Positions 1 to 64,000 of a stretch of DNA of 64,000 nucleotides are shown piece after piece. A program made the position numbers and the translations under genes. Location of the stretch: the NCBI GenBank assembly GCA_017745235.1, contig JAGHZU010000006.1, forward strand, positions 62,001 through 126,000, written 5' to 3'. The notes beneath the pieces were generated by a model that did not search any database, was not told the origin of the DNA, and was given only the letters and a program-made list of their open reading frames with translations. The stretch is from Caulobacter sp. GTDB lineage: Bacteria > Pseudomonadota > Alphaproteobacteria > Caulobacterales > Caulobacteraceae. Numbering within the stretch: the first letter of the stretch is position 1; the number at the start of each line of letters is the position of its first letter.

Positions 1-1
1 A

Positions 2-1531
2 ATCGCCGTTGTGCCCGAGATCGAGATGCCCGGTCACGCCCTGGCCCCGCTGGTGGCCTATCCGCAGTTCGGCATGACCAAGAGCCCGCCGCGCGCCAAC
101 ATGGGCGACTGGGGCGTGTTCCCCTACCTCTACAGGCCCAGCGAGGAGACCTTCGGCTTCCTCAACGACGTGCTGGACGAGGTGATGGACATCTTCCCCT
201 CGGAATACATCCACGTGGGCGGCGACGAGGCGGTCAAGGACCAGTGGAAGGCCAGTCCCGAGGTCCAGGACCAGATCAAGGCCCTGGGCGTGAAGGACGA
301 GCACGGCCTGCAGAGCTGGTTCATCCAGCGCGCCGAAAAGCACATCAACGCCCGCGGCCGCCGGATGATCGGCTGGGACGAGATCCTGGAGGGCGGCCTG
401 GCCCCGAACGCCACGGTCATGTCCTGGCGCGGGGTCGAGGGCGCGGTCGCCGCCGCCTCGCAAGGCCACGACGCGGTGCTGGCGCCAGACAGCACCCTCT
501 ACATGGACCGCCGCCAGAGCGCCTCGCCCGACGAGCCGCCCGGCCGCATCAAGATCGTCACCCTCAAGGACGTCTACGAGTTCGACGCCGCCCCGGCCGC
601 CCTGACGCCGGCCCAGCGCGCCCACATCCTGGGCCTGCAGGCCAACTCGTTCACCGAGCACATGCGCACCGACGAGCGGTTGGAGAAGATGACCTTCCCG
701 CGCCTGATCGCGGTGGCCGAGAACGGCTGGACGCCGATCGAGCATCACGACTGGGACAGTTTCGTGAGCCGGCTGCCGGCCCAGGGCGCCAGGCTGGACG
801 TGCTGGGCGTGGCCCAGGACACCGTCCCCTACGAGCCCCAGGCCACCCTTCGTCCGACGGCTGACGGCAAGGTCTCTGTGGCCCTCGCCTCGGGCCTTGG
901 GCTGGGCGAGATCCGCTACACCACCGACGGCAGGGCCCCGACCAAGGCCTCGCCGCTGTACGCGCAGGCCCTGGCGGCCACGCCCGGCTCGACGGTCCGG
1001 GCTCGGACGTTCCTGGGCCAGGCGCCCCTGGGGCGCGTGCGCGACTATCCGATCAGCCTGGCCGCGGCCAACACCCGCGTGAGCCAGCAGCTGGAGCTGT
1101 GCGGCGACGGCATCAACCTGTCGCTCGAGGACGACGCGCCGGTGAACGGGCCGCGCGCGGTGTTCGCGGTGAACCTGATGAACCCGTGCTGGGTGTGGAA
1201 GGGCGCGGACCTCTCGGCCGCCCTGACCCTGACCGCCCGCATCGGCCAGGTTCCCTTCAACTTCCAGATCGGCGCCGACCGCGAGAAGATCGCCCTGCGT
1301 CCCCCGGCCACGCCCGACGGCGAGCTGGAGGTGCGGCTGGACGACTGCGCGGGCGAGCGCATCGCCGCCCTTCCGCTGGGCGCGGCCGCGCGGGGCCCGG
1401 CCCTGGGAACGGTTTCGGGCCGCCTGCCCGCCAAGGGCGGCGTCCATGACCTGTGCCTGAGCTTTACAGCCCGGAGCGTCGAGCCGACCCTCGTGATCGA
1501 ACGGGTTTCGCTGGCTCCCGGCAAGAACTAG
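2..1531 (+). CDS. beta-N-acetylhexosaminidase, GH20 (5' end outside window)
   Basis: Exo-acting glycosidase that releases terminal GlcNAc or GalNAc from chito-oligosaccharides or muropeptides, probably in the periplasm. The first visible residues match the GH20 barrel (PEIEMPGHA), followed by HVGGDEAV, which carries the catalytic Asp-Glu pair of the substrate-assisted mechanism, then GWDEIL and the late barrel motif LQANSFTEHM. About 190 C-terminal residues form an accessory part with a chitobiase-like C-terminal segment (IRYTTDG). The frame is open to the window edge, so the true start and any signal peptide lie upstream. The following PTS genes start 19 bases later, which suggests that released GlcNAc is imported by them. 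Confidence 0.93.
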   Translation: MAVVPEIEMPGHALAPLVAYPQFGMTKSPPRANMGDWGVFPYLYRPSEETFGFLNDVLDEVMDIFPSEYIHVGGDEAVKDQWKASPEVQDQIKALGVKDEHGLQSWFIQRAEKHINARGRRMIGWDEILEGGLAPNATVMSWRGVEGAVAAASQGHDAVLAPDSTLYMDRRQSASPDEPPGRIKIVTLKDVYEFDAAPAALTPAQRAHILGLQANSFTEHMRTDERLEKMTFPRLIAVAENGWTPIEHHDWDSFVSRLPAQGARLDVLGVAQDTVPYEPQATLRPTADGKVSVALASGLGLGEIRYTTDGRAPTKASPLYAQALAATPGSTVRARTFLGQAPLGRVRDYPISLAAANTRVSQQLELCGDGINLSLEDDAPVNGPRAVFAVNLMNPCWVWKGADLSAALTLTARIGQVPFNFQIGADREKIALRPPATPDGELEVRLDDCAGERIAALPLGAAARGPALGTVSGRLPAKGGVHDLCLSFTARSVEPTLVIERVSLAPGKN

Positions 1532-1550
1532 AACCCAAGGAAGCGTCCCG

Positions 1551-4064
1551 GTGTCCAATCTCGTACTGTCCTCGCCGCTCAAGGGCTGGGTCGCCCCGCT
1601 CGACGAGACGCCCGACGCGGTGTTCGCCGAGCGCATGCTGGGCGACGGCCTGGCCATCGATCCGCTGGGCTCGACCCTGCATGCGCCCTGCGACGCGCGG
1701 GTGATCGCCGTGCACGGCACGCGCCACGCCGTGACGCTGCGCGCCGACAACGGCGCCGAGATCCTGATGCACGTGGGCCTGGAGACGGTGGGCCTGGGCG
1801 GCGAGGGCTTCGAGGTCCACGTCAAGGACGGCCAGGCGGTCAAGGCCGGCGACAGGCTGATCAGCTTCGACCTGGACCTGCTGGCCCAGCGCGCCAAGAG
1901 CCTGATCACCCCGGTGGTCATCACCAACGCCGACGCCTTCCAGATCGTGCGCCGCGAGCAGGACCACGCCGCCGCCGTGGGCGACTTCCTGATGGAGCTG
2001 GCCCCCGCCGGCGGCCAGGCCGCCGTGTCGCTGGTGGCCGAGGGCGAGGTGGCGCGCGAGCTGGTGGTGCCCCTGGCCCACGGCATCCACGCCCGTCCCG
2101 CCGCCCGCATCGCCGAGGCGGCCCGCAAGTTCGCCTCCGAGGTGGCCCTGGTGGCCGTCAACCGCCGCGCCAGCGCCAAGAGCCCGGTGGGCGTGATGTC
2201 GCTGGCCATCCGTCATGGCGACCGCATCAGCGTCGTGGCCGCCGGCCCCGACGCCGACTTCGCCGTCGAGGCCATCGCCGAACTGATCGAGGGCGGCATG
2301 GGCGAGAGCGCGGCCCTGCCGCCGACCGCCGCTCCGGCGGTGGTGGTCGAGGCCGTGCGCGCCGCCCCCCTGCCCAGCGAGCCGGGCCTGCTGCGCGGCG
2401 TGATGGCCGCTCCGGGCCTGGCGATCGGCCAGGCCGTGCGCTTCGTCTCTTCCGACATCGCCGTGGTCGAGGCCGGCTCCGGCGCGGCCGCCGAGCGCGC
2501 GGCGCTGGAGGGGGCCCTGGGCCATGTCCGCGCCCGCATCGAGAAGGCCGCCGCCAAGGGCGACACCGCCCGCAAGGCCATCCTGGGCGCCCACCTGGCG
2601 TTCCTGGAGGACCCGGAACTGACGGCCTCGGCCCACCGGCTGATCGCCGAGGGCAAGAGCGCGGGCTTCGCCTGGCGTCGCGCCGTGGGCGGCTATGTCG
2701 AAGCCCTGCGCGGCCTGGGCGACCGCCGTCTGGCCGAGCGCGTGGACGACCTGATCGACCTGGAGCGCCAGGTGCTGCGCGCCCTCAGCGGCGAGGAGGA
2801 CGACACGCGCGCCCTGCCGCCCGGCGCCATCCTGCTGGCCGACGAACTGCTGCCCTCGCAACTGATGGGCGTGGAGGCGGGCCAGGTGGCCGGCTTCTGC
2901 ACCGCCAAGGGAGGGCCGACCTCGCACGTGGCCATCCTGGCCGCCGCCATGGGCATTCCGGCCCTGGTCGCCGCCGGTCCCGGCGTGCTGGACGTGACCG
3001 AGGGCGCGGGCCTGATCCTGGACGCCGAGGCCGGAACCCTGCGCGTGGGTCCCGACGCCGCCCAGCTGGCCGCCGCCCAGACCGCTCTGGCCGCCCGCCA
3101 CGAGCGCAAGGCCGCCGCTAAGGCCGCCGCCCACCAGGAAAGCCGCACGGCCGACGGGACCCGCATCGAGGTGTTCGGCAACGTCGGCTCGCTGAACGAC
3201 GCCCTGGCCGCCGCCGCCAACGGCGCGGAGGGCTCGGGCCTGCTGCGCACCGAGTTCCTGTTCCTCGAGCGCGAGACCCCGCCCGACGAGGACGAGCAGG
3301 CCCGCCAGTACCAGGCCATCGCCTCGGCCCTGGACGGCCGTCCGCTGATCATCCGCACCCTGGACGTCGGCGGCGACAAGGCCGCGCCCTACCTGCCGAT
3401 CCCGGCGGAGGAGAACCCGGCCCTGGGCCTGCGCGGCGTGCGCGTCAGCCTGTGGCGTCCGCACCTGCTGAAGACCCAGCTGCGCGCCATCCTGCGGGTG
3501 AAGCCGCTGGGCCAGTGCAAGATCATGGTCCCGATGATCGCCTCGGTCGAGGAGCTGCGGGCCGTGCGCGCCCTGCTGGACGAGACCAAGCGCGAGATGG
3601 GGATCAGCGAGCGGATCGAGCTGGGCGTGATGATCGAGACGCCCGCCGCCGCCGTCACCGCCGACCTGCTGGCCGCCGAGGCCGACTTCCTGTCGGTGGG
3701 CACCAACGACCTGACCCAGTACGTGCTGGCCATGGACCGGGGCAATCCCGAGCTGGCCGCCCGCATCGACGCCCTGCACCCCGCCGTGCTGCGGATGATC
3801 GCCCAGACCTGCGCGGGCGCGGCCAAGCACCATCGCTGGGTCGGCGTCTGCGGCGGCCTGGCGTCCGACCTCGTGGCCGTGCCCGTGCTGCTGGGCCTGG
3901 GCGTGACCGAGCTTTCGGCCACCGCCGCCACCGTGCCGGAGGTCAAGGCCCTGGTCCGCTCGCTGAAGCTGGACGATTGCCAGGCCCTGGCCCGCCGCGT
4001 GCTGGACCAGGCCTCGCCCGAGGCCGTCCGCGAGATCTGCAAGGCCTTCCAGGCTGGAGCTTAA
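1551..4064 (+). CDS. PTS EIIA-HPr-EI fusion (multiphosphoryl transfer protein)
   Basis: Cytoplasmic 837-residue protein that takes phosphate from PEP and passes it to the sugar permease. EIIA of the glucose/GlcNAc type spans about 1-150, with H59 and phospho-accepting H74 in ILMHVGLETV, 15 residues apart as in Crr. HPr spans about 165-250, with active H180 in HGIHARPA and a Ser-46-like S211. Enzyme I follows from about 280, with phospho-His H459 in GGPTSHVAIL, the PEP-site motifs LLRTEFLF and DVGGDKA, and C767 in VCGG. The start is GTG with AAGGA about ten bases upstream. The next gene begins at once, so the two are co-transcribed. General EI and HPr are built in, making this a self-contained PTS. 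Confidence 0.95.
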   Translation: MSNLVLSSPLKGWVAPLDETPDAVFAERMLGDGLAIDPLGSTLHAPCDARVIAVHGTRHAVTLRADNGAEILMHVGLETVGLGGEGFEVHVKDGQAVKAGDRLISFDLDLLAQRAKSLITPVVITNADAFQIVRREQDHAAAVGDFLMELAPAGGQAAVSLVAEGEVARELVVPLAHGIHARPAARIAEAARKFASEVALVAVNRRASAKSPVGVMSLAIRHGDRISVVAAGPDADFAVEAIAELIEGGMGESAALPPTAAPAVVVEAVRAAPLPSEPGLLRGVMAAPGLAIGQAVRFVSSDIAVVEAGSGAAAERAALEGALGHVRARIEKAAAKGDTARKAILGAHLAFLEDPELTASAHRLIAEGKSAGFAWRRAVGGYVEALRGLGDRRLAERVDDLIDLERQVLRALSGEEDDTRALPPGAILLADELLPSQLMGVEAGQVAGFCTAKGGPTSHVAILAAAMGIPALVAAGPGVLDVTEGAGLILDAEAGTLRVGPDAAQLAAAQTALAARHERKAAAKAAAHQESRTADGTRIEVFGNVGSLNDALAAAANGAEGSGLLRTEFLFLERETPPDEDEQARQYQAIASALDGRPLIIRTLDVGGDKAAPYLPIPAEENPALGLRGVRVSLWRPHLLKTQLRAILRVKPLGQCKIMVPMIASVEELRAVRALLDETKREMGISERIELGVMIETPAAAVTADLLAAEADFLSVGTNDLTQYVLAMDRGNPELAARIDALHPAVLRMIAQTCAGAAKHHRWVGVCGGLASDLVAVPVLLGLGVTELSATAATVPEVKALVRSLKLDDCQALARRVLDQASPEAVREICKAFQAGA

Positions 4065-4067
4065 GTG

Positions 4068-5828
4068 ATGAAGTCCCCGCTCGAATTCCTCCAGCCCCTG
4101 GGCCGCGCCCTGATGCTGCCCATCGCGGTCCTGCCGGTGGCGGGCCTGTTGCTGCGCCTGGGCCAGCCGGACCTTCTGAACATCGCCTTCGTGGCCACGG
4201 CCGGCGACGCGATCTTCTCCAACCTCGGCCTGCTGTTCGCCATCGGCGTGGCCGTGGGCTTCGCCAAGGAGAACAACGGCGCGGCGGGCCTGGCCGGGGT
4301 GGTGTGCTTCCTGATCGCCACCGAGGGCGCCAAGGCCCTGCTGCACGTGCCGGCCGACGTGGCCGCCGGCCTGCCCGAGGCCCAGGCGGCCTTGGCGGCG
4401 GCGGCCTACAAGGCCAAGGCCCTGGCCAAGCTGGGGGTGCCGATCGGCATCGCCTCGGGCCTGGTTGGCGGACTGTTCTACAACCGCTTCTCGACCTTCA
4501 AGCTGCCGGAATACCTGGCCTTCTTCAGCGGCCGGCGCTTCGTGCCGATCATCAGCGGCCTGGCCGGCCTGCTGATCGCCCTGCTGGTGGGCTTCGGCTA
4601 TGACAGCATCAACGGCGCGGTGGATGGCGCCAGCCGGGCCATCGTCGGTTCGGGCGAGCTGGGCCTGCTGGTCTATGGCTTCCTGAACCGGATCCTGATC
4701 GTCACCGGCCTGCACCACATCCTCAACAACATCGCCTGGTTCGTGATCGGCGACTATCACGGCGCCACGGGCGACCTGCGCCGGTTCTTCGCCGGCGACC
4801 CGGCGGCCGGCGGCTTCATGAGCGGCTTCTTCCCGGTGATGATGTTCGGCCTGCCCGCCGCCTGCCTGGCCATGTACCACACCGCCCGGCCCGAGAAGAA
4901 AAAGGCGGTCGGCGGCATGCTGACCTCACTGGCCCTGACCTCGTTCCTGACCGGCGTGACCGAGCCGATCGAGTTCAGCTTCATGTTCCTGGCCCCGCTG
5001 CTCTACGCCGTGCACGCGGCGCTGACGGGCGTGGCCATGGCGCTGATGAACGCCCTGGACATCAAGCTGGGCTTCACCTTCTCGGCCGGCCTGTTCGACT
5101 ATGTGCTGAACTACGGCAAGGCCACCCACCCGCTGTGGCTGCTGCCGCTGGGCCTGGCCTATGCCGGGATCTATTACGGCCTCTTCCGCTTCATCATCGT
5201 CAAGTTCGACCTGAAGACCCCGGGGCGCGAGGCCGACGAGGTCGCCGCCGCCGAAACCGTCGCCACCGGCGGCGGCCGCGGGGCCGACTTCGTCCAGGCC
5301 CTGGGCGGGGCGGGCAACCTGACCACGGTCGACGCCTGCACCACCCGCCTGCGCCTGATCGTCGCCGACCAGGCCGCCGTCAACGAGCCGGCCCTGAAGG
5401 CCCTGGGCGCGCGCGGTTTCGTGCGGCCGTCCGACAAGGCGCTGCAGATCGTGCTGGGCCCGATCGCCGACGAGGTGGCCGGGGAGATCCGCGCGGCGAT
5501 GGGCGGGGCTCCGGCCCCGGCCAAGACCGCCGTGTCGCCCGCCGCTCCAATCGCCAAGCCGGTCTCGGCCCTGCCCACCGCCGCCGACGACAGCCGGGCC
5601 GAAGCCCTGGTCGGCGCCCTGGGCGGCTCGGCCAATGTCGAGGCCGTGGGCGCCTGCTCCAGCCGCCTGCGCCTGGTGGTCCGCGACAGCGGCCGCGTGG
5701 ACGAGGCGGCCCTGGAGGCCCTGGGCGCGCGCGGCGTGGTCCGCGTGGGCGAGCGTTCGGTGCACGTGGTGCTGGGCCCCGACGCCGAGCGTGTGGGCGA
5801 AGCCGTGCGCTGCCTGTTGCCGGCCTAG
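4068..5828 (+). CDS. nagE: PTS GlcNAc-type EIICB permease with two tandem EIIB domains
   Basis: Inner-membrane permease that imports and phosphorylates N-acetylglucosamine (specificity inferred from family and the neighbouring hexosaminidase). EIIC occupies about residues 1-385 with roughly ten hydrophobic segments and the signature GVTEPIEF. Two EIIB domains follow, each with its own phospho-cysteine: C424 in VDACTTRLR and C530 in VGACSSRLR, numbered from the ATG. They are joined by an Ala/Pro linker. No EIIA is attached; EIIA sits in the preceding fusion protein. A GTG directly before the ATG is an alternative start. The usual family member has one EIIB, or one EIIB plus EIIA, so the duplication is odd. 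Confidence 0.92.
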   Translation: MKSPLEFLQPLGRALMLPIAVLPVAGLLLRLGQPDLLNIAFVATAGDAIFSNLGLLFAIGVAVGFAKENNGAAGLAGVVCFLIATEGAKALLHVPADVAAGLPEAQAALAAAAYKAKALAKLGVPIGIASGLVGGLFYNRFSTFKLPEYLAFFSGRRFVPIISGLAGLLIALLVGFGYDSINGAVDGASRAIVGSGELGLLVYGFLNRILIVTGLHHILNNIAWFVIGDYHGATGDLRRFFAGDPAAGGFMSGFFPVMMFGLPAACLAMYHTARPEKKKAVGGMLTSLALTSFLTGVTEPIEFSFMFLAPLLYAVHAALTGVAMALMNALDIKLGFTFSAGLFDYVLNYGKATHPLWLLPLGLAYAGIYYGLFRFIIVKFDLKTPGREADEVAAAETVATGGGRGADFVQALGGAGNLTTVDACTTRLRLIVADQAAVNEPALKALGARGFVRPSDKALQIVLGPIADEVAGEIRAAMGGAPAPAKTAVSPAAPIAKPVSALPTAADDSRAEALVGALGGSANVEAVGACSSRLRLVVRDSGRVDEAALEALGARGVVRVGERSVHVVLGPDAERVGEAVRCLLPA

Positions 5829-5836
5829 GACTTGCG

Positions 5837-5863
5837 CGGGGGCGCGCTGGAGCGCGCGTCCCC
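5837..5863 (+). terminator. GC-rich hairpin after the PTS operon
   Basis: GGGGGCGCGC and GCGCGCGTCCCC can pair around a TGGA loop eight bases past the permease stop. There is no T-run, so it may be a rho-dependent end or an mRNA-stabilising stem rather than an intrinsic terminator. Confidence 0.35.
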
Positions 5864-5895
5864 GGTCTCCCTGGAGGGGGGCGAAGCCGGCCGAT

Positions 5896-5929
5896 TTGAC
5901 AGGCCCGGCTTACTGCCTATGATATAGGC
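5896..5929 (+). promoter_or_regulatory. near-consensus sigma-70 promoter with palindrome over the -10
   Basis: TTGACA at 5896-5901 and TATGAT at 5918-5923 are separated by 16 bases. The -10 lies inside a perfect inverted repeat, GCCTAT-GAT-ATAGGC (5915-5929), which is well placed for a repressor to block RNA polymerase. The predicted transcription start is about 5930. It drives the micro-ORF at 5933 and probably the rnk-like gene pair downstream. Confidence 0.6.
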
Positions 5930-5932
5930 ACC

Positions 5933-5998
5933 ATGTATCGCATCGAATTCTTCAATCGCGAACAGTATCGGGCGGGCCACCTCCACGCAGGAGCCTAG
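5933..5998 (+). CDS. candidate leaderless 21-residue micro-ORF
   Basis: ATG at 5933 lies about three bases after the predicted transcription start, and no Shine-Dalgarno sequence could precede it, so translation would be leaderless, which is common in Caulobacter. The peptide begins MYRIEFFNREQY, ends HLHAGA, and has no membrane segment. Its stop codon TAG shares its last base with the first base of a perfect 10-bp stem. It could be a leader peptide whose translation affects that hairpin, a small functional protein, or chance. It has no amino-acid run of the type used in classical attenuation. Confidence 0.35.
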   Translation: MYRIEFFNREQYRAGHLHAGA

Positions 5999-6037
5999 TC
6001 CCGGACCCTCTAGGCGTGTGAACGTCGGGTCCGGGAC
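5998..6037 (+). promoter_or_regulatory. perfect 10-bp hairpin in the rnk leader
   Basis: GTCCCGGACC (5998-6007) pairs exactly with GGTCCGGGAC (6028-6037) around a 20-base loop. It begins at the stop codon of the micro-ORF. No T-run follows, which argues against a simple intrinsic terminator. A second perfect 7-bp stem, TTCGAGC/GCTCGAA with loop TGAC, lies at 6071-6088. Together they give a structured leader of about 300 bases before the next gene. Confidence 0.45.
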
Positions 6038-6229
6038 GAAAATCAATCGCGCAATTTAGTTCGCGACGACTTCGAGCTGACGCTCGAATGCGAATTCGTG
6101 CGCCCACCTTTCTTTTCAATTCCAGCCGTCTACCGCGCGAGCGGAGATCGCGCCGTCATGTCCGCGGACCGGGTCCGCAGGCCGGCGCGAACCCACGAGC
6201 ATGGGGACGGCCCCTTCACGGAGGCAGTC

Positions 6230-6643
6230 ATGCCCACCTTGACCCCCGAACGGAGCGCGACGCGCGCCCGCTCGACCATCCGCATCCATGCGGCCGACTA
6301 TGAGACCCTGTCGGACCTGATCGTCCCGACCGCCGAGCCTACCCCGGGCATGCGCCTGCTGGCCGCCGAGCTGGAGCGCGCCACGGTGCTGGACGGCCCC
6401 AGCCGCGCCGAGTTCGTGCGCCTGGGCTCGGTCGTCGACTACGAAGACCTGGGCAGCGGCCGCGTGCGCACCGTGCGCGTGAGCCTGCCGCGCGAGGCCA
6501 GCATCGACGACGGCAGCATCTCGGTGCTGGCGCCGATCGGCGCGGCCCTGATCGGCCTGTCGCCCGGCCAGAGCTTCGGCTGGCGCGACGAGAACGGCCG
6601 CGAGCGGGCGATCCGCGTGCTGGCGGTGCGCAGCCATGGGTGA
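6230..6643 (+). CDS. Rnk/GreA C-terminal-domain protein (nucleoside diphosphate kinase regulator-like)
   Basis: 137-residue protein with a C-terminal GreA/Rnk fold: VLAPIGAALIGLSPGQSF followed by a strand-rich end matches the FKBP-like domain with which Rnk and GreA-type factors contact RNA polymerase. Rnk proteins bind polymerase but lack the acidic coiled-coil tip for transcript cleavage. The long N-terminal coiled coil of GreA is absent here too. ATG 6230 was chosen because GGAGG lies five bases upstream; in-frame starts further upstream lack a ribosome site. It overlaps the next gene by eight bases, so the two are translationally coupled. Its leader carries a strong promoter and hairpins. 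Confidence 0.8.
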   Translation: MPTLTPERSATRARSTIRIHAADYETLSDLIVPTAEPTPGMRLLAAELERATVLDGPSRAEFVRLGSVVDYEDLGSGRVRTVRVSLPREASIDDGSISVLAPIGAALIGLSPGQSFGWRDENGRERAIRVLAVRSHG

Positions 6644-7301
6644 GGCCTTGTCCATCGGGCTCCAGAGCCCCCTGCACGGACACGGGGTGGCCACGGCCGC
6701 CGCGGCCGCCCTGCTGGCCGCCGCGGAGTCGGTGCGCGAACTGTCGCTGCGCCACCCTCCCGACCGCGTGTCGGCGTGCCTAAGCCTTCACGCCGAGCAG
6801 ATGGCGTCCTCGCCCCTGGCCCGCGACCAGCTGCTGTGCCGGGCCCTGGAGGCCGCCGGGCTGGACATCGCCGCCGGCTGCGAGCCCCTGGCCCAGTGGC
6901 CGCTGTTCTTCTCGCGCCGCACGACCCCGACCGAGGCCGCCCGGGCGGGCGTGCGCGAATGGGTCTTCGCCCAAGCGGGCGACGGGCTGGGCGAGGGCTG
7001 GGACGTGGCCCGTGCGGTCGAGGCCCGGCTGGTCCAGGAGCGTGGCGACGCCTTCGAGGCCGCCCGCGACCAGGACGAGCGCCTGGGCTTCGAGGCCTGG
7101 CTGCAGATGGCGCTGTGGGACGACCCGCGCATCGCGGCCACCGCAGAGATCCGCCGGCTGATGCGGGCGGGCGGCGTCCGCCTGTCCGAGCGCCTGCGCG
7201 GCGAGCGTCCGATGTCCGGCGCCGAGCACGCCCTGCGGCTGCTTTCGCGCCTGCTGGGCCCCAAGACGGCCTCGCGCGACCGGGGCGAGGCGTCGTCGTA
7301 A
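6636..7301 (+). CDS. hypothetical protein, coupled to rnk-like gene
   Basis: A 221-residue soluble, Ala/Leu/Arg-rich, probably all-helical protein that I do not recognise. It has no signal peptide or membrane segment. Its ATG lies inside the end of the rnk-like gene, so the two should be made together, and it may be a partner in the same polymerase- or stress-linked role; that is inference from coupling only. The middle contains a run of Trp-bearing helices (GFEAWLQMALWDDP). No catalytic motif is evident. Confidence 0.7.
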   Translation: MGEALSIGLQSPLHGHGVATAAAAALLAAAESVRELSLRHPPDRVSACLSLHAEQMASSPLARDQLLCRALEAAGLDIAAGCEPLAQWPLFFSRRTTPTEAARAGVREWVFAQAGDGLGEGWDVARAVEARLVQERGDAFEAARDQDERLGFEAWLQMALWDDPRIAATAEIRRLMRAGGVRLSERLRGERPMSGAEHALRLLSRLLGPKTASRDRGEASS

Positions 7302-7336
7302 TGCGTGTATGCGTGATCCGTAATGGCGGGTTGATG

Positions 7337-7385
7337 GGCGCTCATATTTAAATATTACGATCGCCAATATTTCGTATTGAGCGCC
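7337..7385 (+). promoter_or_regulatory. AT-rich palindromic region upstream of the sulfur cluster
   Basis: GGCGCTCA (7337-7344) and TGAGCGCC (7378-7385) form an exact inverted repeat. Inside it lies a perfect 12-bp AT palindrome, ATATTTAAATAT (7344-7355). The stretch is much more AT-rich than its surroundings and sits between the rnk-like pair and the dioxygenase gene. It looks like a regulator-binding and promoter region, perhaps for a LysR-type sulfur regulator, although no such regulator is encoded nearby. Confidence 0.45.
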
Positions 7386-7511
7386 AAGATATAGGATTAA
7401 GTCTAAAAGTTCTCAGAAATACTGGTTCGAACTCTCTGGTGATTTCTTTGCATGGTCGCGCCATCGGCTGCGCCCTCCGGCGCGCCGGATCTGGAAGCCA
7501 GCGAGGAAGCC

Positions 7512-8360
7512 ATGAGCGTCGACACCATCGTCCGCGAGATCGCGGGCCTCACCGTCGATCCGGTCAGCCCCACCATCGGGGCCGAGGTCGGCGGGTTGGA
7601 CCTGAGCCGGCCCTTGAGCCGCGAGCAGCGCGACGCGCTCAAGGCGCTGCTGCTGGACCGCAAGGTGCTGTTCTTCCGCGACCAGGACATCACCCGCGAC
7701 CAGCAACTGGCCTTCGCCGCCAACTTCGGCGAGGTCTACGCCCACCCGGTGGGCGGGGTGGACACCCATCGCGCGGTGCAGCCGATCTCGGCCGAAGCGC
7801 TGAAGAAATACGACATCCGCGAAAACCACTGGCACACCGACACCAGCTGGCGGATCAACCCGTCGTTCGGCGCGGTGCTGAAGGCCGTGCGGGTGCCCGA
7901 GGTCGGGGGCGACACGATCTGGGCCGACGGCGGCGCGATTTGGCGCGGCCTGCCCGAGGACCTGAAGGCCCGGATCGACGATCTCTACGTGATCCACGAC
8001 TACCAGGACGCCCTGAACCGCTCGGGCGAGCGCTATCCCCTGGTGGCGCACCCGGCGATCCGCACCCATCCGGAGACCGGCGAGGATATCTTCTGGATCA
8101 ATTTCAGCCTCAAGCCCCGGTTCGTCGACCTGGCGCCGGAGGAAAGCCGGACGCTGCTGGCGCGGCTCTATGACGAGGTCAAGAAGCCCGAATATCACGC
8201 CCGCTTCCGCTGGCGGCCCAACTCGGTGGCCCTGTGGGACAACCGCGCGGGCCTGCACTACGCCGTGCGGGACTATGGCGATTTTCCGCGCGTGATGGAG
8301 CGCGTGCTGATCGGCGGCGAGGACGTGCCGCACCGCGTGCGCAAGCCCGTCCAGGCCTGA
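7512..8360 (+). CDS. TauD/TfdA-family Fe(II)/2-oxoglutarate dioxygenase
   Basis: Cytoplasmic oxygenase that probably releases sulfite from a sulfonate or cleaves a sulfate ester, using 2-oxoglutarate and O2. Iron ligands are visible: H108 and D110 in NHWHTD and distal H249 in WDNRAGLHY, with the 2-oxoglutarate-binding arginine R260 in RVMERVLIGG. The length of 282 residues matches TauD. An in-frame ATG lies 60 bases upstream, but AGGA just before 7512 and the family N-terminus favour this start. It heads a cluster of organosulfur genes. Substrate (taurine, other alkanesulfonate or alkyl sulfate) cannot be told from sequence. Confidence 0.9.
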   Translation: MSVDTIVREIAGLTVDPVSPTIGAEVGGLDLSRPLSREQRDALKALLLDRKVLFFRDQDITRDQQLAFAANFGEVYAHPVGGVDTHRAVQPISAEALKKYDIRENHWHTDTSWRINPSFGAVLKAVRVPEVGGDTIWADGGAIWRGLPEDLKARIDDLYVIHDYQDALNRSGERYPLVAHPAIRTHPETGEDIFWINFSLKPRFVDLAPEESRTLLARLYDEVKKPEYHARFRWRPNSVALWDNRAGLHYAVRDYGDFPRVMERVLIGGEDVPHRVRKPVQA

Positions 8361-8365
8361 GCTCG

Positions 8366-8391
8366 GGCGTCCGGGGGCCGCGGACGCCTTT
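8366..8391 (+). terminator. hairpin after the dioxygenase gene
   Basis: GGCGTCCG and CGGACGCC pair perfectly around a seven-base loop and are followed by TTT. The hairpin begins five bases after the dioxygenase stop and may partly end or attenuate transcription before the receptor gene. Confidence 0.5.
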
Positions 8392-8414
8392 CCACCTTCC
8401 ACGACACAACACGA

Positions 8415-8436
8415 CGCCCGGCCGCCGAGCCGGGCG
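8415..8436 (+). promoter_or_regulatory. hairpin directly before the receptor ribosome site
   Basis: CGCCCGGC and GCCGGGCG form a perfect 8-bp stem with a six-base loop, ending where the G-rich ribosome site of the receptor starts. It could limit translation initiation from the unusual TTG codon. Confidence 0.35.
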
Positions 8437-8448
8437 CGGGGGACTGAC

Positions 8449-11115
<2,667 letters not shown>

Positions 11116-11126
11116 GGGAGGGCGCG

Positions 11127-12077
11127 ATGGATCGCCGTCAACTCGTCACCGGCCTGATCTTCGGCGCGGCTACGGCGGGCCTGGCCGCCTGCGGCAAGGG
11201 CGGGGCGCCATCTGTGCTGAAGGTGGGCAGCCAGCGCGGCGGGACCAAGTCCATGCTGGTGGCGTCGGGCGCGCTGACGGGCCTGCCCTACAAGATCGAA
11301 TGGAGCGAGTTCCCCGCCGCCCAGCCGTTGCTGGAGGCCGTGGGGGCGGGCGCCGTCGACCTGGGCGAGGCGGGCGACGCGCCGTTCCTGTTCGCCTACG
11401 CCGCGGGGGCCAAGATCAAGGCCGTGCAGGCCGGCCTCAGCGGCGGCTCGTCCACCGCCATCCTGGTGGGCAAGGACTCGCCGATCCGCACGGCCGCGGA
11501 CCTGAAGGGGAAGCGCATCGCCACCGGCCGAGGCTCGATCGGCCATTACCTGGCGCTGCGCGTGGCCGAGGAAGCGGGGCTGAAGCCCGCCGACCTGTCG
11601 ATCGTCTTCCTCAACCCCGCCGACGCCAAGGCCGCCTTCACAGCCGGTTCGGTGGACGCCTGGTCGACCTGGGGCGCCTATGTCGCCGTGGCGCGCTTGC
11701 ATGACAGCGCCCGCATCCTGGCCGACGGCGAGGGACGGCTCAGCGGCTTCCTCTACGAGGCCGCCAGCGAACGGGCGATCGCCGACAAGCGCGCCTTGCT
11801 GGACGACTTCCTGGTTCGCCTGGCCAAGGCCCGGCGCTGGGCGGCCCAGAACCCCGACGGCTTCGCCAAGGTGCTGGCCAAGGAGACGGGGCTGTCGCCG
11901 GAGGTGGCGCTCTATACCGCCAGCCAGTACCGCATCCGGCCCACGCCCATCGACCAGGCGACGGTGGGCGAGGCCCGGGCGGTGCTGGACCGTTTCCGCG
12001 CGGGCGGCTGGGTGACCTCGACCCGCGATCCGGCTGGAGCGTTCGACGCCTCGTTCAACGCGGCGGTGACGGCGTGA
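11127..12077 (+). CDS. ABC-type aliphatic sulfonate solute-binding lipoprotein (SsuA-like)
   Basis: 316-residue periplasmic binding protein of the SsuA/NMT1 type. The N-terminus MDRRQLVTGL...AGLAAC has a twin-arginine-like start and a lipobox cysteine at 22. The fold is supported by LKVGSQRGG, DLGEAGDAPFLFAYAAG, SSTAILVGKDSPI and DLKGKRIATGRGS. AGGGAGGG lies just before the ATG. Its stop overlaps the GTG of the next gene. No ABC permease or ATPase gene accompanies it here, which is unusual; it may serve a transporter elsewhere or deliver ligand from the receptor. Confidence 0.88.
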   Translation: MDRRQLVTGLIFGAATAGLAACGKGGAPSVLKVGSQRGGTKSMLVASGALTGLPYKIEWSEFPAAQPLLEAVGAGAVDLGEAGDAPFLFAYAAGAKIKAVQAGLSGGSSTAILVGKDSPIRTAADLKGKRIATGRGSIGHYLALRVAEEAGLKPADLSIVFLNPADAKAAFTAGSVDAWSTWGAYVAVARLHDSARILADGEGRLSGFLYEAASERAIADKRALLDDFLVRLAKARRWAAQNPDGFAKVLAKETGLSPEVALYTASQYRIRPTPIDQATVGEARAVLDRFRAGGWVTSTRDPAGAFDASFNAAVTA

Positions 12078-13651
12078 CACGGGACGCGGTCCAGGTCGCG
12101 GCAGACGTGCTGGTGATCGGCGGCGGCCTGGCCGGCGCCTGGGCGGCCGTGGCGGCCACGCGCGAGGGGGCGCGGGTGGTGCTGGTCGACAAGGGCCATT
12201 GCGGGACCAGCGGCGTCACCGCCACGGCCGGCCCCGGCCACTGGTGGGTTCCGCCCGAACAGCGCGAGGCGGCGGTGGCCGATCGCCTGAAGCGCTCGCT
12301 GGGCCTGGGCGACCCGGACTGGATGCGGCGGATCCTGGACCTGACCTGGACCAGCCTGCCGAGCTTGCGCGGCTATTACGACTTCTCGACCGACGACCGG
12401 GGCCAGGTCGCCTATCGCGGCCTGCGCGGCCCGGAATACATGCGGGCCATGCGCGCCCTGGCGACCGACGCTGGCGTGCGCATCCTCGACCACCATCCGG
12501 CCCTGGAACTTCTGCGCCATGGCGACGGGTCGATCGCCGGGGCCTCGGGCCTGGCCCTCCGCGGCGAGCGGCCGTGGACGATCCGGGCGGGCGCGGTGGT
12601 GCTGGCCACCGGCGGCACGGCGTTCGCCTCGCGCCTGCTGGGCTCGGCCACCAATACGGGCGACGGCCTGCTGATGGGCGCCGAGGCGGGCGCGGACCTG
12701 TCGGGCATGGAGTTCAGCAACTACTACACCCCGTCGCTGGCGGGCACGAACATGGCCCGCTCGATGGCCTACAGCTTCGCGCGCTGGTTCGACGCCGACG
12801 ACCGCGAACTGGACATTCCCAACGGCCCGGACGTGACCCCGCACCTGGCGCGGGCCCTGCTGAAGGGGCCGCTGTTCTGCCGGCTGGACCGGGTGCCCGC
12901 CGACATCCGGGCGGTGATGCCGCAGGTCCAGCCCAACTTCGTCCTGCCGTTCGACCGGCTGGGAATCGACGCCTACCGCGACCGTTTCGAGGTGACCCTG
13001 CACGCCGAGGGCACGGTGCGCGGGATCGGGGGGCTGCGCGTGGCGGACGCCGAATGCCAGACCGCCGTGGTCGGCCTCTACGCCGCCGGCGACGCGGCCA
13101 GCCGCGAGCTGGTGACCGGGGCGATCTCGGGCGGTGGGGCGGTGAACTCGTCGTGGGCGCTGTCGTCGGGCCAGTGGGCCGGGGCGGCGGCCGCCCGTCG
13201 GGCCCTGGCCAGCGGAACGCGCGCCGACGCCCTGGCCGTGGCGACCGGCAGGGCGGGCCTTCGTCCGCGGCGCACGGCCGGGACCTTCGACACGTCCGGC
13301 GCCGTGGCGGCGGTGCGCGTGGAATTGAACGCCTACGACAAGAACATCTTCCGGCGGGGCGAGGCGCTGGACGCCTCGCTGGAGCGGCTGGACGGGATCT
13401 GGCGCGAGCTGGCCGACCACGGACGGGCCGAGGGGCGGGCGGGGCTGCGCCTGCGCGAGGCCGCCGCCCTGGTGGCCGCGGGCCGCTGGAGCAAGGCCGC
13501 GGCCCTCACTCGCCGCGAGAGCCGGGGCATGCACCGGCGCGAGGATGCTCAGGGGGCGGATCCTCGCCTGGCCGCCCGCCAGCGGGTGCAGGGGCTGGAC
13601 CGCGTCGTCACCCGCTTCGAGGCCGCGCCCTCCCAGGCGGAGGTGGCCTGA
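12074..13651 (+). CDS. FAD-dependent oxidoreductase, AprA/fumarate-reductase flavoprotein family
   Basis: 525-residue flavoprotein. The Rossmann FAD motif VLVIGGGLAGAWAA is at about residues 12-25; the second dinucleotide region VVLATGGTAFAS and the C-terminal GLYAAGDAASRELVTG match the succinate dehydrogenase/fumarate reductase/APS reductase alpha family. It is coupled at both ends: the GTG start overlaps the binding-protein stop and the stop overlaps the ferredoxin ATG. The pair resembles AprA/AprB in layout, but such pairs in organosulfur clusters are not true dissimilatory APS reductases. A role in reducing or oxidising a sulfur intermediate is inferred. Confidence 0.85.
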   Translation: MTRDAVQVAADVLVIGGGLAGAWAAVAATREGARVVLVDKGHCGTSGVTATAGPGHWWVPPEQREAAVADRLKRSLGLGDPDWMRRILDLTWTSLPSLRGYYDFSTDDRGQVAYRGLRGPEYMRAMRALATDAGVRILDHHPALELLRHGDGSIAGASGLALRGERPWTIRAGAVVLATGGTAFASRLLGSATNTGDGLLMGAEAGADLSGMEFSNYYTPSLAGTNMARSMAYSFARWFDADDRELDIPNGPDVTPHLARALLKGPLFCRLDRVPADIRAVMPQVQPNFVLPFDRLGIDAYRDRFEVTLHAEGTVRGIGGLRVADAECQTAVVGLYAAGDAASRELVTGAISGGGAVNSSWALSSGQWAGAAAARRALASGTRADALAVATGRAGLRPRRTAGTFDTSGAVAAVRVELNAYDKNIFRRGEALDASLERLDGIWRELADHGRAEGRAGLRLREAAALVAAGRWSKAAALTRRESRGMHRREDAQGADPRLAARQRVQGLDRVVTRFEAAPSQAEVA

Positions 13652-14043
13652 TGATCGAGGTGGTGATCGAGGAGCGTTGCGACGGCTGCGGGACGTGCGT
13701 GGACGCCTGTCCCAGCGACGTGCTGCGGATGGGCGAGGGCGGCAAGGCGGTGATCGCCGCCCAGGCCGACTGCCAGACCTGCCTGCTGTGCGAGCTGCAT
13801 TGTCCGGCCGACGCCCTGTTCGTCTGGCCCGAGATCGAGCAGCCCGTGGGAATCACCGCCGCCCAGGCCCTGGCCTCGGGCCAGCTGGGCGCGTTCCGCC
13901 GCGACAGCGGCTGGGGCGAACACGCCGGGACCTTCACCAACCAGCACTGGCGCATGGGGGCGATCTTCGAGCGCGCCCGCCTGATGGCGATCGAGCTCGC
14001 CGCCGCCAAGTCCGCTCGATCCGAGGAAGGGAGCACGTCATGA
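13651..14043 (+). CDS. 2x[4Fe-4S] ferredoxin, AprB-like partner
   Basis: 130-residue electron carrier. Two cysteine sets are intact: C10, C13, C16 with C20, and C41, C44, C47 with C51, forming two [4Fe-4S] clusters. The C-terminal half (after about residue 60) is an extension ending in a helical, basic stretch that could dock to the flavoprotein encoded immediately before it. Start and stop overlap both neighbours by a few bases, which indicates a tight complex made in fixed ratio. Confidence 0.9.
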   Translation: MIEVVIEERCDGCGTCVDACPSDVLRMGEGGKAVIAAQADCQTCLLCELHCPADALFVWPEIEQPVGITAAQALASGQLGAFRRDSGWGEHAGTFTNQHWRMGAIFERARLMAIELAAAKSARSEEGSTS

Positions 14044-14714
14044 GCTTCAAGAGCCTGGGCCAGAGACTGGCCGACCTGCACGCCGAGCGCGAACGCACCT
14101 GGGACCCGGCGGCCCTGAAGATCAACATCGACCAGAGACGGACCCTGGTGGAGACCGCCGACCCGGACGCCTGGGTCAAGGTCGGCGACCGTCTGGAGCC
14201 GTTCGTCCTGGCCGACGTCGAGGGCGGCGAGCTGACCCTGGAGGCGCTGACCCGAACGGGGCCCGCGGTGCTGGTCTTCTTCCGTTTCGCGGGCTGTCCG
14301 GCCTGCAACATCGCCTTGCCCTATTACGACGAAGCGCTGGCCCCGGCCCTGCGCGAGGCCGGCGCGACCCTGGTGGCCGTCAGCCCGCAGGTTCCCGAGC
14401 GCCTGGGCGAGATCCGCACGCGCCATGACCTGAGCTTCAAGGTGGCCAGCGATCGCGACAACGTCCTGGGGCGGCGGCTGGGCGTTCTCTACACGGCCGA
14501 CGAAGCCAGCCAGGCCGCCCAGCGGGCCAAGGGCGCCTTCATCGGCGACACCACCGGCACGGGGACCTGGGAGCTGCCCCAGCCGGCCGTGGTGGTGATC
14601 GACCGGGGCGGGATCGTCCGCTTTGTCGACGTCAGCCCCGACTGGCTGGTGCGCACCGAGGCCCAGCCCGTGATCGACCTCGTCCGGGCGCTGACGCCCA
14701 TCGCCGCCGAATAG
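14040..14714 (+). CDS. AhpC/TSA-type peroxiredoxin-like (redoxin) protein
   Basis: 224-residue thioredoxin-fold protein. FFRFAGCPACN carries a CPAC pair (C86, C89), and TLVAVSPQVPERL and the late LPQPAVVVIDRGG are typical of AhpC/TSA redoxins. The N-terminal 45 residues are a helical extension without signal peptide, so it should be cytoplasmic. It lies between the ferredoxin and the FMN monooxygenase and may reduce peroxide formed by oxygenases or handle a thiol intermediate. It differs from classical AhpC by having a CxxC motif. Confidence 0.85.
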   Translation: MSFKSLGQRLADLHAERERTWDPAALKINIDQRRTLVETADPDAWVKVGDRLEPFVLADVEGGELTLEALTRTGPAVLVFFRFAGCPACNIALPYYDEALAPALREAGATLVAVSPQVPERLGEIRTRHDLSFKVASDRDNVLGRRLGVLYTADEASQAAQRAKGAFIGDTTGTGTWELPQPAVVVIDRGGIVRFVDVSPDWLVRTEAQPVIDLVRALTPIAAE

Positions 14715-14734
14715 ACAGACCGGAGACTGATTCC

Positions 14735-16066
14735 ATGACCGCCCAGCGCCAGCTGAAGCTCGGCTTCATCCTGCACGGCGTCGGCCCCGGCTGGGGCGAC
14801 TGGCGCCATCCCGACGCCCAGCCCAGCGCCAGTACCGACTTCCAGTTCTACAAGCGCCAGGCCCTGGCGGCCGAGGCCGGGAAGTTCGACTTCCTGTTCG
14901 TTGCCGACAGCGTCTTCATCACCGAGAAGTCCAGTCCCCACTACCTCAACCGCTTCGAGCCGCTGACCATCCTGTCGGCCCTGGCCGGGGCGACCAGCAA
15001 CATCGGCCTGGTGGCCACCCTGACCGCCAGCTACAGCGAGCCCTTCACCGTGGCTCGCCAGTTCGCCTCGCTGGATCATATCAGCCGAGGCCGGGCGGGA
15101 TGGAACGTCGTCACCTCGTGGCTGGAGGGCAGCGCCGCCAACTATGGCCGCGACAAGCACTACGCCCACGACGTGCGCTACCGCCTGGCCGGCGAGCACC
15201 TGGATGTGGTCCAGGGACTGTGGGATTCGTGGGAGGACGACGCCCTGACCTTCGACAAGGAAGGCGGCCAGTTCTTCGATCCAGCCAAGCTGCACACCCT
15301 GGACCACAAGGGCGAATTCTTCTCGGTGAAGGGGCCGCTGAACATCTCGCGCTCGCCCCAGGGCCAGCCTGTGATCTTCCAGGCCGGGGCCTCCGAGGAC
15401 GGCAAGGCCTTCGCGGCCCGGCGGGCAGACGCCATCTTCGTCTCGCACGATGAACTCGGGGCCGCCCAGGCCTACTACGCCGACATCAAGGCCCGGGCCG
15501 CCGGCTACGGCCGCGACCCCGACCAGGTCCACGTCCTGCCCGCCGCCCGCCCGGTGGTGGGGCGCACGCCGGAGGAGGCCGAGGCGAAGTACCAGGAGCT
15601 GATCAACCTGGTCTCGATCGACAACGCCCTGTCGATGCTGGGGCGGCCGTTCAACGACTACGATTTCTCGGTCCATGACCTGGACGGGCCGTTCCCGGAC
15701 GTTTCCGAGCACGGGGCCAATTCCAACCAGAGCGCCTCGCTGAAGATCCTGGCCGCAGCCAGGGCCGAGAACCTGACCCTGCGCCAGGTCGCCCTGCGCT
15801 TCGCCACCCCGCGCGGCCAGTTCGTGGGCTCGCCCGAACAGGTGGCCGACGCCCTGCAGCACTGGTTCGAGGCGCGTGGGGCCGACGGCTTTGTGCTGTT
15901 TGAATCCCTGCCGGGGCAGCTGGAACTGTTTGTCGAACTGGTCGTGCCGATCCTGCAGGCGCGCGGGATCTATCGCCGCGAATACGAGGGCGAGACGTTC
16001 CGCGAGAACCTGGGCCTGGACTTCCCGATTAACCGCTACGCTCGCCGCCTGGAAGCGGCGGAGTAG
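14735..16066 (+). CDS. FMN-dependent monooxygenase, NtaA/SnaA/DszA family
   Basis: 443-residue luciferase-like flavin monooxygenase that needs reduced FMN from a separate reductase. Family marks include the N-terminal LGFILHGVGPGWGDWRHPD, FDFLFVADS, EPFTVARQFASLDHISRGR followed by AGWNVVTSW, and QPVIFQAGASEDG. Members oxidise nitrilotriacetate, dibenzothiophene sulfone, dimethyl sulfide or related compounds. Together with the dioxygenase it gives the cluster two different C-S-cleaving oxygenases. GGAG lies nine bases before the ATG. No flavin reductase is encoded nearby. Confidence 0.9.
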   Translation: MTAQRQLKLGFILHGVGPGWGDWRHPDAQPSASTDFQFYKRQALAAEAGKFDFLFVADSVFITEKSSPHYLNRFEPLTILSALAGATSNIGLVATLTASYSEPFTVARQFASLDHISRGRAGWNVVTSWLEGSAANYGRDKHYAHDVRYRLAGEHLDVVQGLWDSWEDDALTFDKEGGQFFDPAKLHTLDHKGEFFSVKGPLNISRSPQGQPVIFQAGASEDGKAFAARRADAIFVSHDELGAAQAYYADIKARAAGYGRDPDQVHVLPAARPVVGRTPEEAEAKYQELINLVSIDNALSMLGRPFNDYDFSVHDLDGPFPDVSEHGANSNQSASLKILAAARAENLTLRQVALRFATPRGQFVGSPEQVADALQHWFEARGADGFVLFESLPGQLELFVELVVPILQARGIYRREYEGETFRENLGLDFPINRYARRLEAAE

Positions 16067-16076
16067 GCGGAAAACC

Positions 16077-16095
16077 CTCTCTCTCCGAGAGAGAG
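16077..16095. repeat. CT/GA hairpin between convergent genes
   Basis: CTCTCTCTC and GAGAGAGAG are exact complements separated by one base, giving a stem that ends about ten bases after the monooxygenase stop. It looks like a small intergenic palindromic element or transcript-end structure. Confidence 0.45.
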
Positions 16096-16126
16096 CGAGG
16101 GGGAGAGGTTTCAGGGCTACCCAGTC

Positions 16127-16165
16127 TGTCATCCCGGACGGCCCCTGCGGGCTTCCGGGATGACA
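16127..16165. terminator. bidirectional hairpin between monooxygenase and fadE
   Basis: TGTCATCCCGG (16127-16137) pairs perfectly with CCGGGATGACA (16155-16165) around a 17-base loop. It ends three bases from the fadE stop on the other strand, so it can end both converging transcripts. The TGTCATCCCGGA core resembles dispersed palindromes common in alphaproteobacterial intergenic DNA. Confidence 0.6.
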
Positions 16166-16168
16166 GTG

Positions 16169-18442
16169 TTAGTGTGGTGCGGCCACGGCGTCGCGGCGCG
16201 CTTCCGCCTCCCTCCATGGGGTTGGCGCGCTCGGCGCGGCCAGGTCCTCGGGCGCGAAGTCGTCGACGGCGATGACCTCGGCGACGGCGGCGTCGGCGGC
16301 GCGCAGGGCGGCGATCTCCTCGCGGGTCAGCCAGCCGCCATCGATGGCGTCCCGCCAGTGGCGGATCTTCTGGGCGCGCAGGCGGTCGTGGATCGGCTGG
16401 GTGGCCACCACCCGCTCGAAGGCGTCGATCAGCCGGCCGACCGCCTCGTCCTTGCCGCCCACATAGACGTTCTCGATCAGCCGGTCGCGAGTGGGCGAGG
16501 GGTGCAGCAAGAGCTCGGCGCAGGCGGTGGTCACGTGGTCCGGCGGACCCCGGCGGCGGGGGCCCAGCGGCAGGATCGCCGCCCGCAGCAGCCAGCCGGC
16601 CAGGCGGTTGGGCAGGTTGGCGAACACGTCGTCGAAGCGCTGCTCGATGGTGGCGAAGCCGGTCTCCATGCACCAGCGCAGCAGGGGGAAGTCGGCGTCC
16701 TGCCGCCCTTCGTCCTCCCAGCGCTTGAGGGCGCCCGACAGGAAGTAGAGCTCGCTCAGGATGTCGCCCAGGCGGCCCGAAAGCATCTCCTTGCGCTTGA
16801 GCGTTCCGCCCAGGGTCAGCAGCGCGATGTCGGAGGTCAGGGCGAAGGCGGCGCTGTAGCGGCCCATCCGGCGGTAGAAGCCGGTGGCGCGGCCCGCCTC
16901 GGGCGCGGGGGAGGACAGGCCTCCGGTCCAGCTGCGGCCCCAGGCCCGCAGGCCCGTGCGCAGGGCGTGGGCCACGTGCTTCCAGAACACCGCGTCGAAG
17001 TCGGCCAGGCCCTTGGCGCGGTCCTCCTCGCCGATGGCCAGGATCTCGCTCAGCATGAACGGGTGGGCCCGGATCGCGCCTTGGCCGAAGACCATCAGGC
17101 TGCGGGTCAGGATGTTGGCCCCCTCAACGGTGATTCCGACCGGAATGGCCCGGTATTGCGAGCCCAGATAGTTGCGCGGACCCTCGATCACGGCCTTGCC
17201 GCCGTGCACGTCCATGGCGTCGTTGACCACCACCCGCATGCGTTCGGTGGCTCCCGACTTCAGAAGGGCCGAGATCACGGACGGATGACGGCCCTGATCC
17301 AGGCCCACGCAGGTCAGGCGGCGGGCGGCGTCAATCAGGTAGGCGGAGCCGGCGATGCGGGCCAGGCGTTCCTGCACGCCCTCGAACTTGCCGATGGGGG
17401 TGTTGAACTGGCTTCGGATCCGGGCGTAGCTGCCCGTGGTCAAGGCGCTGAAGGCGGCCGCCGCGCCCGACAGGGCCGGCAGCGAGATCCCCCGTCCGGC
17501 GGCCAGGGCGGTCATCAGCATCTTCCAGCCCTGGCCCGCCCGCTCGACCCCGCCGATCACCAGGTCCATGGGGATGAAGACGTCCTTGCCCTGGTTGGGG
17601 CCGTTCTGGAAGGTCTGGAAGGCGGGCAGGTGGCGGCGGCCGATCTCGACCCCCGGGGTGTCAGTGGGGACCAGGGCGCAGGTGATGCCGATGTCCTCCT
17701 CTCCGCCCAGCAGGCGATCGGGGTCGCGTAGCTTGAAGGCCAGGCCCAGCACGGTGCACACCGGCCCCAGGGTGATGTAGCGCTTGCTCCAGTTCAGGCG
17801 GATGCCCAGCGCCTCCTGGCCCTTCCACATCCGCCGGCAGACCACGCCCTCGTCGACCATCGAGCCGGCGTCCGAGCCGGCCTCGGCGCTGGTCAGGCCA
17901 AAGGCGGGAACTTCGCGGCCATCGGCCAGGCGCGGCAGCCAATGATCCTGCTGGGCCTTGGTCCCGAAGCGCAGGATCAGCTCGCCCGGACCCAGCGAAT
18001 TGGGAACCATCGCCGTCACGGCGGCCGAAACCGAGCGGGTGGCGATCTTGCGCACGATCTCGGCGTGGCCGAACGCGCTGAAGCCCAGGCCGCCGTACGG
18101 CTTGGGAATGATCATGCCGAAGAACCTGCGGCTCTTCAGAAAGTCCCAGGCGTCGGGCGGCAGGTCGCGGGTCTCCCAGGTGATCTTCCAGTCGTCCAGC
18201 ATGGCGCACAGTTCGTCGACCGGCCCGTCGAGAAAGGCCTGTTCCTCGGCGCTCAGCCGCGCCTTGGGCAGGGCCAGAAGCTCGTTCCAGTCGGGATCGC
18301 CGGTGAAGAGCGCGGCGTCCCACCAGGTGTCGCCGGCCTCCAGCGCCTCGCGCTCGGTCTGGGACAGGGCGGGCATCACACCGCGGGCCCATTGCAGGAT
18401 CGGCCGGGTCACGATGTCGCGGCGGAAGGAGAAACTGGTCAT
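16169..18442 (-). CDS. fadE: acyl-CoA dehydrogenase, FadE type
   Basis: FAD-dependent first step of fatty-acid beta-oxidation. The 757-residue length and architecture match the large FadE class: acyl-CoA dehydrogenase core from about 95 to 480, then a DUF1974-like C-terminal region. Visible marks are FGLTSAEAGSDAGS (flavin and substrate site), FNTPIGKFEGVQERL and the catalytic glutamate E440 in ITVEGANILTRS. No signal peptide. It is a single gene, divergent from the receptor at 18681 and convergent with the sulfur cluster, so it is not obviously part of either. Confidence 0.93.
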   Translation of the reverse strand: MTSFSFRRDIVTRPILQWARGVMPALSQTEREALEAGDTWWDAALFTGDPDWNELLALPKARLSAEEQAFLDGPVDELCAMLDDWKITWETRDLPPDAWDFLKSRRFFGMIIPKPYGGLGFSAFGHAEIVRKIATRSVSAAVTAMVPNSLGPGELILRFGTKAQQDHWLPRLADGREVPAFGLTSAEAGSDAGSMVDEGVVCRRMWKGQEALGIRLNWSKRYITLGPVCTVLGLAFKLRDPDRLLGGEEDIGITCALVPTDTPGVEIGRRHLPAFQTFQNGPNQGKDVFIPMDLVIGGVERAGQGWKMLMTALAAGRGISLPALSGAAAAFSALTTGSYARIRSQFNTPIGKFEGVQERLARIAGSAYLIDAARRLTCVGLDQGRHPSVISALLKSGATERMRVVVNDAMDVHGGKAVIEGPRNYLGSQYRAIPVGITVEGANILTRSLMVFGQGAIRAHPFMLSEILAIGEEDRAKGLADFDAVFWKHVAHALRTGLRAWGRSWTGGLSSPAPEAGRATGFYRRMGRYSAAFALTSDIALLTLGGTLKRKEMLSGRLGDILSELYFLSGALKRWEDEGRQDADFPLLRWCMETGFATIEQRFDDVFANLPNRLAGWLLRAAILPLGPRRRGPPDHVTTACAELLLHPSPTRDRLIENVYVGGKDEAVGRLIDAFERVVATQPIHDRLRAQKIRHWRDAIDGGWLTREEIAALRAADAAVAEVIAVDDFAPEDLAAPSAPTPWREAEARRDAVAAPH

Positions 18443-18560
18443 CGCACGGCCTCGTCGTCATCGGTCATCGGGGAGGCAAACGCCCCGCGCCGCCAACGGC
18501 TCCGGGCATTTCGAAGCCGCGGAATCACGGGCTTCAGCTAGTTGACCATGTTGCCGATAT

Positions 18561-18640
18561 TTGGCCTTACCACGATGATCGCGATGCCTAGATACTGGTC
18601 TTACCAATCTGTTGACACGATTTGAAATTGGTCGGATATG
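18561..18640 (+). promoter_or_regulatory. promoter and TGG-N5-CCA operator sites for receptor gene
   Basis: ACTGGTCTTACCAAT (18594-18608) is a near-palindrome with TGGT and ACCA arms; a weaker copy, TTGGCCTTACCA, is at 18561-18572. They precede TTGACA (18612-18617) and a weak -10, GATATG, at 18635-18640 with a 17-base spacer. TGGT-N3-ACCA is the shape of sites bound by FadR-subfamily GntR regulators. A third site, ATTGGTCTTGCCAAT, follows the lyase gene at 22987, so this receptor and lyase likely belong to one regulon. No GntR gene is in the window. Confidence 0.55.
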
Positions 18641-18680
18641 TCCCGCAATGGCGCCGACACAGATGCGCCGGGGGAGGTCC

Positions 18681-21600
18681 ATGATGAAATCAGCTCGTAA
18701 CACTTCCGCTTTCCGCGTCGCTTTGCTGGCGTCGTGCGCGGCCCTGTCCGTGGGCGCGACCGCCCAGGCGCGCCAGGCCGCCCCGCCCGCCTCGGAGGAG
18801 GCCGCTCCGGCCGAGGCCACTTCCGTTGAAACTGTCGTGGTAACCGGTTTCCGCGCCGCCTACGCCAATGCGATCGCGACCAAGCGCGACACCCTGCAGA
18901 TCTCGGACGGCATCTCGTCGGACGGCCTGGGCCGCTTCCCCGACCTGAACGTCGGCGAGGCCATCCAGCGCATTCCCGGCATCCAGATCAACCGCGAGGC
19001 CGACAGCCGCAACGCCACGATCAGCCTGCGCGGCCTGCCGGGCACCTTCGCCCGCACCACCTTGAACGGCGGCGCCTTCGCCGACCCGGTGCTGAACGGC
19101 TCGACCCCGCTGGGCGCCTTCAACTCCGACATCTTCACCTCGATCAACGTGATCAAGTCGCCGGCGGCGTCCGACCTGGCCGGCGGCCTGTCGGGCAACA
19201 TCGACCTGCGCATCGCGCCGGCCCTGCAGCGCAAGGACGGCGGCTTCGCCAAGGTGTCGTACGAGTACAACGACCTGGGCGACCTGGGCAGCCCGCTGGC
19301 CTCGCTGGGCTACAACAAGCACCTCACCGACGATTTCGCCGTGTTCGGCGTCGTGGCCTGGAAGAAGGAAAAGTTCCGCCGCGATTCGATCACGGTGAAT
19401 TCTTGGGCCAACAAGCTGGGCTCGATCCAGGTAGGCAACCAGGCCGTGCCCGGCCAGAACCCCGTCTATGACGCCCTGCTGGCCAAGTATCCGGGCGGCG
19501 TCTACTACCCCAGCCAGACCCGCCAGCTGGTCAAGTTCAACAGCGGGGACACCTTCTCGGGCGCGACCGGTTTCGAGTGGCGCATCAACGAGAACTGGAA
19601 GGTCGGAGCCAACGGCTTCATCACCCGTCGCAAGCTGGACGAGGCGACCAACAACCTTCTCTACATCGACGCCGGCGGCGGCCAGGGCACCAACACCGCC
19701 CTGACGGCGACCTCCGCCGTGGCGCACATCACCGACATCGGCACGCCCTACATCGTGCACACGCCGAACGGCGATCGCGCCTACATCAACAAGTTCTCGG
19801 CCGAGAACATCAACACCTTCGACTCGATCCGCTCGGAGCCGGCCACGAACCAGACCTGGGCCATCAACCCGACGGTCGAGTTCAGGAACGACGACTGGCG
19901 CGTGACCACCAACCTGACGGTCTCGCGCGCCAAGGCCCAGGCCAACCAGATCGAGTTCGACGTCATCCAGAATCCCTACCGCAACCTGGGCTCGGCCGGG
20001 TTGAACGGCATCACCACCTCGGTGAACCTGGGCGGCGACGACCTGTCGAACTACAGCGCGATCCTGAACACCCCGCATGCGACCCACATGCCGGGCGGCG
20101 GCTACTTCATTCCGGCCGCGCCCAACGCCGCCACCCAGGCCGGCGCCCAGATGCCTGGCCAGGTCGCCGGCACCCCGGCCGACCGCTTCGGCATCACCGG
20201 CACTAACGGCCTGGCCAAGAACGCGCTGGACTCGGCCCAGATCGACCTGGAACGGACCTTCGCCGACGATTCCTGGCTGACCAGCCTCCAGTTCGGCGGC
20301 CGCGCCGAGCGCCTGAAGTTCACTTCGTCGGGTTCGCGCAACACCTCGCTGGGCGCCCAGACCCAGAAGATCACGCCGGACATGGCCTCGCAGCTGTCCT
20401 ACGCCAACGACTTCTTCGGCGGCAAGGCGGGCGGCGCGACCTCCAACTGGATGAACGTCGACGTCCAGCAACTGCTGCGCCTGCTGACCCCGGTCAACAC
20501 CGACCCTCGCAGCACGGCCAATCCCAACGGCCTGCCCGACCAGTTCAAGCTGGGCGCGCCCGGCGTGTTCCTGACGCCCTACGGCTTCGTGAACAACTAC
20601 TGGGACGGCAACTACTGGAACAACAACTTCACCAACCAGAACGAGGTCTACTCGGCGTATCTGTCGGCGAAGTTCAAGACCGAGCTGCTCAGCATCCCCG
20701 TCAAGGGCGCGCTGGGCGTGCGCTACGAGTACACCGACAACAAGATCACGGCGCTGAACTGCTCCAACTGCTCCAGCGCCCTGTCGGTCGTGGCGGGTCC
20801 GATCAACCACTCGATGACCACCAAGGTCACCACCCAGAACTACGACTACTGGCTGCCGTCGCTGATCATCGCCGCCGACCTCCGCGAGGATCTGGTGCTG
20901 CGCTTGGCCGCCTATTCGACCTACGTTCGGCCCCAGCCGCGCGACATCGTGCCGACCACCTACGTCCAGACGCCGACCGACCTGACCCCGCCCGTCGACC
21001 CGGTCTACACCGTCACCATCGGCGCGACGAACCTGAAGCCCTACACCTCGGACTCGTTCGACGCCTCGCTGGAATGGTACAACCGCCCGGGCGGCATGAT
21101 CTCGCTGGCGGCCTATCGCAAGAAGATCGACGGCTACATCGGCCCGATCACCGATCCGGCCATCCTGTGCCCGGCCAACGGCCAGATCCCCGGCCTGGAC
21201 GTGAACCTGGGCACGCTGACGATCGACAACTCGGCCGGTACGCCCAAGTGCATGAGCTCCAACACCTTCGTGGGCGCTGGCGGCACGGTGAAGCAGGCCC
21301 AGGTCAACATCAGCGGCCAGACCAACCAGAACCCGATGACCGTCACCGGCGTCGAGTTCAACATCCAGCAGAACTTCGACTTCCTGCCGGGCTTCTGGCG
21401 TAACTTCGGCGGCGCGTTCAACTACTCCTACACCACCATCGACGGTAAGGATCAGGCGGGCAAGGCCATCACCCTGCCCAGCGTGTCGAAGAACAACCTC
21501 AACGTCATCGGCTACTACGAGGGCGAGAAGCTGGGCGTTCGCCTGGTCTACAACTGGCGCGACAAGTACGACCTGGCCGCCGGCAGCTCGTTCGTGGGCG

Positions 21601-21797
21601 ACGCCCGCACCGTCAAGGCGCGCAGCCAGCTGGACGCCTCGGCCTCGTACAAGATCACCGACACCATGACCGTCTCGGTGGACGCCTTCAACCTGACCGA
21701 CGCCACCCGGTCGGAGTACGAGAACGACCCGATGCTGCCGCGCCGTATCGACTACGACGGCCGCACCTATCAGGTGACCCTGCGGACCACCTTCTAG
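18681..21797 (+). CDS. TonB-dependent receptor (polysaccharide type)
   Basis: Outer-membrane receptor of 1038 residues. The signal peptide ends ATAQARQA, the TonB box reads ETVVVTGFR, and the plug (about 45-190) has RIPGIQINREADSR and ISLRGLPGTFARTTLNG, the form seen in oligosaccharide receptors of Caulobacter, Xanthomonas and sphingomonads. The end is RTYQVTLRTTF. ATG 18681 (or 18684) follows GGGGAGG; an in-frame TTG at 18612 coincides with the likely -35 box and was rejected. The next gene is a polyuronate lyase, so acidic oligosaccharides are the probable cargo. Confidence 0.93.
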   Translation: MMKSARNTSAFRVALLASCAALSVGATAQARQAAPPASEEAAPAEATSVETVVVTGFRAAYANAIATKRDTLQISDGISSDGLGRFPDLNVGEAIQRIPGIQINREADSRNATISLRGLPGTFARTTLNGGAFADPVLNGSTPLGAFNSDIFTSINVIKSPAASDLAGGLSGNIDLRIAPALQRKDGGFAKVSYEYNDLGDLGSPLASLGYNKHLTDDFAVFGVVAWKKEKFRRDSITVNSWANKLGSIQVGNQAVPGQNPVYDALLAKYPGGVYYPSQTRQLVKFNSGDTFSGATGFEWRINENWKVGANGFITRRKLDEATNNLLYIDAGGGQGTNTALTATSAVAHITDIGTPYIVHTPNGDRAYINKFSAENINTFDSIRSEPATNQTWAINPTVEFRNDDWRVTTNLTVSRAKAQANQIEFDVIQNPYRNLGSAGLNGITTSVNLGGDDLSNYSAILNTPHATHMPGGGYFIPAAPNAATQAGAQMPGQVAGTPADRFGITGTNGLAKNALDSAQIDLERTFADDSWLTSLQFGGRAERLKFTSSGSRNTSLGAQTQKITPDMASQLSYANDFFGGKAGGATSNWMNVDVQQLLRLLTPVNTDPRSTANPNGLPDQFKLGAPGVFLTPYGFVNNYWDGNYWNNNFTNQNEVYSAYLSAKFKTELLSIPVKGALGVRYEYTDNKITALNCSNCSSALSVVAGPINHSMTTKVTTQNYDYWLPSLIIAADLREDLVLRLAAYSTYVRPQPRDIVPTTYVQTPTDLTPPVDPVYTVTIGATNLKPYTSDSFDASLEWYNRPGGMISLAAYRKKIDGYIGPITDPAILCPANGQIPGLDVNLGTLTIDNSAGTPKCMSSNTFVGAGGTVKQAQVNISGQTNQNPMTVTGVEFNIQQNFDFLPGFWRNFGGAFNYSYTTIDGKDQAGKAITLPSVSKNNLNVIGYYEGEKLGVRLVYNWRDKYDLAAGSSFVGDARTVKARSQLDASASYKITDTMTVSVDAFNLTDATRSEYENDPMLPRRIDYDGRTYQVTLRTTF

Positions 21798-21808
21798 TCT
21801 CCGCCGAG

Positions 21809-21835
21809 GGGCCGGGCGTCTCGCCCGGCCCTTTT
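21809..21835 (+). terminator. intrinsic terminator after the receptor gene
   Basis: GGGCCGGGCG and CGCCCGGCCC form a perfect 10-bp stem with a three-base loop, followed by TTTT. It begins 11 bases past the receptor stop and lies before the lyase gene. The lyase would then be reached only by readthrough or from a weak promoter of its own. Confidence 0.85.
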
Positions 21836-21865
21836 GCTTTCCGGCCATCCCATTTCCAGTGCGAG

Positions 21866-22939
21866 ATGCGTGACATGAAGACCTTGCTGACGGGCGCGGC
21901 CAGCGCCCTTGTTCTGGCTCCCTTGGCCCTGCTGGCCTCGCCGGCCCTGGCGGGCGACTACGCCCTGCTGGGCCCCGACTTCGCCAAGGGCGCGGCCCAG
22001 GCGCCGGCCGCGGCCGAGGTGATCGCCCGGGCCAAGGCGGCCCTGACCCGCCCGCCGGGCGCCATCCCGCTGCTGCACACCGAGGGCACCCTGCCGGGCA
22101 AGGGCATCCGCGACATCAGCCTGAAGGCCAAGGAGGACCAGCCGATCGTGCTGAACCTGGCCCTGGCCTGGCGGCTGACCGCCGATCGGGCCTATCTGGA
22201 GCAGACGGGCCGCTATCTCGAGAATTGGGCCGACGTCTACCAGATGTCGTTCAACCCGATCGACGAGACCGGCTTCGACACCCTCATCCAGGCCTACGAC
22301 CTTACCGAGGCCGACCTGTCGCCGGCCGTCCGCGCCAAGCTGGACGACTTCTGGCGGCGCATGGCCGTGGGCTATCTCGACGCCATGGACGGCAAGCCCA
22401 AGAACGCCCACACCAACTGGCAGAGCCACCGGGTGAAGCTGGCCGTGATGGCGGCCTACCAGACCGGCGACGCCAAGCTGATCGACCGGGCCCGCGCCGC
22501 CTATCGCGCCCAGGTCTCGACCAACATCCAGGCCGACGGCTCGGTGTTCGACTTCCACGAACGCGACGCCCTGCACTATGTCACCTATGACCTGGATCCG
22601 CTGATGATGGCGGCCCTGACGGCCAAGGCCCACGGCGAGGACTGGCTGAACTGGAAGGGCGCCAACGGCGCCAGCCTGGCCGACGCCCTGGACTGGCTGG
22701 CCCCCTACGCCAGGGGCGAGAAGGTCCACATCGAGTTCGCCAACTCCAAGATCCAGTTCGACCGCGATCGCGCCGCCGCCGGCCAGAAGGAGTACGCCCC
22801 CCATCCGTGGGACGTTTCCAACGGCGTCGGCACCTATGGTCTGGCCGCTTTGCTGGATCCGCGCTTCGCCGCCCTGCGCGACGACCTCGTCGCCCGCACG
22901 GGCCGTAAGCCCTCGGCCTGGATCCTGCTCAATCGTTGA
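21866..22939 (+). CDS. secreted alginate-lyase-fold polysaccharide lyase
   Basis: Exported enzyme of about 357 residues that probably cleaves a uronic-acid polymer by beta-elimination. The signal peptide runs to ALLASPALAG. The helical toroid typical of the alginate_lyase domain follows, with KNAHTNWQSHRVKLAV (conserved Asn, His, Arg) and VFDFHERDALHYVTYDLDP (His, Tyr). A second ATG at 21875 is an equally possible start. The substrate could be alginate or a glucuronan; family PL38-type enzymes from the related genus Brevundimonas act on beta-1,4-glucuronan. It follows a receptor that would import the products. Confidence 0.82.
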   Translation: MRDMKTLLTGAASALVLAPLALLASPALAGDYALLGPDFAKGAAQAPAAAEVIARAKAALTRPPGAIPLLHTEGTLPGKGIRDISLKAKEDQPIVLNLALAWRLTADRAYLEQTGRYLENWADVYQMSFNPIDETGFDTLIQAYDLTEADLSPAVRAKLDDFWRRMAVGYLDAMDGKPKNAHTNWQSHRVKLAVMAAYQTGDAKLIDRARAAYRAQVSTNIQADGSVFDFHERDALHYVTYDLDPLMMAALTAKAHGEDWLNWKGANGASLADALDWLAPYARGEKVHIEFANSKIQFDRDRAAAGQKEYAPHPWDVSNGVGTYGLAALLDPRFAALRDDLVARTGRKPSAWILLNR

Positions 22940-23248
22940 GGTTGTGTGGAGGGATTGGATAAGTCTCTGGTGGCGTTATTGCGACCATTGGTCTTGCCAA
23001 TTTACCTAGCGGAAGGTCCCCGGGGCGGATCCTGCTCGTCCTCGCCCTTGACCCCGGCCTGCGGGCCTCCCGCGTTGGGCGACGGAAGGGACCGCGATCC
23101 GATAGCGAGGGATTCTAAGCCGTCGCCGCCCAGCCTCGGAACGTGAAGGCGGCGTGGAACGGGGCCTGCCTCACGCCGATCCGCAGTCGCCGCCGTGCGG
23201 CTGGGGACGGCGCTGGCGGCCCTGGGCTCCGGCTCTATGGCCCGGAAC
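22940..23248. other. noncoding gap with an orphan operator
   Basis: No convincing gene lies between the lyase and the convergent transporter. The only clear element is ATTGGTCTTGCCAAT at 22987-23001, listed separately. The rest is GC-rich without a T-run terminator. Confidence 0.6.
22987..23001. promoter_or_regulatory. ATTGG-N5-CCAAT operator-like palindrome
   Basis: Perfect five-base arms around TCTTG, the same design as the site before the receptor at 18594-18608. Here it lies past the end of the lyase gene, 248 bases before the stop of a convergent gene, so it faces no obvious start codon. It may be a leftover of a lost gene or a remote site for looping. Confidence 0.5.
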
Positions 23249-24811
23249 CTACCCTTCGAGCTCCCGCAGGTCCCGTCCGCGCGTCTCGGTCCCGAAGGCG
23301 GCCACCAGGGCCAGGGCCAGGGCCAGCGGGGCGATGATCAGGAGGGCGGCCACCTTCAGGGGCGGCACCGCGCCCAGTATGCCCAGCAGCTGGGCGATCA
23401 GGCCGCCGGACTTGCTGCACGCGGCCACCCAGCCCGTGGCGCGGCCCCGGATGCGCATGGGGAAGCTCTCGGCGGTGTAGGGCAGCAGGATCGCCAGCAG
23501 GCCGTTCGTGCCGATGATCATCAGGGCCACCGGGGCCACGGGGCTGACGCCGGGCCCGATGGTCAGGACCCCCGCCACGCCCAGGGCGCTGATCGCGATC
23601 GTGGCGGCCAGCGACCACTTGGTGCTCCAGCGGCTGTAGAGGAATGCGCAGACGAAGACGGTGGGGAAGGCGATCAGCGCCGACTTGGCCAGGAGCTGGC
23701 TGGACACGCCGACGCTCAATCCTTCGGCCACGAGCTCGGCGGGCAGCCATAGCAGAAGGCCGAAATTGACCAGGCCCCAGGCCACGGCGGCGATGCTGAG
23801 GGCGGCGGTCTTGCCGGCGAAACGGCGCTCGATCGGCGGAGGCGTCAAGACGTGGTGATGCTCGTCGGCCGGGGTCTCCTCGCGCTCGCGCACCACCGAC
23901 CCGAACCGCTTCATCACCGCATGGGCGGCGTCGATGCGGCCGATGGTCATCAGGAACTTGGCCGATTCGGGAATCGCGCCGGACAGGGCGATCAGGATCA
24001 GGCCCGTGGGCAGGTTCAGGAACCACATGATCCGCCAGCCGAACTCGGGCTGCAGCAGGGCCGAGCAGGTGCTGGAGGCGAGGTATCCGCCCACCGCGCC
24101 CAGGCCGCCGACCAGCACCAGGCTCCAGCCCCGGTGGCGCGAGGGCATGGTCTCGGCCAGCAGGGCGTAGACGACGGGCAGCAGCCCGCCGGCCGCCGCG
24201 CCCATCATGAAGCACATGCCCACGTTCCACCAGAAATCGGGCATGGCCCCGCAGATCGAGGTGCCCACGAACATCACCGCCGAAAGCAGGATCGAGGCGC
24301 GCCGTCCGAAAATGTCGGCCAGGGCGCCCCAGATGATCGAGCCGGCCACCGTGCCGCCCAGGGCCGCGAACGGCAGCCAGGCGACCGTGGCCTTGCCCAC
24401 CCCGTATTCCTTGATCATGCCCGGCACGACGAAGCCCAGGCTGGCGGGCTTCATGATGTCGATCACCAGGGCCACCACCAGGGTGACCATCAGCCCCCAG
24501 TGGGCCAGCGAGAGGGGCGCGTCCTCGGGCGGGGTGACGTCGACGACGTGGTGGTCGTGGGCGTGGTCGATCCCGCGTCGCGGCAACAGGCCCCAGCCGG
24601 CCAGGACGCAGCCGGGCGGGATGATCAGCATGCCGATCGTCATGCCCAGGTCCATCGGCATGCCAGCGAGCTGGTAGCCGATGTCAGCGCCCATCAGGTA
24701 CATCGGCACGTGCAGCACCACGCCTATGGTGACGACCAGGCAGCCCAGCCAGAACGCCCACAGGCGCTTGCGATCGGCCAGGACGTGGTGATCTGACGAA
24801 ACGGTTGTCAT
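23249..24811 (-). CDS. MFS transporter with extra N-terminal membrane pair
   Basis: 520-residue inner-membrane transporter of the major facilitator family (sugar/aromatic-acid-like). Two hydrophobic segments (about 20-43 and 56-78) precede a normal 12-helix MFS body. The MFS signature between helices 2 and 3 is visible as GALADIFGRRASILL, and its second-half counterpart near SFPMRIRGRATG. Two loops are histidine-rich (HAHDHH near 85 and DEHHH near the central loop). The substrate is unknown; its position near a polyuronate lyase hints at a uronate or oligosaccharide but is weak evidence. The gene is divergent from the phospholipase D gene. Confidence 0.85.
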   Translation of the reverse strand: MTTVSSDHHVLADRKRLWAFWLGCLVVTIGVVLHVPMYLMGADIGYQLAGMPMDLGMTIGMLIIPPGCVLAGWGLLPRRGIDHAHDHHVVDVTPPEDAPLSLAHWGLMVTLVVALVIDIMKPASLGFVVPGMIKEYGVGKATVAWLPFAALGGTVAGSIIWGALADIFGRRASILLSAVMFVGTSICGAMPDFWWNVGMCFMMGAAAGGLLPVVYALLAETMPSRHRGWSLVLVGGLGAVGGYLASSTCSALLQPEFGWRIMWFLNLPTGLILIALSGAIPESAKFLMTIGRIDAAHAVMKRFGSVVREREETPADEHHHVLTPPPIERRFAGKTAALSIAAVAWGLVNFGLLLWLPAELVAEGLSVGVSSQLLAKSALIAFPTVFVCAFLYSRWSTKWSLAATIAISALGVAGVLTIGPGVSPVAPVALMIIGTNGLLAILLPYTAESFPMRIRGRATGWVAACSKSGGLIAQLLGILGAVPPLKVAALLIIAPLALALALVAAFGTETRGRDLRELEG

Positions 24812-24901
24812 GCGTGCTCGATGGATTTTTGGCGACCCCGGAGAACCGGAGCCATACCATGGGTCGGCGCGTTCAGGAATTTAGGTGTCATAAGGGGCGA
24901 C

Positions 24902-26440
24902 ATGGCCGACGACGCATCCCTGCTCAATCCCGCGCCTCTGCTGCAGCCGGGCTCGACCTGCTGGCGCGTGGAGACGGCCGACCGGCTGGCGCTGTTCATC
25001 GACAACGACGAGGCGTTCGACGCGCTCAAGGCGATCCTGCTGTCGGCGCGCAAGTCGATCTGGATCCTGGCCTGGGTGTTCGATCCCCTGACGCGCCTGG
25101 ATCCCGACCGGGTGAAGAAGAGCCGCGACCCGGCCCACGTCGACCGCATCGGCCTGCTGCTGCGCCGCCAGGCCGCGCTGAACCCGGGCCTGGATGTGCG
25201 GATCCTGGTCTGGGACATGCCCCTGCCGATCGCCGCCTCGCAACTGTTCGGCCCCCATCGCGGCCAGGTGTTCTTCGCCGGCTCGCGCGTGAAGTACCGC
25301 CTGGACGACACCCTGCCCGCCAGCGCCTGCCATCACCAGAAGGTCGTCGTGGTCGACGGCTCGGTGGCCCTGGTCAGCGGCGGCGACATCGGGGTGGACC
25401 GCTGGGACACCACCCAGCACCTGGACAACGATCCCCGCCGCCGCCTGCCCACCGGCCACCACTATCCGGCCCGGCACGAGGTGGCGGCCCTGGTCGACGG
25501 CAAGGCCGCCGAGGCGCTGGGCGACCTGTTCATCGCCCGCTGGGAAAAGGCCTCGGGCGAGACGCTGGCCCAGCCGGACAAGCCCGACGAGGCGCCGTGG
25601 CCCGACTATCTGGTCCCCAACCTGCGCAACGTGAAGCTGGGCATCTGCCGCACCCAGCCGGGCTGGCGCGGCGATCCGGAGATCAACGAGACGATGCTGA
25701 TGCACCTGGCCAGCATCAAGGCCGCGCGCCGGCTGATCTATCTGGAGAACCAGTACCTGACGTCGCCGATCATCGTGGAGGCCCTGGCCGAGCGCCTTGC
25801 CGAGCCGGACGGACCCGAGGTGGTGACGGTGGGCCCGGCCCACAGCCCCAGCTATTTCGACCAGATGACCATGGACAGCGCCCGCACGGCGGCCATCAAC
25901 CACCTGCGCGAGGTCGACGTCCACGGCCGGTTCTCGGCCTTCAGCGCCCGAACGCCCAAGGGCGCGGCGATCATCGTCCACTCCAAGGTGGCGATCATGG
26001 ACGACTGGATGGCGCGCCTGGGCTCGGCCAACCTCAACAACCGCTCCATCGGCCTGGACACCGAGTGCGACATCGCCTTCGAGGGGCGAGACGAGGCCAC
26101 CCGGGCGGCCGTTCGGGCGTTCCTGGGACGGCTGATCGGCCACTTCCTGGACCACGAGACCGAGACGGTGCTGGAGACCTACGACCGCGAAGGCGGCCTG
26201 GCGGCGACGATCAACGCCCTGGACCGCAAGGGCGGCGAGCCGCGCCGGCTGGCGCCGGTGCCGATCCGGCCGCTGACGGGCGTGCAGCAGTTCATCGCCG
26301 ACTGGAGCCTGGGCGACGCCCTGTGCCCCGACGACGCCTGGCGGCCGTGGGGCCGTCGCAAGCGTCTCAAGCGCGACATCCAGCGCCTGATGGAACCCCT
26401 GGGCGGCTCTAGGCGGCTGCCGCGTCACCTGCGGCTGTGA
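24902..26440 (+). CDS. phospholipase D-family protein (two HKD motifs)
   Basis: 512-residue soluble protein of the PLD/cardiolipin synthase superfamily. Both catalytic motifs are complete: H145-K147-D152 in HHQKVVVVD and H360-K362-D367 in VHSKVAIMDD, the second followed by GSANLNNRS. No membrane helix is evident, unlike ClsA, so it is closer to soluble phospholipase D-like or ClsC-like proteins. ATG 24902 has AAGGGG four bases upstream; an ATG 81 bases earlier lacks a ribosome site. Its 3' end overlaps the convergent EEP-family gene by 32 bases, a second enzyme that can act on phosphodiesters. Confidence 0.9.
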   Translation: MADDASLLNPAPLLQPGSTCWRVETADRLALFIDNDEAFDALKAILLSARKSIWILAWVFDPLTRLDPDRVKKSRDPAHVDRIGLLLRRQAALNPGLDVRILVWDMPLPIAASQLFGPHRGQVFFAGSRVKYRLDDTLPASACHHQKVVVVDGSVALVSGGDIGVDRWDTTQHLDNDPRRRLPTGHHYPARHEVAALVDGKAAEALGDLFIARWEKASGETLAQPDKPDEAPWPDYLVPNLRNVKLGICRTQPGWRGDPEINETMLMHLASIKAARRLIYLENQYLTSPIIVEALAERLAEPDGPEVVTVGPAHSPSYFDQMTMDSARTAAINHLREVDVHGRFSAFSARTPKGAAIIVHSKVAIMDDWMARLGSANLNNRSIGLDTECDIAFEGRDEATRAAVRAFLGRLIGHFLDHETETVLETYDREGGLAATINALDRKGGEPRRLAPVPIRPLTGVQQFIADWSLGDALCPDDAWRPWGRRKRLKRDIQRLMEPLGGSRRLPRHLRL

Positions 26441-27173
26441 CCTCCAGGTCGACCACCAGCGGCAGGTGGTCGGAGGCCAGGCGCGAGCGGGCGTCGAAGG
26501 GCGAGCGGACGTCCAGGGTGCGCAGGCCCTTGGTCACGAACACGTGGTCGATCCGCATGAACGGGAACTGCGAGGGGAAGGTCGCCGTAGGCGGCCGCCG
26601 CCAGGTGGGCGTGGGCGCCTGGGCGTCGTGCAGGGCCGCGCGCAGCAGGCGGTAGGTGGCCGAGTAGGGCGTGGCGTTGAAGTCGCCCAGCAGCACGCCT
26701 GGCGTTATCCAGGCCGGGCTGGCCAGCCACTTCTCGCCCAGCAGGGCGGCGGCCTGGCGTTTCTGCTCCTGCGGGACCAGGCCCAGGTGCGTGTTGATGA
26801 TCTGGACCGGCACGCCGCCCACCTCGACGCTGATCCACACCGCCCCCCGCGGCTCCAGGCCGGGAATGGCGGGGAACAGCGGCAGGCCGTCGGCCTTGAC
26901 CTTGGTCTCGGGCAGGGCGGTCAGCAGGGCGTCGCCGTACAACTCCTCCTCCACGGCCATGGCCGGGTGGAAGTGCGACTTCATCTTCAGCAGTTCGGCC
27001 AGGCGGTGGGCCTGGTCCACGCCCTTGGTCCGCGCGCGGCGCACGTCCAGTTCCTGCAGGGCCACGACGTCGGGATTCTCGGCGGCGATCACCTCCGCCA
27101 CGCGCTCGACGTCGAGCTTGCGGTCCGTGCCCACGCAGCGGTGGACGTTGTAGGTCATCAGGCGAAGTTTCAT
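26409..27173 (-). CDS. endonuclease/exonuclease/phosphatase-family protein
   Basis: 254-residue metal-dependent hydrolase of the DNase I-like fold. Motifs in order: LMTYNVHRC with N9, VALQELDVRR with the metal-binding glutamate, INTHLGL, LLGDFNATPYS, and SDHLPLVVD with the catalytic histidine. No signal peptide. The family includes nucleases, sphingomyelinases and phosphoinositide phosphatases, and its place next to a phospholipase D gene would suit a lipid phosphodiesterase. The ATG overlaps the stop of metW by four bases, so it is the last gene of the metX-metW operon. Confidence 0.85.
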   Translation of the reverse strand: MKLRLMTYNVHRCVGTDRKLDVERVAEVIAAENPDVVALQELDVRRARTKGVDQAHRLAELLKMKSHFHPAMAVEEELYGDALLTALPETKVKADGLPLFPAIPGLEPRGAVWISVEVGGVPVQIINTHLGLVPQEQKRQAAALLGEKWLASPAWITPGVLLGDFNATPYSATYRLLRAALHDAQAPTPTWRRPPTATFPSQFPFMRIDHVFVTKGLRTLDVRSPFDARSRLASDHLPLVVDLEVTAAGDAAAA

Positions 27174-27826
27174 CCGTCGAACAGATCGCCCGAGGCCGGC
27201 GGAGGTTCCAGTCCCGCCGCCGGCGGATTGCGGCTGAGCATGAACAGGCACGTCTCCGAGCGCCAGTTCTCGAAAGCCTTGGTCGGATCGATCGGCCGGG
27301 CGGGGCCATCGCCGGCGAAGGCGCAGCAGGCGTCCACGCGCACGTCCAGGTCCTCGGTCAGGGCCAGGAAGTCGGCCAGGGTGCACAGGTGGATGTTGGG
27401 CGTCGACCACCAGGGCAGGGGCAGGGCCTTGGTCTCGGGCATGCGGCCCCGGCTCAGCAGCGACCAGCGCACCCGCCAGTGGCCGAAGTTGGGGAACGAG
27501 ACCACCGCGTGATCGGCGATGCGCAGCAGCTCGTCCAGCACATGGCGCGGGTTGCGCGTGGCCTGCAGCGTCTGGGACAGGATCGCATAGTCGAAGCTGC
27601 GGTCGGGGAAGTGGTCCAGGTCCTGGTCGGCGTCGCCCTGCACGACCGACAGGCCGCGCGCCATGCAGGCGGCCACGCCCGCCGCGCCGATTTCCAGCCC
27701 GCGCCCGTCCACGCCCTTCTCGCGGGTCAGCAGCTCCAGCAGCGCGCCCTCGCCGCAGCCCACGTCCAGCACCCGCGATCCGGGGCGGACCAGGCGAAGG
27801 ATCTCGCGGAAGTCCTCGCGGATCAT
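27170..27826 (-). CDS. metW: methionine biosynthesis protein MetW
   Basis: 218-residue SAM-methyltransferase-fold protein. The SAM motif reads VLDVGCGEGALLELL and the family pattern FDYAILSQTLQATRNPRHVL is clear. MetW acts with MetX in homoserine acylation in bacteria that encode the pair. Its ATG shares one base with the metX stop and its stop overlaps the next gene, confirming one operon. The C-terminal 20 residues are a proline-rich tail. Confidence 0.95.
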   Translation of the reverse strand: MIREDFREILRLVRPGSRVLDVGCGEGALLELLTREKGVDGRGLEIGAAGVAACMARGLSVVQGDADQDLDHFPDRSFDYAILSQTLQATRNPRHVLDELLRIADHAVVSFPNFGHWRVRWSLLSRGRMPETKALPLPWWSTPNIHLCTLADFLALTEDLDVRVDACCAFAGDGPARPIDPTKAFENWRSETCLFMLSRNPPAAGLEPPPASGDLFDG

Positions 27827-28977
27827 CAAATCCCCCGCTCCCGTTCCACCGAACTCAGGAAACCCTGCAAGGCCGCGTCCATCACCGGCTCGTCCAGCAG
27901 GAAGGCGTCGTGGCCCTTGTCGCTCTCGATCTCGACGAAGGCCGCCCGCGCGCCGGCCGCCGTCAGGGCGCGCACGATGTGGCGGTTCTCGCTGGTGGGA
28001 TAGAGCCAGTCGCTGGTGAAGCTGAGCACGCAGAAGCGCACGTCTCGCGCCCCGGCGAAGGCGCTGGCCAGCACTCCGCCATGTCCGGCCGCCAGGTCGA
28101 AATAGTCCATGGCCCGGGTGATGTAGAGATAGGAGTTGGCGTCGAAGCGGTCGACGAAGCTGGCCCCCTGGTGGCGCAGGTAGCTCTCGACCTGGAAATC
28201 GGCGTCGAAGCCCCACGACAGGCCGTCGCGCTGCAGCTCGCGGCCGAACTTCCGCTGCAGGGCGGGCTCGGACAGGTAGGTGATGTGGGCGGCCATACGG
28301 GCGACGGCCAGGCCCTTTTCCGGACGCACGCCCTGGCTGGCGTAGGCTCCGCCGCGCCAGTCGGGATCGGCCATGATCGCCTGGCGCCCCACCTCGTGGA
28401 AGGCGATGTTCTGGGCCGAATGGCGCGAGGCCGAGGCCAGGATCACAGCGCTGAACAGCTTCTCCGGATAGCTCACCGCCCACTGCTGGGCCTGCATGCC
28501 GCCCATCGAGCCGCCGACCACGGCCAGCAGGGTCTCGACCCCCAGGGCCTCGACCAGCATGGCCTGGGCCCGCACCATGTCGGCGATGGTGATGACCGGG
28601 AAGGTCAGGCCGTAGGGCTTGCCCGTGGCCGGATCGATCGAGGCCGGGCCCGTCGAGCCCATGCAGCCGCCCACCACGTTGGAGCAGATGATGAAGTGCT
28701 TGGCCGGGTCCAGGGGCTTGCCCGGCCCCACCAGCCGCGACCACCAGCCGGGCTTGCCGCTGACGGGATGGGTTCCCGACACGTGCTGATCGCCGGTCAG
28801 GGCGTGGCAGATCAGGACGGCGTTGGTCCCGTCGGCGTTCAGCTGGCCCCAGGTGCGGTAGGCGATCTCGAGATTGTCCAGCCGGGCCCCGGAATCCAGT
28901 CGCAGGGGCTGGTCCGGCGGGAAGCGCCAGGTTCCCCCTTCCGACATTACGGCCCCGGCAAAATCTAGGTTCGCCAT
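27826..28977 (-). CDS. metX: homoserine O-acyltransferase MetX
   Basis: 383-residue alpha/beta-hydrolase enzyme that activates homoserine with an acetyl (or succinyl) group for methionine synthesis. The catalytic triad is visible: S157 in [11 protein letters not shown]323 in FTSDWLYP and H356 in DKGHDAF. ATG 28977 was chosen because AAGGCGGG precedes it; an ATG ten codons later lacks a ribosome site, and longer versions run into the divergent phosphatase gene. I see no SAM-II riboswitch fold in the 79-base upstream gap. MetX of this clade may use succinyl-CoA; that cannot be decided here. Confidence 0.95.
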
Positions 28978-29056
28978 GCCCGCCTTGGACCGCTTGGCGT
29001 CGCCGGTGTCAACCGGGCGCTTCCTGAGCGTCGCGGCGAAGGCTATGGAGGGGCTC

Positions 29057-29569
29057 ATGGACCGACTGATCCTCATGCGCCACGGCAAGGCCGAGCAGCA
29101 CGCCGCCTCGGGCGGCGACTTCGAACGCGCGCTGACGCCGCGCGGCCAGAACGACGCGGCCCTGATGGGGCGCGTGCTGGCCAAGGCGGGCCTGGCGGCG
29201 GACCTGGCCCTGGTCTCCTCGGCCCGGCGCACGCGCGAGACGTGGGAAGCCCTGGCGCCTTCGTTCCCTGGCGCGCAGGTCGAGGTGCGCCGCGACCTCT
29301 ATCACGCCGAGGCCCAGGACGTTCTGGCCGCCATCCGCGAATCCGCACCCGACGGCGGCGCGGTGATGGTCGTGGGCCACAATCCGGGCCTGCACGAGCT
29401 GGCCCTGCGCCTGGCCATGGGCGGCCCGGCCGATCCGGCCCTGATGGCCAAGCTGCGGGGCAAGTTCCCCACCTCGACGGCGGCGGTCTTCGCGATCGAC
29501 CCCAATGGCGCCCCGACCCTGGCGCATGTCTTCTACGCATCGGAAAACGGCGGACACGGCGGCGAATGA
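29057..29569 (+). CDS. SixA-type histidine phosphatase
   Basis: 170-residue member of the histidine phosphatase superfamily. [12 protein letters not shown] holds the phospho-accepting histidine and [11 protein letters not shown] the second catalytic histidine. SixA-like proteins remove phosphate from phosphohistidine on Hpt or PTS proteins, so a role in damping a phosphorelay is plausible; note the histidine kinase at the end of the same operon. ATG 29057 is preceded by GGAGGGG; an ATG four codons earlier overlaps that site. The stop overlaps the next start. Confidence 0.9.
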
Positions 29570-29910
29570 GCAAGATCTACAAGATCCTCCCGCGCACGGA
29601 GTGGGAGGCCGCGCGCGCGGCCGGGTCCTTCACCGGCTCGGCGGTCGACCTGGCCGACGGCTACATCCATTTCTCGGGCCACGACACCGCCCAGCGCACC
29701 GCCGAACTCTACTTCAGGGGCCTGTCCGACCTGATGCTGCTGACCGTCGAGGCCGACGACCTGGGCGAAGAGCTGAAATGGGAGGTCTCGCGCGACGGGG
29801 CGCTGTTCCCGCATCTCTTCCGCGCCCTGCGGGCGGACGAGGTGCTGGCCGCGCGGGCGCTGGAGCTGGACGCCGACGGCGTGCCGATCCTGGGCGAGCT
29901 GCCGGCATGA
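29566..29910 (+). CDS. DUF952-family protein
   Basis: 114-residue cytoplasmic protein of the small DUF952 family, recognisable by YKILPRTEWEAA near the start, LADGYIHFSG, LMLLTVEADDL and the end ALELDADGVPILG. Function is unknown; the family is related in fold to ADP-ribosyltransferase-like or glutathione-related domains according to loose similarity only. It overlaps both neighbours by four bases and so is made together with the SixA phosphatase and PyrD. Confidence 0.85.
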   Translation: MSKIYKILPRTEWEAARAAGSFTGSAVDLADGYIHFSGHDTAQRTAELYFRGLSDLMLLTVEADDLGEELKWEVSRDGALFPHLFRALRADEVLAARALELDADGVPILGELPA

Positions 29911-30971
29911 GCCTGCACGATGTCGCCGCCCGCGCCCTGCACGCGCTGGATCCCGAGGACGCCCACGGCTGGGCGATCCGGGGCCTGAAGATGGGCCTGG
30001 GCCCGGTCGAGGCCGGGCGCGACGACCCGATCCTGGCCGCCACCGTGGCCGGGCTGAAGCTGTCCAACTGCGTGGGCCTGGCCGCCGGCTTCGACAAGAA
30101 CGCCGAGGTTCCCGCCGCCATGATCCGGGCCGGCTTCGGCTTCGTGGAATGCGGCACGGTCACGCCCCTGGCCCAGGCCGGCAATCCGCGACCGCGTCTT
30201 TTCCGCCTGACGCAGGACCAGGCGGTCATCAACCGCATGGGCTTCAACAACGAGGGGCTGGAGCCCTTCGCCGCCCGCCTGTCGGCCCTGAAGGCCGGGG
30301 GCTCGGGCGGCGTGGTCGGGGCCAATATCGGCGCCAACAAGGACGCCGCCGACCGCATCGGCGACTACGTCACGGGGCTGACCCGCCTGTGGGGGCTGTC
30401 TGACTATTTCACCGCCAACATCTCCTCGCCCAACACGCCCGGCCTGCGCGCGCTGCAGACCAAGGCGGCGCTGGAGGAGCTGCTGGGCCGCATCGCCGAA
30501 GCGCGGGCCAGCCTGCGGGCGGCCTCGACCACCGACTATCCCATCTTCCTGAAGGTCGCGCCCGACCTGGAGGAGGGCGAGGTCGAGGCGATCGTGGAGA
30601 CCGTCGTCGGCGCGGGCCTGGACGGGATCATCGTCAGCAACACCACCGTCGCCCGGCCCGACACCCTGGCCTCGTCCCAGGCGGGCGAGGGCGGCGGCCT
30701 GTCGGGCGCGCCGCTGCTGGCGGCCTCGACGGCGGTGCTGGCGCGCTTCCGCCAGGCCGCCGGCGGCCGCACGGCCCTGATCGGCGCGGGCGGGATCGCC
30801 AGCGGCGCCGACGCCCTGGCCAAGATCAAGGCCGGCGCCCAGGCCGTCCAGCTCTATTCGGCCCTGGTCTATGGCGGCCCGGGTCTGGTCACCCGCATCA
30901 AGCGCGACCTGGCCGCCCGACTGCGAGCCGAGGGCTTCGCCTCGGTGACGGACGCGGTCGGCGCGGCATGA
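29907..30971 (+). CDS. pyrD: dihydroorotate dehydrogenase (quinone), class 2
   Basis: Oxidises dihydroorotate to orotate in pyrimidine synthesis and passes electrons to ubiquinone at the inner membrane. The 354-residue length and the N-terminal membrane-associating helices (ALHALDPEDAHGWAIRGLKM) define class 2. FMN and substrate sites include AAGFDKNAEVP and VINRMGFNN; the catalytic serine is S174 in NISSPNTPGL. The C-terminal phosphate-binding loop reads LIGAGGI. The start overlaps the DUF952 stop and the stop overlaps the next gene. Confidence 0.97.
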   Translation: MSLHDVAARALHALDPEDAHGWAIRGLKMGLGPVEAGRDDPILAATVAGLKLSNCVGLAAGFDKNAEVPAAMIRAGFGFVECGTVTPLAQAGNPRPRLFRLTQDQAVINRMGFNNEGLEPFAARLSALKAGGSGGVVGANIGANKDAADRIGDYVTGLTRLWGLSDYFTANISSPNTPGLRALQTKAALEELLGRIAEARASLRAASTTDYPIFLKVAPDLEEGEVEAIVETVVGAGLDGIIVSNTTVARPDTLASSQAGEGGGLSGAPLLAASTAVLARFRQAAGGRTALIGAGGIASGADALAKIKAGAQAVQLYSALVYGGPGLVTRIKRDLAARLRAEGFASVTDAVGAA

Positions 30972-31705
30972 CGCCCGACGCGACCCTGGCCTGGTTGCGA
31001 CGCTTCGGGCCGCTGGCGGCCCTGCTGATCCTGTTCGTGGTCGCCCTGACCACGGGCCTGGCGGGCAAGCTGTCCCTGGAGACCCTGCAGGCCCAGGGAC
31101 AGGCCCTGCAGGCCTATGCGGCCGCCCATCCGATCAAGTGCGCGATGATCTATGTCGTCCTCTATGTGGCGACGGTGTCGATCTCCCTGCCGGGCGCGCT
31201 GATCCTGTCCCTGACCGGCGGCTTCCTGTTCGGGCCCATCGGCGGCGGCTTCGCGGCCGTGACCGGGGCGACCGGCGGATCGACGGTGGTCTATCTCGTG
31301 TGCCGCACCGCCTTCGGCGACTTCCTGCGGCGCAAGCCCGGGGCCCTGCTGGCCCGGGTGGAGGAGGGCTTCAAGGCCGACGCCTTCTCCTACCTGCTGA
31401 CCTTGCGCCTGATCCCGGCGTTCCCGCTGCTGCTGGTCAATGTGGCCTCTGGGCTGATGAACATCCCCATCCGCACCTACCTGCTGGCCTCGTTCCTGGG
31501 GATGGTGCCCAGTTCGTTCGTCTACGCCGGCATAGGGGCGGGCCTGGGCCACATCTTCGCCAGCGGCGAGCCGGTGACGTTGCACACCCTGTTCTCGCCC
31601 CGCATCTATCTGCCGATCGCGGCGATGGGCGCGCTGGCGCTGTTGCCGCCGCTCTGGCGTTATTGGCGACGTCGGCGCGTTGCCGAAGCCGCAGACGTGA
31701 AGTAA
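30968..31705 (+). CDS. TVP38/TMEM64 (VTT-domain) membrane protein
   Basis: 245-residue inner-membrane protein with about five to six hydrophobic helices. The SNARE-associated/VTT signature GFLFGPIGGGFAAVTGATGG and the re-entrant LRLIPAFPLLLVN, plus GMVPSSFVYAGIGAGLG, place it with DedA-related proteins. Relatives act as lipid scramblases or undecaprenyl-phosphate flippases; which lipid this one moves is unknown. ATGA overlap with pyrD shows coupling. Confidence 0.88.
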   Translation: MTPDATLAWLRRFGPLAALLILFVVALTTGLAGKLSLETLQAQGQALQAYAAAHPIKCAMIYVVLYVATVSISLPGALILSLTGGFLFGPIGGGFAAVTGATGGSTVVYLVCRTAFGDFLRRKPGALLARVEEGFKADAFSYLLTLRLIPAFPLLLVNVASGLMNIPIRTYLLASFLGMVPSSFVYAGIGAGLGHIFASGEPVTLHTLFSPRIYLPIAAMGALALLPPLWRYWRRRRVAEAADVK

Positions 31706-31714
31706 CCCAGACGA

Positions 31715-33226
31715 ATGGCCGAACCGGTCACGCCAGACCCGCAGTCCCCCAAGCCCGGGCGTCGCTTCCCGTGGCCCGGCGGCCTGTCGGCGCGTCTGCT
31801 GCTGCTGACGGCGCTGTTCGTGTTCCTGGCCGGCGCCTTCATCCTGCCGCCCGCCCTGGCCGCGTTCGAGGAGCAGTGGCTGCTGGATCGCGTGCGCGCG
31901 GCCGAACTGGCCTCGACCATCGCCGACGCCGATCCCGAGCGCCGGGTCACCGACAAGGTCTCCCAGCAGCTTCTGGACCAGGCCGGGGTGGTGATCGTGG
32001 CGCTGGAGGTCGACGGCGCCCGCCGCCTGGTGCTGCCCACCGAGCCGCGCGGGCTGAAGATCAAGCCGCCCTACCTGGTCGACCTGCGCCGCCAGAACCC
32101 CGGCTCGTGGCTGGCCGCGCCGTTCTTCACGCTCAAGAGCGCGCCCGGCAGCATGGTGCGGGTGATGGCCGAGCCGCGCTTCCGCCAGGAGGCCGAGTTC
32201 GTCGAGATCGTGCTGCCCGACGCCCCGCTGAAGGCGCAGCTGGTGGGCTATCTGGGCCGGCTGGCGGCGGTGACCCTGTTCGCCGCGGCCCTGGCCGGCG
32301 GGCTGATCTACCTGTCGCTGAACTTCCTGCTGGTGCGGCCCATGCAGCGCATCACCCAGGCCATGGAACGGTTCCGCGCCGATCCCGAGGATCCGGCCGC
32401 TCGCGTGGTGGTCTCGCGCCGCCGCGACGAGATCGGCCGGGCCGAGCGCGAACTGGACCTGATGCAGACCGACCTGCTGACGGCCCTCCAGGCCAAGGCC
32501 CGCCTGGCGGCCCTGGGCGAGGCGGTGGCCAAGATCAACCACGACCTGCGCAACATGCTGACCAGCGCCCAGATGGCTTCGGACCGCCTGGCCGCCCTTG
32601 GCGACCCCAAGGTGGCCCAGGCCCTGCCGCGCCTGGAGCGGGCCCTGGACCGCGCCATCACCCTGGCCAGCGACGTCATGGCCTACGGCAAGTCCAAGGA
32701 GCCCGCGCCGGTGGTGCGGGTGGTGTCGCTGCGCGCGGCGCTGGACATGGCCGCCGAGGACTCCGGCCTCCAGCCGAGCGGCGTCACCCTGGAGACGGTC
32801 ATCGACCCTCGCGAGCAGGTCCAGGCCGATCCGGACCAGCTGCACCGCATCCTGACCAACCTGCTGCGCAACGCCCGCGAGGCCATCGAGGCCACGCCCG
32901 ACCGCAGCGGCAAGGGCAAGGTCTTCGTCGAGCTGCGCCGCGCCGACGGCTTCAGTCACCTGCGCCTGTCCGACGACGGCCCGGGCGTGCCCGAGAAGGC
33001 CCGTAACAACCTCTTCCAGCCGTTCGTGGGATCGGTGCGGCGCGGCGGCACGGGCCTGGGCCTGGCGATCGCCCGCGAGCTGGCCCAGGGCCATGGGGGC
33101 GACCTGGCCCTGGTCGAGACCGGCCCCGGCGGCTCGGTCTTCGACCTGACCCTGGCCGGAACGCCGGACCCCTTGCCCGAGCCCCCGCCGGAACCGGCCA
33201 AACCCAAGGCGAAGTCCAAGCCGTAG
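31715..33226 (+). CDS. membrane sensor histidine kinase
   Basis: 503-residue sensor kinase. Membrane helices at about 25-48 and 182-206 flank a periplasmic sensor of about 130 residues that I do not recognise; HAMP follows (RPMQRITQAMERF). The phosphorylated residue is H276 in KINHDLRNML, close to the H-box of the NtrB/PAS-less subgroup. The ATP domain has the N-box HRILTNLLRNAREAI, G1 LSDDGPGVP and G2 GGTGLGLAIARELA. No response regulator is encoded beside it, so it is an orphan kinase. The C-terminus is proline/lysine-rich. Confidence 0.9.
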   Translation: MAEPVTPDPQSPKPGRRFPWPGGLSARLLLLTALFVFLAGAFILPPALAAFEEQWLLDRVRAAELASTIADADPERRVTDKVSQQLLDQAGVVIVALEVDGARRLVLPTEPRGLKIKPPYLVDLRRQNPGSWLAAPFFTLKSAPGSMVRVMAEPRFRQEAEFVEIVLPDAPLKAQLVGYLGRLAAVTLFAAALAGGLIYLSLNFLLVRPMQRITQAMERFRADPEDPAARVVVSRRRDEIGRAERELDLMQTDLLTALQAKARLAALGEAVAKINHDLRNMLTSAQMASDRLAALGDPKVAQALPRLERALDRAITLASDVMAYGKSKEPAPVVRVVSLRAALDMAAEDSGLQPSGVTLETVIDPREQVQADPDQLHRILTNLLRNAREAIEATPDRSGKGKVFVELRRADGFSHLRLSDDGPGVPEKARNNLFQPFVGSVRRGGTGLGLAIARELAQGHGGDLALVETGPGGSVFDLTLAGTPDPLPEPPPEPAKPKAKSKP

Positions 33227-33391
33227 GCGAGGAGCGGCTTCCCCGTCACGAGGTCGCGCCTCGCGCCGACGCAGGAGGGCGGGGCAGGGCGCGTGGATCA
33301 TCCTTCCCGTATGGCGGAGCCTCATTGCGACCGGCAGCCAGCGCCGAAGCGGCCGGATTTGATATCGGCTAAGGTGGGGAGCAGACTTTGA

Positions 33392-33792
33392 AGCGGGCCA
33401 GGAACGTGCAAGGGCGAGCCTCCAGAGGATGAGGCGCTTGTTGCGGCCTTGGATCGTCTCCTGGCGGCGCGCCATGATACCCCCGCCGACCGTCCGACGA
33501 TGATCAGGATGCGCCGAGGCAGGACTATGATTCCTGGCGTAGCCAACTCGTAGAGCGCTTTCCGAACTACGGATTTTACCCGACGGCGGACGCTAATGCG
33601 CCGCTAGACGCACCGGCAATGGTTGATGATGCAATTGACGATCTCGTCGATCTTACCTTGGGCGTGCGTGATGTTGTTTGGTTTGCGGAGCACCAGGCCG
33701 TCGCGGACCCGCACTGGTGCTTTCGCTTCCACTATTCTCACTGGGGTCTGCATGCGCACCAGCTAGCGCTCTGTCTGAACGCCCGTGCATGA
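33392..33792 (+). pseudogene. frameshifted DUF5063-like gene remnant
   Basis: Two reading frames together spell one protein. From 33392 the first frame gives GEPPEDEALVAALDRLLAAR and then DTPADRP, but ends at 33546. From about 33496 the next frame gives DDDQDAPRQDYDSWRSQL, then RFPNYGFYP, AIDDLVDLTLGVRDVVW and HYSHWGLHAHQLALCLNAR, ending at 33792. The second half matches the DUF5063 pattern. A single missing base near 33491-33500 would restore continuity. No good start codon or ribosome site lies upstream, so it is probably a decayed gene, although a sequencing error is possible. The flanks 33227-33391 and 33793-34043 hold no other gene that I can support. Confidence 0.55.
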
Positions 33793-34043
33793 TGACCGTT
33801 CGCCATGGGGGGAACTTTCGCCGTCTTTGGAGCAGCCGTCTGGCGGAAGAAATCTCAGATCTAAATATTGTTGAAGCCAAACCCTGAAAGACGGCGCTAG
33901 CCCCGGCCGAGTGCGCCTGCTTGCGCTACCAGCACCCCGGTTTCGGCGTTGAACCCTATTGGGCGGGGCTCTGCTCAGATTTCGTGTCGTCCCCCGCGAC
34001 CAGGGGGTCAGCAGCGCTCGCTTCATGCCTGGCAAGACCCGGT

Positions 34044-35495
34044 TCACGCCGGCACGAAGACGCCATGGAACGTCACCGGGAGGGCGACCGGCGCTCGCCA
34101 AGCCGCGATCGGACCTTGGGTTACATGGCGGGCGTCAAAGACGTGCAGCTCCGTCGCCTTGGCGTCCAGGTTCACCGTGGTCCCAACCAGCCAGCCGTCC
34201 AGCTCCCCAGACGAGCCAGGACGCGGCACGAACACCATTTCCTCCACCAGGTGGCGCGGACCAAAGTCGAAGATCTGGTCGCTGTCGCGCTTCCAGTCGC
34301 GCACCGCAACGCCCTGGAACAGCGGGCGGTCCGGCCGCTGGCCGGTGACGTGAACCGAAAAGCGACGAACCTGACCGGCGAAGCGCGGGTCGGAGCGTGG
34401 AAACTCGGCGCTGATCATTTCCTTGGCGAATTCGCCCTGGCCATTGGCGCGCAAGCTGATCAGCGCCCGACGCGGCGGCGCGCCGCGCAGCACCTCGCCG
34501 CGCAGGATCGCCCCGCCATTGGCCGCCGTGCCCGACGGATCGTCGTCGACGCAGGCGTCGAAGCGGATGGTCCCGTCGGCCTCTTCCCAAGCGTCGCCCA
34601 GGTGGAAGAAGAAGAAGGGCGGCAGCTCGAACAGGCGGCGCTGGGACAGGTCGTCCTTGTCCAGCACCAGCACCTGGGTTCCCAGCTCCGGCTTCCAGGC
34701 CATGGATTGCGCGAACGGCATGGTCAGCCGATCCTGCATCCAGGGCTGCAGCACCACCACGAGGTGGCGTGCCGTGGCCGTGAAGTCATGCATGTAGCTG
34801 CCGCGCGGCAGGCCGATCACCTCGGCCTTCAACAGGACGCCGTCGGGGGCAAGCTGCCAGACGATCGCCTTCTGGCCCGCCAAGCCAAGATTCCACACCA
34901 CGCCGTCCGGTTGGACGCGCGGGTGGGCCAGGAACGGCATGCCCTTTAGATCCGGGCGCAGCGTCTTGGGGCCGAGAGTCTCCAGGGTGGCGGGGTCCAG
35001 CGCAGTCGGCGAGCCGCCTTCCCACAGCGCCCACAGCTCGCCGCCGGCCATCATCACCGAGGTGTTGGCGGCGTTGGCGTCGTCGGGGCTGGAAATCATC
35101 GCGCCGGGACCGGCGGCCGTGCCGTAGCCGGGGGTGACCACCGCGCCGGCGGCCGCGTCGCGACGGCGCTTGGCGGTGTCGACGAAGCGGGCGGCGACCC
35201 GCGCCTGGCCGCCGGCGATCTGAAACTTGCGCACCAGACCATCGCCGTCGAACCAATGGCCGACGTCGCCGCCAGGCCGTCGGAACTTGGCCGGACCGTT
35301 ACGCAACAGCGTGCCTGTCAGCGCGGCCGGCGCGCGGCCGTGCAGGCGGGTCATAGCGGTGGGAGCCAGATCGGACTCGACGTCGGCCACGCCCAAGGTC
35401 CAATCGTTGGCGGCGGCGGCCCATACGGCCTCGGGGGTCAGCAAGGTCGCGCCGCTCAAGAGAGCCGCGCCGCGCAGGATGTCACGCCGGTTCAT
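34044..35495 (-). CDS. exported carotenoid-cleavage-type oxygenase
   Basis: 483-residue Fe(II) dioxygenase of the carotenoid/stilbene cleavage (RPE65-like) family. The four iron-binding histidines are visible: H191 in FLAHPRVQPDG, H236 in YMHDFTAT, H298 in FFFFHLGDAWE and H477 in TFHGVFVPA. The N-terminus MNRRDILRGAALLSG is a Tat-like twin-arginine signal, so the enzyme is probably folded with iron and then exported. Substrate could be an apocarotenoid or a lignin-derived stilbene. It starts 11 bases after the stop of the DUF2141 gene and shares its operon. Confidence 0.9.
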   Translation of the reverse strand: MNRRDILRGAALLSGATLLTPEAVWAAAANDWTLGVADVESDLAPTAMTRLHGRAPAALTGTLLRNGPAKFRRPGGDVGHWFDGDGLVRKFQIAGGQARVAARFVDTAKRRRDAAAGAVVTPGYGTAAGPGAMISSPDDANAANTSVMMAGGELWALWEGGSPTALDPATLETLGPKTLRPDLKGMPFLAHPRVQPDGVVWNLGLAGQKAIVWQLAPDGVLLKAEVIGLPRGSYMHDFTATARHLVVVLQPWMQDRLTMPFAQSMAWKPELGTQVLVLDKDDLSQRRLFELPPFFFFHLGDAWEEADGTIRFDACVDDDPSGTAANGGAILRGEVLRGAPPRRALISLRANGQGEFAKEMISAEFPRSDPRFAGQVRRFSVHVTGQRPDRPLFQGVAVRDWKRDSDQIFDFGPRHLVEEMVFVPRPGSSGELDGWLVGTTVNLDAKATELHVFDARHVTQGPIAAWRAPVALPVTFHGVFVPA

Positions 35496-35506
35496 GGCTT
35501 TTCTCG

Positions 35507-35941
35507 CTACTTCAGCTGAATCGACTGGGTGTTAGAGCCGGCCCGCACCTCGAAGGCGGCGGCCTCGAAGCTGGGCGGGCCCATGTTGGGCTGGGCGCCG
35601 TTCGAGAAGCCGTAGGGCTCGGTGGGCAGGCCAAAGGGGTTCAGGCCCATCTTGCCGTCGCCGTCGAGGTCCTGGAACGCTTTGATGGCGTATGTTCCCG
35701 GGGGCAAGCCGGTGATCTTGGCGCTGGGCGCAATGTCGGCGGCCGAGACCATCGTGGCGCGGACGGGCCTGCCGCCCTTCCAGGCGTCAGGGCTGTCATA
35801 GACCACGATCATGACTTGGCCTTCGTGCGTGGTCAGGGCCGGCAAAGCCAGGACCAGATCGCCGGTCGACTGTTCGGCGTGGGCGGCGGGCGCCAGAGCG
35901 GCGGCGAGCGCGGCGATGATCAGGGTGTTGAGCGCCGTCAT
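35507..35941 (-). CDS. DUF2141-domain exported protein
   Basis: 144-residue protein with a signal peptide ending ALAPAAHAEQ and a single beta-sandwich DUF2141 domain: VMIVVYDSPDAW, GLPPGTYAIKAFQDLDGDGK, and NPFGLPTEPYGFSNGA are typical. AAGGAG lies six bases before ATG 35941; an upstream in-frame ATG overlaps that site. Function is unknown, though such genes commonly sit beside carotenoid genes, which fits the oxygenase encoded next. Probably periplasmic. Confidence 0.88.
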   Translation of the reverse strand: MTALNTLIIAALAAALAPAAHAEQSTGDLVLALPALTTHEGQVMIVVYDSPDAWKGGRPVRATMVSAADIAPSAKITGLPPGTYAIKAFQDLDGDGKMGLNPFGLPTEPYGFSNGAQPNMGPPSFEAAAFEVRAGSNTQSIQLK

Positions 35942-36545
35942 GGCGATCTCCTTCAAGCTGGAAGCGGCGGCGGGATCGCCGCGTCGTTGGAGATTGGTTG
36001 AAGGGAGCCGGTCGGCGCTTCAACCGCCGCCGCGCCAGTCGCCGGCCGGATTTCGTGAACGGCGCGCGCCTGCCATTCACGCTTCGCCAGTAACGGCGAC
36101 GAGCTTCGGCTGAACGTCTGTTTCCTGGAGGGGCGCCAAGGCGGCAACTGGCGCGACGCGGCCGCGACCGGGCGCTGGCGCCGACCGGGGAAGAACAAGA
36201 GCGGACCTCGGTGCGCCTCGAAATTCCGGAGCTCCAGCGGGAGTGGGAGTCTCTCGCACAGAAGTCGCCTTCTTGAGTTCGACCTTAGGATGCCGTAGAA
36301 AGCTTCGCAGCCAAACCCGGCGCGTTTCTGACACTGGAAAGGAGAGCAGCATGCGAGCGACCTCAGCCCGCCAAGAAAATCTCCTTATTCTCCAGACTCT
36401 TCAGGAACAGATTGCATGGGCAATTTGCTGTCGGGCGATGTTCGTCGCCTGATCCCTTTCGGCGAGGCGAAAGCACCTCGCTAGTTCATCAAGAACCCGC
36501 TGTTCAGCCAGACGCCGTCGGCTTCCGTTCCTCGGGAGGGCCGTC
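35942..36545. other. 604-base gap before the RtcB operon
   Basis: No recognisable gene except a 33-residue ORF with a strong ribosome site at 36351. I found neither a sigma-54 site with correct GG/GC spacing nor an RtcR-type activator gene, although many RtcB operons use these. The upstream part is GC-rich with open frames but no family match. Confidence 0.5.
36351..36452 (+). CDS. candidate 33-residue peptide upstream of the RtcB operon
   Basis: ATG 36351 is preceded by AAAGGAG with six-base spacing, the best ribosome site in the gap. The peptide begins MRATSARQENLLILQTLQEQ and ends AWAICCRAMFVA; it is helix-prone with two adjacent cysteines. It stops 93 bases before the next gene. It could be a leader peptide that senses ribosome function ahead of a ribosome-repair operon, or a chance ORF. 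Confidence 0.3.
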   Translation: MRATSARQENLLILQTLQEQIAWAICCRAMFVA

Positions 36546-37034
36546 ATGCGCGCTGACATGTTCAAGGTCATCGTCGAGCGCCCGCGGTGGGGCGCTGGGC
36601 ATGCGTCCTCACCGAAACTGAAAAGGACCCCCGACCCGAATATTCAATACATCGGCCTGAAACGTCACGCCCACATCGCGACGCCCTACTCGAAATCGCT
36701 CAATGAAAACCTCGCGCCGCTCGTACGGTTTCTGCGAAGTCGGCGGGGGCGCTCATGGGACAGCGTGTTCAGCGAGATCTGCGCCACCCTCGACACCGGC
36801 AGCACGATCAAGATGCATGTGCGCGAGCACATTGAGGATTACGTCCTGACGCGCATTTCGATCGGTCGGCGTGGCGAGTGGATGCACGAGGGCGAGGTGC
36901 TCGGACTGGACAGCCAATGGTGTCGCCGACGGGCGTTCTTCGTCGATCCACGTGATGGACTCCTCAAGGACATCAAGGGTCTCGCCCAATGCCTGCCCGC
37001 CGCCAATCGCGGCGGAAAAGGCGGTGCGCTATGA
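36546..37034 (+). CDS. uncharacterised protein coupled to RtcB/PrfH
   Basis: 162-residue basic, soluble protein. Recognisable stretches are SLNENLAPLVRFLRSRRGR, WDSVFSEICATLD and VREHIEDYVLTR, a pattern I recall from conserved hypothetical proteins of diverse bacteria, without a known function. No catalytic motif or membrane segment. GGGAGGG precedes the ATG by five bases. The stop overlaps the rtcB ATG, so it is made with the RNA ligase and release factor. Its positive charge and Trp/His content would suit RNA or ribosome binding, but that is inference. Confidence 0.75.
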   Translation: MRADMFKVIVERPRWGAGHASSPKLKRTPDPNIQYIGLKRHAHIATPYSKSLNENLAPLVRFLRSRRGRSWDSVFSEICATLDTGSTIKMHVREHIEDYVLTRISIGRRGEWMHEGEVLGLDSQWCRRRAFFVDPRDGLLKDIKGLAQCLPAANRGGKGGAL

Positions 37035-38143
37035 GCCGGTCTCCTAAAATCACGCTGATCTCGGCGGATCCGTCCCGCCTGGATCCGGCCGCCATCGGCC
37101 AGCTCGAGGCGTCGATCCGCTATGAGGGGATCGAGCGCGTCGTTGGCCTGCCGGATCTTCATGTCGGCGCCGGGATCGCGGTGGGCGCCGCGTTCTGGTC
37201 GCCCGATCGTATCTGGCCGCATCTTGTGGGGGGCGACATCGGTTGCGGCATAGGCTTGTGGGAACTCACCAGCCCCGTGCGCAAGTTCAAGTTGGGGGCC
37301 GTGGAGCGCAAGCTTCATGGCCTCGACGAGGCTTGGTCGGGCGACATCCCCGCGGCCGTGGCGGGTTTCGGCCTGCCACCGAGCTTGGCCGGCCCGGCGC
37401 TGGGCACGATTGGCGGTGGCAACCATTTCGTGGAATTCCAGCGAATCGAAGAGGTCGTCGACGGCGGGCGTTTCGATGCGCTGGGCCTGAAGGCGGATCG
37501 TGTGTGGATGATGGTTCACAGCGGGTCCCGAGGACTGGGCCAAGCTGTTCTTCAGGCGCACAGGACAGAGCCCGTCAGCGCCGGGATGCTCGCGGCCAGC
37601 CCGGCGGGGCAAGCCTATCTGTCTAAGCACGATCAGGCCCAGGCCTGGGCCGTGCTGAACCGGCGGATCATCGCGCAACGCTTCTGCGACGCCATCTGCG
37701 CCGAGGGGCGGCCTGTGCTCGATATCTGCCACAACTGCGTGACGCCCCATCTTGGCGGATGGCTGCACCGCAAGGGCGCAGCCCCGGCCGACCGCGGGCT
37801 GGTCGCCATTCCGGGATCACGTGGCGATTTCAGCTATCTGGTCGAACCCATCGCCGACAGCGCCGACCAGGCCCTTTCGTCGCTCGCCCACGGCGCTGGC
37901 CGCAAGTGGAGCCGCTCGGACGCGCACGCAAGGCTGTCCGCGCGTTTCCGCATCGCCGATCTCCAGCGGACGGCGCTCGGCAGCCACGTGGTCTGCGAGG
38001 ATCGCCGGTTGATCTATGAGGAGGCTCCACAGGCCTACAAGGACATCCAGCGCGTCGTGGCGGACCTCGAGCACGCTGGCCTAGTGCGCGTCATCGCGCG
38101 ACTGCGCCCCATGCTCAGCTACAAGACGAGGACGACGTCATGA
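37031..38143 (+). CDS. rtcB: RtcB-family RNA ligase (PrfH-associated)
   Basis: 370-residue GTP/Mn-dependent ligase that joins 2',3'-cyclic phosphate or 3'-phosphate ends to 5'-OH ends. Metal and guanylylation residues are present: D69 and C72 in GGDIGCGIG, H132 in GGGNHF, H163 in HSGSRGLG, H234 in CHNCVTPH and the nucleophile H246 in LHRKGAAPA. It is shorter than E. coli RtcB, typical of the subgroup encoded with PrfH. That pair has been shown to release peptides from ribosomes stalled by a cut in the 16S decoding centre and then religate the rRNA. ATGA overlaps on both sides. Confidence 0.93.
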   Translation: MSRSPKITLISADPSRLDPAAIGQLEASIRYEGIERVVGLPDLHVGAGIAVGAAFWSPDRIWPHLVGGDIGCGIGLWELTSPVRKFKLGAVERKLHGLDEAWSGDIPAAVAGFGLPPSLAGPALGTIGGGNHFVEFQRIEEVVDGGRFDALGLKADRVWMMVHSGSRGLGQAVLQAHRTEPVSAGMLAASPAGQAYLSKHDQAQAWAVLNRRIIAQRFCDAICAEGRPVLDICHNCVTPHLGGWLHRKGAAPADRGLVAIPGSRGDFSYLVEPIADSADQALSSLAHGAGRKWSRSDAHARLSARFRIADLQRTALGSHVVCEDRRLIYEEAPQAYKDIQRVVADLEHAGLVRVIARLRPMLSYKTRTTS

Positions 38144-38766
38144 ATGAGGTCATCTTGCACCTGACGTCCGGGCAAGGACCGCAGGAATGTCGTTGGGTCG
38201 TCGCCCAGCTGGCGGCCGCCTACGTGCGTGAAGGCAAGGCCGACGGCGTCGCCTGCGAGGTCCTGGAAGGCGCTGAGGATCTTCCCTCATCGCTGTTGAT
38301 GCGTGTCAGCGGCGACCAGGCGCCGGCGTTCGTCGCCGGGCGCATCGGCACGGTTCTGTGGATAGGCGATAGTCCGTTCCGGTCTGGCCACAATCGCAGG
38401 AACTGGTTCGTGGGCGTCGCCGTCGCGCCGGAGCCTGATCTTGTTCCCGATTTGAAGGCTGAAGACATCGACTACCAGACCTTGCGTGCGAGCGGGCCGG
38501 GTGGTCAGCATGTCAACAAGACCGACAGCGCGGTTCGCGCCATCCACCGCCCTACCGGCCTGGTCGCCACGGCGCAAGAACAGCGCTCACAGCATGCCAA
38601 CCGCAAGTTGGCGCGACTGAAACTCGCCATGATGATCGAAGAGCAGCGGGGCGCGTCGCGCGACAAGGCCCGCCGATCACAATGGAACCTCCACCAACAA
38701 CTTGAGCGCGGCAACCCCGTCAGAACTTACACGGGACGCCGCTTTGCGCTGAAATCCACGATCTGA
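38140..38766 (+). CDS. prfH: peptide chain release factor H
   Basis: 208-residue release-factor homologue. The peptidyl-hydrolase motif GGQ is at 121-123 in SGPGGQHVNKTDSAVRA, and the surrounding domain ends in a basic C-terminus. The codon-recognition domain of RF1/RF2 is reduced to a short N-terminal module, as in PrfH, which reads a damaged decoding centre rather than a stop codon. Its ATG overlaps the rtcB stop. Together the two genes form a rescue-then-repair system against ribotoxins. Confidence 0.94.
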   Translation: MNEVILHLTSGQGPQECRWVVAQLAAAYVREGKADGVACEVLEGAEDLPSSLLMRVSGDQAPAFVAGRIGTVLWIGDSPFRSGHNRRNWFVGVAVAPEPDLVPDLKAEDIDYQTLRASGPGGQHVNKTDSAVRAIHRPTGLVATAQEQRSQHANRKLARLKLAMMIEEQRGASRDKARRSQWNLHQQLERGNPVRTYTGRRFALKSTI

Positions 38767-39085
38767 CCCCAGGGGCATGAGATCAGAGGGGGACGGGATC
38801 TTGCCCATTCCGTCCTCCGCCTAGCAGATCCGTCGCCCGTCCCAGGTCTGACGCCCTTGGGATGTGGCGTGGATTGGTCGGTCGTGGGGCGCGACCTTCC
38901 CGAGCTTGTCGGCGGTCTTGGCCGTCCCTTCGGGTCACAGCCACGACCTCCTGTCATCGGCCGGCGCGCCGTTCTTAGCTGCCCCCGACGAGTGGTTGTC
39001 GTGTTAGGGCGTCGCGATACTCACCCTTGCCACTTCCAGCGCCATCGCGCCAAAAAAGGGGGATGGTCGGAGTTTCAATGCGGGC
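38767..39085. other. gap between prfH and the TetR gene
   Basis: 319 bases without a supportable gene. GGGACGGG (38790-38797) and CCCGTCCC (38836-38843) are exact complements with a 38-base loop and could form a transcript-end structure after prfH; no T-run follows. Confidence 0.4.
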
Positions 39086-39682
39086 ATGACCCAGACACGT
39101 TTGAAGGGGGCGGAACGACGCGAGCGCTTCCTGGATGCAGCGGCGCAGATCGTCATCGAACAGGGGGTCGCGGCCGTCACCATGGACGGGGTGGCCGCGC
39201 TCACGGGCGTCACCAAGGCGCTGGGGTATCGCTATTTCAGTGATCGTGACGATCTGCTGACCGCGCTGTTCGACCGCGAGACGCAGATCTATGTCGAGCG
39301 CCTGGCGACCGAGGTCGGGCCGACGTCCAGCTTCGAGGACTGGGTTCGCGGCGCGCTGAAGTATTGGTGCCGCCGGGCCGACGAGCGCGGCGAGCTCTTC
39401 ATGCGCCTGGTCAGGGACTGCGGTCCGCTGGCCGAGCGCGCGCGGGCCAACCGCAAGGCCGACGCCGACGGCTGGGCGCTGGGCTTGCAGAAGGCCTTCG
39501 GACTGCCCGCGCGGCAGGCCAGGCAATATGCATGGTTCATGGTCGCCGGCACGGCCGGCGCGCTGGACGCCCGCGACGGCGACGACGAGGCCATGATCGA
39601 GGCGATCACCCTGGCCGTGGTCGCCGGCGCGAAGGCCTTGGCCAAGAAGTACGGCGAACCACGCCCCGCCAAGACTTCCTGA
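39086..39682 (+). CDS. TetR-family transcriptional regulator
   Basis: 198-residue repressor-type protein. The N-terminal helix-turn-helix (FLDAAAQIVIEQGVAAVTM to KALGYRYFSDRDDLLTALFD) is complete; the C-terminal ligand domain is unassigned. It precedes a GST gene and a receptor gene that carry the same long palindrome upstream, so it is the likely regulator of both. No such palindrome lies in front of the TetR gene itself. Confidence 0.9.
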   Translation: MTQTRLKGAERRERFLDAAAQIVIEQGVAAVTMDGVAALTGVTKALGYRYFSDRDDLLTALFDRETQIYVERLATEVGPTSSFEDWVRGALKYWCRRADERGELFMRLVRDCGPLAERARANRKADADGWALGLQKAFGLPARQARQYAWFMVAGTAGALDARDGDDEAMIEAITLAVVAGAKALAKKYGEPRPAKTS

Positions 39683-39706
39683 GGCTGCATGCGAATGGCG
39701 ATTGCC

Positions 39707-39744
39707 CTCGTCGTTAAGTGACGATACCGTTACTTAACGACGAG
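39707..39744 (+). promoter_or_regulatory. 13-bp inverted repeat, probable TetR operator 1
   Basis: CTCGTCGTTAAGT (39707-39719) and ACTTAACGACGAG (39732-39744) are exact complements around 12 bases. The inner part, AAGTGACG-A-TA-C-CGTTACTT, is nearly palindromic and recurs at 40438-40459. It lies between the TetR and GST genes. The recurrence favours an operator over a mere terminator. Confidence 0.65.
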
Positions 39745-39791
39745 GCGTCGAGACCTCGCGCGCGGCGGAACGCCCAGGGAGGTGATGACAC

Positions 39792-40403
39792 ATGAAGCTC
39801 TATGGCGAGGACAATCCCGCGCCCAACCCGCGCCGGGTTCGCATCTTTCTGGCGGAGAAGGGGGCGGCGGTCGAACACGTGCGTGTGCCGTTGCGCGAGC
39901 GGGCTCACAAGGCCGAGGCCTTCCTGGAGAAGAACTCGCTGGGCCAGGTGCCCGTCCTGGAACTGGACGACGGCAGTTTCCTCAGCGAGAGCGTCAGCAT
40001 CTGCCGGTATCTCGATGGCCTGTATCCTGATCCGCCGCTCTTTGGCGACACACCCAAGGCGCAGGCGACCATCGACATGTGGATCCGGCGCATCGAGTTC
40101 CAATTGATGGCGCCGATCGCCCACATCTGGCGGCACACCCATCCGCTGACGGCGGGCCTGCTCACCCAGTTCAAGGATTTCGGCGAGTCCAACCGCGCCC
40201 ATGCCGACCGGGTCTATCGCTGGCTGGACGGCGAACTGGCCGACAGGACGTTTATCGCTGGTCCGGCCTACAGCATGGCCGACATCGTGGCGCTCACCAC
40301 CGTCGATTTCGGGCGGATGATCGGTGTCGCGGTTCCGGAAGACTGTAGCCGGGTCCTGGCCTGGCTCGACCATGTTTCCCGGAGGCCTAGCGCCGCGGCT
40401 TGA
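39792..40403 (+). CDS. glutathione S-transferase
   Basis: 203-residue cytosolic GST. The thioredoxin-like N-domain is shown by MKLYGEDNPAPNPRRVRIFL and NSLGQVPVLELDDG, with the glutathione-binding SES following; the helical C-domain has FIAGPAYSMADIVALTTVDF. The ribosome site GGGAGG precedes the ATG. Preceded by TetR operator 1, it probably conjugates or isomerises an electrophile whose uptake or exposure the TetR senses. Confidence 0.92.
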   Translation: MKLYGEDNPAPNPRRVRIFLAEKGAAVEHVRVPLRERAHKAEAFLEKNSLGQVPVLELDDGSFLSESVSICRYLDGLYPDPPLFGDTPKAQATIDMWIRRIEFQLMAPIAHIWRHTHPLTAGLLTQFKDFGESNRAHADRVYRWLDGELADRTFIAGPAYSMADIVALTTVDFGRMIGVAVPEDCSRVLAWLDHVSRRPSAAA

Positions 40404-40417
40404 CGAACGATCGTTCG
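40404..40417. promoter_or_regulatory. 14-bp perfect palindrome CGAACGATCGTTCG
   Basis: Immediately after the GST stop. GAACGATCGTTC is of the kind often bound by TetR-family dimers. It lies 20 bases upstream of the second copy of the longer operator. Confidence 0.45.
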
Positions 40418-40437
40418 AAAGCTGTTGTCACGCCCAT

Positions 40438-40459
40438 TAAGTGACGGTAGCGTTACTTA
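40438..40459 (+). promoter_or_regulatory. probable TetR operator 2, before the receptor gene
   Basis: AAGTGACG-G-TA-G-CGTTACTT repeats the core of operator 1 with two base changes that are symmetrical (A/C to G/G around the central TA). It lies about 150 bases upstream of the receptor ATG. Two further small stems follow: GTGAGCC/GGCTCAC at 40494-40511 and AGCCGC/GCGGCT at 40575-40589, the latter just before the AGAGGAGG ribosome site. Confidence 0.65.
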
Positions 40460-40606
40460 GGCGTCCCGGGCCCGGACGTCATTCCACGGCGCGGTGAGCC
40501 CATCGGCTCACCCAACCATCCACGGTCGCCTGCGGGCGGGCGGCGATGGCTTGCGTCCGTCAGATCACAAAAGAAGCCGCGCAGCGGCTCAGAGGAGGAA
40601 TGCGCC

Positions 40607-42979
40607 ATGCCTTTCCAATCGCGCTCGTCGCGTCTCCGTAGGACGGAATTGCTGTTGGGGGCGTCGGTCGGCGTCGCCGGCCTGCTCGCCGCGGGGGCGG
40701 CCTGGGCGGAAGACCCCGAGGCTCGCGCCGCGGGCCCGGTCGTCACTGTCGAGGAGATCATGGTCACCGCCCAGAAGCGGGCCGAGAACGTGCAGGACGT
40801 GCCCCTGGCCATCACCGCCGCGCGCGGCGAGACGCTGGCGGCGATGAACGTGACCCAGCCCCAGCAACTGTCGCTGATCGATCCCAGCGTCCGCTTCAAG
40901 CAGAGTCTGAGCAGCAGCGCCTCGGGCCTGACGATCCGCGGGGTCGGCACCAGCAGCTTCTCGGCGGGGATCGAGCAGAGCATCTCCACCGTCGTCGACG
41001 GCGTGGTGCTGGCCGATCCGTCGAGCCTGGCGACCCTGGCCGACATCGAGCGGGTCGAGATCCTGCGTGGGCCGCAGGGCATGCTGTTTGGCAAGAACGC
41101 CTCGGCGGGTCTGGTTCATTTCATCACGACCCGGCCCAAGCTGAACGAGAACAGCGGCCAGCTTCACGTCCAGTACGGCGAGCGCGGGGAGGAGGTGCTT
41201 CAGGCGATCGGCAACGTGGCCCTTGGCGACAATCTGGCTTTGCGCCTGGTGGCCACGCACAACGCCCGCGACGGCCTGATCCGCAACGTCGCCAAGGACG
41301 GCGTCCTGACCGATCCGCAGGATGTCAGCACTCTTGCGCTGAAGCTGCTATGGCGTCCGCGCGACGATTTGACGGTCTATTTCTCGGCCGACCGGACGGA
41401 GAACGACGCCTTCTGCTGCTCGTCCACCTGGCGCAAGGTGACGCCAGGCTACGCCCCCGCCGTGACCAACGCCCGCTATGGGATCGTCGCCGGGCCCAAG
41501 AATCTGCTGGTGGCGGCGAACGGACCGTCCCAGGGCAAGTCGACCGCTCAGGGCGGAACGTTGCAGGTCGACTACGACCTGGGCGAACTGACCCTGACCT
41601 CGATCAGCGCCTATCGATCGGTCAAGCGCGAAGCCTATTACGACGGCGACCTGACGCCGGTCAGCTATGTCGACGTGAACGGCGGGGCAGGGAAGACCGA
41701 CTGGCTCAGCCAGGAACTGCGACTGACCTCGCCGATCGGCGAGCGCTTCGACTACGTGGCGGGCCTCTATCTCTACCACTCCAAGGCCTCGTCGCTGATC
41801 CGCCAGCGCGGCCAGCTCAGCTGGATCGTGCCGGCCTCGAACGGCGCGGTCGTGCCGGTCGTCCCCGGCGCGCCCCTGGGAACGATCTTCGAAACCTCGA
41901 CGGTCAACGACGTCAACTCGACCAGCTATGCGGGGTTCGGCCAGGTGGCGTTCCACATCACGCCCAAGCTGGACCTGATCGCCGGCGCGCGTGTGACCCG
42001 CGACGAGCTTTCGCTGGATTACCATCGAGCCCCGACGCCGGGCACGGTCTATATCCCGGGGTCGGTCACGGTGAATCTGCACCAGGAGGTCAGCAACACC
42101 AATCTCTCCTGGCGGATCGGGCCGCGTTACAATTTCAGCGACGACGTCATGGTCTACGCGACCGTGTCGCGGGGCTATAAGGGGCCGGGCTTCAGCGGGC
42201 TCAGCGCCGCCAATAGCCTGGCCGACCAGCGTGTCCAGCCGGAAATTCCGACCAGCTACGAGTTGGGCGTGAAGGCCGCGTTCCTGGATCGCCGCCTGAT
42301 CCTCAACGCCGACATCTACAGCACCACGGTCAAGAACTTCCAGGCGCAGGTCTCCGACCTGACCAGCGCCACCTATTCCTCGCGGATCACCAATGCGGGC
42401 GAGATCAAGACGCGGGGCGTGGAGGCCAATCTGGTGGCGCGGCCGATGACGGGCCTCAACATTACCGCGGGGGTCGCCTACACCCACGCCCGCTACGCCG
42501 ACTTCAACGGCGTGCAGTGCTACTTCGGTCAGCCCAAGGTGGCTCAGGGCGGGCCCTGCACCGCGCCGCCGTCTAATCCAGCCTCGCTGGACGGCTTCTT
42601 CAACGCCAAGGGCCTGAGCCTGGCCGGTGTGCCCGACTGGGTCTATGGCGTGAGCGCGGTCTACGAGCGGCCGCTGACCACCGGACTCCAGGGTTTCGTC
42701 CAGGCCAACTGGAACTGGCAGAGCGACATCAACTACTCGATCAGCGGCGACCCGGGCACGATCCAGAAGGCCTACGGCCTGCTGGGCGGCCGGTTGGGCG
42801 TGTCGGCGCCGGACAAGGCCTGGAGCGTGGCGCTCTACGCCAGCAATCTGCTCGACAAGCGCTACGCCGCCCAAATCACCCCGTCGCCCGTCACCGCGCT
42901 GAACCCCGGCGGGTACGTGCAGTACTTCAGCCCGGACTCCGTGCGCCGGGTGGGGATCAGCCTGGACCTGGCCTTCTAG
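40607..42979 (+). CDS. TonB-dependent receptor (TetR/GST locus)
   Basis: 790-residue outer-membrane transporter. Signal peptide (VAGLLAAGAAWAED), TonB box region EEIMVTAQKRAENVQDVP, plug to about 190 with IERVEILRGPQGMLFGKNAS, and a barrel ending RRVGISLDLAF. This plug form is abundant in Caulobacter and sphingomonads for siderophores, sterol-like or aromatic compounds; cargo cannot be told. The locus pairs it with a cytosolic and an exported GST. Confidence 0.93.
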   Translation: MPFQSRSSRLRRTELLLGASVGVAGLLAAGAAWAEDPEARAAGPVVTVEEIMVTAQKRAENVQDVPLAITAARGETLAAMNVTQPQQLSLIDPSVRFKQSLSSSASGLTIRGVGTSSFSAGIEQSISTVVDGVVLADPSSLATLADIERVEILRGPQGMLFGKNASAGLVHFITTRPKLNENSGQLHVQYGERGEEVLQAIGNVALGDNLALRLVATHNARDGLIRNVAKDGVLTDPQDVSTLALKLLWRPRDDLTVYFSADRTENDAFCCSSTWRKVTPGYAPAVTNARYGIVAGPKNLLVAANGPSQGKSTAQGGTLQVDYDLGELTLTSISAYRSVKREAYYDGDLTPVSYVDVNGGAGKTDWLSQELRLTSPIGERFDYVAGLYLYHSKASSLIRQRGQLSWIVPASNGAVVPVVPGAPLGTIFETSTVNDVNSTSYAGFGQVAFHITPKLDLIAGARVTRDELSLDYHRAPTPGTVYIPGSVTVNLHQEVSNTNLSWRIGPRYNFSDDVMVYATVSRGYKGPGFSGLSAANSLADQRVQPEIPTSYELGVKAAFLDRRLILNADIYSTTVKNFQAQVSDLTSATYSSRITNAGEIKTRGVEANLVARPMTGLNITAGVAYTHARYADFNGVQCYFGQPKVAQGGPCTAPPSNPASLDGFFNAKGLSLAGVPDWVYGVSAVYERPLTTGLQGFVQANWNWQSDINYSISGDPGTIQKAYGLLGGRLGVSAPDKAWSVALYASNLLDKRYAAQITPSPVTALNPGGYVQYFSPDSVRRVGISLDLAF

Positions 42980-43101
42980 ACCCTGCTCGCGCAACGCCCT
43001 TGCACTCGGCGCCTGGGACGAGGCGGCCGCGCCAGCGCGAGCGGCACGGCCGATGAAGCCTCGTCCCGCTTTTTCCCCACGCCACTCTTCAGGAAAGCCA
43101 A

Positions 43102-43893
43102 ATGAAACAGTCCATGGGACGCCGAGCCTCGCTGGGCGCTCTGGCCGGTCTGGCCGCCTCGCCTTTGATCGCTGCGAACGCCAGCGCCAAGCCGGCCAGG
43201 CCCCTGCCGCCGATCACGATCTATCATCTGGAAGGCCGCCGCTCCGAGCGGATCGTCTGGCTTATGGAGGAGCTGGGCTTCCCCTACGAACTCAAGTTCA
43301 AGCGCGGCGATCTGGCCGGCTCCATGGCCATGATCCGCGAGTTCAGCCCGGTGGTGCCGATGGCCCCGACCGTGAAGTATGGCGACCAGGTTCTGGTCGA
43401 GTCCGGCGCGATCATCGAACTGATCCTCAATCGCCACGCCCCGGGACGGTTGCAGCCGGCGCTGGATAGCCGCGATTATCCAAACTACCTGATGTGGATG
43501 CACTTCGCCGAGGGCAGCCTGGCGGCGCGTCTGTTCTCCGACTATCGCGCCTGGACGGCCCAGCCGCCGAAGCAGCGCTCGCGCCTGGTCGACTCCGAAG
43601 CCGTCGTGCAGTTCGCGGAGAACTTCCTGGGTCAGCATCCCTGGTTCGGCGGCGCGGCCTTTTCCGCCGCCGACATCATGATGATGTTCCCACTGAACGC
43701 CGCGACCGGTTTGAACCTCGTGGAGGAGGCGCAGTTTCCGAACGTCGCGGCCTGGAAGGCCAGGATCGAGGCGCGCCCCGCCTACCAGCACATGTTGGCC
43801 AAGGCGCGTCCGGACGGCATGATCGGCGGCTTGCCGCGCTTGCCCCAGCACGCGCCCGCCGGCCCGCGGGAGACGTTGAAAGCGCCTGGGTAG
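43102..43893 (+). CDS. Tat-exported glutathione S-transferase-like protein
   Basis: 263-residue GST-fold protein with N-terminal signal GRRASLGALAGLAASPLIA, which looks like a Tat signal, placing a GST domain in the periplasm. The N-domain reads IYHLEGRRSERIVWLMEELG and VVPMAPTVKYGDQVLVESGA; the C-domain has HPWFGGAAFSAADIMMMFPL. Most GSTs are cytosolic because glutathione is mainly there, so export is odd. It is 122 bases after the receptor and likely co-transcribed. Confidence 0.85.
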   Translation: MKQSMGRRASLGALAGLAASPLIAANASAKPARPLPPITIYHLEGRRSERIVWLMEELGFPYELKFKRGDLAGSMAMIREFSPVVPMAPTVKYGDQVLVESGAIIELILNRHAPGRLQPALDSRDYPNYLMWMHFAEGSLAARLFSDYRAWTAQPPKQRSRLVDSEAVVQFAENFLGQHPWFGGAAFSAADIMMMFPLNAATGLNLVEEAQFPNVAAWKARIEARPAYQHMLAKARPDGMIGGLPRLPQHAPAGPRETLKAPG

Positions 43894-44005
43894 GCCAGGC
43901 TGCCATGACGAACAGGTTGGGACAGCCTTGGCTGGCTCCGCCAGAATCAGCGCCCCCTCAACCAACGTCCCGGCACGGCTTTGGAGTGTTGTGACACCGA
44001 TGTCG

Positions 44006-44752
44006 CTACGCAGCGGCAGGCGAGAAGGTTATCCGCCAACGCCGCGCTTGGACGCCGACATAGGGCGCGCAAGCCTGCACGGCGCGCACGGCGGCGCGTT
44101 CGGCCAGCAAGGTCTGGGGGTCAACTGCGGCATTGCGCAGGCGGATGACCTTGGGAATGTCGCCCAAGCCGCCATTGGGTTGAATTTCAAGGGTCAGGGT
44201 CACCTGACGAGGTGAAGCCGGCCGCCAGCAAGGCGAGATCCGCCGCCATAGGTCACCTGTTGGTGTCGCAGGCCTGGGACCGGTTTCGGGCAGCGAGGCG
44301 GCGGCGTAGAGATCAACGCCTTGGGCGCTTTCGCCTTCGCCCAATCCAGGGTCGGCGGCGCTGAAACCCTTGTTCGCAAGGGGGCGTGCAGGCCGGGCTG
44401 AAGCTTCCGACGTTCCGGTCGACGACGATTTCGACGACGAGCCGAAGAAGGTGTCCAGGCTTTCCGAAGGGGCTTTCGGCTCGGGCGTGGGCGATTCTTC
44501 GGCGTTACTCGAGTGGGCCGAAGCTTCGACCATCCGCTCAAGCGTCTCCGACAAGGAGGGCTGAGCGCTCGTGGGCTGGCCGCTGACCAAGGTGACGCTG
44601 ACCGCGACTTGTTCGCGTGGCGTCAGCGGCGTCGGGCCTTTCAGCAGGGCTGGCCCCAGGAAGAGGGCGACGTGGAGGCAAACGGCGGTGGCCGCCGCCA
44701 GGGCCCGGCGGCGGAGGTCGTCTCGAGAAGCGGCGTTTGAGGACTCCAGCAT
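44006..44752 (-). CDS. TonB/TolA-like energy-transducer protein
   Basis: 248-residue protein with one N-terminal membrane helix (LAAATAVCLHVALFLGPALL), a Pro/Ser/Glu-rich periplasmic linker and a C-terminal domain (ISPCWRPASPRQVTLTLEIQ onward) resembling the TolA/TonB C-terminal fold. It could couple proton motive force to one of the nearby receptors, although no ExbB/ExbD genes accompany it. ATG 44752 is preceded by AAGG; a start 60 bases earlier is possible. It converges with the exported GST gene. Confidence 0.7.
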   Translation of the reverse strand: MLESSNAASRDDLRRRALAAATAVCLHVALFLGPALLKGPTPLTPREQVAVSVTLVSGQPTSAQPSLSETLERMVEASAHSSNAEESPTPEPKAPSESLDTFFGSSSKSSSTGTSEASARPARPLANKGFSAADPGLGEGESAQGVDLYAAASLPETGPRPATPTGDLWRRISPCWRPASPRQVTLTLEIQPNGGLGDIPKVIRLRNAAVDPQTLLAERAAVRAVQACAPYVGVQARRWRITFSPAAA

Positions 44753-44922
44753 CGCCTTAGCTATTCGGGGCTTGGATCGCGAAGGCAATCCATAACCGCG
44801 GCTTGGCGACACTCAAACTCAAAGCGCCCCGCGGCCCGCGACGGTAAATCCCTGGGTTGCTTTTCCGTGTGCTGCTCGCTAAGCCACGCGAGCTTGGCAG
44901 TACACTGGGGGATTCGGTGGGG

Positions 44923-45033
44923 ATGATTGTCTGGTCGCGGCGGGGCGGATACTGCGCCGCCATGGCGTTCTTCACGAGTGCGATCTGTTCAGCCCAGACC
45001 ACCACGACCTACACCTATGATGTTCGCAGGTGA
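44923..45033 (+). pseudogene. 5' scrap of an RHS/YD-repeat protein
   Basis: An open frame from ATG 44923 encodes a secretory-looking start (CAAMAFFTSAICSAQ) followed at once by TTTTYTYDVRR and a stop. That is how short exported YD-repeat proteins begin, so this is probably the truncated head of a lost RHS gene just upstream of the intact pair. The rest of the gap 44813-45235 shows no gene; a G-rich ribosome site precedes 45236. Confidence 0.45.
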
Positions 45034-45235
45034 CGTCCGTGATCCGGCCGTCGGCACGGTGACGCTGATCTGCAAGCTGGAAAGGCCCGGGAAGGGCTGA
45101 GCCAGGGCGGGCCCGCCTTCCCAACGAGCCGAGAGGCTCATCCGCAACATTGCCGCGCGGCAGAGGCTGCAGGCCGATCGTCAAAAACACCTCGAGCGCC
45201 GACCGGTCGATGAGGTGATCTTTCTGGGGTGACTG

Positions 45236-47416
45236 ATGTTCAAGCGGCAACTGATCGGCATGGTGTCCCTGTGCCTTTTGGCGTGGGCCGGGGCCGCATC
45301 GGCGCGGATCGATCCGAATCTGGCTCCTCGCCCTTTTCCGAAGAACGACGGCAACGGCGTTGACTTGACGAGCGGGCAGTTCAGTTTGAACGGCCTGTCC
45401 GCGTCGATCGGGCCGTCCGGCGAGGGGGGAATGTTCTGGTCTCAGGACATCGCCAGCCAGGTAACGGACACCTCGCGTCAGACCCGGGATCCATACAGCG
45501 CCTACATCACCAATGAACTGGTCTTCCCGGACCTGCCGCCGAGCCCCTACGCGCCGCGCTATTACACCGTCGTGGTCAACGGCAAGTCGAGCCGGTTCCG
45601 GCGTAACATGGGCACTGGCGAGGTTTTTGGAAGCGCTGCAAGCCAAGGTAAGACGCTGACGTTCGACGGGACGACGGCCACCTTTACCGATGCTAGCGGC
45701 CTGACGGCGGTGTTTCTGTCGGGAACCAGTTCGTCGACCCGTCCGGCTTCCAAGATCACCCGGCCCGATGGAGAGGTGCTCACCTACTACTACTATCCGA
45801 GCGGCTCGATCCGTTCGGTCGTGTCCAGCCTGGGCTACATGCTGCGCTATACGGAGGTCGTCTATCCGGCCATCTATCCCAGCGTCACCCTGATCAACCT
45901 GGCCGTCGACTACTGTGATCCGCAGGCGGCGACCTGTGCGACCAGCGTCACCTGGCCGTCCATCACCGCGACCGGCGGCAAGCAGGTCGATGCGGCTGGG
46001 CGGGAGTTCAGTTTCAACGGCGTCCTCGGCAGCGCCGGCCAGTACAACGTCACGTGGCCGGGCCTGGCGACCGTCACCGTGAACACGTCAGACACGGGCA
46101 ACTACATGTTCCTGACCACGCCGCGCGTGACCTCGGTCACCCGGCCGACCGGAACCTGGAACTACAGCTACGAAGAAGTCCGCGACGCCGAACAGGAGAC
46201 GATCCTCAACCTGACGACCACCGTGATCGACCCGCTGAACGGCCACTCGTCGGCCAAGGCGGATTTCGACGGGTCTCTGATCGCCCGAACGGACGAGCTC
46301 AACCGGGTGTCGAACTTCACGACGGGACCCTATGGGCAGATGAGCTCGATCACGTTTCCTGAAGGCAACAAGGAGGAGCGCACGTTCGACGCCGCGGGGA
46401 TCGTCACTGGCGTGGTTATCACCCCTAAGGCAGGCAGCGGCCTAGCCGCGGCCTCCGTCTCCACGACCTATCCGGCCTCGTGCACCGACCCTGGGGTCAA
46501 TCGTAAGACCTGCCACAAGCCGATCACAGTGACCGACGCGCGCGGCGGGGTGACGGACTACACCTACGACCTGAACAGCGGCCAGGTGGCGACGGTTACT
46601 GGCCCGGCGGGACCCAACGGCGTGCGGCCGCAGACGCGCTACGTCTATGCGCCGCTCTACGCCAAGGTGAAGGACGCCTCGGGCGCGCTCGTGAACGCGG
46701 CCACGCCGGTCTACAAGCTGGTCTCGACCTCGACCTGCAAGACCGGCGCGGCGCCGGCCTGCGTGGGGACGGCCGACGAGACGCTGACCACCTACGCCTA
46801 CAACTCCAACAACCTGTGGCCGACGTCGGTGACGGTGGCCGCGGGCGACGGCTCGCTCAGCGCCACGACGACCACCAGCTATGACGCCGTGGGCAATGTG
46901 ATCAGCATCGATGGCCCGCTGCCGGGCGCGGCCGACACCGCCGTCTACAGGTACGACGTCCTGCGCCGGAAGGTGGGCGAGATCGGTCCGGCCTTCGTCA
47001 ACGACCAGGGCCAGACGCGCTATGGCGCCGCCCGCACGACCTATCACCTCAACGGCCAGGTGCAGATGGTCGAGACCGGCGTGACCACCGGCCAGGACGA
47101 TACGGCCTGGGCGGGCTTCCAGAGCCTGCAGCGCACGGTCAACGAGTACGACAATCTGGGCCGTCTGACCAAGTCCAGTCGGCAGGATGGGACGGGGGCG
47201 ACGACCTTCTCCGTCAGCCAGTTCAGCTACGACGCGCTGGACCGCCAAGTCTGCAGCACGGTGCGGATGAACCCGGCCGTGTTCGGCGCCCTGCCGGCCG
47301 ACGCCTGCGTGCTGGGGACGAGCGGCGCGAACGGACCCGATCGCATTACCCGCACCGAGTATGACGCCGCCGGCCAGGTGACCAAGGTCACCAGCGGCTA
47401 CGGGACCGGACAATGA
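45236..47416 (+). CDS. RHS/YD-repeat protein A (N-terminal partner)
   Basis: 726-residue exported protein. The signal peptide is MFKRQLIGMVSLCLLAWAGA; a region typical of RHS N-termini follows (FPKNDGNGVDLTSGQFSL), then YD-type repeats such as TTYAYNSN, TTTSYDAVGNVISIDGP, RYDVLRR, TVNEYDNLGRLTKSSRQDG and TRTEYDAAGQVTKVTSGY at the end. It ends in the middle of a repeat array where a single-chain RHS would continue. The stop overlaps the start of the next gene. It has no toxin tip of its own. Confidence 0.85.
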   Translation: MFKRQLIGMVSLCLLAWAGAASARIDPNLAPRPFPKNDGNGVDLTSGQFSLNGLSASIGPSGEGGMFWSQDIASQVTDTSRQTRDPYSAYITNELVFPDLPPSPYAPRYYTVVVNGKSSRFRRNMGTGEVFGSAASQGKTLTFDGTTATFTDASGLTAVFLSGTSSSTRPASKITRPDGEVLTYYYYPSGSIRSVVSSLGYMLRYTEVVYPAIYPSVTLINLAVDYCDPQAATCATSVTWPSITATGGKQVDAAGREFSFNGVLGSAGQYNVTWPGLATVTVNTSDTGNYMFLTTPRVTSVTRPTGTWNYSYEEVRDAEQETILNLTTTVIDPLNGHSSAKADFDGSLIARTDELNRVSNFTTGPYGQMSSITFPEGNKEERTFDAAGIVTGVVITPKAGSGLAAASVSTTYPASCTDPGVNRKTCHKPITVTDARGGVTDYTYDLNSGQVATVTGPAGPNGVRPQTRYVYAPLYAKVKDASGALVNAATPVYKLVSTSTCKTGAAPACVGTADETLTTYAYNSNNLWPTSVTVAAGDGSLSATTTTSYDAVGNVISIDGPLPGAADTAVYRYDVLRRKVGEIGPAFVNDQGQTRYGAARTTYHLNGQVQMVETGVTTGQDDTAWAGFQSLQRTVNEYDNLGRLTKSSRQDGTGATTFSVSQFSYDALDRQVCSTVRMNPAVFGALPADACVLGTSGANGPDRITRTEYDAAGQVTKVTSGYGTGQ

Positions 47417-49485
47417 GCGGGGCGGAGATGAGAACGGTGGCGGGGGACGGGATGGGGCTCGTGAAGCTCGGGAAGCGGCTGGCGGTTCTGGCGCTGGCGC
47501 TGGGGGGCATGGCGACCGCGAGCCTGGCCTGGGCAGCCGACGCGCCGCAGGTGGAGAAGGTCGTGACGTACACCGCCAACGGCAAGGTGGCGACCGAGGC
47601 CGATGGCAAGGGCAACCTGACGACCTACGAGTACGATGGGTTCGATCGCCTGGTGAAGGTGCGCTATCCCGACCCGACCACGCCCGGGGTCAGCTCGACC
47701 ACCGACTTCGAGGCCTATGGCTATGACGCGGGCGACAACCCCATCAGCTGGCGGCGGCGCAGCGGCGAGACGGTGAGCTTCACCTACGACGCCCTCGATC
47801 GCGCCCAGAACGGGCTGCGGGGCGAGGCCTACGGCTATGACAATCTGGGTCACCAGGTCTCGGCGACCTATTCGGGCCAGACGGCCTCGGCCAGCTTCGA
47901 CGCCCTGGGGCGGGTGGTCTCGGAGACCACCAACGGCCTGACGATGAGCTACCAGTACGACCAGGCCGGCCGTCGTACCCGCATCACCTGGCCCGACAAC
48001 GTCTACGTCTCCTATGGCTACGACGCGACCGGCCGCGTGCAGAACGTCTTCAACCAGGGCGGCCAGGCCCTGGCCGGGTTCAGCTACAACAATCTGGGCC
48101 TGCGCTCGGGCGTCTGGCGCGGCCCAGGCGTGGGCGTGATCGGCGAGGGACGCCACTATGACGGCGCCGGCCGCCTGGACGCCCTGGGCTACGACCTGGC
48201 GGGCGGCGACAAGGACCAGAACTGGGACTTCCGCTACAACCCCGCCAGCCAGGTCATCACCCGCATCGCGACCAACCCGATTTACGAATGGTCGGAAACG
48301 CCTGGCTCCAAGACCTATCAGGTCAATGGCCTGAACCAACTGACCCAGGCGGCGGGTCAGGCGGTCGCCTACGACCTGCGCGGCAACCTCTCCAACAATG
48401 GCGGGGTGACCTACGGCTACGACATCGCCAACAACCTGACGGCCACTTCAACCGGGGCGGTTCTGGCCTATGAGCCCACGGGCCGGCTGTGGCAGGTCAC
48501 GGCCAACGGGGCGACGACCAACTTCCTCTATTCGGGTTCGGACCTGGTGGCCGAATACGCTGGCGGCCAAGTCCTGCGCCGTTACGTTCCAGGACCGGGA
48601 ATCGACGCGCCGCTGATCTGGTTCGAGGGCCAGGCCACGGCCCAGCCCCGCTACCTGCTGCCCGACGCGCAAGGCTCGATCGTCGCGGTCGCCGACGCCG
48701 CCGGCGCGGCGCTGATCACCTACGCCTACGACGAATACGGCGTGCCGTCGGCAGGCGAGGGGCGGTTCCGCTACACCGGCCAGATCTGGCTGCCGGAGGT
48801 GGGCCTCTACCACTACAAGGCGCGAGCTTATTCCCCGACCTTGGGGCGGTTCATGCAGACCGATCCCATCGGCTATGGCGACGGGCTCAACTGGTATGCC
48901 TATGTGGCGAATGATCCGGTCAATCTGAGCGACCCCACTGGGACGACAGTCTGCGTGACTTGCGTAGAAGAAATTGTTGTAACGGCGGCTCGAAAAGCCA
49001 GCGAGGCAGCAAAGAAAATGGCCGATGATATGGCCCGCGAAAATCTGTTACGAGATGTCACGAATACTGTTTCTGAAGTCGTTGTAACGGCGAAGAAGAG
49101 CACCAAGAAAGCTTTGAGGTGCCCTGTTCTCGCGATTGAGGGCGTAGCCGGAGCTGTGGGAGGGGTAAGTGCAGCAGCTAATGGCTTGGAGACATCAGCC
49201 GAATTGGATTTTTCTTCGGCGCGGATCAGCTATCAGGTTGGAAAGGGTTGGCAAGGAAGGGCAACGCAAGGGGGCGGTGTCGACGCGAAGTTCGGTCCGT
49301 TTCAAATACTTGGCGCCAAATTTTCTAGAGAAGCTACATTGGGAAAGAATGGCACTCATACATTTGGGAAATTCAAAGCTCAATCGGATCCGTTTGTTGG
49401 GTTTAAATGGGGTGTGGCATTTGTGCTCGGCGGAGAAGTTAAGGTGGGATACGATGATGTTCCCGATAATGCGCCGTGCGATTAG
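47413..49485 (+). CDS. RHS/YD-repeat protein B with core domain and variable tip
   Basis: 690-residue protein. A second signal peptide is present (LAVLALALGGMATASLAWAAD), with an alternative start at 47452. YD repeats run to about 455, and the RHS-core motif spans about 456-510 (GLYHYKARAYSPTLGRF, GDGLNWYAYVANDPVNLSD). The tip, 511-690, is in clearly AT-richer DNA and has no domain I recognise. It starts with a cysteine pair (CVTC) and holds two TonB-box-like stretches, EEIVVTAARK and SEVVVTAKK, then a Gly-rich strand-forming end. A swapped-in polymorphic toxin-type tip is the best reading. Confidence 0.82.
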   Translation: MSGAEMRTVAGDGMGLVKLGKRLAVLALALGGMATASLAWAADAPQVEKVVTYTANGKVATEADGKGNLTTYEYDGFDRLVKVRYPDPTTPGVSSTTDFEAYGYDAGDNPISWRRRSGETVSFTYDALDRAQNGLRGEAYGYDNLGHQVSATYSGQTASASFDALGRVVSETTNGLTMSYQYDQAGRRTRITWPDNVYVSYGYDATGRVQNVFNQGGQALAGFSYNNLGLRSGVWRGPGVGVIGEGRHYDGAGRLDALGYDLAGGDKDQNWDFRYNPASQVITRIATNPIYEWSETPGSKTYQVNGLNQLTQAAGQAVAYDLRGNLSNNGGVTYGYDIANNLTATSTGAVLAYEPTGRLWQVTANGATTNFLYSGSDLVAEYAGGQVLRRYVPGPGIDAPLIWFEGQATAQPRYLLPDAQGSIVAVADAAGAALITYAYDEYGVPSAGEGRFRYTGQIWLPEVGLYHYKARAYSPTLGRFMQTDPIGYGDGLNWYAYVANDPVNLSDPTGTTVCVTCVEEIVVTAARKASEAAKKMADDMARENLLRDVTNTVSEVVVTAKKSTKKALRCPVLAIEGVAGAVGGVSAAANGLETSAELDFSSARISYQVGKGWQGRATQGGGVDAKFGPFQILGAKFSREATLGKNGTHTFGKFKAQSDPFVGFKWGVAFVLGGEVKVGYDDVPDNAPCD

Positions 49486-49586
49486 TGAGTAAAAAATTCA
49501 TGACTAAGCTTCATGCTATTATCACAACAATTTTGATTGTTGCTTTTTCTCCATTTGTAACACTTTTTAAAAGTTACGAAAGATGA
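49485..49586 (+). CDS. small hydrophobic peptide after the RHS tip
   Basis: Starts with GTG overlapping the RHS stop, or ATG at 49500. The peptide MTKLHAIITTILIVAFSPF plus a short basic end is one membrane helix of 28-33 residues. It lies where an immunity gene is expected and shares the AT-rich base use of the tip. It may be a truncated immunity protein; no ribosome site is obvious. Confidence 0.3.
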   Translation: MSKKFMTKLHAIITTILIVAFSPFVTLFKSYER

Positions 49587-49999
49587 CCCTGTATAATTAT
49601 CTATCGCGATCTTAGATCGGTGTGTTTAATGTTATGCTATTTACTGTGGGTGGTTGATATTTGCCTACAGATTTTCCAAAGGAAAACGCCCAAAGGCAAT
49701 GCTAATTATAGGTGTATTTTTTCCATTTCTATGGCGGTAGAAAATTTTCTGTCTAAAATCGTAGGCGTGAGCAATCGTGGCCTTGTTGGGGTTCGGCGGA
49801 AAATCGTCGTAAGTGTCGCTTTTATGGTGTATATATAATGTCATATCGTTAATGAAATATACCAGAGTAAATTTTCCGAAATTCGACTCTAAATCTACTT
49901 TCAACAGTATTGCCGCGTTTTTTTGTAATTGCATATGTACTATGTTGAAGTTTGGCTTGTGCGTGGAATAGTTAAAGGTATTTGGAATGTTGGGGGTGA

Positions 50000-50140
50000 A
50001 TTAAATCTTGCAACCAACGAGACCCACGGGTGGCGATTGAGCGGGCGATGGCGAAGGCGTTCTGGACCCAGATCGTCGGCCTGAAGGTGATCGTATCGGT
50101 GGCGATGACGGTGTTTGTGGTCGTGGTGAAGGCCGGCTGA
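50000..50140 (+). pseudogene. C-terminal fragment of a membrane protein
   Basis: The frame gives RDPRVAIERAMAKAFWTQ followed by a strong hydrophobic helix (VIVSVAMTVFVVVVKAG) and a stop. It has normal-looking protein sequence but no start upstream (stop codon at 49997) and is far more GC-rich than the DNA just before it. Probably the remaining tail of a gene cut by a rearrangement. Confidence 0.35.
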
Positions 50141-50815
50141 GGCCGTTCACCAGATAGTCGAACACGGTGCCAATGGCCCAGTCCGAGGGAGTTGTCCCCG
50201 TGCCGGAAGACCGCCTTGAGCGGTGATTTGAAGATCCACCAAGCCCTCCCAGACGACCCCGGCAAATGAGGGAGGAAGGAAAGGCACGTCACGCACACCT
50301 GCGGTTCAGCTAGCGCTGGGACTGGTCTCGCTTCACTGATCGCTTGCTAGGGTGCTCTGTGGTGGCGCGCTCCACGATCGGCTCCGCTGGCGCCGTGGCT
50401 TTGTCGATAATCTGTCGATATGAACGCCGTAGCCGATCGCGATCCGCGATCGGTTGGTTCCGAACCTCCTTAAGAGGGTCTTTGGGCGGTCAGATCATTG
50501 CCAAAATCCCCTTAAATTGGCACTACACCATGCGCACCTTTCGGTGCGCGTACCGCTTTGACTTCGCTATACTAATCGGAACGCCGATTTCTAGGAGACT
50601 ACTCAGCATACTACCGAATCCCGAAAACCCCAATAACGCCGAACCCACTACCGGGGGCACTACATCGGCGGCCTCGAACGCGGCCTAGGCTTATTCCCTA
50701 GCTTGCCGTAGGGCAGCCAAAGCTGCCGCGAACCGTGCCCGTGTGAGCTGCCGCAAAGTCAGGTGGCATAAGGGCAAGTCGCCCGATCGATGGCGGAGGC
50801 GCGTCGAGGGATCTG

Positions 50816-50959
50816 TCTCTCCAAACCGACCCTTCCGGTTACGATGATGGCCTGAACTGGTACTCTTACACGTCTAGCGACCCCCTGAACCGAACGGATC
50901 CGGCGGGGCTCGCGATGCGTGGGCCCTATTGGGAGGCGCATATTGGAAGCCGCGACTAG
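50816..50959 (+). pseudogene. orphan RHS-core fragment
   Basis: The translation SLQTDPSGYDDGLNWYSYTS, then SDPLNRTDPAGL, matches the RHS-core end of protein B position by position (MQTDPIGYGDGLNWYAYVAN, then DPVNLSDPTG) with about 60% identity. It is followed by 15 residues of a different tip and a stop. It has no upstream RHS body. This is a displaced end of an RHS gene, the classical trace of tip exchange. Confidence 0.75.
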
Positions 50960-51255
50960 GAAGATAAGGGCCGACCTTCGAAAGGGCGGATAAAGCAATC
51001 CGGAAGTCGGGCGCTACTGAAGGGCTTCAAGCGCCTTCTTCTGGCGGTCCCGTGCGCGAAAAACCCTTATGGCCAAGGGCCAAGCGTTGCGGTGGTTTAT
51101 AAGGGGATGGCGGAGAGGGTGTCCGCCAAACCAGTAGTTCCATACCGTATCCAGCCGTCTCGCTGCGTCCTCATAGTGCATTGATTTTTATGGAATAAAT
51201 CTTGACTTAGTGTCATTATGTCTTTTAAGGTTCCATCCGATCCTGAGCACGAAAC

Positions 51256-51290
51256 GGGACCGAAAGTGGGGCCCGGAATGGGACCGAAAG
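51256..51290 (+). repeat. three direct repeats GGG(A/G)CC at 12-base spacing
   Basis: GGGACC at 51256, GGGGCC at 51268 and GGGACC at 51280, each one helical turn and a bit apart; the first and third extend to GGGACCGAAAG. They lie just upstream of the integrase ribosome site (GGAG). Such repeats suit arm-type binding by the integrase N-terminal domain, placing an attachment or autoregulatory site here. Confidence 0.5.
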
Positions 51291-51321
51291 GGTTCGGCGG
51301 AGATGTTAGGCGGAGACTCCG

Positions 51322-52521
51322 ATGAGCGGACGTTCACTCCACAAGCTGACGGCCATTCAGGCAGCGAAGCTCAATAAGCCAGGCCGGCATTCTGACGGCG
51401 GCGGCCTCTATCTTTCGATCGATGAGAGCGGGCGCCGACGCTGGGTCTTCATGTACACGCGTACCGGCAAACGCGTTGAGCTTGGGCTTGGCGGTCGGCG
51501 AGACCTGACCCTGGCCGACGCCCGTGCGGAAGCGGCGACCTTCCGGGCGATGCTGGCGGCCGGCACCGACCCCAAGGTCGAGCGCGCCAGGGATGACACG
51601 GTCCAGACCTTTGGCACCTGCGCCGACGCCTATGTCGAAGCCATGCAGCCTTCTTGGCGTAACGCCAAGCACGCCGCACAATGGAAGATGACGCTTACCA
51701 AGTACGCCGGGCCGATCCGCGAGCGACCTGTCAACGACATCACCACCCAAGACGTCCTGGACGTCCTGCAACCGCTTTGGACCCGTACGCCTGAAACGGC
51801 CGAGCGTTTGCGCGGGCGGATCGAGAACGTCCTAGACGCTGCGAAGGCGAAAGGATTGCGCAGCGGTGAGAACCCCGCGCGGTGGCGGGGACATTTGAAT
51901 CAGCTTCTGCCTAAGCGCCAGCGATTGACGCGTGGGCATCACACGGCGTTGTCCTACGATGCCATGCCGGAGTTCATGGCCAGTCTCCGAACCCGTAGCG
52001 CGGTTGCGGCCCGCGCCCTGGAGTTCTTGGTTCTGACCGGCGCCCGATCAGGAGAGTTGCTGGGCGCTACCTGGGACGAGATCGATCTTCAAAAAGAAGT
52101 TTGGACCGTGCCCGCTAGCCGCATGAAGGCCGGCCGCGAGCATCGCGTTCCTCTTTCCGGGCGCGCGATGACGATCATCGCCGAACGGCTTGAGGTCGGC
52201 TCGGTCGGTTACATCTTCCCCGGTGCGACGTCGGCGTCGCCATTGTCATCAATGGCCATGGCGATGCTTCTGCGGCGGATGAAAATCGACGTCACCGTAC
52301 ACGGCTTTCGCTCGACCTTTCGCGACTGGGCGTCGGAAACGACGAGCTTCCCGCATGAGGTCTGCGAAATGGCCTTGGCTCATACCATCGCCAACAAGGC
52401 CGAAGCTGCCTACCGGCGGGGTGACCTGTTCGATAAACGCCGCAAGCTGATGGAAGCTTGGGCCGGCTATTGCTCAGGGGGCAACATGAAGCAGAGAGCC
52501 TTCGCGCTACTCAGGGCGTGA
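51322..52521 (+). CDS. tyrosine recombinase (P4-type integrase)
   Basis: 399-residue site-specific recombinase of genomic islands. An arm-binding DUF4102 domain (about 6-90, SDGGGLYLSIDESGRRRWVF) precedes a core-binding domain (about 95-190) and the catalytic domain with R242 in LTGARSGELLG, H327 and R330 in HGFRSTF, H354 in ALAHT and nucleophile Y364 in AAYRRGD. All catalytic residues are intact, so it may be active. No tRNA gene or clear att repeat is visible. It marks the right part of the accessory region. Confidence 0.93.
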   Translation: MSGRSLHKLTAIQAAKLNKPGRHSDGGGLYLSIDESGRRRWVFMYTRTGKRVELGLGGRRDLTLADARAEAATFRAMLAAGTDPKVERARDDTVQTFGTCADAYVEAMQPSWRNAKHAAQWKMTLTKYAGPIRERPVNDITTQDVLDVLQPLWTRTPETAERLRGRIENVLDAAKAKGLRSGENPARWRGHLNQLLPKRQRLTRGHHTALSYDAMPEFMASLRTRSAVAARALEFLVLTGARSGELLGATWDEIDLQKEVWTVPASRMKAGREHRVPLSGRAMTIIAERLEVGSVGYIFPGATSASPLSSMAMAMLLRRMKIDVTVHGFRSTFRDWASETTSFPHEVCEMALAHTIANKAEAAYRRGDLFDKRRKLMEAWAGYCSGGNMKQRAFALLRA

Positions 52522-52791
52522 GAAGCGGGCCAGCAACAACTAGCCGCTTTCCCGTAACGCGAACCCAGGCCAGCTTAGGTCGAAAAGGACGTTCAGTTCA
52601 GAGGCTGGTCGGCGCCAACAACCGACATTGGGCCAGCTCCAGGAACACGACCTTCAGGTCGCCGGCCGATCGGGCGAGAACGACCCTCAGCGGACGTTGC
52701 TGCCAACCGCTCTACGTTGGAGTTAGCCTTTGCTCCCGATTTCCCTCCCGAGGCAGCTATAAGAAGAGCTCGGTGATCGAAGGGGCGCAGC

Positions 52792-53142
52792 ATGTTTGGG
52801 CAATTGGCCGTTTCCGGCCTCCTACTACTGGCCGGCGCGCAGGGCAGCGCTCCATCGAAGGCTATCCCCAAAATGTTTCAAGGCGAGTGGAATGGTACGC
52901 TTGCGGATTGCGGAACTGGAAACAACGACTCCCGCCTCGTGATAACGGCGGAAGTGCCTATCAACGAATGGGTCGAGCGAGTGAAGCTCAGACTTGAGAG
53001 CATTCCGACTTCTCTAGATGAACTCGTTCAAGCGCATCAGCTACGATCCGGAACGATCAGAGGGCTGACATCTGCCCTTAAGCCGCCGTTGAAACGGCTC
53101 CAAGAATGCGACGTTCAGTCTTCAGCCGCTAACGCGAGATAA
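52792..53142 (+). CDS. small exported hypothetical protein
   Basis: 116 residues with an N-terminal signal peptide (LAVSGLLLLAGAQGSA), then PKMFQGEWNGTLADCGTGNN and RLVITA, the start of a small periplasmic protein family common in alphaproteobacteria. After RLVITA the expected pattern is lost, so a frameshift inside the gene is possible. It lies after the integrase and before the sigma factor; no operon partner. The gap 52522-52791 before it holds nothing I recognise. Confidence 0.45.
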   Translation: MFGQLAVSGLLLLAGAQGSAPSKAIPKMFQGEWNGTLADCGTGNNDSRLVITAEVPINEWVERVKLRLESIPTSLDELVQAHQLRSGTIRGLTSALKPPLKRLQECDVQSSAANAR

Positions 53143-53368
53143 CCCGCTCCAATGTTCGGCTAGATACGCGGCAAGGCCGACGTTAGACACAGCAGCTGGC
53201 CTCACAAGGCTGTGTTTAACGGCTGCCCCATCACGCGGGCGCTCGACCCGCACGATCTTGGGCATGCGCCGCCTCGCTCAGTCGCATACAGCCTGTTCCT
53301 TCAGCATATAGCGCCGAACGCCGTGCAACGCCCCGCCACCGCAGAAAGCCTTACGGTATCGGAGCCCC

Positions 53369-53377
53369 GCTGCGTCC
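53369..53377 (+). promoter_or_regulatory. GCTGCGTCC box before the sigma-factor gene
   Basis: The nine bases recur on the minus strand at 60838-60846 before the STN-domain receptor gene. CGTC is a common -10 core for ECF sigma factors, so both may be autoregulated targets of the sigma factor encoded here. It ends 21 bases before the ATG. No convincing matching -35 pair was found. Confidence 0.4.
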
Positions 53378-53398
53378 TACGACCGGGAGGCTCTTCGC

Positions 53399-53911
53399 AT
53401 GTCAGTGTCGGTCATGAAATCACCGCTCGAGCAGGTCGTGATCGAGTACTCCGGCCCCCTCACGCGCTTCTTTCAACGGCGCATTCGCGCCGGCCAGGAC
53501 GCCGATGATCTAGTTCAGGAGGTGTTCGGTCGGCTGGCGCGGCAGAACCTCTCAACGGTGGACAATCTCCAGGGCTATATCTTCCAGATCGCCGCCAACG
53601 TCCTGCGAGATCAGGCGCGGCGCGCCAGCGCTCGCGACTTCATCGTCGCACAGGTCGAAGGCTTCGACGCCGAGGATCAGGCCGGCTTCTCGCCCGAGCG
53701 CGTGCTGCAAAGCCGCGAAGCGCTGCAGATCCTGGTCTCGGCGCTTTACGAGTTGCCGCAGAACGTCCGTGACGTCTTCAGCCAGTATCACTTCGACGGG
53801 GTCTCCCAGGTCGAGATCGCCCGGCGCATGGGCATGTCGCTCAGCACCGTCGAGAAGCAGATGGCCAAGGCTAGCGCCCACCTCCTCAAGCGCCTCCGGA
53901 AGGTCCTATGA
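53399..53911 (+). CDS. ECF sigma factor, FecI-like
   Basis: 170-residue extracytoplasmic-function sigma factor. Region 2 reads QDADDLVQEVFGRLARQ and region 4 LPQNVRDVFSQYHFDGVSQV followed by the helix-turn-helix EIARRMGMSLSTVEKQM. GGGAGG precedes the ATG. It is coupled to a FecR-type regulator by an ATGA overlap, and a receptor with a signalling domain lies downstream, completing the trans-envelope signalling trio of the Fec type. Confidence 0.93.
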   Translation: MSVSVMKSPLEQVVIEYSGPLTRFFQRRIRAGQDADDLVQEVFGRLARQNLSTVDNLQGYIFQIAANVLRDQARRASARDFIVAQVEGFDAEDQAGFSPERVLQSREALQILVSALYELPQNVRDVFSQYHFDGVSQVEIARRMGMSLSTVEKQMAKASAHLLKRLRKVL

Positions 53912-54948
53912 CGCGGATGCCGAGCATTGATGACATCGAAGCCGCCGCGGCGTCCTGGGACGCGCGGCTACGTCGACCCGACGCGGCGGATCGCGACCGC
54001 ATCGCGTTCCAGGCATGGTTGCTGGAAGCGCCAGAGCACCAGCAGGCTCACGAACGCCTGCAAGGCGCCCTCTTCGCGCTGCGGGCCCAGGCCGATCTGC
54101 CGGAACTGAGCGCCCTGCGGGACGCGGCGCGGCACAGGACCCGCCGGTTGGGCCTGAGGCGACGCATCGCCGCCGGCTGCGCCATCGCCGCAGGACTGGT
54201 TCTGGCGGTCGGCGTCGGCCTCAACCTGGATCATGGCGCGGAAACCTGGGCCATCATACATGGCGCAAAGATCTACAGCACCACGCTGAACGAACGGACC
54301 CAGATCGTCCTCGCGGACGGCTCGGCGGTGACGCTAGATTCGAACACCCGGCTGGCAGCGCGGCTGACCCCATCGCGACGGAACCTCACCCTGATCTCTG
54401 GGCGGGCGCTGTTCCATGTCGCTAAGGATCCTCGGCGTCCTTTCGTCGTGCGCGCCCGCGATCGCACTGTGACCGCGTTAGGCACCGTCTTCGATGTCGG
54501 CCTGTCTCAGCATGGCCTGCGCGTGACCCTCCTGGAGGGCCGCGTGGCGGTTCGACCCGTTCACGTCGGCGCACCTGCGCGAGAGCTGACGCCGCGCCAG
54601 GAACTGGTCGAGACCGATCTGGCGGCCGCCCCCGTCGTGCGGACCGTGAATCTCGAGAAGGCCACCAGTTGGGTGGACGGCCAACTGTTCTTCGAGAACG
54701 ACACTCTGGCCCAGGCCGCCGACGAGATGAACCGCTACTCGCGCCTGAAGATCGTGGTCGATCCGGCGGTCGCCAACCTGCGCATCAACGGCATGTTCCG
54801 GGCGGGCAACCAAACCGGCTTCGTCGGTGCCCTGCAGACGACCATGCCGGTCGAGGTGCGGTCGGACGAGCGCGGCCAGCTTTTTGTCACAAGACGTCCG
54901 GGCGCGGCCCGGGACGCAGCCATCGTCGGAGAGCCAGGTGAGCAGTAA
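53908..54948 (+). CDS. FecR-family anti-sigma/signal transducer
   Basis: 346-residue inner-membrane regulator. The cytoplasmic N-terminus (about 1-80, with FQAWLLEAPEHQQAHERL) binds the sigma factor; a membrane helix follows (AGCAIAAGLVLAVGVGL); the periplasmic FecR domain has IVLADGSAVTLDSNTRL and FHVAKDPRRPFVV, and a DUF4974-like end contains FFENDTLAQAADEMNRYS. Its last codons overlap the GTG start of the flavoprotein gene, so this operon continues into an enzyme rather than ending with the regulator. Confidence 0.93.
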   Translation: MTRMPSIDDIEAAAASWDARLRRPDAADRDRIAFQAWLLEAPEHQQAHERLQGALFALRAQADLPELSALRDAARHRTRRLGLRRRIAAGCAIAAGLVLAVGVGLNLDHGAETWAIIHGAKIYSTTLNERTQIVLADGSAVTLDSNTRLAARLTPSRRNLTLISGRALFHVAKDPRRPFVVRARDRTVTALGTVFDVGLSQHGLRVTLLEGRVAVRPVHVGAPARELTPRQELVETDLAAAPVVRTVNLEKATSWVDGQLFFENDTLAQAADEMNRYSRLKIVVDPAVANLRINGMFRAGNQTGFVGALQTTMPVEVRSDERGQLFVTRRPGAARDAAIVGEPGEQ

Positions 54949-56827
54949 ACAGGAAGACAAGCGCCTGGGCATGTCGGCCCAGATCAGCCGGCGCGATGTC
55001 GTCAACGGCATGCTGGCGGGCAGCGGCGCCCTGCTGATTGGCGGCTGCGCCACCGGCGCGGACGCGGCCGAGGCGGCCGGTCCGGTCGTCGATGCGTTCA
55101 CCGGACGCGGCGGGGTCGGCGACTACGCCCTGTCGAACGGCAACACCCAGGCGGTGATCAACGCCGCGCACCGCGTGCGCGATATGACCTTCGACGAACT
55201 GCCCAGCGCCCATGACAGCGAGCAGGTCGACCTGGTGATCGTGGGCGGAGGTCCGGCCGGCCTACTGACCGCCTTCGACTACGCCAAGCTGACCGGCGGC
55301 AAGAAGACCAGCCTGATCCTCGAGAACCACCCCATCTTCGGCGGCGCGTCCAAGCAGAACGACTTCATGGTCAACGGCGTGCGCCTGACCGGTCCGCAGG
55401 CCGCCAACGACTTCGGCGTGCCGGCCAAGGGTTCGGGGATTATGGACCGGGTGTTCGACGACTTGGACCTGCCGCGGGAATATCAGTTCGCCCGCTTCGA
55501 TCCCAAGTTCAAGCCGCTGCGCTTCTCGTGGGACAACTACACCAACATGGACGGCTTCGGTGAACGCCTGGTCGACATCGGCTATCATTTCAACGGCGTG
55601 GACGGCGCCACGCCGCCTCGTTTCGAGCGCAACATCTGGGACGACGGCCTGGCCCGCACGCCGTTCTCGCCGGAGCTGCGCCGCCAGCTGCTGGCCTGGC
55701 GCGCCAACGCCGGCGGGACGTCGGACCTGACGCCCCAGCAGATGGACGCCATGAGCTACGCCCACTACCTGGAGGTGGTGAAGGGCTACGATCCCGTGGT
55801 GACCCGCATCGCGCGTCCTCCGATCGCCCTGCTCACCGGCCTTGGCATGGGCGCGGTCTCGGCGCTGGCCGCCAGCCGCTACGTCACCAACAACGCCCGC
55901 CAGACCATGTCCTTCCCAGGCGGCAACAGCGGCCTGGTCCGGCCGCTGGTCAAGAAGCTGTTCCCCGCCGCGATCGGCGGCGAGGACACCTTCGCCGACA
56001 TCCAGAGCAAGCCGATCAACTTCGCCGCCTTCGACCGCCCGGGCCAGCCGACCCGGCTTCGACTGGGCGCCACGGTGGTCAAGGTCGGCCATACCGGCCA
56101 GGCGGGACAGGAAGACGGCGTCCTGGTGACGTACCAGAAGGACGGACGCCTGCATCAGGTGCGCGCCAAGGCGATCGTCATGGCCAGCGGCGGCTGGGTG
56201 AACCGCCGGGTGCTGACCGACATGCCGGCCGAGATCGCCTCAGCCTATGGCGAGTTCATCCACGGCCCGGCCCTGGTGGTCAACGTGGCCCTGACCAACT
56301 GGCGGGCGATGTACGACCAGGGCGTCACCGCCCTGCGCTGGTTCGACGACGTCAACATGCTGGGCTTCAGCGGCAACATCCGCGCCCCGATGCTGGTGGA
56401 CGGCATGACGCCGCCGCTGGATCCGGACAAGCCGGCCCTCTTCACCATGTACATGGGCGTCTATCCGGCCGAGGGAACCGACGCCCGGGCCCAGACCATC
56501 GCCAGCCGCACCAAGCTGCTGGGCACGCCCTACGCCACCTACGAGCGGATCATCCGCCAGCAGCTGGCGACGATCCTGGCCGGCACGCGCTTCGATCCGG
56601 CCAAGGACATCGCCGGTATCGTGATCAACCGCTGGGGCCACGCGCGCGTCGTCCAGCCACCCGGCTTCTTCCTGGGCAAGGATGGCCAGCCCAGCCCGCT
56701 GAAGGTCGTGGCCAAGGGCTATGGCCGGGTGATCATCGCCCACTCCGAGCTCAACGGCGCCCAGAACGCCCGCGGCGCCTTCGAGCATGGCGCGCGCGCG
56801 GCCAAGGAAGCCGTGGCCCTGACGTGA
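54938..56827 (+). CDS. Tat-exported FAD-dependent oxidoreductase lipoprotein
   Basis: About 629 residues. The N-terminus ISRRDVVNGMLAGSG followed by LIGGC is a Tat signal ending in a lipobox cysteine, so the folded flavoprotein is anchored in the envelope. FAD is bound by LVIVGGGPAGLLTAFDYAK, and a late KAIVMASGGWVNRRV belongs to the same two-dinucleotide-binding fold. No exact family is recognised; amine or amino-acid oxidases and flavin ketoreductases are candidates. GTG 54938 has GGAG six bases upstream and overlaps fecR; ATG 54971 is an alternative. Control by the sigma/FecR pair is implied by the coupling. Confidence 0.82.
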   Translation: MSSKQEDKRLGMSAQISRRDVVNGMLAGSGALLIGGCATGADAAEAAGPVVDAFTGRGGVGDYALSNGNTQAVINAAHRVRDMTFDELPSAHDSEQVDLVIVGGGPAGLLTAFDYAKLTGGKKTSLILENHPIFGGASKQNDFMVNGVRLTGPQAANDFGVPAKGSGIMDRVFDDLDLPREYQFARFDPKFKPLRFSWDNYTNMDGFGERLVDIGYHFNGVDGATPPRFERNIWDDGLARTPFSPELRRQLLAWRANAGGTSDLTPQQMDAMSYAHYLEVVKGYDPVVTRIARPPIALLTGLGMGAVSALAASRYVTNNARQTMSFPGGNSGLVRPLVKKLFPAAIGGEDTFADIQSKPINFAAFDRPGQPTRLRLGATVVKVGHTGQAGQEDGVLVTYQKDGRLHQVRAKAIVMASGGWVNRRVLTDMPAEIASAYGEFIHGPALVVNVALTNWRAMYDQGVTALRWFDDVNMLGFSGNIRAPMLVDGMTPPLDPDKPALFTMYMGVYPAEGTDARAQTIASRTKLLGTPYATYERIIRQQLATILAGTRFDPAKDIAGIVINRWGHARVVQPPGFFLGKDGQPSPLKVVAKGYGRVIIAHSELNGAQNARGAFEHGARAAKEAVALT

Positions 56828-56861
56828 GCCACGGCGCTCGCCTTATCGCCTGATCCCATCA

Positions 56862-56895
56862 CCGCCGCGTGCGCCCGCACGCGGCGGTTCTTTTT
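56862..56895 (+). terminator. intrinsic terminator after the flavoprotein gene
   Basis: CCGCCGCGTGCG and CGCACGCGGCGG are exact complements around a very tight loop, followed by TTCTTTTT. It lies 35 bases after the flavoprotein stop and 34 bases before the RidA gene, so the RidA gene may be expressed partly by readthrough or from a promoter inside this gap. Confidence 0.85.
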
Positions 56896-56928
56896 CGTCC
56901 AACTGTTTCCATCGGAGAGACCAGAACC

Positions 56929-57411
56929 ATGCGTTTCACTGCCGCCTTCACCGCCCTCGCCCTGCTGGCCGCGGCCGCGCTCCCCGCGCCCGCCTCGGCC
57001 CAGGAGGTCGTCCGCTACGGCCGCGAGGGCTCTTTGCTGCTGGAGAGCGTCGAACTTGGCGCCGGCGCCAAGACGCTGATCCTCGGCGGCTACGCGGCCG
57101 CCCCGCTCGATCCCAACGATCGCGCGAAGGGCTATGGCGACACCAAAACCCAGACCATCAGCACACTGAAGAAAATGCAGGCCGTGCTGGAGAAGCACGG
57201 CTACAAGATGTCTGACATGGTCAAGATGAACATCTTCGTCGTGACCGATCCGGCGCTGGGCAAGGCCGATTACGCCGGCGTCAACGCTGGCTTCAAGGAG
57301 TTCTTCCAGACCGCGGCCAACCCCAATACGGTCGCCCGCACCGCCCTGGAGATCAAGGCGCTGCAAAGCCCCGACCTCTATGTCGAGATCGAGGGCTGGG
57401 CGGCGCGCTAG
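56929..57411 (+). CDS. secreted RidA/YjgF-family protein
   Basis: 160-residue protein with a signal peptide (ALALLAAAALPAPASAQ) and one complete Rid domain. RidA enzymes hydrolyse enamines and imines released by flavin- or PLP-dependent enzymes; the key arginine is present as R137 in TVARTALEIKAL. Known RidA proteins are cytosolic, so export is unusual. It is the gene after an exported flavoprotein, which suggests the pair work in sequence: oxidation to an imine, then hydrolysis to a keto product and ammonia. ATG 56929 begins the signal peptide; GGAGAGA is upstream. Confidence 0.87.
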   Translation: MRFTAAFTALALLAAAALPAPASAQEVVRYGREGSLLLESVELGAGAKTLILGGYAAAPLDPNDRAKGYGDTKTQTISTLKKMQAVLEKHGYKMSDMVKMNIFVVTDPALGKADYAGVNAGFKEFFQTAANPNTVARTALEIKALQSPDLYVEIEGWAAR

Positions 57412-57440
57412 GCGCTACCGCCGACCAACACTGAAAATGC

Positions 57441-57473
57441 GAACGCCGCCCTTTTGGGCGGCGTTCTTTTGTT
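57441..57473. terminator. intrinsic terminator after ridA
   Basis: GAACGCCGCCC and GGGCGGCGTTC form an 11-bp stem with TTTT loop, followed by TTTTGTTT. AAAA lies just upstream on this strand, so it could also serve the convergent receptor gene. Confidence 0.9.
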
Positions 57474-57584
57474 TCCGGCCGGCGCGACGATCGAGTGTCT
57501 AGAGGGGCCCAACCGCCTCCGCCCGGAAACGGCCCAGTGCGTCCGTTTCCGATGTCGCCACCGGAAGCGGGCGGTCCAGGGGGA

Positions 57585-60500
57585 TCAGAAGCGGAAGCGG
57601 GCGCCCACGCGGTAGGCCCGGCCCAGCAGGTCGTACTGGCTGGTCGTACCGAACGCATAGGCCACGCTGAACAGGCCCGGGATCGGATTGGGGTCGCGAT
57701 CCAGCAGGTTCTCCACGACGCCGAACAGGGTCACTTCCCGGCCAGCAATCTTCACGTCGTAGTTCTGGGCCAGCTCGACATAGGCGGCGGCGCCGAAGTG
57801 GTTGATTTCGTCGGCCACGCCCTGGGCATTGGTGCTCGCGAAGTTGCTGAGGCGACCACCGCCCAGATAGCGCACCGAGACCGTCGTGCGGCTGGGGCCA
57901 TAGCTGTACGTGCCGGTCAGCAGGCCATTCCACTTCATTGTACCGGGCAAGCCCAGTTGGTCGGTCAGGGTTCCGGCCAGGGTGGTCTCGTTGGTCAGGG
58001 TGTTGGACGCCAGGAGACGCAGGTCGATCGAACCCTTCAGGCTGTCGCTGAAGCGGGCCAGGTCGGTGCGGTACGAGAGCTCGTAGTCGACGCCTTCCAC
58101 CGCCTGCTTCTGGGCGTTGACGCCGCCGATATAGATGGTCGCGCCCTCGATGCCGCGGCTGCCGGCGACGCGGACGATCGAGGCGCAGGACGCGGGATCC
58201 TGCTGCACGCCAGCACCATAGCACTGGTTGATCAGCTGTTGCGCGCCAATGGCGATGATCGCGTTGCCGATCTCGATCTTGTACCAGTCCACCGACGCGC
58301 TGAAGCCAGCCAGCCAGCTGGGGCGATAGACCAGCCCCGCGGTCCAGGTCTTGGCCACTTCCGGCACCAGGTTCGGGTTGCCGCCGCTGATCGTGTAGGT
58401 CGAAACGGTCGGAGCGCCTGCCTGGCTCGCATCGACGAAGGTGTTCTGGAAGGCGGTGCCGGCCGCGAACAGATCGTTCAGATTCGGGGCGCGGATGTCA
58501 CGCGAACGCGTGCCGCGCAGGCGCAGGTCGTCGTTTACCTCCCAGGTCAGGCCGGCCTTCCAGGTGGTGACCGCCCCGCTCGTCGAATAGTCGGTGCGGC
58601 GCACCGCGCCGTTGAAGTCCACGCTCTTGAAGAACGGAACGTCCTTGATCAGCGGAACAAGGGTTTCGGCGAAGGCTTCCTTGACGTCGTAGCTGCCTTG
58701 CGACGCGCTGAAGTTGCCGGTGTACCAAGCCGACTGCAGCGAGAGCGCGTCGGCCTTGGCCGTGAACTGCTCCTTGCGGTACTCCAGGCCCGCGGCCACG
58801 GAAACCGGACCGGCCCAGGTCGAGAACGGTTCGTACTGGGCGTCGACGGCCCAGACGTCCTGATGGATATCGAGGTCCTGCCGGGCCTGCAGCCCCTCGT
58901 CGACGCCGAGCACCCAGCGCACGGCGTTCTGGCTGGCCGCGCCGATGCCGAAGATGTTCAGCGGCACGCAGCCGTTGGTCGCGTTGGTCAGCTGCGAGCG
59001 GCAAATCGCCTGGCCGACCGCGACGCCGGCGACGCCGCCGGTCGCCGGGTTGGCGATGACGTCGATGGCCTGGTTATAACGCGCCACGATCGGGTTGTTG
59101 CTGCGCGTGTACCAGACGTCGCTGTCGCCGCGTTGGTAGTAGGCGCTCCACTTGCCGGTCTCGAGGAAGCGGCCTTCCAGAGCGGCCAGATAGCGGTTCT
59201 GGCGACGGTAGTAGCCGGCCTCCCCGCCGTGACCGCCGGGCGTCACCAGGTCGTAGTTCAGACGACCCATGGTGAAGCTGGTCAGGTTCTGGGCGACCAT
59301 CGCCTGACGGACGGTGGCCGGGATGAACGGGTTGTCGATGCTGACATTGATGTTGGCCATCCGGTTGTACTGCGACGACCAGTTGGAGGCGTCCGAACCG
59401 CCGCGGCTGACCTCGAAGACGGCGGTGACGTTGTCGGTCAGCTCATAGCTGGCGCGGCCGTAGACCGACCAGTTCTGCACCGGCGGCAGCAGCGGCCAGA
59501 TGCGGGCGATGTCCTCGACCGTGCCGCCGGCCTGGTAGTCGCCGCTCTGGATCGGGCCGAAGATGAATTGGCCGACCTGGCCGTTCTCGCCGAACATCGT
59601 GCCCCGCAGCGGACCGCTGGTGATCAGGCCGCCCGGCGTGGCGCGGCTGTAACCGACGTCGTTGAGCACGATCCGGCCCGGCTGGCCGTTGGTGGCCGTC
59701 CAGGCCGGGTTGGCCAGCATGCGGAAGCCGGGCTGGTACCAGTCGCGGCTCATCACCGAGTCGACGCCCTTGCCGTCGAAATAGTTGGCGCTGATCAGCA
59801 GGTGACCGCGGCCGCCGGCGAACTTGGCGCCGAACGCCAGGTCGGCGGTGTAGGTCTCGCTGTCCCCCTTCTCGGTGACGCCGGCGCTGGCCGAGCCCTT
59901 CAAGCCCGTAAACTTGGTGTCGAGGACGAAGTTCACGACACCGGCAACGGCGTCCGACCCATAGGCGGCCGAGGCGCCGCCGGTGACGATGTCCACCCGC
60001 TGCAGCAGGTTGGTGGGCAGCAGATTGATGTCGACGGCCGAGTTCAGGCCGGCAGACACCACGCGGCGTCCATCCAGCAGGACCAGGGTGCGCGTCGGCC
60101 CAAGATTGCGGGCGTTGAGCAGGTTGGCGCCGCCCCCGGTCGTCCCCGCGCTCAAGGTCGTGGTGCGTGGCGAGGTCGGCTGCCCCATCTGCGGCAGTTG
60201 GTTGATGTAGTCGGCAACATTCGTCGGTGCCCGTCGCTCAAGCGCCTCCTGCCCCAGTACCGTGGTCGGAGTCGGCGCCTGATAACCGTCGCGAACGATC
60301 CGCGAGCCGGTGACCATCACCTCCTCGACGACCTGAGGGGCGAGGTCGGCGTCAGCAGACGCATCCGCTGGCGCTGCGATGCTCGGCGCGGCCTGACCAT
60401 AGCTGATCTTTTCAAGCAGGGACGTATTGCCCCGACCGGTCGCGACCGGTGGCGGCCCGTCTGTCGAGGTTTCTTGCAGCCGCCCCAGCGTCAGGACGGA

Positions 60501-60791
60501 GCCGCGATCGGGCCCAGGCCGGAGGCCGGTGCCCTTCAGTAGGATGAGCAGGGCCGCGCGCGGCTCCAATCGCCCCTGTACGCCCGCAGTACGACGGCCG
60601 GCGACCAGCGTGCTGGGCACCATCATTTCCTGGTTAGCCTGGCGAGCGAAGGTGCTCAGCGCGACCCCAAGCTCACCGGGCGCGATGTTGAAGTCGCGAG
60701 CCGTCTCGGCCGCTACGACTGGTGTCGCCGTCAACGCAAACGCGAGCAGCGTCGCCGAACAACCGGCATAGTTCGAAAGCCTGTTACGCAT
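57585..60791 (-). CDS. TonB-dependent transducer with STN signalling domain
   Basis: 1068-residue outer-membrane receptor. Signal peptide, then an STN (secretin/TonB short N-terminal) domain at about 33-95 (FNIAPGELGVALSTFARQAN), which talks to FecR-type proteins in the periplasm; a linker; TonB box EEVMVTGSRIV; plug with RTLVLLDGRRVVSAG and GGASAAYGSDAVAGVVNFVL; barrel ending YRVGARFRF. ATG 60791 has GGGGA upstream. It faces the sigma-FecR-flavoprotein-RidA genes and most likely senses and imports the molecule that switches them on. Confidence 0.94.
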   Translation of the reverse strand: MRNRLSNYAGCSATLLAFALTATPVVAAETARDFNIAPGELGVALSTFARQANQEMMVPSTLVAGRRTAGVQGRLEPRAALLILLKGTGLRPGPDRGSVLTLGRLQETSTDGPPPVATGRGNTSLLEKISYGQAAPSIAAPADASADADLAPQVVEEVMVTGSRIVRDGYQAPTPTTVLGQEALERRAPTNVADYINQLPQMGQPTSPRTTTLSAGTTGGGANLLNARNLGPTRTLVLLDGRRVVSAGLNSAVDINLLPTNLLQRVDIVTGGASAAYGSDAVAGVVNFVLDTKFTGLKGSASAGVTEKGDSETYTADLAFGAKFAGGRGHLLISANYFDGKGVDSVMSRDWYQPGFRMLANPAWTATNGQPGRIVLNDVGYSRATPGGLITSGPLRGTMFGENGQVGQFIFGPIQSGDYQAGGTVEDIARIWPLLPPVQNWSVYGRASYELTDNVTAVFEVSRGGSDASNWSSQYNRMANINVSIDNPFIPATVRQAMVAQNLTSFTMGRLNYDLVTPGGHGGEAGYYRRQNRYLAALEGRFLETGKWSAYYQRGDSDVWYTRSNNPIVARYNQAIDVIANPATGGVAGVAVGQAICRSQLTNATNGCVPLNIFGIGAASQNAVRWVLGVDEGLQARQDLDIHQDVWAVDAQYEPFSTWAGPVSVAAGLEYRKEQFTAKADALSLQSAWYTGNFSASQGSYDVKEAFAETLVPLIKDVPFFKSVDFNGAVRRTDYSTSGAVTTWKAGLTWEVNDDLRLRGTRSRDIRAPNLNDLFAAGTAFQNTFVDASQAGAPTVSTYTISGGNPNLVPEVAKTWTAGLVYRPSWLAGFSASVDWYKIEIGNAIIAIGAQQLINQCYGAGVQQDPASCASIVRVAGSRGIEGATIYIGGVNAQKQAVEGVDYELSYRTDLARFSDSLKGSIDLRLLASNTLTNETTLAGTLTDQLGLPGTMKWNGLLTGTYSYGPSRTTVSVRYLGGGRLSNFASTNAQGVADEINHFGAAAYVELAQNYDVKIAGREVTLFGVVENLLDRDPNPIPGLFSVAYAFGTTSQYDLLGRAYRVGARFRF

Positions 60792-60837
60792 CTTGCATCC
60801 CCGATAGCTGAGAGGCTCGCGGCCTTTCCAACCCGGG

Positions 60838-60846
60838 GGACGCAGC
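60838..60846 (-). promoter_or_regulatory. GCTGCGTCC box before the STN receptor gene
   Basis: Minus-strand copy of the nine-base box that precedes the sigma-factor gene (53369-53377), 46 bases before the receptor ATG. Shared possible -10 core for the ECF sigma factor. Confidence 0.4.
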
Positions 60847-61194
60847 ACCGTCACAATCCCGCCAACAAACTTTAGCGTTCTCCGCCTTCGAGCGTTCGCG
60901 GCCCCGACCGCGCTCACGATGCAGGCACCCGCGCGTCGCTCGCGAGGCATCGCCCCATGTCCGAACCCCGCGCAGAGATGTAGGGCTTACGCGCGCCATG
61001 ACCAGACATCGGCATCCCTCCACGATCGACATTGGCTGGCGGGCGCGAAAGGTGACGTCCAAGTCAGCACAGAGTCCACTATCACGCGGAAGGACGACAT
61101 CCCGTGCATGGCAATGAAGTTGCCCGCAAGGTATAAGCGTCTTCCGAGTCTTCGGTCACGAACGAGCCTCAAGATCACGCCACACGGAGGATTG

Positions 61195-61395
61195 ATGCCG
61201 CCGGCCCTCGAGAGAGAAATTTTCAGCTTTGATTCTGTAATTTGTGATGTTTCCGGTCTCAAAAGACTCATTAATGCTCGGCCCGAGCTCTACGAGCCCC
61301 ATACTGGTGCGGTCGATGGAGCATTGTTGGAGCACTTGTCTCTATACTCGGAACCAGATGAGGCGCACATAGCCTCGCTGACGTCAGTAGAGTGA
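61195..61395 (+). CDS. small hypothetical protein
   Basis: 66-residue ORF with GGAGG four bases before the ATG. The protein starts MPPALEREIFSFDSVICDVS and is acidic toward the end. No family recognised. The same frame remains open for 55 codons after its TGA stop and for 92 codons before its ATG, so it could be part of a decayed longer gene. Confidence 0.35.
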   Translation: MPPALEREIFSFDSVICDVSGLKRLINARPELYEPHTGAVDGALLEHLSLYSEPDEAHIASLTSVE

Positions 61396-61728
61396 TCTCT
61401 TCCATGCATTGCTGTTCGGCTCGCAGATCGCACTACGCGTTTCATTGATGGCTTTCATCGTATCCAGCGGCGCGCGCGAGAGGGCCTGACAACGGTCGAT
61501 ATCTTCCTGGTGCCCGCACTGAAAGCGCGCGCGTATGTGAGGCGCGCCCGCGGCAGTTAGATGGGACGCTTAAGGTGCCACTGCGCCAGGTGCGGGCGCG
61601 TGATCCAGGCCGTAAACCGGACCATCTGCCTCATTACAAGCTTATCGTAGCCCAGCACGAGATCGATGAGCAGGACGTACAATAGAGCGACGAACGTACA
61701 TTTAGTCCGCTCGCCCGAGGTTGGACCA
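61396..61728. other. gap before the DUF4387 gene
   Basis: 333 bases with no gene I can support. The forward frame to 61560 encodes RLADRTTRFIDGFHRIQRRA and more without a start codon, which looks protein-like but matches nothing known to me. Confidence 0.4.
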
Positions 61729-62034
61729 TCACAGATCGATATCGAGCAGCGGCGAGAACTGTTGCCCGCCATGCATATCGCGTTCGAACACGCCGCCCTG
61801 GGCGCGTTCCCGGGGGTATGAGAACTTGATCACTGCCAAGTCTGGGACCTCGATGCGCTTGACCGTTTCGGGGCGCAAGTGAAGACGTTCTGCGATGCTG
61901 GCGGCCGTGAGCCCGGGCTTATCCTTATTGGCGCTGAACAGCTCCGGGCTTTCGAAGAACAGGTCGACAGTGATCCAGAACGGTCCGGCCGCCTTGGAAC
62001 GGACGTAACGGCAAACGTCATTCAGCTTGGGCAT
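61729..62034 (-). CDS. DUF4387-family protein
   Basis: 101-residue protein of a small family nearly always encoded beside AtuA-like (DUF1446) proteins. Family marks are YVRSKAAGPFWITVDLFF, FSANKDKPGLTAASIAERL and VIKFSYPRERAQGG. Likely a small subunit of the AtuA-like protein; the ATG lies inside the end of that gene (17-base overlap). Function unknown, perhaps in degradation of a terpenoid or tricarballylate-type acid imported by the CitMHS transporter. Confidence 0.88.
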   Translation of the reverse strand: MPKLNDVCRYVRSKAAGPFWITVDLFFESPELFSANKDKPGLTAASIAERLHLRPETVKRIEVPDLAVIKFSYPRERAQGGVFERDMHGGQQFSPLLDIDL

Positions 62035-63421
62035 GTTCGCGCGCTCCAGTGGTTAGGGCCAGGGGCAGAATGGTCCTGCGCACCAGTTCATGGCCGTCGG
62101 TCGTCTCGACGACGTGGTTGAGAACGAAAGCGTAGGTTCGCCCTAGTTCGATTTCCGCCGGAGAGAATGGGAAGCCGTAGCTGGGCAACTCCTTGTCGCG
62201 GCGCATCGGGAAGTGGAAGAAATAGGGATTGCAGATCTTGGCGATGCGCAGGGCCAGTTCCTTCGTCTCGGCCGTCGCCACGAGGAGCAGTCCGATCTCG
62301 CGGGTCGGGAAGCCATCGGTGACCGGCAGGCCCAGGACCGCGTTCCAGCCATAGGGTCGCAGCGAGATGTCGAACTCGCCAGCCGCGTCGCCCAGCACGG
62401 CCTTGACACGACCGACCAGGGTCGCGTGCATGTCGGCCAGGAACTTGTCCAAGGCGGCCAGCACCTGGGGATCGGTGATGCCAACCAGCATGATCGACTG
62501 GAACGGGCCGTTGGCCGCGCCCTCCAGCTTCATGGTGTAGGGCTTTTCAATGAAGCGCGAGCCGCTCACCCGCACGATCCGATCGTCTTTCGGTTCGTAG
62601 CGCGCCTGGCTGACATCGAGCACCCCGCCCGGCTCATGCAGCAGGTAGGGATCGCTGTTCTCGTAGAGCATGTGGGCCGAAACGCTGTATGGGGTGCAAC
62701 GGTTGGTGGCGCTGAGCGGCTCGATCTCGAAGGCGTCGGCTCCGACCCGGATCACCACACCACCCTCGAACGGCGTGATCGTGCATAGGCCTCCGCATTC
62801 GGCGATCTTGCCCGCGTGCCAGGCCGGACCAACGCCCGCGCCTCGCATGATCGGCACGGCGGCGATCACGGCGGTGTCGGTCGTGCGGCCGCCCAGCACG
62901 ATATCAGCTCCCGCCTCGAGGGCCGCGATGTAGGGCTCGGGACCCATCAAGGCGACAACGTGCTCACAGGACTTGAGCGTATCTTCGGTAAGCGCTCCCA
63001 AGGGCGCCAGCGGCAAGACCCGGCCCTCGGCCAACCGGTCGCGGATCACCGACTTCTCCTGCTCCGAATAGAGCATGGCGAGGGTCGGGGTCAGGTTCAG
63101 TTCCTGGCAAATCTCCAGCACGATATCGCGGGTCCAGTCGACGGCCATGTCGCAGCCGGACGTCCCGCAGGACCCGACCAGTAGCGGCACGCCCCACTTG
63201 GCCTGGGCCGCCACGAGCAGCTTCAGGTCGCTCTTGACCGCGTCGCGGCTGTATTTGGAAAGGCCGGTGGCCAAGGCGGCGGGGCCGCTGTCGGTCGATC
63301 CGGCGTCCATGGCCATGGCGTGGGCGCCGGCGGCCAGGCCGGCTTCGAGGTGCTCGAACTTGATGCCCGCGCCCAAAGCGCCCACGGGCACGACGACGAC
63401 GGTGGGGTTGTCACTGTTCAA
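62018..63421 (-). CDS. AtuA-like (DUF1446) acyclic terpene utilisation family protein
   Basis: 467-residue cytoplasmic protein. Characteristic stretches are AMAMDAGSTDSGPAALATG, LLVGSCGTSGCDMAVDW, ADIVLGGRTTDTAVIAAVP and FEGGVVIRVGADAFEIEPLS. AtuA family members occur in citronellol/geraniol catabolism, but the version beside CitMHS and DUF4387 has no proven reaction. TTG 63421 is taken as start because AAGGA sits seven bases upstream and the family N-terminus (VVVVPVGALGAGIKFEHLEA) follows at once. It overlaps the transporter stop by 11 bases. Confidence 0.85.
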   Translation of the reverse strand: MNSDNPTVVVVPVGALGAGIKFEHLEAGLAAGAHAMAMDAGSTDSGPAALATGLSKYSRDAVKSDLKLLVAAQAKWGVPLLVGSCGTSGCDMAVDWTRDIVLEICQELNLTPTLAMLYSEQEKSVIRDRLAEGRVLPLAPLGALTEDTLKSCEHVVALMGPEPYIAALEAGADIVLGGRTTDTAVIAAVPIMRGAGVGPAWHAGKIAECGGLCTITPFEGGVVIRVGADAFEIEPLSATNRCTPYSVSAHMLYENSDPYLLHEPGGVLDVSQARYEPKDDRIVRVSGSRFIEKPYTMKLEGAANGPFQSIMLVGITDPQVLAALDKFLADMHATLVGRVKAVLGDAAGEFDISLRPYGWNAVLGLPVTDGFPTREIGLLLVATAETKELALRIAKICNPYFFHFPMRRDKELPSYGFPFSPAEIELGRTYAFVLNHVVETTDGHELVRRTILPLALTTGAREHAQAE

Positions 63422-64000
63422 TGGACGATCCTTGGACGTGAGGGAGAGGCCGGCCCGAGGCCGAAAAGGGAACGGCCCCGGTAAGAACGGCGGCGACGAC
63501 CAGCAGCGCGGCGAGGGCGGCGGCCCATTTGAGCCCGAAGCGCTGCATGGCTCCGACATCCACGTCGAGCATGCCGGCAACCAGGTAGACCGCCGCGACC
63601 AGGGGGCTGAGCGCGTGAATGTTCTGGCCCAGCAGGCAGGCGCGGCCGATCTCGACGGGCGAGACGCCATAGTGCGAGGCGGCTTCGGCGAGGACGGGGA
63701 CGATGCCGAAGTAGTAGGCGTCGTTGGACATCACGAAGGTGAGCGGGCCGCTGGCGACGGCCGTGATCAGAGCCAGGTGACGGCCCATCGACGGCGGCAC
63801 GATGTCGACGAAGCTGGCCCCCATCGCCTTGACCATGCCGGTGCCGTCGAGGATGCCGGTGAACACGGCCGCCGCGAAGACCAGGAGGATGATCGGCAGG
63901 ACATTGGCCCCGTGGGCCGCGATCCGCAGGCGTTGAACCCCGATCTGGGGGTAGTTCAGGGCCAAGGCAATCACCAGGCCGATCATGAAGATCACCGGCA
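63411..64000 (-). CDS. CitMHS-family transporter (5' part outside window)
   Basis: The C-terminal 195 or so residues of an inner-membrane carboxylate transporter, with several hydrophobic helices (NVLPIILLVFAAAVFTGILD, LVAAVYLVAGML) and the citrate-Mg-H symporter-type stretches SMGRHLALITAVASGPLTF, NDAYYFGIVPVLAEAA and LLGQNIHALSPLVAAVYL. The start is beyond the window edge. It is the first visible gene of an operon with the AtuA-like and DUF4387 proteins, so its cargo is probably their substrate, a di- or tricarboxylic acid. Confidence 0.88.
   Translation of the reverse strand, partial: PVIFMIGLVIALALNYPQIGVQRLRIAAHGANVLPIILLVFAAAVFTGILDGTGMVKAMGASFVDIVPPSMGRHLALITAVASGPLTFVMSNDAYYFGIVPVLAEAASHYGVSPVEIGRACLLGQNIHALSPLVAAVYLVAGMLDVDVGAMQRFGLKWAAALAALLVVAAVLTGAVPFSASGRPLPHVQGSSIEQ

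What the first reader, a model, noticed from the sequence alone, without database searches (positions are those of the whole stretch)
36351..38766. RtcB-PrfH ribosome repair operon with an uncharacterised third protein
The sequence shows three genes with start/stop overlaps: a 162-aa protein, RtcB with all metal and guanylylation residues, and PrfH with GGQ. PrfH plus RtcB is a known rescue-and-repair pair for ribosomes cut in the decoding centre. The first protein has no assigned role but is locked to them by translational coupling. It could recognise the damaged 30S subunit, hold the rRNA ends together or control the pair. It is my best candidate for an undescribed part of a known system.
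Basis: partly seen in the sequence, partly recalled or inferred. Interest (0 to 1): 0.75.

Follow-up and report, generated by a model that had tools for sequence, protein, structure and literature searches.

The report
Partner protein of RtcB RNA ligases
Beside a known pair of enzymes that rescue and repair broken ribosomes lies a small, undescribed basic protein whose relatives often sit next to RtcB RNA-repair ligases of two kinds, and the gene set opens with a tiny conserved leader frame, so it may be an overlooked helper of RNA repair.

Summary
In detail: a 162-aa protein (X162, 36546-37034), RtcB2 and PrfH overlap by ATGA and look intact. The reading changes in two ways. (1) X162 goes with RtcB ligases rather than with PrfH, and not always. 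Of 80 relatives, 32 adjoin RtcB2, 21 a canonical RtcB without PrfH, 19 neither, and 8 lie at contig ends. In four genome samples it adjoins RtcB in 4 of 4, 7 of 7, 2 of 7 and 0 of 4 genomes that have it. Only 3 of 11 RtcB2 loci in Sphingomonadales have it. No family or fold searched matches it. (2) The operon opens earlier, at 36351, with a conserved 33-codon leader that overlaps a second short frame and a covarying hairpin. A leader was called in 32 of 34 X162+RtcB2 loci, 13 of 25 RtcB2 loci without X162 and 0 of 19 canonical rtcB genes. A leader peptide is described for the RtcB-like armZ of Pseudomonas. Most likely X162 is an RtcB accessory factor in a leader-controlled operon (inferred). 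Against it: nine genomes have X162 but no RtcB was found.

The parts
36336..36344 (+). Shine-Dalgarno-like GGAAAGGAG of leader frame A
   Evidence: read in the sequence; a Shine-Dalgarno-like site was required for the leader calls
36351..36452 (+). Leader frame A, 33 codons: MRATSARQENLLILQTLQEQIAWAICCRAMFVA*
   Evidence: same frame and end conserved upstream of X162+RtcB2 and of some RtcB2 loci without X162; pN/pS 0.67 in frame against 0.85 and 1.07 in the other frames, 20 loci
36416..36484 (+). Short frame B, 22 codons: MGNLLSGDVRRLIPFGEAKAPR*, behind AGGAA at 36403-36407
   Evidence: ATGGGCA and the AGGA behind it are conserved; the same frame is the N-terminus of RtcB2 in L123, L124 and L159-L162; pN/pS 0.68 against 1.13 and 1.26, 20 loci
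36433..36450 (+). Six-pair hairpin, arms 36433-36438 and 36445-36450, ending in the stop codon of frame A
   Evidence: 97.8% of 180 cells paired in 30 distinct sequences; covariation score and cells changed on both sides above all 500 shuffles; number of pairs changed on both sides (2) reached in 107 of 500
36534..36540 (+). Shine-Dalgarno-like GGGAGGG of X162
   Evidence: sequence; predicted to be partly paired, but no more than in shuffles
36546..37034 (+). X162, 162 aa, pI 10.1, no known family
37031..38143 (+). RtcB2 RNA ligase, 370 aa
38140..38766 (+). PrfH, peptide chain release factor H, 208 aa

Best explanation
X162 is an optional accessory protein of RtcB RNA ligases. Shown: a conserved, basic family that in many genomes sits beside one of two different kinds of RtcB, before or after it. 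Inferred: it binds RNA or the ligase and helps RtcB act on broken RNA, for example by holding or presenting the ends. In this operon the substrate would be 16S rRNA cut in the decoding centre: PrfH frees the stuck peptide, RtcB2 reseals the rRNA, X162 assists the resealing. The operon is probably kept low until ribosomes stall on leader frame A, whose end, stop codon and hairpin overlap the next start site (inferred from conservation and from the Pseudomonas armZ precedent; no step of this was tested).
For: 53 of 72 judgeable relatives adjoin an RtcB, on the same strand, gap at most 700 bases: 32 RtcB2 and 21 canonical. All 4 X162 genomes among 246 Sphingomonadales and all 7 among 151 of the order of Lysobacter have it beside RtcB; one genome of each sample was the chosen centre, so 9 of 9 are new draws, and one of the 7 has a stop inside the X162 match. 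The canonical contexts include RlaP, Band_7 and SIMPL genes. X162 groups with canonical RtcB fall in parts of the tree other than the RtcB2 group, with other gene orders, which suggests repeated pairing. All 79 members over 120 aa have pI 9.1 or more, and an HxxxHxx[DQEH] motif is in 79 of 80. Leader: 32 of 34, 13 of 25, 0 of 19, and 44 of 45 members of one tree group against 1 of 35 others. A leader peptide, PA5471.1, is proposed to control the RtcB-like armZ in Pseudomonas, with prfH adjacent to armZ (PMC12057347, passages).
Against: 19 of 72 judgeable relatives adjoin no RtcB. In the Alphaproteobacteria sample only 2 of 7 do (the window and L003), with up to 1.5 kb held on each side; in the Planctomycetota sample 0 of 4. 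Of 27 genomes searched because of their X162 locus, 9 gave no RtcB match, 7 of them of the Henriciella/Hyphomonas kind whose X162 has the leader. X162 is missing from most RtcB genomes (present in 11 of 90 in the two order samples). In the window's own genome the canonical RtcB on another contig has no X162, as X162 occurs once. No structural or biochemical evidence of binding to RtcB or RNA was obtained.
Confidence: 0.45

Rival explanations
1. X162 is an independent ribosome-stress factor. It shares the leader and the occasion with RtcB systems but works on its own, for instance by binding damaged or stalled ribosomes or loose RNA ends.
For: Close relatives keep X162 and the leader without RtcB in the genome: 7 Henriciella/Hyphomonas-type genomes without an RtcB match. 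Three loci, L024, L028 and L032, keep X162 where close kin have RtcB2 beside it, though L028's protein is shortened.
Against: Canonical-RtcB-linked members lack the leader upstream of X162 and still adjoin RtcB, which needs another reason. Most of these orphan genomes are MAGs, so an RtcB could be missed.
Confidence: 0.2
2. X162 recognises the cut 30S subunit or works with PrfH.
For: 29 of the 32 RtcB2-adjacent relatives have PrfH on the held sequence, and the genes overlap.
Against: 21 relatives adjoin a canonical RtcB with no PrfH beside it; 8 of 11 Sphingomonadales RtcB2 loci do without X162.
Confidence: 0.15
3. X162 regulates the genes beside it, as a nucleic-acid-binding repressor or activator.
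Against: Those scores are within the range of chance and tied with unrelated folds; no family of DNA-binding regulators matches by sequence.
Confidence: 0.12
4. X162 is a passenger without a role in RNA repair.
For: Present in 11 of 90 RtcB-holding genomes of the two order samples and often away from RtcB in the wider class (2 of 7 adjacent).
Against: Adjacency to two kinds of RtcB in different gene orders and 17 invariant positions in 59 sequences.
Confidence: 0.08

Closest known systems
Two-gene RtcB2-PrfH operon of E. coli and others (PMC9223846 and PMC1586002, passages read)
   Same: RtcB2 and PrfH with overlapping ends and intact motifs
   Different: An extra first gene, X162; the passages read describe two genes only
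Leader peptide PA5471.1 upstream of the RtcB-like armZ, with PA5470/prfH adjacent, in Pseudomonas aeruginosa (PMC12057347, passages read)
   Same: Short leader frame ahead of an RtcB-type gene with prfH next to it
   Different: Here frame A overlaps a second frame and a hairpin; no + strand terminator was found, while transcription attenuation is proposed there; the Pseudomonas sequence was not compared
Unnamed RFH/RtcB-associated domains (RFR) of Burroughs and Aravind 2019 (PMC6514570, passages read)
   Same: Extra proteins beside RFH-RtcB
   Different: The passages describe TPR, Pol-beta NTase, zinc-ribbon and highly charged helical proteins; X162 shows no match to known domains, and their supplementary list could not be opened
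Archease, the known RtcB cofactor (recalled)
   Same: Small protein encoded beside RtcB in some genomes
   Different: No archease model among the Pfam matches of X162 at E<=1; archease in 0 of 12 X162 genomes and 5 of 49 RtcB genomes without X162, too few to claim replacement

Membership tests
RtcB2 (RtcB of the PrfH operon) | Score above the curated cut-offs NF007153 and TIGR03073 | tested here: met
   444.9 bits (cut-off 407) and 404.7 bits (cut-off 271.8)
RtcB2 (RtcB of the PrfH operon) | Active-site motifs of RtcB | tested here: met
   alignment to solved RtcB chains, (roles of the residues recalled)
RtcB2 (RtcB of the PrfH operon) | Ligates RNA ends | not testable with these tools
   needs an assay
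PrfH | Score above TIGR03072 cut-off, GGQ present | tested here: met
   209.2 bits (cut-off 166.65); GGQ
Known protein family for X162 | Match in Pfam, NCBIfam, PHROGs or PADLOC | tested here: not met
   none at E<=1 for X162
Known fold for X162 | Structural match to a solved fold | tested here: inconclusive
Archease-like RtcB cofactor | Stimulates RtcB | not testable with these tools
   needs an assay
Leader-controlled operon (PA5471.1/armZ type) | Conserved short leader frame with Shine-Dalgarno upstream of the first gene | tested here: met
Leader-controlled operon (PA5471.1/armZ type) | Terminator between leader and operon (transcription attenuation) | tested here: not met
   no + strand terminator-like site at 36050-37100; control of translation remains possible
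Leader-controlled operon (PA5471.1/armZ type) | Induction by stalled or damaged ribosomes | not testable with these tools
   needs a reporter assay
RFR domains of Burroughs and Aravind | Presence in their supplementary list | not tested
   supplements not open; 2016 paper not held

The most novel reading that the evidence does not exclude
Leader-controlled X162 is a ribosome-damage response factor in its own right. Ribosomes that fail near the end of leader frame A leave the hairpin and the next start site open, X162 is made first and binds broken rRNA or other RNA ends, and the protein was paired several times with whichever RtcB was at hand, some lineages keeping X162 alone. That would be a new RNA-end-binding family together with a sensor of ribosome damage shared by many RtcB2-PrfH operons.
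Probability: 0.2. Interest if true: 0.85.

Novelty: new variant of a known kind. Interest (0 to 1): 0.58.

Why it matters
As far as I recall, few partners of bacterial RtcB ligases are known. A conserved basic protein that adjoins both the general RNA-repair RtcB and the ribosome-repair RtcB2 could be a shared helper and can be tested at once in ligation assays. The leader would offer a way for cells to switch rRNA repair on when ribosomes are hurt; similar short leaders were called ahead of rtcB2 in E. coli, Proteus and several Alphaproteobacteria, beyond the Pseudomonas armZ case described in print.

Tried and rejected

I first took the conserved CATGGGCAATT...CGCCTGA stretch as an RNA motif, then as the end of one leader peptide; searches show two overlapping frames plus a hairpin. 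The leaders called in L079, L081 and L086 are the tail of the Band_7 gene and should be dropped, leaving 10 of 45 in group C. The leader called in L153 resembles no other and may be chance. The groups hold near-identical rows (for example L156 and L157), so they are not independent. One search used a looser Shine-Dalgarno rule and rejected frames with a long open run upstream: 44 of 45 (shuffles expect 2.4) and 1 of 35 (expect 2.3); the exceptions are L040, whose leader one search did find, and L057, a frame inside rtcB.

Hiding of the X162 Shine-Dalgarno in a hairpin: mean pairing 0.81 in the leader group and 0.52 elsewhere, but 0.76 in shuffles of the leader group's own sequences, so not established. 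Replacement of archease: 0 of 12 against 5 of 49, no conclusion.

Full report
What is there. On the + strand, X162 (36546-37034), RtcB2 (37031-38143) and PrfH (38140-38766) overlap by four bases each. RtcB2 and PrfH pass their curated cut-offs and keep the active-site motifs and GGQ. X162 has no family name. The window's genome holds one X162 and, besides RtcB2, one canonical RtcB on another contig.

The family of X162. A scan of genome contigs with a seven-sequence alignment matched 232 stretches; 189 encode relatives and the best 80 were kept, so the 109 more distant ones were not seen. Members share MRxDMxKVIVERPR, LNENLxPLxRYL, a helix with two histidines and a VDP motif. HxxxHxx[DQEH] occurs in 79 of 80, and all 79 over 120 aa have pI 9.1 or more. 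Forty-three of the 80 are 230 aa or longer, with a C-terminal extension, and 36 are under 175 aa (loci cut by contig ends included). Predicted models have a poorly predicted N-terminal tail and a better core, with no convincing structural match.

Neighbours of the 80 relatives. Thirty-two adjoin RtcB2 and 21 a canonical RtcB (same strand, gap at most 700 bases); 1 has an RtcB elsewhere in the locus, 18 have none in the locus, and 8 lie within 1.5 kb of a contig end. Grouped at 75% identity, 51 representatives give 15, 18, 1, 10 and 7. Of the 32, 29 show PrfH on the held sequence. The canonical contexts include RtcB-X162-RlaP (L049; L043 with a SIMPL gene between) and Band_7-X162-RtcB (Lysobacter and Pseudoxanthomonas).

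Samples drawn by taxonomy. Among 246 Sphingomonadales, 4 have X162 and 34 an RtcB match (found with the RtcB2 protein, so a lower bound); all 4 X162 genes lie next to one, 3 to RtcB2 and 1 to a canonical RtcB. Among 151 genomes of the order of Lysobacter, 7 have X162 and 56 an RtcB; all 7 lie 20 to 329 bases from it, and one has a stop inside the match. One genome in each sample was the centre, chosen for its X162. Among 289 Alphaproteobacteria, 7 have X162, but only the window and L003 have RtcB in the held flanks; L002 and L004-L007 have none within up to 1.5 kb, two of them with a side cut short by a contig end. Among 109 Planctomycetota, 4 have a match, two of them weak, and none shows RtcB in the held flanks. 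So the link to RtcB is strong in some groups and weak in others.

X162 is optional. RtcB2 is in 11 of the 246 Sphingomonadales and 3 of these have X162. In the window's class 5 of 385 genomes have PrfH over cut-off, and 2 of the 5 show X162.

Genomes without RtcB. Of 28 loci named, 27 genomes could be searched for RtcB (three of them, L021, L063 and L066, have RtcB next to X162); 18 hold an RtcB and 9 do not. Seven of the nine are Henriciella/Hyphomonas-type genomes (L040, L042, L044-L048), the others L028, whose X162 is shortened to 125 aa, and L084. Most are MAGs.

History. A tree of the 80 has one strongly supported group of 45 that holds all 32 RtcB2-linked members, 10 without RtcB and 3 at contig ends. 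The canonical-RtcB members fall in two other groups, and X162 lies after RtcB in one and before it in the other, but for L055. This fits repeated pairing, though the root is only a midpoint.

The leader. A scan for ATG frames of 10-40 codons with a Shine-Dalgarno and a stop at least 25 bases before the first gene called a leader in 32 of 34 X162+RtcB2 loci (0.39 expected from shuffles), 13 of 25 RtcB2 loci without X162 (0.64), 13 of 45 X162 loci not linked to RtcB2 (1.06; three are Band_7 tails) and 0 of 19 canonical rtcB genes (0.37). The two missed in the first set, L034 and L036, have the same peptide. E. coli, Proteus, Klebsiella-plasmid, Tritonibacter and Shinella rtcB2 loci are among those with a leader. 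Within the 80, 44 of the 45 members of the tree group have a leader and 1 of the 35 others. In the window group the peptide is 31-34 codons and most often ends in a WAI...A* pattern. Its last part overlaps a second frame that begins ATGGGCA behind a conserved AGGA; in L123, L124 and L159-L162 that frame is the beginning of RtcB2. Codon statistics favour frame A before this start and frame B after it, without a test of significance. A six-pair hairpin there is conserved in 30 distinct sequences: 97.8% of cells paired, covariation score and doubly changed cells above all 500 shuffles, while the number of pairs changed on both sides (2) was reached in 107 of 500. No + strand terminator was found, so control of translation seems likelier than of transcription.

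How it may work. In print: PrfH releases peptide from ribosomes cut by colicin E3, RtcB2 religates the 16S rRNA, and the pair protects E. coli ATCC25922 from colicin E3 (PMC9223846, passages). In Pseudomonas a leader peptide upstream of the RtcB-like armZ is proposed to act by transcriptional attenuation with impaired ribosomes (PMC12057347, passages). Inferred: ribosomes that stall on this leader expose the next start site, so the operon is made when ribosomes are damaged, and X162 then assists the ligase. Because X162 also adjoins canonical RtcB, I think it handles RNA ends or the ligase rather than the cut 30S subunit as such.

Novelty. Library searches (PrfH with RtcB; RNA repair, RtcB, TROVE and gene neighbourhood; leader peptide, RtcB and attenuation; PrfH with leader peptide; PA5471.1; RtcB with RlaP and uncharacterized protein; rtcB2 with prfH) showed no title or abstract start naming such a third protein or a general rtcB2 leader; one search listed 12 of 470 papers. 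I read passages of six papers only. Burroughs and Aravind name unknown RFH/RtcB-associated domains (PMC6514570, passages), their 2016 paper was not held and supplements were closed, so X162 may be listed there. I call it a new variant of a known kind.

Noticed in passing
L156 about 1345-1495, L157, L158, L155, L151: rtcB2 of E. coli, Proteus, a Klebsiella plasmid and one unnamed gammaproteobacterium is preceded by a 13-15 codon frame (E. coli: MTNPLSMTLCRPFQD*) whose Shine-Dalgarno is predicted to pair with its own codons. The E. coli stretch is found in 5359 of 5426 genomes.
   Followed up: partly
L155 (NZ_CP086440.1): RtcB2-PrfH lies on a conjugative IncC plasmid record of Klebsiella, close to sul1.
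   Followed up: no
L161 (NZ_OZ000531.1) 1-3235: In a Shinella plasmid another RtcB-family gene lies directly upstream of RtcB2-PrfH.
   Followed up: no
L017 and L020: Nearly identical loci in two pond MAGs labelled Planctomyces and Alphaproteobacteria; the Planctomyces label is probably a binning error.
   Followed up: no
G932, G976, G1026, G1029, G1069: The five archease genes found lie next to the five highest-scoring RtcB genes of the Lysobacter-order sample, a type other than the RtcB beside X162.
   Followed up: no
L024, L028, L032: X162 and the leader are kept where close kin have RtcB2-PrfH next to them; in L028 X162 is shortened to 125 aa.
   Followed up: partly
L014 and L015, downstream of PrfH: RtcA and a canonical RtcB follow RtcB2-PrfH on the opposite strand, so both repair systems lie side by side.
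   Followed up: no
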